A stretch of 49,032 bases of DNA from a bacterium (lineage in GTDB: Bacteria > Myxococcota_A > UBA9160 > SZUA-336), in NCBI GenBank assembly GCA_024226335.1, contig JAAELY010000234.1:1-49032 (forward strand), written 5' to 3'. The position numbers and the translations under genes were made by a program. Shown here piece after piece: positions 1 through 49,032 of this stretch. Numbering within the stretch: position 1 is the first letter of the stretch; every line of letters starts with the position of its first letter. The notes below the pieces were generated by a model, which worked only from the letters and a program-made list of their open reading frames with translations, was not told the origin of the DNA and ran no database searches.

Positions 1-2745
1 ACGCGCTTCCGTCCCGCAGGTGCGTCCCTGGAGCCGACGAACCTGACCGATCTGGTCACGGGGCCGGGCGCACCGATCGCGCGACCCAAGAGCCCGACCG
101 GAACCATCCTCTTTCCCAACACGCCTCCTTTCGAGCGACTCGTCGATCCCAATACCGGTGCCCCGATGCTCGCTGGTGGCACGTCGTGCACGTATCGCAC
201 GGATGCAACGGACACACGCATTGGACCGAACGGTATCGCGGGAGACACCGATGACATCTTCCCCAGTGCAGGTGACTGCCTGCTCTGGGGTCCGCCGGGT
301 GCCGATGGTCGACAGTTCCTCCGCTCCGAGGATCCGATCGCCATCGGTCACACAGCCGACCAGACCTTGTTCCACACCCTGTGTACGTTGGGCTTCGATG
401 AAGACTACGGAGTGTGCGCGGGTGATAGTTTTAACACACCGTGGACGTTCTTCCTTACTACGGACCTCCTGTCAGGCTTCGGGGCGCTCACCGGGTTGGC
501 GATACCGGGAATCGAGACGATCCGCCTTCCCCGAGCAGGCAATAATCTCATGAAGCTGGACGATGTGATCACGCTGGGTCAGTTCGCATTGGCCGATCCG
601 ACGGCACGCGACAGTGTCGTGTTTCAAAATCTGGCTGTTTCGCTGATTCCGGAGCAACAGGCGATCTACGGTTGCGGACAGCTCGAGGCCTCGGCTTGCC
701 ATTCAAATCAGCAGGTTTCCTGGGTTAACGACCCCGTGATCGAGAGCACGATCGACCGCGATCTGAGCACTCCCGGCGTGAAGCTATCTGAACTCCCCGG
801 CGGCATCGACGCGATGAACGCGGCCGGTGATGTGTGGACGTCTGAATTCGCGATGGTGAAGGCGACCCGGGCGGGTACTCTGGTCGGAACCCATCTGACA
901 GCGGCTGGTCGCCAGTTCTTGCCGGGAATCAATCTGACGCGATTCGCTGATCCGAATGGCTTGACCGGCTTTCTCGACAGGTCGCCCGCCGAGATTTCGG
1001 CGCTGAGCGAGGCCGATCTCGCGGCACTCGCGCAGTCTCGTGAGACCGACGGCTGGATCGAGGAATTCCCGTGGCGTCTGGATCCGTTCTGGGAGGCCCG
1101 TGGTGTCATCCTTTTGCAGGCTGATCCCAACGATCCGGTGAGCGGTCCTTTGAACATCTTCAACTCGACGGGCGGCGAGTACTGCGGTGAGTGGTTTGGC
1201 CCCAATCCCTTCTCCGTCGGCTGCAGCGCGCTCGAGACGATCTCGGCGAACTTCGAACGCATCCTGATCGCGCAGGAGATCGTTGGACCGGCGCGGACGT
1301 TCGACGCCTACGAGACCATCGCCGAGCTACAGGCGGCACTGGTCGGTTTTGCGGGCGGAATGACGGCAGACCCGATTTCCGGCCCCGACGGTCTGTTCGC
1401 CTACAACGCGCGCATCTTCAACGGCGAGTTCGTCGGTCGCGCGGTCAAGGATGCCGTCGTGGTCACGGCACGCAACCCGGCGGGCCGTGAACTCGATATG
1501 CCTGCAGGTGGCTATAGCGCCGACCCCGCGATCGCCCGCGACGAGGCGCGGGCTTTCGTGCTCGCTTACGACCCGGTCAATGACTGTACGAACACGGCTC
1601 TGTGCATATTGGAAGTCACCAACGCGATGGCCGAATTCGGCAATACGACGGACCGAATCGCCGCAGCCACGCCGCTTTCCTACGGTGCCAGCGACCCCAT
1701 TGGGAATTCGCTTCGCATCAACTTACTGGCCCTCGAGCTGGTGGATCCACTTGCGTTCTACGGTCTGCTGAACGACGACCCGGGTCACTATGTGGAGGTT
1801 CCGAACTCCGTCCTCGGTCTCGGAGCGGCAGGGACCACCGAGGTCCAGATCGACGCGCTCAACCTCCTGGGGAGTCAATCCTCGAGCTATACGGGTCTGG
1901 ACATAGACGGTGATGGCATCACCGATATGGATCGCGACAACGACGGCATCCACGACGGAGCCGACGATTTCACGCCGGGTCCGATGGGCGTGAACAACCC
2001 CTTCTGCGGCAGTGGCATTCCCGGCGATCTGTTCCAGGATCCGATTCAGTTCGAGCCCGCTTTCGCAGACGAGGCGCCCGGCACTGCGAAATTCGCCACC
2101 GCCTTTCCCGATGGCCTACCGCCGCGCTCGCCGGTCTTCTGTCGTTCACTGCAGAGCTGGATGCTGAGGGTCGGAGAGCAGTCGCCGGGGAACTACGGAT
2201 TCATCTGGCACGGCGGCGCGCTTCCGGCGGGCTCGGATCCGGATGCAGACGGCCGACCCGGTGATATCGACAACTGCCCCACGATCGCGAACATCGATCA
2301 AGCAGACCCGGACGGCGATGGCGTGGGTAGCGCATGCGACAACTGCATCAATATCTACAACCCGCGCATCGCGCTCGCACCGGGCAGCACACAGACCACG
2401 ACGGGCGGCCAGCCCGATGACGATGCCGACGGTCTGGGAAATGCGTGCGACGTGCAGTTCGCAGCGCGCTCAGCATCTCATACGAGCGTGGATGCCAGCG
2501 ACATCGCCTTGTTCAAGGGCGCGATCAACAAGACCGTCGATTCCGACACCTGTCCCGCGGTTGCAGACAAGGGTGGTTCGACAGCCTGCGAGCTCTACGA
2601 CGCGGACGGGAATCGTTCCGGATACATGATCGCGATCAACGGGTTCGACATCGAGGCGTTCAAGAACATGATCGGTCTCGATCCCACGCTCGAGCAGTGT
2701 TCCGCCTGCCCACTGGAATGCGAAGGCGACGCCTGCACTCCCTGA
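1..2745 (+). CDS. TSP3/dockerin-like secreted protein, 5' truncated
   Basis: The reading frame is open from base 1, so the N-terminus and any signal peptide lie outside the window; 914 residues are visible. The first two thirds match no domain I recognise. From about 1897 to 1968 there is a dense Asp run of the DGDGITDMDRDNDG type. From about 2236 to 2460 come thrombospondin type-3 motifs (DIDNCPTIANIDQADPDGDG, then CDNC), which bind calcium in the wider family. The last 90 residues hold two helix-like segments (DIALFKGAI and DIEAFKNMI) next to Asp-rich loops, resembling a dockerin duplication. The end is Cys-rich (CSACPLECEGDAC). I infer an exported, calcium-stabilised surface protein. No catalytic motif was seen. 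It converges on the next gene with a 28-base gap. Confidence 0.75.
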   Translation, partial: TRFRPAGASLEPTNLTDLVTGPGAPIARPKSPTGTILFPNTPPFERLVDPNTGAPMLAGGTSCTYRTDATDTRIGPNGIAGDTDDIFPSAGDCLLWGPPGADGRQFLRSEDPIAIGHTADQTLFHTLCTLGFDEDYGVCAGDSFNTPWTFFLTTDLLSGFGALTGLAIPGIETIRLPRAGNNLMKLDDVITLGQFALADPTARDSVVFQNLAVSLIPEQQAIYGCGQLEASACHSNQQVSWVNDPVIESTIDRDLSTPGVKLSELPGGIDAMNAAGDVWTSEFAMVKATRAGTLVGTHLTAAGRQFLPGINLTRFADPNGLTGFLDRSPAEISALSEADLAALAQSRETDGWIEEFPWRLDPFWEARGVILLQADPNDPVSGPLNIFNSTGGEYCGEWFGPNPFSVGCSALETISANFERILIAQEIVGPARTFDAYETIAELQAALVGFAGGMTADPISGPDGLFAYNARIFNGEFVGRAVKDAVVVTARNPAGRELDMPAGGYSADPAIARDEARAFVLAYDPVNDCTNTALCILEVTNAMAEFGNTTDRIAAATPLSYGASDPIGNSLRINLLALELVDPLAFYGLLNDDPGHYVEVPNSVLGLGAAGTTEVQIDALNLLGSQSSSYTGLDIDGDGITDMDRDNDGIHDGADDFTPGPMGVNNPFCGSGIPGDLFQDPIQFEPAFADEAPGTAKFATAFPDGLPPRSPVFCRSLQSWMLRVGEQSPGNYGFIWHGGALPAGSDPDADGRPGDIDNCPTIANIDQADPDGDGVGSACDNCINIYNPRIALAPGSTQTTTGGQPDDDADGLGNACDVQFAARSASHTSVDASDIALFKGAINKTVDSDTCPAVADKGGSTACELYDADGNRSGYMIAINGFDIEAFKNMIGLDPTLEQCSACPLECEGDACTP

Positions 2746-2773
2746 AACACAACATTCGCAGACTCACAGACCG

Positions 2774-3901
2774 TCAAGCACGGATTGAACAGCCCGCGAC
2801 TGCGATCACAAGGACGAGACCCAGCAGCCAGACGGGGGATAGCGTGGGAACGGGCACGGCCAGGGGATCGGCGACGATCGTAAAGTCGTCGGCCCACACG
2901 TATAGCGCCTGGCCGATCTTGCCGTCGAGCTCACGGAACTGAATTTCGCTAAAGCCCACCGGTCCCGCATCGACGATACCGAAGAACACGTGGGGCCCCA
3001 CCCATATCTTTCCGCCGTCGATCGGATTCTGGTAATCGCCGTCCAGCACGAACCCCATGTTGGCCCCGTGGATTCCCGTGAAATATCCTCCGGCGCCGAA
3101 AATGGGATTGAGGCCGGGGACGCGCTGCAAGGTGATTCCGTCGTGGTGAACACAGTGGGCAGGGGGCGTGTCCACGTCACAGGTCCCAGCCGTTCCCCAC
3201 GCGTAGCCGTGTTGCCCGTCCCAGACCCCCCACGATCCGGTGCGGTTCGCACCGGGTCCGGTCTGCACCGTATTGGGCGCGGGTGGAGTCGGAGCGGGTG
3301 GGTCGGTATGAGTGGGGTCAAAGTCGTTTGCACGCCACTCGATCCCCTGGCTGATCACGCTCAGAGAGCTGCTCGGGTGGCGCGATGCTCCCCATGTGGC
3401 GTCGTCCTCGAAGCTCTCGTCGAAACTCGGGTGACCGAGCTCTGCGATCTTGGCTCGGAAAGCCGATTCATTCCAGCAGGTAAAAACCTGCGGGCCACCC
3501 CAACATGCAGTGAGCGAAACAGTGGCTTCGACGGGCGTCGCGGGACTCGCAAGCGCTCGATAGATGAAGCTATCGCTGCCGTTGAAACTCGGTCCGGGCG
3601 AGTAGGTAAAGGAGCCATCAGATGCCAGGACGAGCGTGCCGTGGCTTGCGTCAGAGACGAGCTCGGCCGTGGCTCCGCTCTCTCCGGCGTTTTCACCATC
3701 GAGGGTGTCGTTCTCCAGAACCCCGGGCTCCTCGACAACCAGAGTCAGGCCCCAGGGGATCCCGAACTCGTCATCGTTCGCGACCAGAACCTGGGCGTCT
3801 GCCGATCCCGCGATGCCCACCCACAAGATCGCATACGCAAAGACACCGAATATTGTTGGAACCAACAGGTGTCGTCTGCGCTCGAATTTAAGGAGATCCA
3901 C
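2774..3901 (-). CDS. Secreted Ig-like repeat protein with IPTL-CTERM-like tail
   Basis: This 375-residue protein starts with GTG. Residues 1-36 form a signal peptide (RRR, then a hydrophobic stretch, then GSADA). Residues 40-130 resemble a bacterial Ig-like/cadherin-like repeat (VLENDT, then DGSFTYSP, then GSDSFIYRA). The middle is Gly, Trp and Pro rich with a few Cys and no recognised catalytic motif. The C-terminus reads PVPTLSPVWLLGLVLVIAVA followed by Gly-Cys and a short basic end. That is the layout of IPTL-CTERM sorting signals (I/VPTLS, one membrane span, short basic tail), although the basic cluster is weak. It probably passes through an exosortase-type sorting route. It is transcribed in the same direction as the EamA gene upstream but looks unrelated. 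Confidence 0.7.
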   Translation of the reverse strand: MDLLKFERRRHLLVPTIFGVFAYAILWVGIAGSADAQVLVANDDEFGIPWGLTLVVEEPGVLENDTLDGENAGESGATAELVSDASHGTLVLASDGSFTYSPGPSFNGSDSFIYRALASPATPVEATVSLTACWGGPQVFTCWNESAFRAKIAELGHPSFDESFEDDATWGASRHPSSSLSVISQGIEWRANDFDPTHTDPPAPTPPAPNTVQTGPGANRTGSWGVWDGQHGYAWGTAGTCDVDTPPAHCVHHDGITLQRVPGLNPIFGAGGYFTGIHGANMGFVLDGDYQNPIDGGKIWVGPHVFFGIVDAGPVGFSEIQFRELDGKIGQALYVWADDFTIVADPLAVPVPTLSPVWLLGLVLVIAVAGCSIRA

Positions 3902-3930
3902 TTCAGTTGAGTCCGGTATCCGTCATATCG

Positions 3931-3952
3931 ACACTCTGACATGCTCGAGTGT
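3931..3952. repeat. Short inverted repeat upstream of the IPTL-CTERM-like gene
   Basis: The arms ACACTC and GAGTGT are separated by ten bases and sit about 30 bases upstream of the minus-strand start at 3901. This could be an operator half-site pair or a weak hairpin. There is no T-run, so it is not a convincing terminator for the EamA gene. Confidence 0.25.
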
Positions 3953-3971
3953 ATTTGCATAGGTCCTGCAA

Positions 3972-4877
3972 CTAGCCCGTTGCGACCAGCGTCAACCCGA
4001 CGAAGGTGAACGCGACCCCGGTCCACTTGGGTGTACTCGAGGCTTCTCCGAGCAGGCGAATGCCTACGAGCGCTCCCAGTGGCACGCTGATCTGTCGCAG
4101 TCCCACCACGTAACTGACGTCATCCGCGTAGGCCATGGCCGTCAGAACCAGCGTATACGAGGCGTAGATGCCGCATCCCGTAAATGCGGCGGCGATTTTG
4201 TGCTCGCTCAAGACTTCTCGAAGTGCCACTCGCTCCTCCCTGCGGATTGCGACCCAGAATCCGAGGAAAATCGAAGCCGTCAGTGCTTCCATCGGCGCGT
4301 AGAACATGACCGCGTGAACCGCGCTCATCGAGAGATCGGGCGTCTCGCGCAACAAGCGCAGGCCGTGATCGTCGAGCAATGAGTAGGTAGCCGTACCCAT
4401 TGCAGCGAGTAACGCGAAACCGGCACAGGCATTTCGGAAATTGTTCCAGTTCAGATCCGAAAAGCGCTGAAGCGGCAGGATCACACCCCCGCACACGATC
4501 CCCGCGATTCCGATCATGCACTGGGTGCTGATCTGGTCCGAACGCCCGAGCAAGAGGGACACCAACACCACGAATACCGGAGGGGCCGAGCGCGCGATCG
4601 GATACGCGATGGACAGATCTCCGACACGATAGGCGGAAGCGAGATTCGCGTAGTAGAAGGCCTGCGCAAACCCGGCGCCGACCAGAATCCAGACGATGAT
4701 TCCGGGGATGCGCGGCAGTTCGAAAAAGAGCAGGAAAAGCAGAAGGAGACAAAACCCGCCGAAGCTATTGGCTACCAGCAAGAAGCCCGCCGATGGATTT
4801 CGTTGCTTGCCGAGCGCGTTCCAGCTCACGTGCAGGATCGCCGATGCAAGAATGAGTAGAACCGCGTAGCTGGTCAT
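3972..4877 (-). CDS. EamA/DMT family transporter
   Basis: A 301-residue hydrophobic protein with about ten predicted membrane spans, the usual size and layout of the drug/metabolite transporter superfamily (two repeats of five helices). Family-like features are the N-terminal helix with SWNALGK, YYANLASAYRVGDLSIAYPI closing the first repeat, and VVGLRQISVPLGALVGI plus GVAFTFVGL in the second. The ATG at 4877 has a strong ribosome site (GAGGAAGGA) upstream. The substrate cannot be read from sequence. Members export amino acids, nucleosides or small metabolites across the inner membrane. Confidence 0.88.
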   Translation of the reverse strand: MTSYAVLLILASAILHVSWNALGKQRNPSAGFLLVANSFGGFCLLLLFLLFFELPRIPGIIVWILVGAGFAQAFYYANLASAYRVGDLSIAYPIARSAPPVFVVLVSLLLGRSDQISTQCMIGIAGIVCGGVILPLQRFSDLNWNNFRNACAGFALLAAMGTATYSLLDDHGLRLLRETPDLSMSAVHAVMFYAPMEALTASIFLGFWVAIRREERVALREVLSEHKIAAAFTGCGIYASYTLVLTAMAYADDVSYVVGLRQISVPLGALVGIRLLGEASSTPKWTGVAFTFVGLTLVATG

Positions 4878-4949
4878 CGCGGTCCTTCCTCGGGTCGATT
4901 ACTCCGTTTCGACGCTATTCGACGGTATCACAACTCGGCCAGCGCGGGT

Positions 4950-5720
4950 TCAAGCCAGTGCGATGAACCAGCACAGCGAAAGCACAGCGAGTGAGCCGAT
5001 GCCAAGAGCGGCTTGTCCGGGCGCGGCGACGATCTTCGGCACTCCGTAACCCCAGGCGATTCCGAGTGCGCTACCGGAGGCCAGGCCGAACAGATGAGCG
5101 CTCACATCCGTGTTCTCGCCGCCGGTTCCCAGCATGGCCAGCAATCCGAGTCCCCCAGCAAGTGGAATCCACGCGCGACCTCGTCGCAATGGGAGTTCGC
5201 GTCGGTAGACGAAGGCCATTCCCGACAATACGCCGATCGACCCGAACAACGCGGTCGACGCTCCCACAGAAACATGCGGACCCGACTGAGCCCATGCGTT
5301 GATCCAGTTGCCCAGAGCACCCGATGTCAGCGTCAGGCTCAGACCGGGTCCAGGTCCGATCCAGCGACACAGCGCGGTGACGAAGATCACGCACGAAGCC
5401 GTGTTTCCGAGCAGGTGGGGCAGGCCGGAATGCAGGGTGAGCGCCGTGACGACGCGCCACACCTCGCCCGACAGGATCAGGAAAGAGTGGGCTCTGCCTT
5501 CCTCGTACCAGGTCGGGCCGGTTTCGTTGACCAGAATGTGAAACAACACGAGTCCGAGCGCCGTGATGAAACCGGCATTGCTCGGGCCGTGTTCGACCAG
5601 CTTGGGCTGGGGCCTGGCTCTTTCCGCGTTCTCGCGGTCGTAGCTGTCGAGAGCCCAGGATGCGCGTTCGACGTCGGCGTCTTCGATCCAGAGCAACCAG
5701 CCTTCCTCAGCCCGGCGCAC
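4950..5720 (-). CDS. Rhomboid family intramembrane serine protease
   Basis: Counting from the GTG at 5720, the rhomboid catalytic motif GASTALFG lies at residues 153-160 (Ser155), the partner His is in SAHLFG (His209), and HSGLPHLLGN at 97-106 matches the HxxxHxxxN oxyanion motif. Six or seven membrane spans follow a cytosolic N-terminal region, so it should cleave membrane proteins in the inner membrane. The GTG at 5720 has no ribosome site. Frame-consistent codons upstream encode a plausible extension (DAWALVLASQRISHG) that blends into the cytosolic domain. This extension is open back to a CTG at 5804 that overlaps the stop of the phospholipase-D-like gene as CTGA. The true protein is therefore probably about 284 residues; I give the conservative start. 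Confidence 0.88.
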   Translation of the reverse strand: MRRAEEGWLLWIEDADVERASWALDSYDRENAERARPQPKLVEHGPSNAGFITALGLVLFHILVNETGPTWYEEGRAHSFLILSGEVWRVVTALTLHSGLPHLLGNTASCVIFVTALCRWIGPGPGLSLTLTSGALGNWINAWAQSGPHVSVGASTALFGSIGVLSGMAFVYRRELPLRRGRAWIPLAGGLGLLAMLGTGGENTDVSAHLFGLASGSALGIAWGYGVPKIVAAPGQAALGIGSLAVLSLCWFIALA

Positions 5721-5800
5721 GCCGTGTGAGATGCGCTGCGAAGCAAGGACGAGCGCCCACGCGTCGACATCTCGTCGTCGCTGGCTGCTGCGGATCGGTC

Positions 5801-7183
5801 TCAGCGCCCGTACTCGACCGGGTCGATTTCGAATACCAGTCCCTCGAGTCGCTCTCCGGAAGCGCGTCGCGCCGCGTTCTTGCGGGCCACATCGCGAAAC
5901 AACGCGAAAGCACCCCGGTCATCAAGGTGTGAGACGTCGCGACCGGTGTGTTCCTGGAAGAGTTCATTGCGCAGACTGCGAACCGTCGGCTCATGCCAGA
6001 ACGATGCGTTCAACTCGGTATCTCCGTGGAAGGACCGCTCGGCCACGTTGGTCGACCCGATCGTCGCCCAGCCATCGTCAACCAGAGCAATCTTCGCGTG
6101 CACGTAGATATCGCCGTAGCTCTGGGGTCCCGCATGCGACGCGATGCCTGCGAGTACGAAGTGGGGGTGCTCCTTCAGTCGACCCACGAGGTCGAAGAAG
6201 GGCTGGAGCTTGGGATTCTTGAGCGCGCGCACATACTCGGAATGGGCGTTTCCCGGCACCAGGAAGGCGACCTCGACACCGCGCTCGAGTGCGGCGTGCA
6301 ACTGCCCGACGATCCCGGGCGAGCCGATCGCCTGGTCCTCGATGTAGATGGTGCGCTTCGCGGCCGAGAGCGCCGCGTGGTACTGATCGAGGATGCTCCT
6401 CTCGCCCTCGTGGATCGGATGTGGGTCCGCACCCGGTGACGGCTGTGTATTCCGGTAGCGGTCCTTGGAAACGGTGCGCGTGATCTGTACCGGGATCTCA
6501 CCGGCGACCGCCGAGATCTCCACCGGGAACTCCAGGTTTCCACCGTCGCCTTCAGGGGGCCAGAATCCATCTTCCGCCTGGTGTTCAGACGCTTCGTTCC
6601 AGCGCTGGACGAAGTTGTGGTGCACGTCCGTGCCCGAGGGGCCGCGAACTTCTACGTACACGTCGTGGATGTTGCCGCCGTCTCGGTGCGGATGCCCGCT
6701 GGCCACTACCGAGGACTGTCCCAGATTGATTCCACCCACGAAGGCGATCTCGCTCGGTCGGCCCGCGTCGACCAGCCAGCTCTTCTGGTGGTGACAGAGT
6801 TTCTCGGGGAGATAGTCCCATCTGGCCAGGAAGCGCGCACCGCGCTCTGCCAACCACTCGCGCTCTTCGGCGGTGCCCGAGAAGTGCTCTCCCGGTGTTT
6901 CTTCTTCGAGTTCAGGGGAGCGCCAGAACAGCACCCGTACATCCACACCGCGTTTGACGGCTGCGTCGAGTACGTCGAAGAATCCTCCGCGACCTCCGGG
7001 CATCTGCACGTCGCGGTCGATGAACGCGACGGTGATCCACGCGCTCGATTGCGCCGATTCGACGGCCTCGCAGATGCGGCCGAATGCAGGCTCGCCGTCG
7101 ACCAATGGCCGGACTGTGTTTCCCGAGCGAATCGGATAAGTTCCCGAGCGCACGAATGGGATGTAATCGGCGTGGCGTTCCAT
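5801..7183 (-). CDS. Phospholipase D-like protein (cardiolipin synthase type)
   Basis: A 460-residue protein with two HKD motifs: H132-x-K134-x4-D139 in HHQKSWLVD followed by GGINLG, and H362-x-K364-x4-D369 in VHAKIALVDD followed by GSTN. Two such half-sites make the single active site of the PLD superfamily, which hydrolyses or transfers phosphodiesters; bacterial relatives include cardiolipin synthases. No clear N-terminal membrane span is visible, unlike typical ClsA, so a soluble or peripheral PLD-like transphosphatidylase fits better. The ATG at 7183 has a near-ideal ribosome site (CCGGAGGA). The rhomboid gene follows with no gap. Confidence 0.9.
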   Translation of the reverse strand: MERHADYIPFVRSGTYPIRSGNTVRPLVDGEPAFGRICEAVESAQSSAWITVAFIDRDVQMPGGRGGFFDVLDAAVKRGVDVRVLFWRSPELEEETPGEHFSGTAEEREWLAERGARFLARWDYLPEKLCHHQKSWLVDAGRPSEIAFVGGINLGQSSVVASGHPHRDGGNIHDVYVEVRGPSGTDVHHNFVQRWNEASEHQAEDGFWPPEGDGGNLEFPVEISAVAGEIPVQITRTVSKDRYRNTQPSPGADPHPIHEGERSILDQYHAALSAAKRTIYIEDQAIGSPGIVGQLHAALERGVEVAFLVPGNAHSEYVRALKNPKLQPFFDLVGRLKEHPHFVLAGIASHAGPQSYGDIYVHAKIALVDDGWATIGSTNVAERSFHGDTELNASFWHEPTVRSLRNELFQEHTGRDVSHLDDRGAFALFRDVARKNAARRASGERLEGLVFEIDPVEYGR

Positions 7184-7241
7184 GAGTCCTCCGGGATCGG
7201 CGTGGAAGGCCGATTCTACCCCCAGTCAGTGAGAACTATAC

Positions 7242-7748
7242 ATGAGCGACGTCCAGATCCGACCTGCAAGGGCCGAAGATCTTCCGCAGCTGACCGAGAT
7301 CTACAACCACTATGTGCTCGAAACGCCGATCACTTTCGACATCGAGCCGTTTAGCGTCGAGCAGCGCGCAGTCTGGCTGGAACAGTTCGCCGAAACCGGA
7401 CGTTTCCGCCTGTGGGTGGCCGAAGAAGCAAGCCGGATTCTCGGCTACGCGGGATCGATGCGCTTCCGCCCGAAGGCGGCCTACGATGTCTCGGTCGAAG
7501 TCACCGTGTATCTGCGCCCCGATGTTCAGACCCGAGGACTCGGAACGGGTCTCTATCGCGCATTATTCGACTCCCTATCGGGCCAGGATGTGCATCGGGC
7601 CTACGCGGGCGTGACGCTGCCCAACCAGGCGTCACTCGCGCTACACGAACGCTTCGGATTTCGCGCGGCTGGCTTCTATGACGAGGTCGGCAGGAAGTTC
7701 GGGCGCTACTGGAGCGTGCAGTGGCTGGAAAAGAAGTTCGACGGCTAG
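7242..7748 (+). CDS. GNAT N-acetyltransferase, phosphinothricin acetyltransferase-like
   Basis: A 168-residue protein close to the Pat/Bar/YncA group of GNAT enzymes. It has the N-terminal IRPARAEDLPQLTEIYNHYV and TPITFD signature, the acetyl-CoA loop VYLRPDVQTRGLGTGLYRAL (a variant of the Q/RxxGxG/A motif), and the C-terminal NQASLALHERFGF with a conserved Asn. Members acetylate small amines such as methionine sulfone or phosphinothricin using acetyl-CoA. The exact substrate cannot be inferred. Its stop codon shares bases with the convergent lipoprotein gene: the palindrome CTAG at 7745-7748 provides both stops. Confidence 0.88.
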   Translation: MSDVQIRPARAEDLPQLTEIYNHYVLETPITFDIEPFSVEQRAVWLEQFAETGRFRLWVAEEASRILGYAGSMRFRPKAAYDVSVEVTVYLRPDVQTRGLGTGLYRALFDSLSGQDVHRAYAGVTLPNQASLALHERFGFRAAGFYDEVGRKFGRYWSVQWLEKKFDG

Positions 7749-8185
7749 TCGGTCGGGTTTCCGGGATGACGCTCGTAGTGTTCGAGGGTGGGGAGGTCGT
7801 CGGCGACGTTCTCAAGTCCGCCAATCTCCTCGGCGGTGTGCTCGCTGAGTTGGCAGATCCGCACGCGAGAGTCGTAATCAAAGGACCGGCACGCGAAGTC
7901 TTTCGAAACCCTACAGGCGAGTGCGCACTCGACCAGCGAAACCCCGTCGAGCTTTTCTTGTGTGTGTCCCTGCACGCTGGCTCCCCGCACCCGGCGGAAA
8001 CCTCCCGGCATGACTGGAAAGGCGTCGAGAATCGCTCCGGCGCCGACTGCTGGCAGCTGACCTGCAATCGGGGGGATCGGGTCCGCAGGTCTACCCGCAG
8101 GCGGGCGAGCAGTGCAGCCCATCTGCCATGCGCAGATGATTACCAAGAGCATCAGGTTTCCGAAGCCGGGCCCGCCGTTCCGCAT
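7745..8185 (-). CDS. Lipoprotein with PAN/Apple-like domain
   Basis: I start at the ATG at 8185 because a strong ribosome site (AGGGAGG) lies five bases upstream; the frame is open further back to a TTG at 8266. The 146-residue product opens with MRNGGPGFGNLMLLVIICAW and a lipobox-like MGC (Cys24), indicating a lipoprotein. Residues 70-125 carry a PAN-type Cys pattern (LVECALACRVSKDFACRSF, then YDSRVRICQL), a fold used for protein or carbohydrate binding. No enzymatic motif is present. An eleven-G homopolymer lies 46 bases upstream of the start. Confidence 0.72.
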   Translation of the reverse strand: MRNGGPGFGNLMLLVIICAWQMGCTARPPAGRPADPIPPIAGQLPAVGAGAILDAFPVMPGGFRRVRGASVQGHTQEKLDGVSLVECALACRVSKDFACRSFDYDSRVRICQLSEHTAEEIGGLENVADDLPTLEHYERHPGNPTD

Positions 8186-8230
8186 GATCGCCTCCCTGCA
8201 ACAACGATCATACGCCTCTGACTCAGTGTT

Positions 8231-8241
8231 GGGGGGGGGGG
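8231..8241. repeat. G11 homopolymer upstream of the PAN lipoprotein gene
   Basis: Eleven consecutive G on the plus strand, i.e. C11 in the presumed promoter/leader of the minus-strand lipoprotein gene. Long G/C tracts can slip and alter promoter spacing, but they are also typical sites of sequencing error. Confidence 0.6.
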
Positions 8242-8345
8242 TGCGCAGTTCACGCGCAAACAACACGCAGTTCCCGAGGTCCCACTGTCAAGTGCGACAC
8301 GGCGAGGGCCGATGGATGGAAGGTCCCTCATCTGGAGCTCTCCCC

Positions 8346-8633
8346 ATGCAGCCCGAAGAGAAAAGCCCGGACGATTCTCGAGACGCGCACCGTTTTGTGT
8401 CGCGTGTTTCGGTGAAGTTATGCGCTGGCGGCAAGGAAGTCGAAGCCGTGATCACCGACATCTCCTCGGCGGGGGCGCGGGTCGAAACGACCCTGCCTGT
8501 CGAACCGGGAGCGATCGTGAAGATCCACTACCAGATGCCCGGTCGGCAATCCCAGAATCTTCTGGTCGGCGAAATGGTCCGCTCGACCCCCGGCGGTTTC
8601 GCGATTCGCTTCCTGCCAGACGAGCAGCAGTAG
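8346..8633 (+). CDS. PilZ domain protein (cyclic di-GMP effector)
   Basis: A 95-residue single-domain PilZ protein. The RxxxR motif (RFVSR at about residues 17-21) and the D/NxSxxG motif (DISSAG) needed to bind cyclic di-GMP are both present, followed by the expected beta-barrel strands. It should act in the cytosol as a c-di-GMP-responsive adaptor; the partner is unknown. The start is the ATG at 8346, preceded by GGAG at good spacing. The frame is open upstream, but the extra residues are low-complexity and have no ribosome site. Confidence 0.85.
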   Translation: MQPEEKSPDDSRDAHRFVSRVSVKLCAGGKEVEAVITDISSAGARVETTLPVEPGAIVKIHYQMPGRQSQNLLVGEMVRSTPGGFAIRFLPDEQQ

Positions 8634-8686
8634 CCGCCAGGAAGCACCGGAATTCGGTCCAACCCGGTCGCGGGAGCCGCCAGTCC

Positions 8687-8827
8687 TCAGCCCAATAGCG
8701 CCGCAGATCCGGCGACCAGAAGCACCAGGACACCCCAGAACAGAGCGGCCAGCGCTCGCCCCAACAGCCGTTGGGTCGGCAGGTGAGCTTCCGAGAACCG
8801 GGCATGATGCGTGTTCGAAGTCGTCAC
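8687..8827 (-). CDS. Small membrane protein, 46 residues
   Basis: A short ORF starting with GTG at 8827, preceded by an AAGGAG ribosome site seven bases away. The first 24 residues are polar (VTTSNTHHARFSEAHLP), then one strong membrane span (ALAALFWGVLVLLVAGSAAL) ends the protein two residues before the stop. This resembles the many single-pass microproteins that sit in the inner membrane. I recognise no family. It converges with the PilZ gene (53-base gap) and reads away from the long inverted repeat upstream. Confidence 0.5.
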   Translation of the reverse strand: MTTSNTHHARFSEAHLPTQRLLGRALAALFWGVLVLLVAGSAALLG

Positions 8828-8936
8828 GATGGATCTCCTTGCCATGCCCATGTGCAACTGCAAGGCAAGTGCCAGGCCTCAAAGGCCGAGAATACGCCTC
8901 TGGCAAGGTCTGGCTGCAGCCCACCAACCCGCCCCG

Positions 8937-9102
8937 CAACACTCCGGCTTCACAAAGGTTGTGGTCTGAAGAATGGGCTTGGACCCATCTGAGGTGCTGG
9001 GACCCGGGGAGAGGGCCGAAATGCGTCCCTCGCAGAGGCCTTTTGTTCCCATTTCCGGCCTCTCGGCACAGACCCATTCTTCGGACCACCGCTGGAGTGT
9101 TG
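8937..9102. repeat. Long imperfect inverted repeat in the purH leader
   Basis: The 395 bases between 8827 and 9223 contain no convincing gene but hold this quasi-palindrome. Outer arms 8937-8948 and 9091-9102 pair over 12 bp with one G-U. Next, 8961-8977 pairs with 9073-9089 over 17 bp with one G-U, leaving a 12-base bulge on the 5' side. Inside, 9009-9014 pairs with 9059-9064 and 9018-9023 with 9050-9055. It could be the 5' untranslated region of the AICAR transformylase gene, a small structured RNA, or a dead mobile-element hairpin. The remaining flanks (8828-8936 and 9103-9222) show nothing else. Confidence 0.55.
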
Positions 9103-9222
9103 AGGAATTCTTCGGGTTGGTTCATGTTTGCCCTCGCGACCCCATCGCTGCCCCACGCAGTGCTGGCCGGCCGGGGGGCCGGGAGTCGCCATCCCACTCT
9201 CTGAGATTCTGCTGGAGACCCC

Positions 9223-10380
9223 ATGCGCCTAAAATATGGATGCAACCCTCACCAGGCCTTTGCGTCGCTCGAAGCGATCGAAGCGGGTACCGCGCCGCTC
9301 AGTCTGCTCAACGGCACGCCCTCGATCATCAATCTTCTGGACGCGCTCAATGCCTGGCAGTTGGTAGCGGAGGCGCGCCAGGCCCTCGGCTTGCCGGCGG
9401 CGGCGAGTTTCAAGCACGTGTCTCCTGCTGGTGCGGCGGTAGCGGTGGATCTTCCCGACGATCTGGCGCGCGCCTACGAGGTGGCGGGGCGCGAGCTCAC
9501 GCCTGCAGCGATCGCCTATGTGCGCGCGCGCGGCGCCGATCCCAAGTGCAGCTTTGGCGACTTCGTCGCGCTTTCAGATCCGGTCGATCAGGCGACCGCT
9601 GACTTTCTGAAGGGCGTCGTGTCCGATGGCATCATCGCACCCGATTACGAAACGGATGCGCTCAAGACGTTGTCCGCGAAAAAGGGTGGCTCTTTCATCG
9701 TGCTGAAGGCGGACGCGAGTTTCGAGCCGCCCGAGCGCGAGGAGCGCGAGGTGTTCGGAATGAAGCTCGTGCAGGATCGCAACAACCGCGCGATCGAATT
9801 ATCGGATCTGGACGATGTCGTGTGCGGAAGCCTGACCGAAGCGGCCAGGCGCGATCTGGTTCTGGGCATGATCGCGCTCAAATACACCCAGTCCAACTCC
9901 GTGGGGTACGCGCTCGACGGGCAGATGATTGGCATCGGTGCTGGCCAGCAATCCCGGGTCGACTGCACGAAGCTCGCGGGGGCCAAAGCCGATGTGTGGA
10001 ACCTGGGCCGACACCCGCGGGTGCTCGGGCTTGCGTTCAAAAAGGGTGTGAAGCGGCAGGACCGCATCAACTGGCGCGTGCGTTTCATCGAAGGGGATCT
10101 GACTAGCGGCGAGACGCAGGCCATGCAAGAAGTGATCGAAGGCAAGCTGGAACCGCTTGGCGCAGACGAGAAGCGGGAATTTCTGGGGCAGGTCGACGGC
10201 GTTTCGCTGAGTTCGGACGGCTTCATTCCCTTCCGCGACAACATCGACCACGCGGCACGTCACGGTGTGAAGTTCATCGCGCAGCCCGGAGGGTCGACGC
10301 GCGACGCCGACATCGAGGCCGCGTGTCAGGAGTACGGCATGGCGATGGTCCACACACATCTGCGCCTGTTCCACCACTGA
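9223..10380 (+). CDS. purH: Stand-alone AICAR transformylase (PurH C-terminal half)
   Basis: A 385-residue protein corresponding to the AICAR formyltransferase domain of PurH. It moves a formyl group from 10-formyl-THF to AICAR in the ninth step of purine synthesis. Visible signatures are LKYGCNPHQ at the N-terminus, the catalytic Lys-His of SFKHVSPAG, GMIALKYTQSNSVGYA, GAGQQSRVDC, DGFIPFRDNID and QPGGSTRD. The IMP cyclohydrolase domain that normally precedes it is absent, so IMP closure must come from a separate gene. The start is the ATG at 9223 with GGAG upstream. The crotonase gene follows after 3 bases. Formate-THF ligase, encoded at 43269, supplies its cosubstrate. Confidence 0.93.
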   Translation: MRLKYGCNPHQAFASLEAIEAGTAPLSLLNGTPSIINLLDALNAWQLVAEARQALGLPAAASFKHVSPAGAAVAVDLPDDLARAYEVAGRELTPAAIAYVRARGADPKCSFGDFVALSDPVDQATADFLKGVVSDGIIAPDYETDALKTLSAKKGGSFIVLKADASFEPPEREEREVFGMKLVQDRNNRAIELSDLDDVVCGSLTEAARRDLVLGMIALKYTQSNSVGYALDGQMIGIGAGQQSRVDCTKLAGAKADVWNLGRHPRVLGLAFKKGVKRQDRINWRVRFIEGDLTSGETQAMQEVIEGKLEPLGADEKREFLGQVDGVSLSSDGFIPFRDNIDHAARHGVKFIAQPGGSTRDADIEAACQEYGMAMVHTHLRLFHH

Positions 10381-10383
10381 GCC

Positions 10384-11193
10384 ATGAGCGTCCGTATCGA
10401 GTTTCCGCGCGAATACCCACACGTCGCATTGGTGACGCTGGATCGACCCGAGCGAGGCAACTCGCTCAATCCACTGGCTCTAAGAGAACTTGCCGCGGCC
10501 TGGCAACGCATCGCCGACGACGACGAGATTCGCTGTGCCGTCCTGAGCGGCAGCGGAGAACGGGTGTTCTGTTCGGGTATGGACATGCGCGAGACCATCC
10601 CCGTGTCCCAGGCTCTGGCCCGCGGAGAGCGCATCGATCCCCACGATTTCGATGGGTTGCGCAATGTCGGTAAAGCGTTGCTTGCGGGGTTTGATCTGAA
10701 GACGCCCCTGATCTGCGCGATCAACGGGCACGCGCGCGCCGGTGGTTTCGATCTGATGCTGGCCAGTGAGATGCGCTACGCGGTCCCCGAAGCCACATTC
10801 GCGCTCGAAGAAGTGGCGCTCGGCCTGTACCCGACCGGGAATGCGACCGTGCTACTGCCGCGCCAGATCGGCTGGGTACACGCGCAGGAACTGCTCTTGT
10901 GTGCGCAACCGATCGACGCCGAACGAGCGCGCTCCATCGGGTTGATCAATGAGATCGTGCCGCGCGACGCTCTGCTCGAAACGGCCTTGCGCGCCGCGAG
11001 CACGATCGCCGCGAATGCACCTCTGGCCGTTCGCGAAACCCGGCGCGGTGTGCGCGAACTGCTGGGGATGGATCTGGCGAACGCATACGAGCGTCAGGAA
11101 CAGTTGGGCAGTCCTTTGCGCAAGACGGAAGATGCCCGGGAAGCCCAGCAGGCTTTCGTGGAAAAGCGTGCACCCGTCTGGAAGGGTCGCTGA
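10384..11193 (+). CDS. Enoyl-CoA hydratase/isomerase family protein
   Basis: A 269-residue crotonase-fold protein of usual length. The CoA-thioester oxyanion-hole segments are visible: CSGMDMRE with the preceding VLSGSGERVF, and INGHARAGGFDLMLASEMRYAV. The hydratase Glu pair is altered. The first position is Asp (GGFDLM instead of GGCELA), while a Glu remains in FALEEVALGLYPTG. The reaction may therefore not be plain hydration; isomerase, dehalogenase or hydrolase activities occur in this family. It follows the AICAR transformylase after 3 bases and precedes the methyltransferase by 2 bases, so all three are probably co-transcribed. Confidence 0.88.
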   Translation: MSVRIEFPREYPHVALVTLDRPERGNSLNPLALRELAAAWQRIADDDEIRCAVLSGSGERVFCSGMDMRETIPVSQALARGERIDPHDFDGLRNVGKALLAGFDLKTPLICAINGHARAGGFDLMLASEMRYAVPEATFALEEVALGLYPTGNATVLLPRQIGWVHAQELLLCAQPIDAERARSIGLINEIVPRDALLETALRAASTIAANAPLAVRETRRGVRELLGMDLANAYERQEQLGSPLRKTEDAREAQQAFVEKRAPVWKGR

Positions 11194-11195
11194 GC

Positions 11196-11759
11196 TTGGC
11201 CGATGCAGACCGCGAGCGCTGGGATCGCGCTTACGGCAAGGGTCTGCACATCGGTGGCGACGCACCCGAGTGGCTCGCGAGGTTTACTGCGCAGTTTCCG
11301 GAGCAGGGACGTGCACTCGATGTGGCCAGCGGTACGGGTCGCATTGCCTGCTGGCTGGCCGCACAGGGTCTGAACGTGCTGGCCGTCGATGTTTCGCAAC
11401 AGGGATTGCGCCTGGCCCGCGAACGCGCCGAGAGAGATCGCGTATCCATCGAAACGCTGTGCCGTGATCTCGAACAGACGCCGCCGCCCGAAGGCCCCTT
11501 CGATGTGATCACCTGCTTCCACTACCTGCAGCGAGAACTCTTTCCGCAGTTGGTCGAGCGACTCGCGCACGGCGGCGTGCTGATCTGCGAACACAAGACG
11601 GTCCTGAATCTGGAACGACACGAGAAACCGTCCGCGCACTTCCTTCTGGAGCCGGACGAGCTTCCGCGCCTTTGCGCTCCGCTCGACATCGAACACCACG
11701 AAGAAGACTGGATCGACGACCGCGCGCTCACCCGGATCGTGGCGCGTAGACGAGCCTGA
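11196..11759 (+). CDS. Class I SAM-dependent methyltransferase
   Basis: A 187-residue protein with the SAM-binding motif I ALDVASGTGRIACWLA, the acidic end of strand 2 (NVLAVDVS) and motif IV PFDVITCFHYLQ. The TehB/UbiE-like pattern suggests a small-molecule methyltransferase; the substrate is unknown. The start is a TTG at 11196, two bases after the crotonase stop, with GAAGGG as ribosome site inside the upstream gene. Confidence 0.85.
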   Translation: MADADRERWDRAYGKGLHIGGDAPEWLARFTAQFPEQGRALDVASGTGRIACWLAAQGLNVLAVDVSQQGLRLARERAERDRVSIETLCRDLEQTPPPEGPFDVITCFHYLQRELFPQLVERLAHGGVLICEHKTVLNLERHEKPSAHFLLEPDELPRLCAPLDIEHHEEDWIDDRALTRIVARRRA

Positions 11760-11781
11760 AGGTTCGTAGAAGAATCCTCTG

Positions 11782-12663
11782 CTAACCCGTGCCGAATTCG
11801 AGCAGTCGGGCCGTGACCTGATCCGGGACGATCATCGGCAGCAGGTGTCCGGCATCGATCTCGTCGAGTTCGATGCTGGGGGCGATCTCGACCAGGCGTT
11901 CGTACACCTGTCGCGGGAAGTTCCCCTGCGCCGCTCGCAGGAGCAGCCCTTCGCCGCGGTACTCGGCTGCTTCAGCAAACGTGTCGATACTGGGACCGGC
12001 GTCGAAGACTGCGGCCTCGACCTCGCGCGGGCACGAGAGTTCGACACCGCCCTCGGGTCGATCGCGCAATCCGTAGCGCAGATACAGGTCCAGGGCGTGC
12101 GGGGTCCAGTCGGCAAAGGGCCCGCGACCCTGCCAGGACGCCCGCGCGGTTTCGCGACTTTCGAACCTGTCGCGACGCTTGCGTGCGATTTCGGCCATCG
12201 GATGAACTCCACCGGCCCGATTTCGGAGCATTTCGAGTTCCAGGTCTTGCGGAATCACTACCGGGTCGAGCAATGCGACGCGATCGAAGATGTCGGACCG
12301 GCGCGCCGCAGCCACGAGTGTGGTCGTGCCGCCAAAGGAGTGACCGACCGCGAGCGCGATGCGCTTCGCGCCGAGTTCTTCAAGCAAGGTCTCGGAAATC
12401 GCGATCAGATCCTCGACGAACTCGCCCCACTGGTAGCCCTCGGGCACCGGGGGGCGGGACGATGCGCCGTGGCCGCGCGAGTCGAAGCCGAGAACGCGGA
12501 AGTTCTGGGTCAGACCCCGGGCCACCGGATCGAACAGTCCCGCGCAGAACCCATTGGCGTGAGCCAGGAGGGCCACCGGACCCGAGCCTCCCCAGTCGAG
12601 TACCGCCAGGTCGACTTCGCGTTTCGGGAGCGCGACGATGCGTTCCGTCGGATCGTCGCTCAA
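11782..12663 (-). CDS. Alpha/beta hydrolase
   Basis: A 293-residue alpha/beta-hydrolase-fold enzyme. The nucleophile elbow GHSFGG and the catalytic His in IDAGHLLPM are visible, with HANGFCAG as the oxyanion-hole region. Likely substrates are esters, lactones or thioesters, with no basis to choose among them. The TTG start overlaps the stop of the uracil-DNA glycosylase gene by four bases (TTGA), so the two are translationally coupled. Confidence 0.87.
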   Translation of the reverse strand: MSDDPTERIVALPKREVDLAVLDWGGSGPVALLAHANGFCAGLFDPVARGLTQNFRVLGFDSRGHGASSRPPVPEGYQWGEFVEDLIAISETLLEELGAKRIALAVGHSFGGTTTLVAAARRSDIFDRVALLDPVVIPQDLELEMLRNRAGGVHPMAEIARKRRDRFESRETARASWQGRGPFADWTPHALDLYLRYGLRDRPEGGVELSCPREVEAAVFDAGPSIDTFAEAAEYRGEGLLLRAAQGNFPRQVYERLVEIAPSIELDEIDAGHLLPMIVPDQVTARLLEFGTG

Positions 12664-13283
12664 AGACGCAGCTTTCTCCGCAGTCGATACAGGTGACGGA
12701 TGGCGCGCTCCATCGCGTCCGCATTTTCGGGAGCGTTCAGCCAGGAACTCGCACCCGACGGATGGGGCAGGGGAACGATCCAGCGCCCAAGATCGTCTTG
12801 ATGTGCAAAGCCCACCGCTTCATTCAGCGGGCGGCCCCCCAGAAAGACCTTGATCGCCATTCGCCCGACGGGCACGACCAGCAGCGGTGAGACCAGTTGC
12901 AGTTCGCGCTCCAGAAACGGCCAGCACAGGGCGATTTCCTCGGCGCTGGGTGCGCGATCGCCGCGACCGCTCGCCGCCGCACCCGGATAGCAGCGGGTCA
13001 CCGCCGTGATGTAGTGCTCTTCGCGAAAGCCTTCCTCCGAGAAACCGGCCTTTTCGAGCCAGGTGAACAGGCGTTGACCGGACTTGCCCTGAAAAGGCAG
13101 GCCGTCTTCGGCTTCCTGCGAACCCGGTGCCTGCCCGACCAGCAGGGCGCGCGCTTTCGCCTTGCCCGAAAACACCACGGGTGGAGTTGCATCGTGACCC
13201 GCAGCGCTGCACTGACGGCAATCGCGCATCTGATCGTGGAGGAGCTTCAATCCTGATTCCTGGGCCTGGGTCACGGGCGGCAC
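12660..13283 (-). CDS. Fe-S uracil-DNA glycosylase family protein
   Basis: A 207-residue protein of the UDG superfamily. Motif 1 is GQAPGSQEAEDGLPFQGKSG at residues 50-69 and motif 2 is PLPHPSGASSW at 171-181. Four Cys in the family 4/5 spacing (C22, C25, C98, C120) should bind a [4Fe-4S] cluster. It should remove uracil or related damaged bases from DNA. Canonical family 4 has GEAPG; here the Glu is Gln (GQAPG), so the exact subfamily is uncertain. The GTG start at 13283 is the most upstream option. The alpha/beta hydrolase gene follows. Confidence 0.87.
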   Translation of the reverse strand: MPPVTQAQESGLKLLHDQMRDCRQCSAAGHDATPPVVFSGKAKARALLVGQAPGSQEAEDGLPFQGKSGQRLFTWLEKAGFSEEGFREEHYITAVTRCYPGAAASGRGDRAPSAEEIALCWPFLERELQLVSPLLVVPVGRMAIKVFLGGRPLNEAVGFAHQDDLGRWIVPLPHPSGASSWLNAPENADAMERAIRHLYRLRRKLRL

Positions 13284-13354
13284 TATAACCGCCTCGATCC
13301 GGCGCCGCTTCAGTCCGTGTTGACCTCGGGGCGACGCGGATCCAGAATGGTTCC

Positions 13355-13391
13355 GGTCCGTCGGGACAGTCCCGCTGGACCAACGCTTTTT
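13355..13391 (+). terminator. Terminator-like hairpin in the alcohol dehydrogenase leader
   Basis: GGTCC pairs with GGACC and CGGGA with TCCCG, with a 2x2 internal loop and a CAG apical loop; five T follow at 13387-13391 after a short spacer. The hairpin lies 53 bases before the dehydrogenase start with no plus-strand gene upstream, so it could be an attenuator. The T-run is short and offset from the stem, so support is moderate. Confidence 0.3.
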
Positions 13392-13443
13392 CGTCCCGCT
13401 CGAGGCCCCGATGGGACCCAGCGGACAACCTCAGGAGATCAGC

Positions 13444-14529
13444 ATGAAGGCCGCCGTCCTCCGCGGAATCAATCAGCCTGTTTCGATCGAAGACGTCAGT
13501 GTCAGCAAGCCCGGTCCCCGCGAAGTGCTCGTGCGCACGGCGGCCGCGGGTGTGTGTCACAGCGATCTGCATTTCCAGACGGGCGACTATATGTATCCCA
13601 TGCCCTGCGTGCTCGGGCACGAGTCCGCGGGTGTGGTCGAACAGGTCGGCTCGCAGGTCACCTACCTGGAGAAGGGCGATCACGTCATCTCCTGCCTGTC
13701 GGTCTTCTGCGGCTACTGCGAGTACTGCATGACCGGCCGCCCCGCACTGTGCACCAAGGAAGGTCTGCGTCGCGGTCCCGAAGAAGCTCCGCGCCTCAGT
13801 CAGAACGGTGAGCCGATCCACCAGTTCCTGGATCTCTCGTCGTACGCGGAGCAGTTGCTCGTGCACGAGAACGCTCTGGTCAAGGTGACCAAGGACATCC
13901 CGTTGGATCGCGCTGCGCTGATCGGGTGCGGCGTGACCACTGGCGTGGGCGCGGTCTTCAATACCGCGAAAGTCGAGCCCGGTTCGACGGTCGCAGTCGT
14001 CGGTTGCGGAGGCGTGGGTCTCAACGCCGTACAGGGTGCGGCGATCGCCGGCGCCGGACGCGTGATCGCGGTCGATATGTCGGATGCGAAACTCGAAACG
14101 GCCCGTCGGTTCGGCGCTACCGATGTGGTGAACGCAAGTGCTGGAGATCCCGTCGCACAGGTCCGGGAACTGACCGGCGGCGGTGTCGAGTATTCCTTTG
14201 AAGCAATTGGTCTCAAAGTGACGACCGAGCAGTGCTGGGAAATGCTGCGCCCAGGCGGAACGGCGACGATCATCGGCATGATTCCGATCGGGACGAAGAT
14301 CGAACTGCACGGTGTCGACTTCCTGGCCGAAAAGCGCATTCAGGGTTCGACCATGGGCTCGAATCGCTTCAGGGTCGACATGCCCAGGTACGTGGACATG
14401 TATCTGAATGGCAAGCTGAACCTGGACGATCTGGTTTCGCGTCGCTTGAAGCTCGATGAACTCCAGGCGGGCTTCGAAGCTCTCAAGTCAGGTGAAGTCG
14501 CCCGCAGTGTCATCGTGATGGATCAGTAG
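13444..14529 (+). CDS. Zinc-dependent alcohol dehydrogenase (MDR family)
   Basis: A 361-residue medium-chain dehydrogenase. Catalytic-zinc ligands are Cys38 (GVCHSD) and His59-Glu60 (GHE). The structural-zinc lobe Cys89/92/95/103 is complete (CGYCEYC, then ALC). The Rossmann motif is GCGGVGLNAVQGA, with an Asp after strand 2 (VIAVDMSD) indicating NAD(H) preference. It oxidises an alcohol or reduces an aldehyde in the cytosol; its long loop resembles class III-like or mycothiol/NDMA-linked members. The ATG at 13444 has AGGAG upstream. The selenoprotein gene follows after 50 bases, so the two may be functionally linked. Confidence 0.92.
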   Translation: MKAAVLRGINQPVSIEDVSVSKPGPREVLVRTAAAGVCHSDLHFQTGDYMYPMPCVLGHESAGVVEQVGSQVTYLEKGDHVISCLSVFCGYCEYCMTGRPALCTKEGLRRGPEEAPRLSQNGEPIHQFLDLSSYAEQLLVHENALVKVTKDIPLDRAALIGCGVTTGVGAVFNTAKVEPGSTVAVVGCGGVGLNAVQGAAIAGAGRVIAVDMSDAKLETARRFGATDVVNASAGDPVAQVRELTGGGVEYSFEAIGLKVTTEQCWEMLRPGGTATIIGMIPIGTKIELHGVDFLAEKRIQGSTMGSNRFRVDMPRYVDMYLNGKLNLDDLVSRRLKLDELQAGFEALKSGEVARSVIVMDQ

Positions 14530-14579
14530 AGGGGCGACGACGCAGTGAATCGAGCGCAGCCGACCGGGAGGAAGAAATC

Positions 14580-15098
14580 ATGAGTCAGGTCTTTCTCGAT
14601 CCCAGTAGTGAACGGAAACCGACGCGCCGGCCCAGGGCGCCGCGTCTCTCCAAGCTCGCGGGTGCCACGGTCGGTTTGCTCGATATCTCCAAACCGCGCG
14701 GCGATGTGTTTCTTGGCCGGATCGAAGCGCGTCTTAAAGATTCGGGCGCGGAGGTGCTTCGTTTCTCCAAACCCACCTTCACAAAGCCCGCACCCGTCGA
14801 TCTGCGCCACGAAATCGCCACGCGTTGTACTGCGGTGATCGAAGCGCTCGCGGATTGAGGCAGTTGTACGTCGTGCAGTGTGCACGACACGGTGGATCTG
14901 GAGGCGCGAGGCCTGCCGGGCGTGTTCATTGCGACCGAGCAGTTTGTCGAAGGCGCAGATGTGCAATCGAATTCGCTCGGCGCGGAAACCGCCGGCATCT
15001 ACGTGGAGCATCCGATCCAGGACCGCACCGATGACGAGATGATCGCCATCGCCGATCGGGTGTTCGGCGAAATTGTGGCTGCGCTCGTCGCCGGTTGA
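14580..15098 (+). CDS. UGSC family selenoprotein (Sec at UGA 14856-14858)
   Basis: The two in-frame pieces 14580-14855 and 14859-15098 form one 172-residue protein if the TGA at codon 93 is read as selenocysteine. The junction reads EALAD-U-GSCTSCSVHD, the hallmark of the UGSC family found in marine and deltaproteobacterial selenoproteomes. The downstream half lacks a start with a ribosome site, and both halves match the family in order (SKLAGATVGLLDISKPRGD before, HDTVDLEARGLPGVFIATEQF after). A perfect 8-bp hairpin sits at SECIS distance. GGGAGGAAG precedes the ATG. Sec93, Cys96 and Cys99 could form a redox or metal site; the reaction is unknown. SelA/B/C/D must be encoded elsewhere. Confidence 0.88.
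14870..14888 (+). promoter_or_regulatory. Bacterial SECIS element
   Basis: The 8-bp perfect stem GTCGTGCA/TGCACGAC encloses a GTG loop (or 7 bp with a five-base loop). The apical loop begins 20 bases after the UGA, and its first base is G. Both fit the known bacterial SECIS model, where SelB binds a short hairpin just downstream of the Sec codon. Confidence 0.82.
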
Positions 15099-15120
15099 AG
15101 CGGAAGCCCAGCGGATCGCG

Positions 15121-15861
15121 TCAGCTTCGTTCACCTGCGAAGGCCGCGCGCGCGGCTTCGAGCGTCTCGAGGCTGCCGATGTCGAACCAGCGTCCGTCCA
15201 GGCGTTCGCACGCGACTTGTGAGTGTTGCACCAGCCAGGCCATGAAGTGGCCGGGAGCGTCCGGGTTGCCGCCTTCCCGCAGGTAGCGTTCGACGTCACC
15301 GGCGACGGAACAGGGAAAGAAGTACAACGCGATCGCAGCGAGCCTCGACTGTGGGTTCGCGGGCTTCTCGACGAAACTCGCCACGTCGCCTGCGGAGTTC
15401 AGGGTGATTTCGTTGTACGGGCGCAGCGAGTCCGGGTCTTCGACTTCGCGCACGACGACCAGGGGTGTTCCCTTGGCGCGGAACGTCTCGTAGGCCGGAC
15501 TCGGATCGAACTCCAGCAGATTGTCTCCAGCGACCACCAGCCAGTCTTCGCCATCGAGCGGGACCTCTTGCAGTGCAAAGGCCAGGTCGCCGATCGCTCC
15601 CAGGCGATTGTCTTCGTCGGTCGATCCGTCGTTCAGAATGCGGATTCCGGGATCGAAATCTCGGGCCCAGTCTTCGAAGGCCTCGGCGAAGCGCGCATTG
15701 GAGATGACGATCACCTCTGAAATCTCAGGCAGTCCGGTCAGACGGCGCAGAATGCGCGTCAGGATCGCCTGACCGCCGACTTCGAGCAGTGGCTTCGCGC
15801 GCTCGCGTGTCAGTGGGTAGAGTCGCGTGGCGTAGCCCGCGCCCAGGACGAAGATCTTCAC
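15121..15861 (-). CDS. Sugar-1-phosphate nucleotidyltransferase
   Basis: A 246-residue protein with the nucleotidyltransferase signature LGAGYATRLYPLTRERAKPL at residues 6-25 and the metal/nucleotide Asp in VVAGDN (109-114). The family joins NTP and a sugar-1-phosphate to make an NDP-sugar. The GTG at 15861 is chosen because it overlaps the upstream kinase stop as GTGA and places the signature at the N-terminus. An in-frame extension to 16134 lies inside the kinase gene and is Arg-rich nonsense. The coupling suggests it uses the product of the kinase. It reads towards the UGSC gene, with 22 bases between stops. Confidence 0.88.
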   Translation of the reverse strand: MKIFVLGAGYATRLYPLTRERAKPLLEVGGQAILTRILRRLTGLPEISEVIVISNARFAEAFEDWARDFDPGIRILNDGSTDEDNRLGAIGDLAFALQEVPLDGEDWLVVAGDNLLEFDPSPAYETFRAKGTPLVVVREVEDPDSLRPYNEITLNSAGDVASFVEKPANPQSRLAAIALYFFPCSVAGDVERYLREGGNPDAPGHFMAWLVQHSQVACERLDGRWFDIGSLETLEAARAAFAGERS

Positions 15862-16883
15862 GCGCGACTCGTGGTTGTCGGGAGTACGCTGGGTCGAATC
15901 AGCTCGTAACCGGCATCTCGATAGGCGCGTTCGATCGCCGGAAGTTCGCTGGCATCTCCCGGCACACCGATCACTGAACCTCCTGAACCACAGAACTTGA
16001 CGGCGGATCCCTGAGAGCGGCCGATCGCGACGAGTTGCTGATCGCGATCCGTCAGCTTCCAGATCGTCGCGCGCATGTCGAAATTCCGGTCCACGCATTG
16101 GCGGAACCCGGCCAGATCGCGTTTCTGCAGGCAATCGATTCCTTCGTCCACGAGTTCTCGGAACCTTCGCATGGCCTCGAGCACTTGCGGGTCGCCCGAA
16201 GTCCAGCGACTGCGCACGTCCGAGTGCACGCGACCGGAGACCTCTCCGCCGCGTGGATCCCAGGCGATGTACATCACCGGCAGTAGCTTCGGGTCGAGCC
16301 GGGCGTAGGAAGCCGGCGTTCGGGGAGGCGCGAAGTCCATGTGCAAGACGTCCTCGTAGGCCTGGGCTACACGATCCATGGGGCCCGCCGCGATGCCCAG
16401 GTCATCGACCTCGGCGGCGAGCGCGAGTTCCGCGAGTTCATGGGCTTCGGCGCCGACATCGAACCACTCGAGCAACGCGCGCAATGCGGCGATCACGATG
16501 GCACTGGAGCCGGCCAACCCGACCTGGCGCGGAATACTGGTCTCGTAACGCATGCGGAAACGCAGGCGCGGGTCGTCTTCGCCAAGCCGCTCGAGTTCGG
16601 GCCAGTGAATCGCGAAGCGTCGGATTGCCGCGCGCAAAAGTCGTACGCCGCCATCGCAGCCACGCAACGCCAGGCCTCGGCTCAGGGCCTGCACGCTGGG
16701 CGCGTCAAACTCGTCGTCGGGACCCGGAACGATTTCGAAGCGGCCGGCCGTCTCGAGTGTGACTCTGGCGGCGAAATCGGACGTGCAAAAGGCGATCGCC
16801 TGGCCCTCGTATCCATCCGAGGGATTGCCCAGAAGCCCCACCCGCGCATGCGCCTTGCCGGTCGTCGTCTTCATGCTCGCCAA
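15858..16883 (-). CDS. GHMP kinase, glucuronokinase-like
   Basis: A 341-residue GHMP-superfamily kinase. The N-terminus ARVGLLGNPSDGYEG and the ATP-binding motif PRQVGLAGSSAIV at 118-130 closely resemble plant glucuronokinases as I remember them. Further matches are DRVAQAYEDVLHMDF and the C-terminal KFCGSGGSV. The inferred reaction is phosphorylation of a uronate or related sugar at C1, feeding the coupled nucleotidyltransferase. The TTG at 16883 has AGGAG eight bases upstream; the ATG at 16874 is an alternative. Galactokinase, mevalonate kinase or heptose kinase specificity is less likely on motif grounds but not excluded. Confidence 0.8.
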   Translation of the reverse strand: MASMKTTTGKAHARVGLLGNPSDGYEGQAIAFCTSDFAARVTLETAGRFEIVPGPDDEFDAPSVQALSRGLALRGCDGGVRLLRAAIRRFAIHWPELERLGEDDPRLRFRMRYETSIPRQVGLAGSSAIVIAALRALLEWFDVGAEAHELAELALAAEVDDLGIAAGPMDRVAQAYEDVLHMDFAPPRTPASYARLDPKLLPVMYIAWDPRGGEVSGRVHSDVRSRWTSGDPQVLEAMRRFRELVDEGIDCLQKRDLAGFRQCVDRNFDMRATIWKLTDRDQQLVAIGRSQGSAVKFCGSGGSVIGVPGDASELPAIERAYRDAGYELIRPSVLPTTTSRA

Positions 16884-16928
16884 GAATGTGGCTCCTGGTA
16901 GTCCGGGTCGTTTGTGGGGTTTGTCGTG

Positions 16929-18926
16929 CTAGGGCGTCACGATATTGAAGCTCGGGTTTGGCTGATCCAGCAGACGGAAGAACGACAACAATGCGATGCG
17001 ACTGCCGTCGATGTCCAGATCGTCGGAGAAGATGGCTTCGCGCAGGCCGATCGTGCGCAGCACCAGACGCAAGAAGAAATCGTGTGTCAGCTTCACGGTT
17101 GCATCCGCATCGGGGTCGGCCGCGCGCTTCTGATGATGTAGCACGGAGTTCTCCAGCCACAGCACGTGTGTCTCTCCGAGATCGCTGAAGATGAAGTTCA
17201 GTTTCGTCGCGTTATCGGCGGCTCTCGGACCATCTAGACGGGCCGCCATCGATTCGAAAAAGCGCTCCAGTGGAACCTGTTGCAGCAGGTCGATCGCCCC
17301 CGCCAGATCCACACCGCCGTCGGTTACGCCGTGGCGTAGTTCGTGCGCTCCGGTCAGATACACGTCACGCCAGGGCCCCGACTCGGCCCGATAGCCGAGT
17401 TGGTCGTAGCTCTGGGCCAGGAGTTCGCGCGCTTCTACATCGTTGGGCTCGGCGAATACGAGATGGTTGAGCATCATCGCGACCCAGCGGTACTCGCCGC
17501 GATCAAAAGCCTCTTTGGCCTTGCGTCGCACTTCAGCCGCGCCGCCCATGCTCTCGACGTAACGGACACCTGCATCTGCTGGCGGAAGTGGGTCCAGATT
17601 CACCGGATTGCCGTCGTACCAGCCGAAGTAGCCCTGATACACCGCCTTGGAGTTGTGGCGCACTGTTCCGTAGTAGCCTCGATTGGCGAAGCTGAGAGCC
17701 AGCGAGTCCGGCAGTTCGAGTTCTTCTGCGATCTCGCGTGGCGTCGCTCCTGAGCTGGCCAGGCGCACGGTCTGATCGTGGATGTACTTGTACGTGTCGC
17801 GTTGCTTCTTCAGGTAGTCGAGTACCTGGGAATTTCCCCAGGTAGGCCAGTGGTGACTTGCGAACACGACTTCGACGTCCCCGAACAGATCGATTGACTG
17901 CTGGATCGCGCCGCTCCAGCGCAAGGCGTCGCGTACCTTGGCACCGCGCAAGGTGTAGAGATTGTGCATGACGTGCGAAACGACTTCGGCGCCGCAAAAC
18001 GCCTTGCGATCGGGCAGGTAGAACATGAGTTCGGACGGTGCTTCGGACTCCGGCGCGTACTGAAAGACGAACTCCAGTCCGTCGACTTCGATCGGCTGGG
18101 GAGTCCGGTCGACGATGATTGTGGGTGCCATGATTCCGATGCCGCCGCGGGCAGGTGCCTTGCCGAGCCCTGAATCGACGTGTCCACGCGGCGTCCGGGC
18201 CAACGGCATACCGAACATATAGGTGGCGCGACGCGACATCGGCACACCCGCGAGCACGTTCTCGCTGGTGGCTTCGTGCATGAATCCGTCGGGTGCGATG
18301 ATCGCTACGCCTTCGGCGTCCTTGGGATCGGCGAATAGACCTGCGATGCCGCCGAAGTGGTCGATGTGGCTGTGGGTGATGATCACGGCCGAAACTCTGC
18401 GTTTCCCGAGGTGCTGGTTTGCGAGAGCCAACGCCGCGCTCGCTGTTTCGGATGCGGTCAGCGGGTCTACCACGATCCAGCCGGACTTGCCCTCGATCAG
18501 ACTCATATTGGACAGGTCATAACCGCGCACCTGGTAGACGCCGTCCACCACTTCGAAGAGTCCGTGGATCAAATTGAGTTGCGCTTGCCGCCACAGGCTC
18601 GGGTGCACGCTGGCGGGAGCCTCGTCCTTCAGGAAATCGTACGCGGCGGTATCCCAGAGAGTGCGCTCGCTGGATCTGTAGACCCGTGCGTCCTTCTCGG
18701 CGGCGACCAGCCCGCGCCTAGCGTTTTCGAAATCCCGTTGATCCGAGATCGGCAATTGCTTGCCGATCTCGGCGTTTGCTCGCACGGTGTACTTGGTCGG
18801 GGCGCTATGCCCTTGGGCATCGGCATCGGGAGACCAGGGCGCGGCCGGCGGCTTCGGTTCCTCGGCGGTGCAGCCGCTGAGAATGAAGACTGCGCAGAGC
18901 AGGAAGCGGATGCACGGGTGGGTCAT
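16929..18926 (-). CDS. Alkylsulfatase-like MBL-fold lipoprotein (SdsA1 type)
   Basis: A 665-residue metallo-beta-lactamase-fold protein of SdsA1 length. Residues 1-19 form a lipoprotein signal (ILSGC, Cys19). The zinc motif THSHIDH is at residues 184-190. Further landmarks are MSLIEGKSGWIVVDPLT before it, CGAEVVSHVMHNLYTLRGA in the middle, and FASHHWPTWG later. The C-terminal half holds the helical dimerisation region and the SCP2-like domain expected in alkylsulfatases. It probably cleaves primary alkyl sulfates outside the inner membrane, releasing sulfate and a fatty alcohol. ATG 18926 has AGGAGA upstream. It stands alone, 46 bases upstream of the kinase start. Confidence 0.9.
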   Translation of the reverse strand: MTHPCIRFLLCAVFILSGCTAEEPKPPAAPWSPDADAQGHSAPTKYTVRANAEIGKQLPISDQRDFENARRGLVAAEKDARVYRSSERTLWDTAAYDFLKDEAPASVHPSLWRQAQLNLIHGLFEVVDGVYQVRGYDLSNMSLIEGKSGWIVVDPLTASETASAALALANQHLGKRRVSAVIITHSHIDHFGGIAGLFADPKDAEGVAIIAPDGFMHEATSENVLAGVPMSRRATYMFGMPLARTPRGHVDSGLGKAPARGGIGIMAPTIIVDRTPQPIEVDGLEFVFQYAPESEAPSELMFYLPDRKAFCGAEVVSHVMHNLYTLRGAKVRDALRWSGAIQQSIDLFGDVEVVFASHHWPTWGNSQVLDYLKKQRDTYKYIHDQTVRLASSGATPREIAEELELPDSLALSFANRGYYGTVRHNSKAVYQGYFGWYDGNPVNLDPLPPADAGVRYVESMGGAAEVRRKAKEAFDRGEYRWVAMMLNHLVFAEPNDVEARELLAQSYDQLGYRAESGPWRDVYLTGAHELRHGVTDGGVDLAGAIDLLQQVPLERFFESMAARLDGPRAADNATKLNFIFSDLGETHVLWLENSVLHHQKRAADPDADATVKLTHDFFLRLVLRTIGLREAIFSDDLDIDGSRIALLSFFRLLDQPNPSFNIVTP

Positions 18927-19110
18927 AGGAGTCTCCTGGATGGCGAATGGCCTGCCATTCTAGGAGATGCGGACTCCTGGGTGGGCGGGAGCGTCAAGCG
19001 TCCTGATTTTCGTGACTAAATGCAACATCCTGTCGTTCTCCTCGGGGCTTCCACGTGCGAGGTCCTGAACGCGTGGTAAAATCGCCGTGCAATCGCTGAG
19101 GAAGGCCGGG

Positions 19111-19386
19111 ATGGCACAGGACGACACAGATAATCCCCCGGAGCCAGACGTCGCAAACCTCGAGGACTACCAGAGGGTCGGGGATCCGCAGGGCCAGGTT
19201 CTCCAGGGGAAACTGGCGAGGCTCGAGGATTGGGCCATCGAAATGCTCTATTCCTTCATCGAACGAGACGGCACCCAGAGACGTTTCTGGGTCAAGATCC
19301 TGCTGGTCATGTTCATCATGAACGCGGGCCCGGCGATTCTGATTGCACTTTTCTTTTTCGGTCGGGATCTCGGCTATTTCGAGTGA
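19111..19386 (+). CDS. Small single-pass membrane protein, unknown function
   Basis: A 91-residue protein starting at ATG 19111, with AGGAAGG upstream. The first 60 residues are acidic and soluble (DDTDNPPEPDVANLEDYQ). One hydrophobic span near the C-terminus (ILLVMFIMNAGPAILIALFF) is followed by a short GRDLGYFE tail. I know no family. The gene is upstream of and parallel to the 601-residue protein gene with a 129-base gap; whether they are co-transcribed is unclear. Confidence 0.65.
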   Translation: MAQDDTDNPPEPDVANLEDYQRVGDPQGQVLQGKLARLEDWAIEMLYSFIERDGTQRRFWVKILLVMFIMNAGPAILIALFFFGRDLGYFE

Positions 19387-19515
19387 TCGGGTTCTCCTGA
19401 CTCCGCCACTTTCGAGCTGAAACCCCTGTCAGGATTGGACTTCGCTCATGAGCGAGGTCATAGTCCGACACGCATGGAGACGGGAACTGACAGGTCCAGA
19501 GGGGGACTCGAGCGT

Positions 19516-21321
19516 ATGGATATCCGACGGGAACTCGACGAGGCCAGCGAGCGGACCGGGCACAGTCTGCATGTGCCCATCATGGGAACCGGATTCACGA
19601 TCGACTCGCCGCTTCGCGTTGCGCGTTATGGCATCTCATCGGTCATCTCACTGGTCGACGACGGACTCATCGAGAAGATGCGCCGCTATCACAGCGAGCA
19701 AAGTGGTGAGTTCTACCAGGAGATCGGTCACAAGGATCAGGATCGGCGCGCCCGTCGGATCACAGCCTATCTCGATCTTCTGGACTTATTGATCCAACGC
19801 CAGGTCGAGGCGCTGCAGGCCAGTGCATTCGAGCCTGGCAGCGAGATCACGCGCTATTACGAGCTTCTTCCGGAGGGACCGCTCAAGAAGGCGTACCGCG
19901 GAACGCTCGAGCTGGCCGACGGTCCCGAGAAGCACGAGTTGCAGGACGAGCTGCGCCGCAGGGTCGTACCCGGAACGATCGACGTCAACATCATGACGAA
20001 GGTCGATCGCAGCGTGGCCCCCGATGGGACTGAATACGGCCCGGACTCGAGTGACGCGCTGGCCGCTGCACGAGGCTATGCCAACAGCGGGGTGAGTTCT
20101 TCGCTCGTGCTGTCGGCGGGAATGAATCCGCGCCTTTTCAGTTATCTCGCGAGCCATGAGGGTTTTGCGCCAAACGAAGAAGGCGAACTCGAAAAGCAGA
20201 TCGTGATCAAGGTCAGCGACTATCGCTCGGCCCTGGTGCAGGGCAAGGTGCTGGCCAAGAAGGGCATCTGGGTTTCCGAGTTCCGTATCGAATCCGGTCT
20301 GAACTGCGGTGGACACGCGTTTCCGACGAAGGGGGTTCTGCTCGGGCCGATTCTGGAGGAATTCAAGGCCCAGCGCGGGGCGTTGCAGGAAACACTGCAC
20401 AAGCTCTATTGCGCCGCGCTCGAAGCCGCTGGGCGAGAGATTCCCGCAGCGCCGCGCGAGGTGCGCGTTACGGTGCAGGGAGGCATCGGTACGGCCGCGG
20501 AGCACGCGTTGATGCTGGATCACTTTGGCGCGAACTCGGTCGGCTGGGGATCGCCTTTCCTTTTGGTCCCCGAGGTCACCAACCTCGACGATGAACATCT
20601 GGAACTACTGTGCAACGCCAGCGATAGCGATGTCTTCCTGTCCGAGGCGTCTCCGCTTTCGATCCGGTTCTGGAACCTGCGTACTTCGGCGAGCGAGCGG
20701 GCGCGGCGCGAGCGCATCGCGGCCGGACGACCGGGTAGTGCCTGCCCGAACGGCTACGTCGCCACGACCACGGAGTTCCGCGACGTGCCGGAGTGTCTGT
20801 CTTCGCGCGCTTTTCAGAAGCCGAAGCTACTGGCGCTGGAGAAGCAGGACCTGAGCGATGCTGCTCGAGAACGCGAGATCGAGAAGTTGCTGGCCAAGTC
20901 GTGTATCTGTTGTGATCTGGCCGGTGCCGCGACGAGCAAGCTCGGAATTGATTCCGATGCCAAGACGGCGATCTGCCCGGGTCCGAGTATTCGCGACTAT
21001 TCTCGCGTGGCCACGTTGGAGGAAATGCTCCGGCACATCTACGGCGAAGCCTCGCTCAGTACCAGCCCCGACCGGCAGCACGTCTTCAACTGCGAGCTCG
21101 GTCTCTACCGGGACTATCTGCGCGAAGAGTGCGAGCGGGCGGGGCAGGGCGTGTCTGAACTCAAGCCGAAGTACCTGCAGGAGTTTCACGCAAATCTACT
21201 CGAGGGCATTCGCTACTACCGGGATTTTTCCGACACGCTTCCCTCGAATGAGCGCACCGCCTTCCGCACTGACCTGGACGAACTCACGGCCGACGTCGAA
21301 GCGATCGCATTACCCGCCTAG
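19516..21321 (+). CDS. Uncharacterised protein with nitronate-monooxygenase-like motifs
   Basis: A 601-residue protein I cannot assign by name. The opening VPIMGTGFTIDSPLRVARYG recalls the start of FMN-dependent nitronate monooxygenase/FabK/PfaD TIM barrels. GLNCGGHAF at 261-269 resembles their GGH active-site segment, and QGGIGTAAEH at 321-330 followed by VGWGSPFL resembles their phosphate-binding GGI. Between these lie long inserts with no match. The C-terminal part is Cys-rich (C410, C427, CICC at 463-466, C487) and could hold an Fe-S cluster or disulfides. I start at ATG 19516, preceded by GAGGGGG; ATG 19474 and TTG 19435 are in frame upstream. A soluble flavoenzyme is the best inference. 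Confidence 0.72.
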   Translation: MDIRRELDEASERTGHSLHVPIMGTGFTIDSPLRVARYGISSVISLVDDGLIEKMRRYHSEQSGEFYQEIGHKDQDRRARRITAYLDLLDLLIQRQVEALQASAFEPGSEITRYYELLPEGPLKKAYRGTLELADGPEKHELQDELRRRVVPGTIDVNIMTKVDRSVAPDGTEYGPDSSDALAAARGYANSGVSSSLVLSAGMNPRLFSYLASHEGFAPNEEGELEKQIVIKVSDYRSALVQGKVLAKKGIWVSEFRIESGLNCGGHAFPTKGVLLGPILEEFKAQRGALQETLHKLYCAALEAAGREIPAAPREVRVTVQGGIGTAAEHALMLDHFGANSVGWGSPFLLVPEVTNLDDEHLELLCNASDSDVFLSEASPLSIRFWNLRTSASERARRERIAAGRPGSACPNGYVATTTEFRDVPECLSSRAFQKPKLLALEKQDLSDAAREREIEKLLAKSCICCDLAGAATSKLGIDSDAKTAICPGPSIRDYSRVATLEEMLRHIYGEASLSTSPDRQHVFNCELGLYRDYLREECERAGQGVSELKPKYLQEFHANLLEGIRYYRDFSDTLPSNERTAFRTDLDELTADVEAIALPA

Positions 21322-21376
21322 CCTGTATTTGCTGCGACGGTGTCGCGTCGCTACATGTCCTGGTGAGAAACGCGCG

Positions 21377-22570
21377 CTAGGCTGCGGCCTGTCGAGCTCC
21401 CACGAGGGACTTTACGGCCGCGGCGATGCCGTCCACGCTGAGCGGGTACATCGGGAAGACATCTTCGACGACGCGGCAGGTGCGACTGCTCTGCCAGGTC
21501 GATCGGGGGTCCGGGTTCAGCCAGACCTTGCGCAGGAAGTGATTGTCGATGCGCCGCAGCCAGTCGATTCCCGGGGTATCCGACTCCAGTCGCGGGTTGA
21601 TATTGCCCCGTCTCGAAAGCAGCTCCGAGGGGTGCATGGCCGCGTCACCGACGATGACGACCTTCCAGCGCTCGTCGTAACGTCGGAAGAGATCGCCGGT
21701 CGGGATCGAATCCCGGAGCAGGAGACTCGCATTCGTGCACACCTGTTCGTAGATGCAGTTGTGAAAATAGTAGGAACGAAACTCGCGCAGTCCGCGCTCT
21801 TCGTATAGCGCGGTCAGCAGGCGACTCATCGGTTCGTAGTAGGGATCCATGGTTCCCCCTACATCCATGAGCAGCAATAGGCGCACATTGTTCCTGCGCT
21901 CCGGGCGGAAGACCAGTTCGATCTCGCCCGCGTTCTTGCAGGTCTCTTCGATGGATTCGTCGAGATCGAGTTCGTCCTCGGGGCCGACTCGGGTCAATTG
22001 ACGCAGGCGTTTCAGTGCCAGCTTCGTGCTGCGCAGGTCGAGGGTCGAGTCGGTGCGATAGTCCTGGAACTTGCGGTCTTCCGCGATCTTCATCGCGGAG
22101 CGATTGCGACTCTCACCGCCCACGCGAATCCCAGTGGGATGTTCTCCGCCGTGCCCGTAGGGTGAACGGCCGCCCGTCCCGACCCACTTGCCACCGCCAT
22201 CGTGGCGCTCGTCCTGCTCCGCCAGGGTCTCCAGGAAGCGCCGCATCAATTCATCGCTCGTCAGGTGCTCGAGCATCTCGCGCTGCTCATCGGTGAGTTC
22301 TTTGAAGTTCTTCGGATCCCGCAGCCATTCCAGGACTTCGTCTTCGATTGAAAGCTCGCCTTCGACTCCCTTGTAGACCCGCGCGAAGACGCGGTCGAAG
22401 GCGTCGTAGTAGGTCTCGCTCTTGATCAGGCAGGCGCGCGCCAGATTGTAGAAGCGCAGCAGATCGGAGCCGTGTAGCCCCTGGGCGATCGCGTCCATGA
22501 GCATTTTCCATTCCTGCAGACCGACCGGGACACCTTCGTCCCGCAGTCCGTAGAAGAGATCAAGGAACAT
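21377..22570 (-). CDS. VWA domain protein, CoxE-like
   Basis: A 397-residue protein of the VWA/CoxE group that works with MoxR ATPases. The helical N-terminal half is followed by a VWA domain from about residue 215. Its MIDAS is degenerate: LLLMDVGGTMDPYYE at 232-246 has Gly-Gly-Thr where DxSxS is usual, so metal binding may be weak or lost. It is probably a scaffold or adaptor that helps MoxR insert cofactors into or remodel a client. ATG 22570 has GAGG upstream. It lies 61 bases downstream of moxR in the same operon. No CO dehydrogenase gene is nearby, so the client is unknown. Confidence 0.87.
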   Translation of the reverse strand: MFLDLFYGLRDEGVPVGLQEWKMLMDAIAQGLHGSDLLRFYNLARACLIKSETYYDAFDRVFARVYKGVEGELSIEDEVLEWLRDPKNFKELTDEQREMLEHLTSDELMRRFLETLAEQDERHDGGGKWVGTGGRSPYGHGGEHPTGIRVGGESRNRSAMKIAEDRKFQDYRTDSTLDLRSTKLALKRLRQLTRVGPEDELDLDESIEETCKNAGEIELVFRPERRNNVRLLLLMDVGGTMDPYYEPMSRLLTALYEERGLREFRSYYFHNCIYEQVCTNASLLLRDSIPTGDLFRRYDERWKVVIVGDAAMHPSELLSRRGNINPRLESDTPGIDWLRRIDNHFLRKVWLNPDPRSTWQSSRTCRVVEDVFPMYPLSVDGIAAAVKSLVGARQAAA

Positions 22571-22631
22571 GCTCTGCCTCCGTGGTTTCGGGCTTCTCTG
22601 CCCGATCGCTCAGTCCTACTCGTTGCACAGT

Positions 22632-23513
22632 CTACTGGTTGTACTTGGGGCCTAGTTCACTCCAGTCTTTGGGCAACACGCCGCCGCGGGAGTTGAACTC
22701 CGTCAGAGCCTCGGTGTCCTGCTCGTTCTTGAGCAAGGATCCCAGGAAGGGGATCTGCTGCCGGACCTGCTCGACCGAGATTCCAGAGCGCAGCAAAGCC
22801 GAGATCCAGTCGATCAGTTCAGAGGTCGAGGGTCTCTTGCGCAGATCGGAGATCTCGCGAAGCCAGTAGAACTTGATCAGGACCTGATCGAGCAGGGTGA
22901 CGTCGAGATTCGGATGGTGGACATCGATGATCTTCTTCATGAGATCTCTCTCGGGGAAATCGATGAAGTGAAACACGCAGCGTCTCAGGAAGGCATCCGG
23001 CAGCTCTTTTTCGTTATTCGACGTGATGATCACGACAGGGCGCTGGCTGGCCTTGATCTCGTCTCCGGTCTCCATGACGGTGAAGCGCATCTCATCGAGT
23101 TCCAGCAGGATGTCATTGGGGAACTCGAGGTCGGCCTTGTCGATCTCATCGATCAAAAGGACATGGCGGTCTTCCGATTTGAAAACTCGTCCGAGCGGTC
23201 CCAGCTTGATGTAGGAACGGATGTCCGAAACCGTGCCGTCTCCGAAGCGGGCATCGTTGAGGCGCTGTACCGTGTCGTAGACGTAGAGTCCGTCCGAGGT
23301 CTTCGAGGTGGACTTGATATGCCAGGATTCCATCGGTAGACCGAGTCCCTCGGAGACGTGTCTCGCCAGAAGGGTCTTGCCCGTGCCCGGTTCGCCTTTG
23401 ATTAGCAACGGACGCTCGAGCGCGATCGCGCAGTTCACGGCCTCTACGAGCGGTCCTGAGACCACATATCCCTCGGTGCCTGTGAACTTATTGAAGTCAG
23501 ATTCTTCGGGCAT
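22632..23513 (-). CDS. MoxR family AAA+ ATPase
   Basis: A 293-residue AAA+ ATPase. Walker A is GEPGTGKT at 40-47, Walker B is LLIDEIDKAD at 119-128, and the sensor-1 region is VVIITSNNEKELPDAFLRRC with an Arg finger. MoxR proteins act as chaperones for metalloenzyme maturation or envelope complexes with VWA partners, here the adjacent CoxE-like protein. The ATG at 23513 has AGGAG upstream. Upstream in-frame residues to 23582 are Ser/Arg-rich and unlikely to be translated. Confidence 0.92.
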   Translation of the reverse strand: MPEESDFNKFTGTEGYVVSGPLVEAVNCAIALERPLLIKGEPGTGKTLLARHVSEGLGLPMESWHIKSTSKTSDGLYVYDTVQRLNDARFGDGTVSDIRSYIKLGPLGRVFKSEDRHVLLIDEIDKADLEFPNDILLELDEMRFTVMETGDEIKASQRPVVIITSNNEKELPDAFLRRCVFHFIDFPERDLMKKIIDVHHPNLDVTLLDQVLIKFYWLREISDLRKRPSTSELIDWISALLRSGISVEQVRQQIPFLGSLLKNEQDTEALTEFNSRGGVLPKDWSELGPKYNQ

Positions 23514-23635
23514 CTCTATTCGGCTCCTGGTCAGTGATCTCGCGGGCGACTTCGCGCGCGAGATCGAAGAGTATTCCGACACGCTTTCGCGTCGGGGAAG
23601 TGGATCTCCAGTAGATCCGCTTCGGTCGACCTGCT

Positions 23636-23785
23636 CTACGGGCCCCCTGCCAACTCGACGAAAATCCTGCCGTCGCTGACCGTTACGGGGTAGGTCGGTA
23701 GTTTATCGTTTCCGATGCTGGCCAGCAGCCAGGCCGATTCCGCGCGACTGCCGTCGCTAGCACGGTAGCACGCATCGTGTCTCAT
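23636..23785 (-). CDS. Small ORF, 49 residues, resembling a Rieske/NirD C-terminal tail
   Basis: A short ORF starting at ATG 23785 with a strong GAGGGAG ribosome site six bases upstream. The C-terminal half, LPTYPVTVSDGRIFVEL, resembles the last two beta-strands of Rieske-type or nitrite-reductase small-subunit proteins (LPxYPVxVxDGxVxV). The N-terminal half shows no Cys-x-His cluster motif, so it cannot bind a 2Fe-2S centre. It is the first gene of the minus-strand block leading to moxR, with a 122-base gap holding two small hairpins. It is either a genuine mini-protein or a remnant. Confidence 0.5.
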   Translation of the reverse strand: MRHDACYRASDGSRAESAWLLASIGNDKLPTYPVTVSDGRIFVELAGGP

Positions 23786-23933
23786 AAAATCTCCCTCTTT
23801 CGCAGGACTCTAGCAGGCTGCGACGAGTCTGACCTGAATCCGGAGTTCGAGCTGGCCCGCCGCCCGTCTTCCGGGCCCGAAGGCGCCCGGCGCCAAGCCT
23901 GAAATCTCCCGGCGATCGGCGCAAGATGGCAGG

Positions 23934-25376
23934 ATGACGGAGGCCGCGCGCAGAAACGATGGCGATCCCGAATCCCCGCGGGCGGGTCGGCTCGAACTCG
24001 CGAGCGGCCAGATCGCACTCTACGGCGCGGTCAACCTACCGACCTCCGTGGTCGGGTTGCCGATTGCGCTCTACATCCCGGCCTTCTATTCGGAGAATCT
24101 GGGTCTCTCGCTCGCCGCCGTAGGTGGGCTCATCGCGTTGTCTCGCCTGACGGATGTGTTGACCGATCCCTTGATCGGAACGCTTTCCGACAACTGGAAC
24201 ACGCGCTTCGGAAGGCGCAAGCCGTGGATGCTCTGCGGAACTCCGCTCAAGCTCCTGGCGTTGTGGATGCTCTTCGTACCCGACAGTCGCTTTGCGCACG
24301 CAATCTGGAGTGGTCTGGGCGGCGACCCCTCGGGTGGCATCAGCAATATCTATTTCTTCGTCTGGATCAGCGCGCTCTATCTGGGTTTCACACTCGTCGA
24401 TCTGCCCTATCGGGCCTGGGGTGCGGAACTGTCCAGCGATTACGACGGTCGTTCGCGCGTGACCGGCTGGCGCGAGGCGTTCGGTTACTGCGGCACGCTG
24501 ATGTCGTTGATCATTCCGCTCTTGCTGGCGTTCGCCTTCGAGCGACCCGGGGCGTCGAATGCGCTGTTTGGTGTGGCGGTCGCGGTCGTGATTCTGATGC
24601 CGATCCTGACCGCGCCCGCGCTGATGTTCGTGAAGGAGCCAGACTCCGAGCCCGTTCGCTCCGAACGCGTGGGCACGATCGAGGGGCTTCGCATCGTGTG
24701 GCGCAACGAACCGTTTCGTCGTCTGGTGATCTGCCTGCTCTTCTTCGTGGCTGCGATCAGCATGACGGCTTCGCTGTCGTTCTTCTTCGTGCGCCGGGTG
24801 ATGCTGGAGCCGTTCGATCGCTACGCCTTCTTCATTCTGGCCTACTATCTTTCGAGCACGCTCGCCATACCAATCTGGCTGCGCATCTCTGCACGACTGG
24901 GTAAGCACCGCACGGTGGTGCTTGGGATCGGCTGGCTCTCGCTGTGGAGCGCTTTCATTCCGCTGCTCGGTCCGGGCGACTTCTGGATCTTCTTCGTCCT
25001 CATGCTGCTCAAGGGCTCGTCGATCGGCGCCCTGGCTTTCCTGCCCACGTCGATGGCGGCCGATATCGTGGATCTCGACACCCTGCAAACCGGCGAGCAG
25101 CGCACGGGTCTGTACTTCTCGATCTGGGGCATGTTCAACAAGGCGGCCGTCGCCCTCGGCGTGCTCATCGCCACCAATGGTGTGGCCTGGTTCGGGTTCG
25201 ACCCGTCGAGTGAGACCAACGACGCGACCGCGCGAATGGCCGTTGCCTACCTGTACAGTGTGGTACCGGCCGGACTGGCCTGCATCGCCCTGCCGCTTCT
25301 CTGGCGCTACCCGTTGACGCGCGAGGTCCAGGCCGAAACTCGCGCGCGGATCGAAAGGGAGCAAAACGCATCATGA
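23934..25376 (+). CDS. MFS transporter, GPH family (sodium/sugar symporter type)
   Basis: A 480-residue twelve-span transporter. The GPH pattern is clear: LSRLTDVLTDPLIGTLSDNWNTRFGRRKPW after helix 2, LPYRAWGAELSSDYDGRSRVTGWREAF in the first half, and MAADIVDLDTLQTGEQRTGLYFSIWGMFNKAA in the second. Members co-transport glycosides, uronides or other organic anions with cations. The substrate is not readable. Its stop overlaps the start of the phosphodiesterase gene as ATGA, so the two are coupled and may handle related compounds. Confidence 0.88.
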   Translation: MTEAARRNDGDPESPRAGRLELASGQIALYGAVNLPTSVVGLPIALYIPAFYSENLGLSLAAVGGLIALSRLTDVLTDPLIGTLSDNWNTRFGRRKPWMLCGTPLKLLALWMLFVPDSRFAHAIWSGLGGDPSGGISNIYFFVWISALYLGFTLVDLPYRAWGAELSSDYDGRSRVTGWREAFGYCGTLMSLIIPLLLAFAFERPGASNALFGVAVAVVILMPILTAPALMFVKEPDSEPVRSERVGTIEGLRIVWRNEPFRRLVICLLFFVAAISMTASLSFFFVRRVMLEPFDRYAFFILAYYLSSTLAIPIWLRISARLGKHRTVVLGIGWLSLWSAFIPLLGPGDFWIFFVLMLLKGSSIGALAFLPTSMAADIVDLDTLQTGEQRTGLYFSIWGMFNKAAVALGVLIATNGVAWFGFDPSSETNDATARMAVAYLYSVVPAGLACIALPLLWRYPLTREVQAETRARIEREQNAS

Positions 25377-26704
25377 GTCTGTTTCGTCGAGTGCTCGTCT
25401 CAGTGCTTTCAGTCCTGCTTCTCGCCGTGCTCTGGTTCGCCTATACCGCGATCGCACCCTATGACCTGCCGGAATCGCGCCTCCTGCAAACAGGAAGACC
25501 CTTCCAGGTCGAGGTGCCCACCCGCCAGAACGATGGCCGCAGGGTCATCGTATTCGTGTTCGACGGTCTGTCTCCCGCCACCGTCGCGGCGGCGGATACT
25601 CCCCACCTCGACAGGATGGCGAGGGAAGGTGCGCACACACACGAGATGATGCCGGTGTTTCCCAGCCTTTCGCTGCCCAATCACTTCACGCTTTCCACGG
25701 GCTGTTATCCGGCTCGTCACGGGATCGTTTCCAATCACTTCCACGATCCGGAACGCGGCTTCTACGGTGTCAAAGGCGATGCGGATTGGATCCTCGAGTG
25801 CGAACCCCTGCACGTGGTGGCCGAACGGCAGGGGATTCGTTCCGCAGTGTTTGGCTGGGTTGGCAATACATCCTCCAGTCGCGGTCAACTCGCGAGTATT
25901 GCCGAACCGTTCCGCGTGCCCGTGCCAAGTCCGGAGCAGCAAGCGGATGCGATCATCGCGCAACTCGATGCGGATCTCTCGCCGGGTCTCATCGCCGCTT
26001 ATGTCACGGAACCCGATTCAACGGCCCACTCCGACGGACCGACGGGGCAGGCCACGCTCGAAATGGCACATCAGGTGGATGCACAGATCGGGCGCGTGCT
26101 CGCGGCCATCGAGGAGCGCGGTCTGAGTCAACGGGTCAGCCTGATCGTGACGACGGATCACGGCATGGTCGACGTCAAAGGCATGCTCAATGTGGACGGC
26201 ATCGTGCGCGAGGCGGGCGTCAAGGCGCGCGTGGTCGGCGAGGGTGTCATGGGACATCTCTATCTCGACGATCCAGAAGAACGGGAATCGGCCCGGCAGG
26301 CGCTTGCAGGTGGCGAGCACTACACGGTCCTGGACCCGACGAATCCGCCCAGCTATGCGCGGATTGGCCACCACTCTCGTCTGGGTGATCTGGTGATCGT
26401 ACCCGACGAAGGTTACTGGCTGGCTGATCTGGCTCACTTTCCCTGGTTCTTGCGTTGGGCGAGCTATGTGAGTGGTGAGCTGATTGAAAGCGAACGCTTC
26501 AAGGGCATGCACGGTTACGATCCCGAAAAGGTTCCCGGTGTTCGATCTGTTTTCTACGCCTGGGGAGCTCAAGTGCCCCCGGGTATCGAGTTGCAGGAGA
26601 TGCGCAGTATCGACGTGCATCCAACCGTGACCTTCCTGCTCGGAATCCAGCCCGGTTCGCCGATCGACGGTCGCGCGCACAGCGAAATCGCAAGAGGGCT
26701 CTGA
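25373..26704 (+). CDS. Nucleotide pyrophosphatase/phosphodiesterase-like protein
   Basis: A 443-residue alkaline-phosphatase-superfamily enzyme of the ENPP/AP type. Residues 1-29 form a signal anchor (VLSVLLLAVLWFAYTAI). Metal and catalytic landmarks are Asp64 (VFVFDGLS), the nucleophile region PSLSLPNHFTLSTG with Ser100 at the Thr/Ser position, DSTAH (Asp215, His219), TDHGM (Asp262, His263) and the C-terminal HGYD. It should cleave phosphodiesters or pyrophosphates with two zinc ions on the outer face of the inner membrane. The ATGA overlap with the GPH transporter suggests hydrolysis and uptake are linked. Confidence 0.88.
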   Translation: MSLFRRVLVSVLSVLLLAVLWFAYTAIAPYDLPESRLLQTGRPFQVEVPTRQNDGRRVIVFVFDGLSPATVAAADTPHLDRMAREGAHTHEMMPVFPSLSLPNHFTLSTGCYPARHGIVSNHFHDPERGFYGVKGDADWILECEPLHVVAERQGIRSAVFGWVGNTSSSRGQLASIAEPFRVPVPSPEQQADAIIAQLDADLSPGLIAAYVTEPDSTAHSDGPTGQATLEMAHQVDAQIGRVLAAIEERGLSQRVSLIVTTDHGMVDVKGMLNVDGIVREAGVKARVVGEGVMGHLYLDDPEERESARQALAGGEHYTVLDPTNPPSYARIGHHSRLGDLVIVPDEGYWLADLAHFPWFLRWASYVSGELIESERFKGMHGYDPEKVPGVRSVFYAWGAQVPPGIELQEMRSIDVHPTVTFLLGIQPGSPIDGRAHSEIARGL

Positions 26705-26765
26705 TCCCGCTGCTGGCTGGCGAGCTGTTAGACTGACAGATCGAACAAGTCGCCGAGGTGTATCG

Positions 26766-27626
26766 ATGAGTGTCAAAGACCGGAAGATTGCTTTCATCAC
26801 AGGTGCCGCGAGTGGGATCGGGCGGGCCACGGCCGAATGCTTCGCTGCGCAAGGTTGGTGGATTGGTGCCGCGGATCTGAACACTGAAGGCCTCGAAAAG
26901 CTGCGCGAAGTGCTCGGCAAGGACAATTGCCGAACCTGGAAGCTGGACGTAACCGACAAGTCGGCCTACGACGCAGTCGTCGCCGAGCTCGCCGACGAGA
27001 CGGGTGGCCAACTCGATCTGCTCTACAACAACGCCGGGATCGGTGCTGGCGGATTCTTCGAGGATGTTCCGATCGAGGTGAGCCTGAAGATCGTCGATGT
27101 CAATCTCATCGGCGTCATCAACGGGATCTACGCCGCGTTGCCGCTGCTCAAGGCCACGCCCAACAGCTTGTGCTTCAGCACCTCATCGTCGGCGGCCACC
27201 TATGGTGCACCCCATCTCGCCGTCTACGCGGCGACCAAGTTCGCGGTGAAGGGCTTGACCGAGGCGCTGGCCGTCGAGCTTTCGCGTTGTGGCGTTCGGG
27301 TTGCAGACGTGCTGCCCGGGCTCATCGACACACCGATCCTCAGCGAATCTCCGCTCTACATCGATGGCAAGAAGCAGCCCACGGAAGGTCGCATGGTAGG
27401 CGCCGACGCACCCAAGGAAGGTCCGTTCCGCCTGGTTTCACCCGACATGGTTGCCGAGGCCGTGTGGCGCTGCTACGAGGGCGATCCGCGCATGCACTGG
27501 TACGTGCCCGACGGAATCGAAGACATCGACAAGGCGAAGGCCGCTTCTCCCGAAGGCATGCGCGACACGCGCATCGCGATGCAGAAGGCGGGCGCCGCTG
27601 CTCGCCAAGGCAAGTCGGAAGAGTGA
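26766..27626 (+). CDS. SDR family oxidoreductase
   Basis: A 286-residue classical short-chain dehydrogenase: TGAASGIG at 12-19, NNAG at 88-91, the catalytic Ser in the STSSSAA region, and Tyr154-x3-Lys158 (YAATK). The C-terminal extension is longer than usual and lysine-rich. It reduces or oxidises a hydroxyl or ketone using NAD(P). ATG 26766 follows a GAGGTG ribosome site. The VOC gene starts five bases after its stop, so they form a pair. Confidence 0.9.
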   Translation: MSVKDRKIAFITGAASGIGRATAECFAAQGWWIGAADLNTEGLEKLREVLGKDNCRTWKLDVTDKSAYDAVVAELADETGGQLDLLYNNAGIGAGGFFEDVPIEVSLKIVDVNLIGVINGIYAALPLLKATPNSLCFSTSSSAATYGAPHLAVYAATKFAVKGLTEALAVELSRCGVRVADVLPGLIDTPILSESPLYIDGKKQPTEGRMVGADAPKEGPFRLVSPDMVAEAVWRCYEGDPRMHWYVPDGIEDIDKAKAASPEGMRDTRIAMQKAGAAARQGKSEE

Positions 27627-27630
27627 TCCC

Positions 27631-28269
27631 TTGAGTCAGGTGAAATCGCTGAGACTTGACCACATCGTCTACGCGGTTCCCGACCTCCCGGCCGCGGTCG
27701 ACGACCTGGAGAAGCGACTCGGTGTGCGGCCCAGTGCGGGTGGCAAACACGAAGGTCTCGGGACGCATAACGCTCTGCTCGCGCTTTCCGAAGATGCCTA
27801 CCTCGAAGTGGTCGGTCCCGACTCCGAGCAGCCCGAACCTGCCAATCCGCGTCCGTTCGGCATCGACTCACTGACTTCTGCGCGCATCGTGACCTGGGCT
27901 GCGCGGTCTGAAGATCTCGACGCGAGTATCGCGCAGGCGAAGCGGGCGGGTTTCGACACCGGTCTGGTGCTCCCGCTCAGCCGGCGGACACCGGAAGGTG
28001 CACTGCTCGAGTGGCGTCTCACCATTCGAAGCGAATTCGCGGGCGATGGGCTGGTTCCGTTTCTGATCGACTGGGGAACGACGCCGCACCCTGCGAGTGC
28101 GGCCGCATCGGGCTGCAAGCTGGTCGGGTTGCGCGCAGAGCATCCCGAACCTGCGCAGGTGCTCGCCGACCTCGAGGCTCTCGGAGCATCGCTGCCCGTC
28201 CAACGCGCTGCGCGAGCAGTGCTCGTCGTTGAACTGGAGACACCTGCTGGCCGGGTCCAACTCCGCTGA
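27631..28269 (+). CDS. VOC/glyoxalase-like domain protein
   Basis: A 212-residue protein whose N-terminal LRLDHIVYAVPDLPAAVDDL and GTHNALLAL, then YLEVVGPD match the glyoxalase-like (Glyoxalase_3) group of the vicinal-oxygen-chelate superfamily. His and Glu in these strands are the usual metal ligands. The substrate is unknown. I use the TTG at 27631 with GGAAG upstream; a GTG at 27640 is an alternative. Confidence 0.8.
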   Translation: MSQVKSLRLDHIVYAVPDLPAAVDDLEKRLGVRPSAGGKHEGLGTHNALLALSEDAYLEVVGPDSEQPEPANPRPFGIDSLTSARIVTWAARSEDLDASIAQAKRAGFDTGLVLPLSRRTPEGALLEWRLTIRSEFAGDGLVPFLIDWGTTPHPASAAASGCKLVGLRAEHPEPAQVLADLEALGASLPVQRAARAVLVVELETPAGRVQLR

Positions 28270-28278
28270 TCGCGTCGC

Positions 28279-30075
28279 CTACCGCGCTTCGATCCAGCCC
28301 ATCAATACGTCGTCGAGCACTTTGAGTGGCAAAGACCCGTTGGCCAGGATGGCGTCGTTGAAAGCGCGCAGATCGAACTCATCGCCCAGTCTCGTGCGGG
28401 CGCGTTCTCTGAGTTCCAGGATCTTCAGTTGGCCGATCTTGTAGGCGCAGGCTTGACCGGGGAGGACGATGTAGCGTTCGATCTCGGCCGTCGCGTCACC
28501 GCGGGGCAGGCCCGCGTTCTCGATCATGAACTCGATCGCCCGCTCGCGAGTCCAGCGTTTGGCGTGAATGCCGGTGTCCACGACGAGTCGCACGGCGCGG
28601 AAGAGTTCCGCCGAAAGTCCGCCGAGTTCATCAAAAGCCGTTTTGTGCAATCCCGCCTCCATGGCGATCCGCTCGGCGTACAAAGCCCATCCCTCGATGA
28701 AGGCCGTCATCGGCATGAAGCGGCGGAAGTGGGGCAAGTCACTCGTTTCCATCGCCAGGGCGATCTGCAGATGGTGTCCCGGAACCGCTTCGTGAAAGCT
28801 CAGTGTGCGCATGCGGAAGCGCTGTACCTCTGAGACATCGCGGAGGTTGGCGAAGAAAACGCCCGGTCTCGATCCGTCGAGAGAGGGAGGCTGGTAGTAG
28901 GCGCCCGCAGAGCCCGCTTCCTTGAAGACGGGCACGCGCTCTACCTCGACGGGCGCTTCGGGAAGGCGGCCAAACATTTCGGGTAGGCGTTTGCCTACTT
29001 CAGCGATGATCCCGCGATAGTCGCGCAGAATTTCCGCGCGTCCCTCGTCCGTGTCGGGGTACAGGAAGCGGGGTTCGCGATTGAGTTGAAGCAGAGCTTC
29101 GATCGGCTTGTCGGAACGCAGTCCCTGGGCGGCGAGGATGCGGCTCATCTCGCCGTGGATGCGTTCGATTTCGGCCAGCCCGATCCGGTGGATCTCGTCG
29201 GGCGTCTTGTCCGTCGTCGTGTGCCAGCGAAGTGCCCAGCGGTAGTAGGCCTCGCCATCGGGATGCTTCCACACGCCGTCGTCGTCATTGGCTCGTGCGG
29301 CGAGTTCCGCACTCGTCGCGGCAAGGCGTCGATATCCCGGCTGAACGATTTCCTCGATCTGTTCGCGCAACTCCTGCAGAAGAGCTTCGCGCGTGTCGGG
29401 CGAGATCTCGGAGATCTCGTCGAGGGCGCTCGCGAGCTTGCTGTAGAGAACGTTCTGCTCGGTCGGAGTGCTGGCGAAACTCGCGGCCTCGCGTTCCACC
29501 GCCTCGAGGACGAATCGCGGTGGCAGGAATCCACGCTCGGCGCGCGCGAGAACGGCTTCGCGCATCTGCTCGAGTGCGATTTCGAACTTTCCGACGCGGG
29601 CCAGGAAGTTTCGCGCGTCCCGTTCATCATTCACCTGGTGAATATTGACCATGAAGTCCGGGAGTCCGCTCTGCGAACCCTGGAACTGATTGAGTGGGTA
29701 GGTGTGGTACAGAAATGCGCGCCCCGCCTGCTGAGTGCTGAGCAACCAATCCAAGACGTCGTAGGACAACTGTTGTTCGGCAGAAAGTTCGGCGCGGTCA
29801 TAGGCGTGCAGACCCGATCGGATCTGGTCGACCCGATCGAAGATCGCTTCGTCGCCTGCGACCGAATAGTCCTCGAGATCATCCGAGTAGAAATCCAGAC
29901 CGTACGCCTCGAGTGGCCGGGCGTACGACAGCAGTGCTGGATGTTCGGCGACAGCCGTGACCAGGCTGCGCAGAAAGAAGTGGTCAATCGACCAGGGCGT
30001 GCCCCAGAGTGTCGGAATCAGGAACACCAGGGCCGCGACGAGGCCGACGGCGCCGATCTGGAGCACTCGAATCAT
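28279..30075 (-). CDS. DUF885 family metallopeptidase-like protein
   Basis: A 598-residue protein with an N-terminal membrane anchor or signal (IGAVGLVAALVFLIPTLW). The DUF885 hallmark SFHEAVPGHHLQ is at about 427-437 and EGWALYAER at 461-469; together they give the zinc-binding His/Glu set of this gluzincin-like group. It is probably an envelope-located carboxypeptidase-like zinc hydrolase; several relatives degrade peptides. ATG 30075 has GAAGAGG upstream. It stands alone, ending nine bases from the convergent VOC gene. Confidence 0.87.
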   Translation of the reverse strand: MIRVLQIGAVGLVAALVFLIPTLWGTPWSIDHFFLRSLVTAVAEHPALLSYARPLEAYGLDFYSDDLEDYSVAGDEAIFDRVDQIRSGLHAYDRAELSAEQQLSYDVLDWLLSTQQAGRAFLYHTYPLNQFQGSQSGLPDFMVNIHQVNDERDARNFLARVGKFEIALEQMREAVLARAERGFLPPRFVLEAVEREAASFASTPTEQNVLYSKLASALDEISEISPDTREALLQELREQIEEIVQPGYRRLAATSAELAARANDDDGVWKHPDGEAYYRWALRWHTTTDKTPDEIHRIGLAEIERIHGEMSRILAAQGLRSDKPIEALLQLNREPRFLYPDTDEGRAEILRDYRGIIAEVGKRLPEMFGRLPEAPVEVERVPVFKEAGSAGAYYQPPSLDGSRPGVFFANLRDVSEVQRFRMRTLSFHEAVPGHHLQIALAMETSDLPHFRRFMPMTAFIEGWALYAERIAMEAGLHKTAFDELGGLSAELFRAVRLVVDTGIHAKRWTRERAIEFMIENAGLPRGDATAEIERYIVLPGQACAYKIGQLKILELRERARTRLGDEFDLRAFNDAILANGSLPLKVLDDVLMGWIEAR

Positions 30076-30171
30076 CTAGGACCTCTTCAGCATGACCAAA
30101 TTCGGGGACGATGGAAGCCCGCCGGCGGCCACCCTTATAGCAGTCGGTCGATGATCCGCTCAACATCTAGA

Positions 30172-31119
30172 TCAGCCCCGCACGCGCAGAGCGTCGAGCT
30201 TCCCCGGAGCGATGATCGTGCTCAACAGGATCAATCGACCGTCGCGATCGAGTCCTCCAAGACTGGCGAATTCGGGGGCGTAACCCGGACGGGGATCCTC
30301 GTTGCGACCCACGAATGCCGGAAGTCCATTGAGTTCGCGGAGTTCGACTTCGGGCTGTGCATCCCGCAGGAGTCTGACGTGGAAGCGGGCCACCCGGCGG
30401 ACTCCGGTGACGGGTCTGCGCGCCGCGAAGAAGCGGCCCCCGCCGTCGTTGAGGACTCGCACGTCCTCGGCCAGGAGCTTCTCCATCGCGGCGGGATCGC
30501 GTTGCACCATGTGCAGCAGGAATCGCGACAGCACGTCGCCCGTGCGCGCTCGCAGAGCGTCGTTGAACGGCACGCGATTTGCGTCGTAATCGGCCATCGT
30601 GGCGCGCGCGCGGCGATGGATCTGCCGTACATTGGATTCCTGAAGATCGAGAGCTTCTGCTGTCTCGGCCGCGGAGTACTCAAACACATCTCGCAATAAC
30701 AAGACCGCGCGTTGATTCGGATTCAGCTGTTCCAGGGCCACCAAAAAGGCGTAGGACACCGACTCGAGTAGCGCGTAGTTGTTCTCAGTCGAAGGCGGTT
30801 CGTAGGCACGTTCTTCTTCCGGCCAGTCGCTGGTGTCGATCGGTTCGGGGAGCCACGGTCCGATGTACGGAGCGGCCTGGCGTCGGCGCAGGTGATCGCG
30901 GCTGAGGTTGGTCGCTACGCGCATCAGCCAAGGCCGCCAGTCGCGCGAGGTATCGCGAGGAGGGCGATCCAATGCGCGCGCGAAGGTCTCCTGGACGAGA
31001 TCTTCGGCGTCACTGGCCGATCCAGTCATGCGATAGCAGAGTCCCCAGATCGTGCGCTGATGGGCGATGTAGGCCTCGCTGAGATCACTTTCTCGCGATA
31101 GGTCGCTCACGCCGCTCAC
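30172..31119 (-). CDS. ECF41-type RNA polymerase sigma factor
   Basis: A 315-residue sigma-70 family protein: region 2 (SDAEDLVQETFARAL at 36-50), region 4 (QLNPNQRAVLLLRDVFEYSAAETAEAL) and a SnoaL-like C-terminal domain. It has the ECF41 signatures WLPEP at 89-93 and DGGGR at 225-229, and a variant of the NPDKL motif (APGKL at 304-308). In ECF41 the C-terminal domain replaces a separate anti-sigma factor and tunes activity. GTG 31119 overlaps the oxidoreductase stop as GTGA, so the two are coupled. GTG 31110 is an alternative start. The target promoter is probably that of its own operon. Confidence 0.88.
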   Translation of the reverse strand: MSGVSDLSRESDLSEAYIAHQRTIWGLCYRMTGSASDAEDLVQETFARALDRPPRDTSRDWRPWLMRVATNLSRDHLRRRQAAPYIGPWLPEPIDTSDWPEEERAYEPPSTENNYALLESVSYAFLVALEQLNPNQRAVLLLRDVFEYSAAETAEALDLQESNVRQIHRRARATMADYDANRVPFNDALRARTGDVLSRFLLHMVQRDPAAMEKLLAEDVRVLNDGGGRFFAARRPVTGVRRVARFHVRLLRDAQPEVELRELNGLPAFVGRNEDPRPGYAPEFASLGGLDRDGRLILLSTIIAPGKLDALRVRG

Positions 31120-32414
31120 GCCGCTCGCGTACCTGCGACAGCTGAAGCTGCCGCTGCGAGACCCGCGCGCTTTCCGCTTGCCAGCGAGGCATCGGCGAGC
31201 TGACCTTCGTTTCCGACCCAGTCGCCAGCCACGTAAAGTCCGTTCATGTGCTCGACGGCAGGTCCCGGCCGCCCAGAGAGACCGCCCTTGCCTGCGCTGA
31301 CCACGGCGTGGCTGACGCGCAGATCGTTCAGCAGCTTCTTTGCGACCAGGGCTTCGCGCCATCCGGGTTGCATGCTGTCCATGACACTTTCGAGTTGGGC
31401 TTCGAGCGCGGTGCGTTCGGGTTTTTCTCCCGGCTCAAGGTAGCGCGCGACATGGAGCACTACACCTCCCTCCGGCGCGAGCTTGCATGCTCCCGAGTGA
31501 ACAGAGAAGTAGAAAGGCTCGTCGATGCCGAGGCAGAAGCGTTTGCGCGGAACGGGTAAATGGGTCAGGGCAATCTCCAGAGACGCGGCGCGAACGGGGA
31601 TGCTGCTTTCGGCCCATTCGCACAGTGTCGGATCCGATCCGGACGCGACCAATGCGCTGGCTTCGCCGGGTCCCATCGCGAGCACGACGGCATCGGCCTC
31701 GATGTCCCCATCGTCGAGTGAGAGGCCGCGCACGCCAGCATCGAGCACGACGCTCCGAACGCGTCTTCCTCTATGGATCTTTACGCCTGATTCGAGTGCC
31801 GACGAGACGAGTCCATCGACGAGCGATTGCCAGCCACCGTCGAGATACAGCACGCCGTCGAGTGCAGTTCGCAGCTGATCGAGGGCGCTACCTGCACTCT
31901 GGATGTCGGGTGCGTTCGTATAGCTCGCCAGGCGCACGAGTCCCCGCACCAGCTGCCGCGCGCGCTCGTTACTCAGCATGCGATCCAGTGCCTCAGCAAG
32001 CGATACACCGTTCAGAGGCGAAGTGTCCAGGCGGGGAAGCGAAGCCAACAGGCGGCCGATCTCCAGCTTTCCTCCCAGTCCCAGCAATCCGCTCGTGATC
32101 AAGGATACGAAGCCGGTTGGCAGTACATGAAGTTCACCGTTCAGGCGCGCGAGACTGCTGGACAATTCGGGTGAGCCTCCGCTCAATTCGACACCCAGTT
32201 CGTCGAGAACGGGTTTCCCGCACGAACCCAGGTAGAGTGCGTGGGGGCCCATGTTGAAGAGATATCCCCCGTCGTCCCGGGTGCGGGCGCGGCCCCCTGG
32301 CTGTGACAGAGATTCGAATACCTGGACACTCGCTCCTGCACGCGCCGCGTAGCACGCCGCGGCGAGACCTGCGAGCCCGCCACCGACGATTGCAACCCGA
32401 TTAGCATCAGACAT
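31116..32414 (-). CDS. FAD-dependent amine oxidase-like oxidoreductase
   Basis: A 432-residue flavoprotein. The N-terminal dinucleotide fold is VAIVGGGLAGLAAACYAARA with Glu34 at the end of strand 2 and the GG motif PGGRAR at 39-44. The C-terminal FAD motif is LYVAGDWVGNEGQLADASLASG. The layout matches protoporphyrinogen oxidase/phytoene desaturase-like enzymes, which oxidise amines or alkanes. ATG 32414 has GGAGAG upstream. It is the first gene of the operon with the ECF41 factor, fitting the known tendency of ECF41 genes to sit beside oxidoreductases. Confidence 0.88.
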   Translation of the reverse strand: MSDANRVAIVGGGLAGLAAACYAARAGASVQVFESLSQPGGRARTRDDGGYLFNMGPHALYLGSCGKPVLDELGVELSGGSPELSSSLARLNGELHVLPTGFVSLITSGLLGLGGKLEIGRLLASLPRLDTSPLNGVSLAEALDRMLSNERARQLVRGLVRLASYTNAPDIQSAGSALDQLRTALDGVLYLDGGWQSLVDGLVSSALESGVKIHRGRRVRSVVLDAGVRGLSLDDGDIEADAVVLAMGPGEASALVASGSDPTLCEWAESSIPVRAASLEIALTHLPVPRKRFCLGIDEPFYFSVHSGACKLAPEGGVVLHVARYLEPGEKPERTALEAQLESVMDSMQPGWREALVAKKLLNDLRVSHAVVSAGKGGLSGRPGPAVEHMNGLYVAGDWVGNEGQLADASLASGKRAGLAAAASAVAGTRAA

Positions 32415-32662
32415 GGTCTCTCCTTTTCCGTTTCCCGTTAACACGATTCAGGACCCGGATTCGTGACACGTCCTGCGAGAAAAGCCCGAACTGCATCAGC
32501 CGACGCATGGATCAGAACCCCAAAAGCCGTTACGTTACCGGCGGATAGCTGGTCGGCTCGTTGCGAATGCGTCCGTACCGGACGTATCTCGCCCAGGCGA
32601 GTGGTTGCGATACCAACACTCGAGTTCGGGCGGGACTCGATCTGGCCACACAGGGTAGAGCG

Positions 32663-33439
32663 ATGCGCGACAGGACTCCGGTGCTCGATGGTGCCGTCAA
32701 CCTGCGAGACTTTGGTGGCTATGCCACCACGGATGGAAGGCGAGTCAAGCGCCGCAAACTCTATCGCTCCGGTACGCTTGCTCATCTGTCCGACGAGGGA
32801 CGAGAAGCTTTTGAAGCTCTGGAAGTGGGATTGATCTGTGATCTGAGACGATCCGAAGAAAGGATCGAAGAACCCACACCGTTTCCACCAGACGCACCCC
32901 GTCGAGCCGAGATTTCCATCGATCCCGGCAGTGCGGTCGGTCTGCGCGAGAGCCTGGCCGACGGCGTTCTGGATCTGGGCTTCGAGGAGCGAATCGGATT
33001 CATGGTCGGGATCAACCGCGAGTTGGCACGAGATCACATCGATGACTACGCGCGCATGTTCGAATACCTGGTGGAGATGCAGGAGGGAGCTTTTCTCGTG
33101 CACTGCTCGGCGGGAAAGGATCGCACCGGTTTCGCCTGCGCCCTGGTGCTCCACGCGCTCGGTGTACCGGAAGAGACCGTTTTCGAGGACTATCTTCTCA
33201 CCAACGAAGTCATGGACTACGAGGGTTTCATCCTGCCCCGTGTACTGGCTCGCTACGATCAGAAGGAAGTTCCGGAACGCGAGTCGATCATGGCTCTGGC
33301 CGGGGTACGACCCGAGTATCTGAAGGCCGCCTACGATGCAATCGAGGCGGAGTTCAACGACGTCGAGCACTACATCGAACAGGCGCTGGGCCTGGATGCC
33401 GCCACCCGCGAACGACTGCGTGCGCGTCTACTCGAGTAG
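32663..33439 (+). CDS. Tyrosine/lipid phosphatase, MptpB-like
   Basis: A 258-residue protein-tyrosine-phosphatase-fold enzyme. The catalytic loop is HCSAGKDRTG (Cx5R). The N-terminal VNLRDFGGYATTDGRRVK followed by LYRSG is typical of the bacterial Y_phosphatase2/MptpB group, which can act on phosphotyrosine, phosphoserine and phosphoinositides; the extra Lys in AGKDR favours that. I start at ATG 32663; upstream in-frame residues to 32561 look non-coding. Its 3' end overlaps the convergent transporter by 12 bases. Confidence 0.88.
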   Translation: MRDRTPVLDGAVNLRDFGGYATTDGRRVKRRKLYRSGTLAHLSDEGREAFEALEVGLICDLRRSEERIEEPTPFPPDAPRRAEISIDPGSAVGLRESLADGVLDLGFEERIGFMVGINRELARDHIDDYARMFEYLVEMQEGAFLVHCSAGKDRTGFACALVLHALGVPEETVFEDYLLTNEVMDYEGFILPRVLARYDQKEVPERESIMALAGVRPEYLKAAYDAIEAEFNDVEHYIEQALGLDAATRERLRARLLE

Positions 33440-34915
33440 AAGCTCGCTCGGTAGCGGTTCGCTCACGGACGGAGATGGACTGCGAGCCGAACGCAAGCCG
33501 TCGAGTTGGGTTCGGATCTCGGCATGGCGTTTGCGATCGAGGCTGTAGAACGCGAAGAGTGCGATCGGGATCATGTGTAGCGTGCCCAGGACCGGTCCCA
33601 TGAAGACGCCCATGCGGAAGACGACCTCGGGTGCGACGCCGACTGCATCCACGTTTGCCGGGAACTCGATGAACGAGAGCACCAGGCCGCCCAGCATCGT
33701 TCCCAGTCCCGAGACGGCCTTGCCCGAGAACGCCAGTGCTGAAAAGAAGATGCCTTCTTGACGCTCTCCGGTGCGGATCTCCTCCTCATCGACGACGTCC
33801 GTGATCATCGAGCGCGCGATTACACCCACGATCGCGCCTGCGCCTGTCCCCAGGCCGTAACTGGTCACGATCATGGGAAGCAGCCAGGGATTTCCGTTGT
33901 CCGGCAACACGTCGAGGAGTCGCAGGCTGATCATGGTGATCGAGTCGAAGGCCGCGAAGGTTGCCAGTGTGATCAGGACGTGCTTTTTCTCGAAACGACC
34001 GGCGATTCCCTGGACGATCGCAAACGCCAGAAGGTTGACTGTGAATCCGGCGAAGATGAAGTACTTGATCTGGGCCGGCAGCAGGCCCCAGAAGTAGGTC
34101 TGCATGTGCAGGGCAAGCGTGCCTCCGATCCCTCCGAGCGCTCCTCCGATCACCGTGCCGATGAACATCAAGCGGAAGTTGCGATTGTGCAGCGCCTGGG
34201 TGAGTTCCCGAAACACGCGCGCGAAGCTGAAGCCTTCCTTCACGTCTGGCGGTTCGGGCAGTCGGCGTGCTGCACGCTGGGTCAGCGCGGTCGACAGAAA
34301 GATCCCGACGAAGATGTAGACCACGCCGACTGCGGCCAGATGCGGATAGGCGTCCGGATTGAGCAGTCCGTTCTCGAAGGCTTCGCTCTTCTGGAAGATG
34401 GCCGTGTACGCGATCAGGGCGAAGCTTCCGCCGCCGAGCCAGCCAAACAGGTGGGCGTAACCCCAGATGCGACTGCGCTCGCTGTAATCCGGCGAGAGTT
34501 CGGCTCCGAACGCGTTATGCGGGATCTGGAAGAAGGTCATGAATGAGCGAGCCAGGATCGCAAAGAACGTGAGCCATCCGAAAAGCTCGTACTCGGAAAG
34601 TCCGTCGATGGGTGTCCAGAGGTAGTAGAAGGAGATGCACAGGGGCACTCCCGACATCCACATGAAAGGATGGCGGCGCCCGTTTCTCGAGCGCCAGTTA
34701 TCGGAGAGCGAACCGATCATCGGATCATTGATCGCATCGAAGACGATCGCGATGCCCAGCGCCAGTCCCGTCAACCAACCGTCGAGTCCGAGTACCTGCG
34801 TGTAGTAGAACAGCAGGAAGACGTGCATCGAATAGCCCTTGGTCGCAGTTGCGAACTCACCGATGCCGAAGCCGATCTTGGTGGATACCGATACGTGGGC
34901 GGAGGGCTGACTCAT
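33428..34915 (-). CDS. MFS transporter, GPH family, second copy
   Basis: A 495-residue transporter of the same family as the one at 23934 but clearly diverged from it. It has FDAINDPMIGSLSDNWRSRNGRRHPFMW after helix 2, IPHNAFGAELSPDYSERSRIWGY, and SMITDVVDEEEIRTGERQEGIFFSALAFSGKAV in the second half. ATG 34915 has GGAGG upstream. It stands alone on its strand. The substrate is not predictable; sugars, uronides or organic anions are typical. Confidence 0.87.
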   Translation of the reverse strand: MSQPSAHVSVSTKIGFGIGEFATATKGYSMHVFLLFYYTQVLGLDGWLTGLALGIAIVFDAINDPMIGSLSDNWRSRNGRRHPFMWMSGVPLCISFYYLWTPIDGLSEYELFGWLTFFAILARSFMTFFQIPHNAFGAELSPDYSERSRIWGYAHLFGWLGGGSFALIAYTAIFQKSEAFENGLLNPDAYPHLAAVGVVYIFVGIFLSTALTQRAARRLPEPPDVKEGFSFARVFRELTQALHNRNFRLMFIGTVIGGALGGIGGTLALHMQTYFWGLLPAQIKYFIFAGFTVNLLAFAIVQGIAGRFEKKHVLITLATFAAFDSITMISLRLLDVLPDNGNPWLLPMIVTSYGLGTGAGAIVGVIARSMITDVVDEEEIRTGERQEGIFFSALAFSGKAVSGLGTMLGGLVLSFIEFPANVDAVGVAPEVVFRMGVFMGPVLGTLHMIPIALFAFYSLDRKRHAEIRTQLDGLRSARSPSPSVSEPLPSELLLE

Positions 34916-34993
34916 GAGCCCTCCATACTACGCGATTCTCGAGTGACACCGCAGAGGTGGCCCGAAAGCAGGAGGGCGGGGTAGTCTCTGGCC

Positions 34994-35755
34994 ATGAGCC
35001 AGGAAAAGAGTGGGCAGCAGGCGCCGGATGAAGAGCACGACGTGGAACCTCAGCCCGCCGAATTCCAGGACAACCACCTCGAAGATACCTCCAGTGGCAT
35101 CCTGCGAGCGGGGATCTTCGGGGCTTCGGACGGCCTGGTTTCGAACCTCGCTCTGGTGATGGGGGTGGCCGGGGGAACCTCCGACCCCGAGGCGGTCATC
35201 CTGGCTGGTACGGCGGGACTGCTGGCCGGTGGTTTTTCCATGGCCGCGGGCGAGTACGTGTCGATGCGCACGCAGCGCGAAGTGCTGGAGCGCGAGTTGC
35301 GCCTGGAGCGGGAGCACATCCTCAACCATCCGGAAGAGGAAGAAGCCCACCTGGTCGAACTGTTGCAACAGAATGGTCTCAGCGAAGAAGATGCGCTGCG
35401 GGTGGCCGCGCAGGTGCACGCGAACATCGACCCGGCCGTGGATTTTCACGCTCGCTTCGAACTGGGGATCCATCCCACCACCATGGGTTCTCCCGTTGGC
35501 GCCGCTCTGTCGTCTTTCCTCGCCTTCGTGATCGGAGCCCTGGTGCCGTTGCTCCCCTGGTTCTTCCTGTCCGAGGCAGTCGTCGTTTCGATGGGGCTTT
35601 CGGCGGTGGCGTTGTTGCTCGTGGGCGGGGGAGTGACGAAAGTGACGGGGCTCAGCCCGGTGAAGGGAGCTCTGCGCCAGTTGGCCTTCGGCGTGGCGGC
35701 TGCGGGTGTTACCTATTGGATCGGCCGACTGATCAGCATGTCCGTGGCGGCGTAG
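34994..35755 (+). CDS. VIT1/CCC1 family metal transporter
   Basis: A 253-residue protein: a soluble acidic N-terminus, then GILRAGIFGASDGLVSNLAL, the signature first span of VIT1/CCC1 iron/manganese transporters, and GLLAGGFSMAAGEYVSMRTQ after helix 2. A cytosolic acidic segment (EEEEAHLVELL) corresponds to the metal-binding domain, and three C-terminal spans follow. It probably moves Fe(II) or Mn(II) out of the cytosol. ATG 34994 is the start. It stands alone; about 210 bases of apparently empty sequence follow. Confidence 0.87.
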   Translation: MSQEKSGQQAPDEEHDVEPQPAEFQDNHLEDTSSGILRAGIFGASDGLVSNLALVMGVAGGTSDPEAVILAGTAGLLAGGFSMAAGEYVSMRTQREVLERELRLEREHILNHPEEEEAHLVELLQQNGLSEEDALRVAAQVHANIDPAVDFHARFELGIHPTTMGSPVGAALSSFLAFVIGALVPLLPWFFLSEAVVVSMGLSAVALLLVGGGVTKVTGLSPVKGALRQLAFGVAAAGVTYWIGRLISMSVAA

Positions 35756-35965
35756 CCGTTCAGAGCGGGGCGACGGGTACCTTCATCGCGCGCGCTCCCG
35801 GATTGCGCGGACTGTGCCCGAAAAGATGTTTTGCGAAATCGGCTCTGGGCATCGGCCCTGCAAACAGTGGTCGAGAGGATTTTTCAATCACTCGATTGAC
35901 CCGCCGGTAGCGGCTGTGGGAGATTGGTGAACGCGGTTTCGGTCCAGAGCCTCGGAGGTCGTGCT

Positions 35966-37042
35966 TTGAGTCATCGAGTTATTCAATGGGGTACGGGCAA
36001 TGTGGGTTTCCACAGCCTGCGCCACATCATCGCTCACCCCGAACTTGAACTGGCCGGAGTTCATGCGCACAACCCGGACAAGATCGGCAGAGATGCCGCG
36101 GCGTTGTGCGGGCTTTCGGAGGACACCGGCATCATCGCGACCAGCGATGTCGATGCCCTGCTGGCACTCGAGGCCGACGCCGTGGTCTACACGGTGAAGG
36201 GGGAGACGCGCCCTCGAGATGTCATCCCGGAACTCGAGCGGATTCTCTCCTCGGGCGCCAACGTCGTGTCGACGGCGATGATCTTCCTGATATATCCTCA
36301 GCACGCTCACGCATCCCTGCGCGATCCGCTCGAAAAGGCCTGCCAGACCGGTCGAACTACTCTCTTCGTCAACGGCGTGGATCCCGGATTTTCGGGCGAC
36401 GTTCTGCCTTTGACCGCTTTGCAGCTCTCGGATCAGGTCGAAGAGATCCGCGTACAGGAATTCTGCGACTACTCGACGTACGAAGATCCCGAGTTTACGG
36501 GCGTGAGTTTCGGATTTGGGCGTCCCGCTGACTACACTCCGCCACTCGCCCTGGCCGGTTCGCTACGGGCGGGTTGGGGCGGAATGGTGCAGCTCATCGC
36601 CGATGATCTCGGGATCGAACTCGATGAAATCCACGAGAGTTTCGATCGCCACTACGCAGAAGAATCCTTCGACACTCCGATGATGCACGTGGAAAAGGGC
36701 ACCTGTGCTGCGGTGCGTTTCGTTCTGGAAGGGAGGGTCGCGGGGCGGGCTGTTGTCGTCACCGAGCATGTAAATCGCTTGGGCAACGACATTGCGCCGG
36801 ACTGGCCCGCTCCACCTGAAGGTCGACGGGGTGTGCATCGTTGTATCGTGAAAGGCAATCCCGGCGTTCAGCTGGAATGCTTCCTGACCGGCGAGGATGG
36901 AGACCACAACACCGGTGGTGTTCAGGCGACCGCGATGCGCGTGATCAACGCGATTCCCGCGGTCTGTGAGCACACTGCAGGTCTGGTGAGCTGCCTCGAT
37001 CTACCCTACATGCCATCGCGCAATCTGAAGGTACGCAACTGA
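35966..37042 (+). CDS. DHDPR-like NAD(P)-dependent dehydrogenase
   Basis: A 358-residue protein. RVIQWGTGNVGFHSLRHI is a Rossmann motif, and the overall pattern resembles dihydrodipicolinate-reductase-like proteins and 2,4-diaminopentanoate dehydrogenase, common in actinobacteria and deltaproteobacteria. The start is a TTG at 35966 because GGAGG lies at correct spacing and the Rossmann strand follows at once. An in-frame extension to 35924 lacks a ribosome site. The reaction is unknown. It is followed with no gap by the glycosidase gene. Confidence 0.8.
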   Translation: MSHRVIQWGTGNVGFHSLRHIIAHPELELAGVHAHNPDKIGRDAAALCGLSEDTGIIATSDVDALLALEADAVVYTVKGETRPRDVIPELERILSSGANVVSTAMIFLIYPQHAHASLRDPLEKACQTGRTTLFVNGVDPGFSGDVLPLTALQLSDQVEEIRVQEFCDYSTYEDPEFTGVSFGFGRPADYTPPLALAGSLRAGWGGMVQLIADDLGIELDEIHESFDRHYAEESFDTPMMHVEKGTCAAVRFVLEGRVAGRAVVVTEHVNRLGNDIAPDWPAPPEGRRGVHRCIVKGNPGVQLECFLTGEDGDHNTGGVQATAMRVINAIPAVCEHTAGLVSCLDLPYMPSRNLKVRN

Positions 37043-37092
37043 ACGCCGCGACTCTGTTCGCGCTTGCGTTACTTATTCCGGTTCAGTGGATC

Positions 37093-39399
37093 GTGCTGGG
37101 AACCGGGTCGGCGAGCGCAGCGGAAGAGGTCATTCCCCTGGCAGCCTGGCGGGCTCCCCCTCGGGATACGCTTCCCGTCGCGCGTTGGTGGTGGCCCGGG
37201 GGTAGCGTCGAGTCCGAGCGGATCGAGAGTCATCTTCGGCAGATCAAGGACGCGGGCTTCGGTGCAGTCGAACTCCAGCCTCTACTGCTTGGACTCGGTG
37301 CCGATGATCTGGCCGCGGATCCCGAGCTGCGCAGCGTGGGCCAGGCGAGGTTTCGCACGCGCGTCGCGACTGCCGCGGCGTCCGCCGCGCGACTCGGGCT
37401 CGACTTCGATCTGACGCTGGGCAGCGGATGGCCGGGCGGTCTTCCCACAGGAAAGCAGAACGCAGAACGCGAACTCAGAATGACGAGCTTCGACGTCTCT
37501 GGACCGCTTCACTTCGAAGGCGCGCTCCCCTCGCCACCGGATCAAAGCTACCGACGAGCGGTGGAGTGGGTACTCGATGTTCTGGGTCCGCCGGACACCG
37601 AAGCTGCACTCTTCGTCGTGCTTGCGGGGCATCTCGGACCGGCACGCGGAGGCGTGCCGACGCTGCGAGAGGTTCGCGACATCACGAGCCGGGCAACCGG
37701 AGGCCGTCTTGACTGGCGCGTGCCCGAGGGGGCGTGGCGCGTGTTCGTCTTCTACTCGAGTTCGACCGAACACTTCGTCATGGGCGGGGCTTTTCCGGGT
37801 GAGGAGGCCGACGCGCGGGTCGTGGATCATCTATCGCAGCGGGGTGCAGATGCTCTGCTAGAGGGTTACGCGAGCCCGTTGATCGATGCGATCGGGTCCG
37901 GCCAGGTGCGAGAGGTCTTCGTCGACAGTTTCGAACTCATGGGCGAGTTACCGTTTGCGAGTGGCTTCCGGGACGCGTTCAAGACCCGCATGGGTTACGA
38001 CCTCACGCCTCACCTGCCGTTGTTGTTTCGCAAGGGAGGCGAATCCAAGTACGGGGAGATGATGGATCTGCTGGGTCGAAACGGGGGGCCGCTCTACTTG
38101 GCAGAGCACTCCGGTCAAGCCGAACGGATTCGCGAAGACTACGAAGAGGTGCGGCGAAGTCTGTTCGAAGAGCAGTTCGTGCGACGTTTCTCGGATTGGG
38201 CGCGAGCGCGCAAACTCCGGCTTCGGCTTCAAGCGCACGGAGGCTACGGAGACTATCTGGATACCTATGCGATCGCCGACGTGCCGGAGTCCGAAGGCTT
38301 GTTTGGCGGTGGAAGTTTCGACTTTCTGAAGCTCGCCGCTTCCGCAGCGCATGTAGCTGGCCGTCGCTGGGCTTCTTCGGAAGCTTTCATCACCTTGCGG
38401 ATCTTCGGAACCCATCTGTCCGAGGACGAGATGCGCCTGTTGGCCGGGCGCGCCTACTCGGCGGGCATCAACCGCCTGGCGTTTCACGGCGTTCCCTATC
38501 CCTACCAAAGGGCCGACGCTGGCATCTGGTACCCGTTCAGCGGCGGGTTTGGCCGCATTCTGGCGGGTCCTCTGCCGATGTCATCGCAGATCGATGCTGC
38601 GACGCTCGCGACACTACACGATTTTACTCGCTTCCTGGCGCGAATGTCCGTTGCGATGAGTCGCGGCGAACCCGCTGCAGATCTCGCCTGGTTGCGCTCC
38701 GATCCGATCTATCCCGACGCGGCCAGCTTCCAGTTCGGCCGCATCACGGCGCGGGACGGCGAGTCCGAGACGACCCGGGCGTTGCGCGCGCGCGGTCTGG
38801 TTCACGATCGCGTCAGTCGGCGAATGCTCGCAGCGGCCCGAGTGGAACAGGGAAGGGTGAGGATCGGAGCGCAGACGTATCGTGCCGTGCTCCTGGACCC
38901 AGTCGAGGTCGCGACACCCGCGCTCGTCGAGCGTCTGGTCCGCATCGCCGAGGCGGGGATTCCCGTGCTCGCGTTGGGCGCGTTACCCGAGCGAGCTACG
39001 GGATTTCGCGACGCCAAGATGCGCGATGCGCGGGTCCGCGCCGCGCTCGAGGCGCTTTCTGCGCGCGTGCTTCGGGTCGGTCAGACCGATTCGCTCGAAG
39101 CCCTCCTCAAAAAGCATGTAAGACCCGGGTTGGTCGAGCCCGTTTCCGGAGAGAACCTGGCTGTCTCCCTCGACAGGCGGCGCATTGAAGCGGGCGACAC
39201 GCTTCTGCTGGTGAACGAATCCTGGTCGTCCCACGTTGCCCGACTTCGCTTCGTGCGGGCAGGGGGTGAGTTGAGGCGCTGGGATCCCCGCTCCGGTGCC
39301 AGTGAGCGGCTGCGCGAAAGCGTCGCAGCGGGTGATGAGATAGCGCTGAAGCTCGAAGCTGCGGAGTCTTTGATCTTGACGTTGAGATCCCTCGAGTGA
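37093..39399 (+). CDS. GH106-like glycoside hydrolase (alpha-L-rhamnosidase family)
   Basis: A 768-residue protein from the GTG at 37093. VARWWWPGGSVESERIESHLRQIKDAGFGAVELQP and GLDFDLTLGSGWPGG match the catalytic barrel start of GH106-type alpha-L-rhamnosidases; VFVDSFELMG and LQAHGGYGDYLDTYAIADVPESE hold candidate acidic catalytic residues. The frame is open 54 bases further upstream and encodes a textbook signal peptide (NAATLFALALLIPVQWIVLG, then TGSASA). That would start at CTG 37039, which overlaps the previous stop as CTGA and has GAAGG at seven-base spacing. With the GTG start the signal is lost, so the longer form (786 residues) is probably real. It likely removes rhamnose or a related sugar outside the cytosol. 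Confidence 0.8.
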   Translation: MLGTGSASAAEEVIPLAAWRAPPRDTLPVARWWWPGGSVESERIESHLRQIKDAGFGAVELQPLLLGLGADDLAADPELRSVGQARFRTRVATAAASAARLGLDFDLTLGSGWPGGLPTGKQNAERELRMTSFDVSGPLHFEGALPSPPDQSYRRAVEWVLDVLGPPDTEAALFVVLAGHLGPARGGVPTLREVRDITSRATGGRLDWRVPEGAWRVFVFYSSSTEHFVMGGAFPGEEADARVVDHLSQRGADALLEGYASPLIDAIGSGQVREVFVDSFELMGELPFASGFRDAFKTRMGYDLTPHLPLLFRKGGESKYGEMMDLLGRNGGPLYLAEHSGQAERIREDYEEVRRSLFEEQFVRRFSDWARARKLRLRLQAHGGYGDYLDTYAIADVPESEGLFGGGSFDFLKLAASAAHVAGRRWASSEAFITLRIFGTHLSEDEMRLLAGRAYSAGINRLAFHGVPYPYQRADAGIWYPFSGGFGRILAGPLPMSSQIDAATLATLHDFTRFLARMSVAMSRGEPAADLAWLRSDPIYPDAASFQFGRITARDGESETTRALRARGLVHDRVSRRMLAAARVEQGRVRIGAQTYRAVLLDPVEVATPALVERLVRIAEAGIPVLALGALPERATGFRDAKMRDARVRAALEALSARVLRVGQTDSLEALLKKHVRPGLVEPVSGENLAVSLDRRRIEAGDTLLLVNESWSSHVARLRFVRAGGELRRWDPRSGASERLRESVAAGDEIALKLEAAESLILTLRSLE

Positions 39400-39489
39400 T
39401 CGCAAACGAGTCGCTGCGCGGTCCCGGTTTCGAATCGCTCCCGGGCCGTTTATGATGCGGTGCTCCACTGCTGAAGATCGGCGCACCCG

Positions 39490-40962
39490 ATGCTGAATCC
39501 GAATACGCCCGTTCTGGTGGGTGTGGCTCAACTTCTCAATCGCATCGAAGCACTCGACGAAGCTCTCGAGCCCGTCGAGATGATGTTCCGTGCAAGTGCC
39601 TTGGCCGAGCGAGACACGGGCGCCTCTGGGGTGCTGAAGCAGATTCAATCGGTGCGCGTGATTCGCGGTATCTGGGGCTACGAGAACCCGGCCGCCCATA
39701 TCGCAGAGCGCGTCGGCGCGCACGGCGCGCAGACTGTAGGCACACTCTTCGGAGGCAACCAGAACCAGGCCATCATCAATCACACGGCGTTGGAAATTCT
39801 CGGCGGTGAACTGGATCTGGTGCTGATCACCGGTGCGGAGAACGGTTACAGCGCCAGCAAGGCTCGCAAGGCGGGCGTCGATCTGGCCAGAACATCGGCT
39901 CCGGGTGATTACGATCTCTTGATCGGTTCCCAGAAACCCGAACACCACCGGTACGAACTCGCCAAGGGTATTCAAAGTCCGATCCAGATCTATCCGATGT
40001 ACGAGAATGCAATCCGCTTTCAGCGCGGTGAGACCTTGTCCGGACATCTGGAGCGCGTGTCGGAACTCTGGTCGCGCTTCAATGACGTGGCGCAGGCCAA
40101 TCCGCACGCGTGGGTGCGCCAGAACGTGTCGGCCGAGCAGATTCGCACGCCGTCGTCGGGCAATCGCGCGATCAGCTTTCCGTACACGAAGCTCATGAAC
40201 GCCAATATGATGGTCGATATGGGCGCGGCGCTGATCATGTGTTCGGTCGGCAAGGCAAAGCAACTCGGGATCGACTCGAACCGGTGGATCTATCCGCTCG
40301 CCGGAGCGCAAGGCTACGATCACTTCTCCGCGTCGGTTCGCGATAACTTCTACACCTCGCCCGGTATTCGAATTACGGGCGCGCGCGTGCTCGATCTCGC
40401 GCAGATAGAAGTGGGTGATCTCGCATTCGTGGACCTGTACAGCTGTTTCCCCTCGGCAGTACAGGTGGCCGCCGATGAACTCGGTCTGTCGCAAGAAGAT
40501 CCGTTGACCGTGACTGGGGGGCTGACCTTCGGTGGGGGGCCCCTCAACAACTATGTCATGCACAGCATTGCGCGCATGGTGGAGTTATTGCGCGTGAACC
40601 CCGGCGCCCGCGGGCTGATCACGGCCAACGGCGGAAATCTCTACAAGCACGCGCACGGCGTCTACTCGAGTGCGCCCCCGGAGCGGGACTTCCGGTTTGC
40701 CAATGTCCAGGCGGAGATCGATGCCCTTCCGGCTCGCGAATGCCTGCCAGCGTATAAGGGCGATGTCACGATCGAGTCCTATACCGTCATGTTCTCGCCA
40801 GACGGACCGTCGATCGGGCACTTTTCGTGTCTGACGCATGAAGGTCAGCGCGTCTGGGCGAACACGAAAGACCGCGACCTCCTGCAGGCGATGCAAACCG
40901 AGGAATTCTGCGGTCGCCCGGCCAGGCTGGACGAGCGAGAAGAGATCGCTCTCAGGTCTTGA
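39490..40962 (+). CDS. Thiolase-like (SCP2-type) protein without the usual Cys
   Basis: A 490-residue protein annotated in relatives as acetyl-CoA acetyltransferase. Thiolase-like segments are PVLVGVAQ at the start, DLVLITGAENGYSASKAR after the nucleophile position, and FGGGPLNNYVMHSIARM near the C-terminal active-site His. Where thiolases have the acyl-accepting Cys (CaSG), this protein reads GGNQNQAIINHTA at 88-100, with no Cys. It may therefore be a non-condensing SCP2-thiolase-like or CoA-binding partner enzyme, or use another chemistry. The ATG at 39490 lacks a strong ribosome site. It stands alone, convergent with the Spy-like gene (10 bases). Confidence 0.8.
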   Translation: MLNPNTPVLVGVAQLLNRIEALDEALEPVEMMFRASALAERDTGASGVLKQIQSVRVIRGIWGYENPAAHIAERVGAHGAQTVGTLFGGNQNQAIINHTALEILGGELDLVLITGAENGYSASKARKAGVDLARTSAPGDYDLLIGSQKPEHHRYELAKGIQSPIQIYPMYENAIRFQRGETLSGHLERVSELWSRFNDVAQANPHAWVRQNVSAEQIRTPSSGNRAISFPYTKLMNANMMVDMGAALIMCSVGKAKQLGIDSNRWIYPLAGAQGYDHFSASVRDNFYTSPGIRITGARVLDLAQIEVGDLAFVDLYSCFPSAVQVAADELGLSQEDPLTVTGGLTFGGGPLNNYVMHSIARMVELLRVNPGARGLITANGGNLYKHAHGVYSSAPPERDFRFANVQAEIDALPARECLPAYKGDVTIESYTVMFSPDGPSIGHFSCLTHEGQRVWANTKDRDLLQAMQTEEFCGRPARLDEREEIALRS

Positions 40963-40972
40963 GAAAAGCGGG

Positions 40973-41503
40973 CTAGCGTTCTTCGAACGGCGGGGGGCCA
41001 TCGGGCGGAGGTCCGTCGTGAGGCGGTCCGCCAGGTGGTGGCCTCCGCCCTCCGCGCGGGCGGTTTTCTTCACGGATGCGCACCAGTTCCTCGCGCTGCT
41101 CGGGTGTGAGCAGTGCGCGGATCTGTAGCATCGAGCGCAGTCGGTGTTTGTGCTCCGCAGTCTTCAGTTCGCCGAGCGCGCCGACCCGTTCCATGATGGC
41201 CGCTTCGTCGGGTCGTTCTTTCTCGAGTAGCTTGCGGATTTCGCGCTCGATGGTGTGGATCTGCTCACGCGACTCGCGGCTCTGCGTTCGCGAAGCCTTC
41301 GCCAGTTCGCTGACCTGAGCCAGAGTTGTTTCATCGAGCTTCAGCCGGTCTGCGTGTTTTTCCAGCACACGCTCGAGTGGGGGCGGTCCTCGGTGTCTCC
41401 CCTGTCCGCGTCCCGGCGGCTCTGCTCTGGCGATGTTCGCCAGCAGGATCGGCGCGATCAGCAGCAGGACTGCGGAGATGCGCTCGATTCGGGTCAGGTT
41501 CAT
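40973..41503 (-). CDS. Spy/CpxP-like periplasmic protein 1
   Basis: A 176-residue secreted helical protein. The signal is MNLTRIERISAVLLLIAPIL, then LANIARA. The body has the Spy/CpxP layout of long helices with an LTPEQREEL repeat (LxxxQ motif) and charged Arg/Glu stretches, followed by a Pro/Gly-rich tail. I start at ATG 41503, because the ATG at 41512 sits only one base behind the GGAGG. Relatives are periplasmic chaperones or metal sensors (CnrX, CpxP, ZraP). It is the last gene of the sigma/anti-sigma block. Confidence 0.82.
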   Translation of the reverse strand: MNLTRIERISAVLLLIAPILLANIARAEPPGRGQGRHRGPPPLERVLEKHADRLKLDETTLAQVSELAKASRTQSRESREQIHTIEREIRKLLEKERPDEAAIMERVGALGELKTAEHKHRLRSMLQIRALLTPEQREELVRIREENRPRGGRRPPPGGPPHDGPPPDGPPPFEER

Positions 41504-41530
41504 GTCTTTCATTCCTCCAAGCTTCCGGGC

Positions 41531-41929
41531 TTATACACCGTCGAGCAGCAAGCTTGCGATCGCCGCGTAGTCATCCGGTAGCTCGGCATTGTCCGACTCC
41601 GTCTCGTCCAGGGCCGAAGCGGACAGAGTCAGAAGCACTTCTTCGATTGATTGCGCGCTTGCCGTTTCCGAAAGCGGCGCGCCGAGGCCGGGCTGTTCGA
41701 TGACGTTCGGAACCGCAAACCAGAGTGCGAGTGCAGCGCTGGCCGCAAGCACTGCACCGAGAGGTGCGCGCCAGCCAAGGGTACGACGAGTGAGACGCGC
41801 GTCGAGTTCCTCGCGAAAGGTGACGCGCCGCGCCGGGGACATCGGCTCGGGCGTGTAGCCCCCGCGCAGCCGCTCAACGAACGCGGCTTCTTCCGGCGTG
41901 AGTTCGTTTAGAGGGTTTTCGTCACTCAA
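41531..41929 (-). CDS. Putative anti-sigma factor, single-pass membrane protein
   Basis: A 132-residue protein: a cytosolic N-terminal region of about 55 residues, one membrane span (PLGAVLAASAALALWFAVP) and a periplasmic acidic tail. No zinc-binding HxxxCxxC motif is present, so it is not a ZAS-type anti-sigma. Its role is inferred from position and topology, as for CnrY. The TTG start overlaps the sigma gene stop by eight bases (TTGAGTGA), tying its translation to the sigma factor. Confidence 0.7.
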   Translation of the reverse strand: MSDENPLNELTPEEAAFVERLRGGYTPEPMSPARRVTFREELDARLTRRTLGWRAPLGAVLAASAALALWFAVPNVIEQPGLGAPLSETASAQSIEEVLLTLSASALDETESDNAELPDDYAAIASLLLDGV

Positions 41930-42548
41930 GGTTCTCTCCCGAGGTGGGTTGCAGGTCCGCCAGTTCCTTTCGCAACGCGCGCAAGGCGCGGTGCAGATGA
42001 CTCTTGATCGTGCCCGGTGCGCGTCCAGCGATCTCTGCGGTTTCCGAGACAGTGAATCCTTCTATGTGGATCAATACGAAAGCCTCGCGTTGGCCGCGCG
42101 GTAGTTTTTCGAGAGCGGCGGCGATGCGGCGTTGCAGCCCGTGATCGCTCGGTGCGGCCGGGTTTGGATCCGCGCTCTCATCCGGCATGGCTCCTGCGAC
42201 CCGCAGGCGAATGGCCTGCCAGCGGCGATGACGCGCGACTTCGCGCAGGAGGATGCGATGGAACCAGGTCGATAGTTTGGCTTCGCCGCGGAAGCGGCGA
42301 AGCCCGCGATGGGCGCGGACGAAGGCTTCCTGGACGACGTCCTCTGCCGCGCTGCCATCCCCACCGAGCAGGCGCCACGCAAGCCGGACCGCGGGGTCGC
42401 GTTGCGTGGCGACCAGGTCGTCGAATTGCCGCTCCTGCGCGGTTCTCGTGCCCGCTGGCTCTTTTGCATCGATCTGGCTCCTGGCCACCTGCGTTGCCGC
42501 TCCCATACCTGTTTGAACCGTCAGGAGCCGGTTCGGGTTGCACGGCAT
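41922..42548 (-). CDS. ECF RNA polymerase sigma factor
   Basis: A 208-residue group-4 sigma factor: region 2 (GSAAEDVVQEAFVRAHRGLRRFRGEAKLSTWFHRILL) and region 4 (LEKLPRGQREAFVLIHIEGFTVSETAEIAGRAPGTIKSHLHRALRALR). It is likely held inactive by the overlapping membrane anti-sigma and released by an envelope signal sensed by the Spy-like proteins. ATG 42548 is used; ATG 42506 is an alternative that removes 14 residues. A perfect 17-bp hairpin lies 17 bases upstream of the start, in the leader. Confidence 0.87.
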   Translation of the reverse strand: MPCNPNRLLTVQTGMGAATQVARSQIDAKEPAGTRTAQERQFDDLVATQRDPAVRLAWRLLGGDGSAAEDVVQEAFVRAHRGLRRFRGEAKLSTWFHRILLREVARHRRWQAIRLRVAGAMPDESADPNPAAPSDHGLQRRIAAALEKLPRGQREAFVLIHIEGFTVSETAEIAGRAPGTIKSHLHRALRALRKELADLQPTSGENLE

Positions 42549-42564
42549 TCCCGTCTGGGATCAG

Positions 42565-42601
42565 GATAATACTCCCGGCGCAGAGCGCCGGGAGTATTAT
42601 C
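42565..42601. repeat. Perfect 17-bp inverted repeat in the sigma-factor leader
   Basis: The arms GATAATACTCCCGGCGC and GCGCCGGGAGTATTATC are exact reverse complements around an AGA loop. It lies between the end of the Spy-like gene (42640) and the sigma start (42548). No T-run follows on either strand, so it is not a classic terminator. A processing or stability hairpin, a translation-control structure or a long operator are the options. Confidence 0.75.
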
Positions 42602-42623
42602 TGGGAGGCCAGGGAGGGTCCCC

Positions 42624-42634
42624 GGGGGGGGGGG
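42624..42634. repeat. G11 homopolymer downstream of Spy-like gene 2
   Basis: Eleven consecutive G, then A and four more G, in the gap between the Spy-like stop and the 17-bp hairpin. It is the second G11 in the window, the other being at 8231-8241. It could slip, or mark low-quality consensus. Confidence 0.55.
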
Positions 42635-42639
42635 AGGGG

Positions 42640-43101
42640 TCAGAAGTCCCGGCGCGGTCCTTTGCCCCGCTCTCCCCGCTCGCCTCGCTGAGCGCGCTTC
42701 TGCTCGTGCTGTTCGCGGAGCTGAGCGCGCTGTTCAGGGGTGAGTAGCGCCGATACGGCCAGCATCGTGCGCAGGCGTTGCTTATTGGCGGCCGTCTTCA
42801 ATAGACCGACTTCATCGGCGGCCGCCATCACGGCAGCCTCGTCGGGGGTATCGGCCTCGAGCAGGCTGCGCATCTGATCTTCGGCTTCGCGCACCTTCTG
42901 GCGCAGGTTTCGTCCCTCGGTGCGCGAACTGTCGAGGATTTCGAATACGGATGTGCGCGTCTGCTCATCGAGGCCGAGTTGCTCGATGGCCTGCTCCATG
43001 CCGTGGCCTCCGCCGGGCCGCGCGGAAGCGACCAGGGGCAGGACGATCAACGTCGCAACTGCGAGTGCCGTGAAGCCGATCTTGGAAGGGAAAGGGATCA
43101 T
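42640..43101 (-). CDS. Spy/CpxP-like periplasmic protein 2
   Basis: A 153-residue secreted protein starting at ATG 43101 with AGGAGA upstream. Its signal is KIGFTALAVATLIVLPLVAS followed by ARP. The body has the Spy/CpxP features LDEQTRTSVFEIL, a DTPDEAAV hinge like that of Spy-like protein 1 (RPDEAAI), LLTPEQRAQLREQHE, and a basic tail. It is the first gene of the block and a clear paralogue of the protein at 40973. A frame extension to 43212 runs into sequence divergent from fhs and lacks a ribosome site. Confidence 0.83.
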   Translation of the reverse strand: MIPFPSKIGFTALAVATLIVLPLVASARPGGGHGMEQAIEQLGLDEQTRTSVFEILDSSRTEGRNLRQKVREAEDQMRSLLEADTPDEAAVMAAADEVGLLKTAANKQRLRTMLAVSALLTPEQRAQLREQHEQKRAQRGERGERGKGPRRDF

Positions 43102-43268
43102 GGGTGTTCTCCTGGAAAGATTTTGGACTCGTCTACTTGGAACCCGATGAGTCCGGTTCGGATTACCGCAGGTCAGGCCCAAAGCCCGCTTGCCTACAAT
43201 CGCTCGTGACATTTCTTCCGCGGGCTCGATGCTATCTTCGCGTGAGCTTGGAATCTGAAGGGGGCCCG

Positions 43269-44939
43269 ATGAAGACCGATGTTGAAATTGCCAGAGCGGC
43301 TACACCGAGGCCGATCAGCGAAGTTGCGCAGGAACTCGGACTCGGCGAAGACGATCTGCACCACTACGGCCGGGACGTCGCGAAAATCGACCTCGATGTT
43401 CTCGATCGTCCGCGACGACGCAAGAGTGCGTCGCGGCTCGTGCTGGTATCGGCCATCACGCCAACGCCAGCGGGCGAGGGCAAGACGACAACCAGCATCG
43501 GGCTGGCCGATGCGCTCTCACGGATTGGAGAGTCGGTGTGTCTGGCCCTGCGCGAGCCTTCGTTGGGGCCGTGCATGGGAGTCAAGGGCGGCGCTGCGGG
43601 CGGGGGCCATAGCCAGGTGATTCCGATGGAGCGCATCAACCTGCATTTCACCGGAGATTTTCACGCCATCACTGCGGCCAACAATCTGCTCTCTGCGATG
43701 CTCGACAACCACATCCACCAGGGCAATGGCCTCGACATCGACGTGCGCCGGATTCTCTGGCGACGAGTGCTCGACGTCAACGATCGGGCCTTGCGTCACG
43801 CGATCGTGGGTCTGGGCGGCCCGACACACGGCGTCCCACGTGAGGCGGGCTTCGATATCACGGCGGCTTCGGAAGTGATGGCGATCCTCTGCCTCGCAAA
43901 GGATGCCGACGACCTGCGCGAGCGCCTAGATCGCACACTCATCGCGTTTAGTCGTACGGGAAACCCGATCACCGCGCGGGATCTCGGCGCGAGTGGAGCA
44001 ATGCACGCCTTGCTTCACGAAGCTCTGCGACCCAATCTGGTCCAGACCCTCGAAGGCACACCCGCGCTCATTCACGGCGGACCCTTCGCCAATATCGCCC
44101 ACGGCTGCAATAGCGTGTTCGCCACGCGAATGGCATTGCACACGGCCGACTGGTGCGTGACCGAAGCCGGGTTCGGTTTCGATCTCGGCGCAGAGAAGTT
44201 CTTCGACATCAAGTGTCAGAGTGCCGGACTCGACACCGCAGCGGTCGTTCTGGTGGCCACGATTCGCGCACTCAAGATGCACGGCGGGCGCAAGCGCAGT
44301 GAACTGGGCGAAATCGATCCCGACGCGGTACGTCGCGGCCTTCCCAATCTGGAGAAGCACCTCGAGAGTATTGCCTGTTTCGGTGAGCGCCCGGTCGTCG
44401 CCATCAACCGATTTGCCCAGGACACGGCTGAGGAGGTTGCCGTCGTGCGCGAGTGTTGTGAGGCGCTAGGAGTTCCCGTGGCCGCCACCGATCACCACGC
44501 ACGTGGCGGCGAAGGGGCGGAAGGTCTGGCCCGAACCCTCGTGCAACACGCGGAGACGACGGGTGAAGCCTTTCGCCCGCTCTACGACTGGAGCGATGCC
44601 GTCGAAGACAAGATCTCGGCCGTCGCCCAGGCGATGTACGGCGCCGATGCGGTTTCGTACACGAAGAACGCCAAACGGGACCTGCGAGAGATCGAGTCCC
44701 TCGGTTTCGCGGGACTGCCCGTGTGCATCGCCAAGATCCCGGGTTCACTCTCGGACGACGCCAGGCTTCGCGGGCGGCCCCGCGATTTCAACATCACGGT
44801 TCGAGGTATCCGGGTGAACGCGGGCGCCGGTTTTCTCGTAGTCCTGACCGGCGACATCATGCGCATGCCGGGACTGCCGGGTCGTCCACTGGCCGAGAGC
44901 ATCGACGTGCGAAACGGTCGCATCGAAGGTCTCTCCTAG
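43269..44939 (+). CDS. fhs: Formate-tetrahydrofolate ligase
   Basis: A 556-residue protein of usual FTHFS length. It ligates formate to THF using ATP, giving 10-formyl-THF. Visible features are the P-loop TPTPAGEGKTTTSIGLADAL at 64-83, the signature REPSLGPCMGVKGGAAGGG, NLHFTGDFHAITAANNLL and DITAASEVMAILCLAKD. ATG 43269 has GAAGGGGG upstream. It stands alone and supplies one-carbon units for purine synthesis, including the AICAR transformylase encoded here. Use in a Wood-Ljungdahl route cannot be judged. Confidence 0.95.
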   Translation: MKTDVEIARAATPRPISEVAQELGLGEDDLHHYGRDVAKIDLDVLDRPRRRKSASRLVLVSAITPTPAGEGKTTTSIGLADALSRIGESVCLALREPSLGPCMGVKGGAAGGGHSQVIPMERINLHFTGDFHAITAANNLLSAMLDNHIHQGNGLDIDVRRILWRRVLDVNDRALRHAIVGLGGPTHGVPREAGFDITAASEVMAILCLAKDADDLRERLDRTLIAFSRTGNPITARDLGASGAMHALLHEALRPNLVQTLEGTPALIHGGPFANIAHGCNSVFATRMALHTADWCVTEAGFGFDLGAEKFFDIKCQSAGLDTAAVVLVATIRALKMHGGRKRSELGEIDPDAVRRGLPNLEKHLESIACFGERPVVAINRFAQDTAEEVAVVRECCEALGVPVAATDHHARGGEGAEGLARTLVQHAETTGEAFRPLYDWSDAVEDKISAVAQAMYGADAVSYTKNAKRDLREIESLGFAGLPVCIAKIPGSLSDDARLRGRPRDFNITVRGIRVNAGAGFLVVLTGDIMRMPGLPGRPLAESIDVRNGRIEGLS

Positions 44940-45024
44940 CCGAGGAACCGGAGTCTTGGGTCCGCTTTTTCATAGTGCTTCTGGGTGAGGCACTGTTCGG
45001 GATGACAGGGTTGAGGTGAACACT

Positions 45025-45813
45025 CTACCCCTTCGGCATACCCGCGTTGCCGCCTTCTTCCCAGGCCCTGTCCCACTCAACCTCTCGAGAGAAATGTTTG
45101 AAAATTGGGTAGGGGTGTGAGTTCCAGTAGGTCAGGCCGGTGGGGCCGCCCTTTGGCAGTGTCGCCACAAACTTCGCGTGCGGATAGACCGCTTCGCAAG
45201 GCTGCATATGGAGCATGTCGCGCCCCCAGATACTCGAGTTTGTCATGCCGGGAATGATGCCATTGCACAAGATATCGAGATCGAGCGCCCGCATTTCATT
45301 GGCCACCGTGCGCGTCAGGATGACTGCACCCGCCTTGGAGGTGCCATAGGGTGACGTCCCGGGCGCTGTGCCCTCTGCGGCGCGCGAAATAACATTGATG
45401 ATACGGCCAAAACCAACCTGGATCATATGCGGCAAGACCGCATGAGTGAGACGTGCAAGGCCGATCAGATTGACATCAATGACCCGTTGCCACTTGTCGA
45501 AGTCCACCTCGTGAAAGGGCGCCTGCCACGCGATGCCTGCATTATTGATGAGGATGTCGATGGAGCCGAAGCGATCCATGGCAGCGCGTACAAGGCCGTG
45601 AACATCTTCTGCATTGGCGACGTCGCAGCGCTGTACCAGAAATGTGCCTTCGTGCTCGGTGACCGTTTCCGCAAGCCCGGCTTCGTTCATGTCGCACGCG
45701 ACGACATTGGCACCATCGGCAGCGAACCCTCTTGCGAGGGCCTGACCAATTCCCGCTCCTGCGCCGGTCACAAGAATGGTCTTGCCTTCAACACCTAAAG
45801 CTCCGTCAGTCAT
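45025..45813 (-). CDS. SDR family oxidoreductase
   Basis: A 262-residue classical SDR: TGAGAGIG at 16-23, NNAG at 90-93, Ser143, and Tyr156-x3-Lys160 (YGTSK). An Asp after strand 2 (VVACDMN) favours NAD(H). The C-terminus is unusual for an SDR (MTNSSIWGRDMLHMQPCEAV, then PIFKHFSREVEWD). Base composition appears lower in GC than its neighbours, with more A/T third positions, which could point to recent acquisition beside the tRNA gene. The function is unknown. Confidence 0.88.
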   Translation of the reverse strand: MTDGALGVEGKTILVTGAGAGIGQALARGFAADGANVVACDMNEAGLAETVTEHEGTFLVQRCDVANAEDVHGLVRAAMDRFGSIDILINNAGIAWQAPFHEVDFDKWQRVIDVNLIGLARLTHAVLPHMIQVGFGRIINVISRAAEGTAPGTSPYGTSKAGAVILTRTVANEMRALDLDILCNGIIPGMTNSSIWGRDMLHMQPCEAVYPHAKFVATLPKGGPTGLTYWNSHPYPIFKHFSREVEWDRAWEEGGNAGMPKG

Positions 45814-45992
45814 ATCAAGCCCTTTCTTCGGGGAGCGATGGAATTGCCTGCGGAGCCAAGATCAGCAGGGGCCTCGACAAGGCGGGCGACAGAACCTCTT
45901 ACGCCCGCCCGGAGCCTCTTACGCGGATCGGTTCCGGACCTGCATGTGATCTTGCCGGTCATTCGGATCGACCGGGTTCTACGCCGGACTCC

Positions 45993-46070
45993 TGGGGTGG
46001 ACGAGGGGATTCGAACCCCCGACTTCCGAGACCACAACCCGGCGCTCTAACCAACTGAGCTACGCCCACC
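45993..46070 (-). tRNA. tRNA-His (GTG anticodon)
   Basis: The cloverleaf reads on the minus strand: acceptor GTGGGCG/CGTCCAC with one G-U, D arm GCTC/GAGC, anticodon stem CCGGG/CTCGG with loop TTGTGGT (anticodon GTG at 46033-46035), T arm GGGGG TTCGAAT CCCCT. The extra G(-1) typical of tRNA-His is encoded at 46070 opposite the discriminator C, and the CCA end is encoded at 45993-45995. Confidence 0.96.
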
Positions 46071-46128
46071 GCGAGGAATGTGTCCGTTGTTCTGCGCCGG
46101 GGCGCTTCCCGGTGGACACGGGAAGACC

Positions 46129-46157
46129 ATCTTAGGGCTACGCCCCGAATGCCGCAA
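46129..46157 (-). promoter_or_regulatory. Candidate sigma-70 promoter for tRNA-His
   Basis: On the minus strand TTGCGG (46152-46157) and TAAGAT (46129-46134) are 17 bases apart, giving a leader of about 50 bases before the tRNA. That leader holds a small hairpin (CTTCCC/GGGAAG, 46105-46125). Confidence 0.3.
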
Positions 46158-46203
46158 TGTAAGTTTTCGCCGACTTTCGATCCGGCTGCGCGGCGGCGAC
46201 GAT

Positions 46204-46236
46204 TTGACAGATCAGAGTCCGTGCCCAGACTTTAGG
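46204..46236 (+). promoter_or_regulatory. Candidate sigma-70 promoter for clpB
   Basis: A perfect TTGACA -35 box lies at 46204-46209. The -10 is poor: AGACTT at 17 bases or TTTAGG at 21. No sigma-32-type CTTGAA box was seen, unlike clpB in enterobacteria. Confidence 0.3.
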
Positions 46237-46276
46237 CAGCGGCAAGTGTTGGAAAACGTTGCGGAAAGGGATTTTC

Positions 46277-48895
<2,619 letters not shown>

Positions 48896-49032
48896 CCCTG
48901 ATCCGTCCTACCGCCTCGGCGAAAACCGCCTTCGGCTCGCGCCCGAGCACGCGCTTCGCGGTCGTACTCGACCGCGCTCATCCTCACTTGGGTGAAACCC
49001 AAGCTCCGGTGAGCAAGGCCTGCGTGCGACCC
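48896..49032. other. Window edge, no assignable gene
   Basis: These 137 bases after clpB hold no recognisable gene. A hairpin (TTGGGT, GAA loop, ACCCAA) lies at about 48988-49002, with CTCAC/GTGAG flanks. Short frames on both strands run off the edge but match nothing I know. Confidence 0.4.

Follow-up and report, generated by a model that had tools for sequence, protein, structure and literature searches.

Among the known systems nearest to this locus are the B selenoproteins of glycine, sarcosine, betaine and D-proline reductases (GrdB/PrdB; PF07355, TIGR01918 and TIGR04483). In glycine reductase, electrons travel from thioredoxin reductase via thioredoxin and GrdA to GrdB (PMC3091704), with NADPH as the electron source, while the substrate is activated by a second subunit (PMC3091704; PMC13188914). 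For FarB/FarE of Cloacibacillus porcorum, a GrdB-like fluoroacetate reductase, cleavage of a carbon-halogen (C-F) bond has been proposed (PMC10838667), which suggests that such selenoprotein pairs can act on substrates other than amino acids. The UGSC family (PF24696/NF041046) has also been described, so that the gene considered here is a further member of it. A thioredoxin-like fold was suggested earlier for this family (PMC2398784), and the literature we found assigns no biochemical function to UGSC or to the partner protein described below.

The window (the whole stretch of DNA analysed, 49,032 nucleotides) belongs to a genome assembly of 556 contigs with 3.7% contamination. The features discussed are collected in the table.

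Features of the UGSC locus and selenocysteine genes elsewhere in the same genome
Feature	Position	Strand	Basis or remark
Zinc-type alcohol dehydrogenase, 50 nt upstream of UGSC	13411-14529	+	Family matches; outside any conserved unit
Shine-Dalgarno-like site GGGAGGAAG, 5' of the start codon	14566-14574	+	Sequence
UGSC-family selenoprotein gene (predicted)	14580-15098	+	172 aa, Sec at residue 93; stop TGA 15096-15098
In-frame UGA, predicted selenocysteine U93 of the UGSC motif	14856-14858	+	Sequence; TGA in homologues
Motif GSCTSCSVHD, directly after Sec	14859-14888	+	Alignment of relatives; superfamily conservation
Predicted bacterial SECIS hairpin, 8-bp stem 14870-14877/14881-14888, loop GUG 14878-14880	14870-14888	+	Sequence, folding, covariation
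SelA	contig C355		514 bits
SelB	contig C333		Above cut-off
tRNA-Sec (selC)	contig C499		72.7 bits, anticodon tca
SelD	contig C545		Own in-frame UGA at GGUARKL

As judged from comparison with its relatives, the gene encodes a UGSC-family selenoprotein. When the UGA is read as Sec, the frame opened by the ATG continues through the junction ADUGSCTSCSVHD, and the resulting protein matches PF24696 with 145.6 bits (cut-off 25; 2e-42; residues 6-170) and NF041046 with 148.2 bits (cut-off 125). The homology thus spans both halves of the protein and is not confined to one of them. With a whole-length match, the UGSC motif and Sec at the U position, the window protein is an ordinary member of the family, apart from being one of the few copies with no partner gene next to it. 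The U93-G94-S95-C96 residues correspond to a U/C-G-S-C motif that is invariant in the alignment of relatives, and both C96 (of UxxC) and C99 are invariant in the close relatives. The codon at the Sec position is TGA in all 112 readable homologues, which come from independent assemblies and conserve both halves of the protein. In a wider set of 160 distinct copies, Cys is found at this position in only two full-length sequences (L134 and L135). It is also found in six of seven copies on plasmids (L221 and L223-L227, from haloarchaea and actinobacteria), while the seventh, from Acidovorax, has TGA. Exchange of Sec for Cys among homologues is a classic sign of a selenoprotein.

The hairpin following the UGA has a perfect stem that starts at the 12th base after it and a UGA-to-loop distance of 19 nt. 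The fold of the 50-nt segment (-16.4 kcal/mol, z = -0.84) makes the hairpin alone moderately unusual at most, and about 1% of synonymous recodings produce the same stem. Considering that folding energy alone is weak evidence, we used covariation in 34 diverse homologues, where 87% of the stem cells are paired. The pair 18-30 alternates between G-C and A-U and the pair 21-27 between C-G and G-C, while U-A, A-U, C-G and G-U are all seen at the pair 19-29. The covariation score is 0.324, compared with 0.116 +/- 0.020 in shuffles (none of 500 as high), and it is far lower in every slid register. Moreover, the seventh codon after the UGA is AGT in 95 of the 98 close homologues (Gly GGT in the other three), even though no Ser codon is rarer than AGT in the rest of these genes. 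The published model of bacterial SECIS elements describes a loop of 3-9 nt, a stem of 4-16 bp, a G in the first two loop positions, a UGA-to-loop distance of 16-37 nt and an MFE <= -7.5 (PMC13188914), and the window hairpin lies within all of these ranges (loop 3 nt, stem 8 bp, spacing 19 nt, -16.4 kcal/mol). Covariation and model together argue that the hairpin is a real bacterial SECIS element. The earlier note had read this region as a UGSC-family protein preceded by a strong ribosome site and joined from two in-frame segments (D-U-GSCTSCSVHD) by a TGA, with a perfect 8-bp hairpin, its loop starting with G, 12 bases downstream serving as the SECIS; all of these points hold in the present analysis, as does its claim that the genome encodes the Sec machinery, since SelA, SelB, tRNA-Sec and SelD were all found. 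Three observations were named in that note as able to overturn it (homology to one half only, a genome lacking Sec machinery, and a base other than TGA at the codon); each was checked, and each came out in its favour.

The distribution of UGSC among 98 relatives is consistent with this. selA is present in 66 of the 67 genomes with UGSC, and UGSC is absent from 10 of the 11 genomes that lack selA (Fisher p 3e-5, uncorrected for shared ancestry); the exception, G044, is an assembly that is 85% complete. In six loci (L072, L093, L099, L111, L113 and L128) a gene judged by eye to be selB-like lies directly 5' of the partner-UGSC pair.

The conserved neighbour of UGSC in these relatives is a previously overlooked, unannotated protein linked to thioredoxin. 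Clustering of the neighbours of 153 UGSC copies, with the longest ORFs taken as the neighbours, placed it next to 117 of them, usually just upstream. This count was too low because in GC-rich DNA such a criterion favours spurious antisense ORFs, and the neighbours were therefore recounted with a profile of the core domain. With this profile, a core of about 340 residues with the same orientation as UGSC was found adjoining it in 151 of 161 loci (upstream in 127 and downstream in 24); contig edges account for six of the ten loci without it. In 89 loci the partner carries a fused N-terminal thioredoxin domain with a CxxC, which is confirmed by sequence matches in the PDB at 2e-4. Beyond the thioredoxin domain (a weak match to a thioredoxin family), no Pfam, NCBIfam or PDB family was found for the partner, whose RefSeq label is 'hypothetical protein'. 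The top Foldseek match of the core, class I fumarase (E 3e-4, TM 0.22), was too poor to use. In the core, two Cys residues are conserved across the partner superfamily, that of VMAGC in 93% and a second one in 87%. In L092 numbering, the conserved residues of the partner include C207, C305, N228/H230 and T235/T236.

All 67 genomes with UGSC contain the partner, and 28 of the 31 genomes without UGSC lack it, the other three having short fragments or copies at contig edges (p 2e-21 over the 98 relatives). Copy numbers of the two families track each other (8/8, 5/5), reaching eight pairs in one genome, and their pairwise distances are correlated with r = 0.95 over 144 pairs, while the shuffled maximum is 0.24. 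The partner is thus most likely obligate for UGSC and co-evolving with it, as far as genome comparison can tell. In Arthrobacter sp. ERGS1:01 the gene order is trxB, trxA, partner, UGSC, with an unfused partner, which is an unfused version of the thioredoxin-partner-UGSC arrangement. Two haloarchaeal loci (L224 and L226) have Cys-UGSC genes with partner-core proteins on both flanks.

In the window genome, the partner is found as an intact protein of 480 residues, with thioredoxin domain and core, on another contig (G000:C29:3646-5070; L195:1483-2925), with no UGSC next to it. Since the two genes are on different contigs, their co-transcription is not seen in this genome; since the assembly is fragmented, a fault in it might conceivably account for the separation.

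AF2 predicts for the window protein (pLDDT 90.5) an open alpha/beta fold built on five main strands, in which Sec93 is located between a strand (85-91) and a helix (94-109). In view of the alternating strands and helices of this model, we rejected the thioredoxin fold for UGSC. Foldseek searches against the PDB and viral models gave no specific structural relative, the best matches being weak and including flavodoxin-like and TIR proteins, and no solved relative was found in the PDB by sequence. The kinship to GrdB/PrdB comes from sequence profiles. The C-terminal half of a GrdB from a relative (L172: STUGTCTRCGATMAKELERAGIP) reaches 31.8 bits with PF24696, for which the gathering score is 25, and also matches the GrdB families strongly. 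Profile-profile alignment (hhalign) of UGSC with 21 GrdB/PrdB-like sequences gave a probability of about 93% (93.5%), with Sec over Sec, Cys over Cys, and the C-terminal HP over HP. These alignments indicate that UGSC shares distant ancestry with the Sec domain of GrdB/PrdB, a distance at which kinship is not proof of function. The window protein itself matches UGSC families only, with no match above cut-off to TIGR01918/PF07355, and its gene is not among the TIGR01918 matches of its own genome.

UGSC and GrdB/PrdB therefore have in common the UxxC with Sec over Sec, a PHP-type motif close to the C-terminus, a homology to the C-terminal half of GrdB that is significant although distant, and the link to thioredoxin. 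On the other hand, UGSC is a short single domain that matches no GrdB family, many of its members lack the third Cys of UxxCxxC, and it is mostly found in non-clostridial lineages. Its partner is also not recognisably GrdE/PrdA: no relationship of the core to these pyruvoyl subunits was detectable in Pfam. A search for GrdE/PrdA in the genomes of the relatives gave no match, but it carries no weight, since the positive controls gave none either. FarB/FarE likewise combines a selenoprotein with a second subunit; however, FarE is a GrdE homologue from an anaerobic host (PMC10838667), whereas the UGSC partner belongs to a different family. Other GrdB/PrdB-like genes in which a TGA lies in frame were observed at four places in the window genome (G000:C387:5806-7143, G000:C386 at about 33225-34454, G000:C435:5850-6437 and G000:C29:16111-16533). 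They are below the TIGR01918 cut-off, and two of them read as VPVUPxC.

Taken as a whole, these observations are probably best explained, with some reserve, by the Sec93 protein and its thioredoxin-linked partner forming a selenol reductase of the GrdB-like kind. Comparative genomics indicates that SelB, carrying Sec-tRNA-Sec and bound to the hairpin, inserts Sec at the UGA. The product would act with an obligate second protein, the domain of about 340 residues that usually has an N-terminal thioredoxin and is here the one encoded on contig C29. The partner would bind and activate the substrate, the Sec93 selenolate would attack it, and the leaving group would depart. The resulting selenenyl-sulfide between Sec93 and Cys96 would then be re-reduced by the thioredoxin domain, to which thioredoxin reductase would supply electrons. 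Overall, a small organic compound would be cleaved reductively at a C-X bond, with X being N, S or halogen. By analogy, UGSC and its thioredoxin-fused partner would thus fit the plan of glycine reductase in miniature. We regard as evenly balanced the wider proposal that the pair represents a previously undescribed class of two-component, thioredoxin-fed reductases, made up of a short GrdB/PrdB relative and a non-GrdE activating subunit, diversified into multiple pairs within one genome, each specific for its substrate, in bacteria from which Stickland metabolism is not known, and with a Cys form in haloarchaea.

Three other explanations were weighed against this one. If the UGA were an ordinary stop codon or a sequencing error, the two halves would be a pseudogene or two separate ORFs, and the unexceptional folding energy of the hairpin (z = -0.84) would be in keeping with that. 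The TGA in 112 of 112 homologues, however, excludes a sequencing error or a pseudogene, and the conservation of both halves, the covarying stem and the complete Sec machinery in the genome also speak against two ORFs, which leaves this explanation with a negligible probability. It is very unlikely, though less extremely so, that in the window organism UGSC works by itself or together with the neighbouring alcohol dehydrogenase, the partner being incidental. The dehydrogenase does have the same orientation as UGSC and end 50 nt before its start, and the partner lies on a different contig; but the dehydrogenase is next to UGSC in none of the relatives examined, and an adjacency that is not conserved says nothing about the function of UGSC. 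We therefore rejected it as a functional neighbour. The partner, on the contrary, occurs in the window genome as well as in all UGSC genomes examined, and its family co-diverges with UGSC. This also bears on the suggestion in the earlier note of a redox or metal-binding enzyme beside an alcohol dehydrogenase: the dehydrogenase is not a usable clue, and we found no evidence for metal binding.

A more serious competitor, although still rather unlikely, is a selenoprotein that works on oxidants, as a thioredoxin-dependent peroxidase or a disulfide or sulfoxide reductase, instead of a GrdB-like C-X reductase. A UxxC motif together with a thioredoxin-linked partner would suit such an enzyme, the majority of bacterial selenoproteins belong to the thiol oxidoreductases, and the fold guessed earlier for UGSC was thioredoxin-like (PMC2398784). 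In addition, a peroxidase or another thioredoxin-linked redox role would be expected to leave the same genomic pattern. The predicted open alpha/beta fold with its five main strands is, however, not that of thioredoxin, and UGSC is kin to GrdB/PrdB. The partner is also large and obligate, there are several specialised paralogous pairs per genome, and pairs occur near CoA-transferases, acyl-CoA dehydrogenases and transporters, features which suggest substrate-specific catabolism. The GrdB-like selenol reductase remains the preferred reading, and the co-evolving thioredoxin-linked partner and the kinship to GrdB/PrdB make the function of UGSC directly testable at the bench. The catabolic genes near UGSC vary among the loci and name no substrate. 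A phosphosulfolactate synthase-like gene is found near the Cys-UGSC pair in L223 and L227 (Arthrobacter and Natrinema), and DUF6282 recurs near Cys-UGSC in three haloarchaea; both are possible clues to the substrate.

A second UGSC was observed in the window genome on a contig of 5993 bp (L133; G000:C393:1-5993) with a perfect terminal overlap of 49 bp, which is either circular or a tandem. The gene runs across the contig ends and has an apparently truncated N-terminus, with the UGA and SECIS retained, and the contig also carries ORFs resembling a DNA-cytosine methyltransferase and a Vsr-like protein. The Acidovorax copy (L222), with its in-frame TGA, is located near IS1071 on the conjugative IncP plasmid p2-T1 of Acidovorax sp. 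T1. Gaps in annotation affect both families: besides the RefSeq label of the partner, at least one plasmid UGSC gene ends at the UGA, the Acidovorax one being annotated as a hypothetical protein of 97 codons that stops there, with the downstream partner left unannotated.
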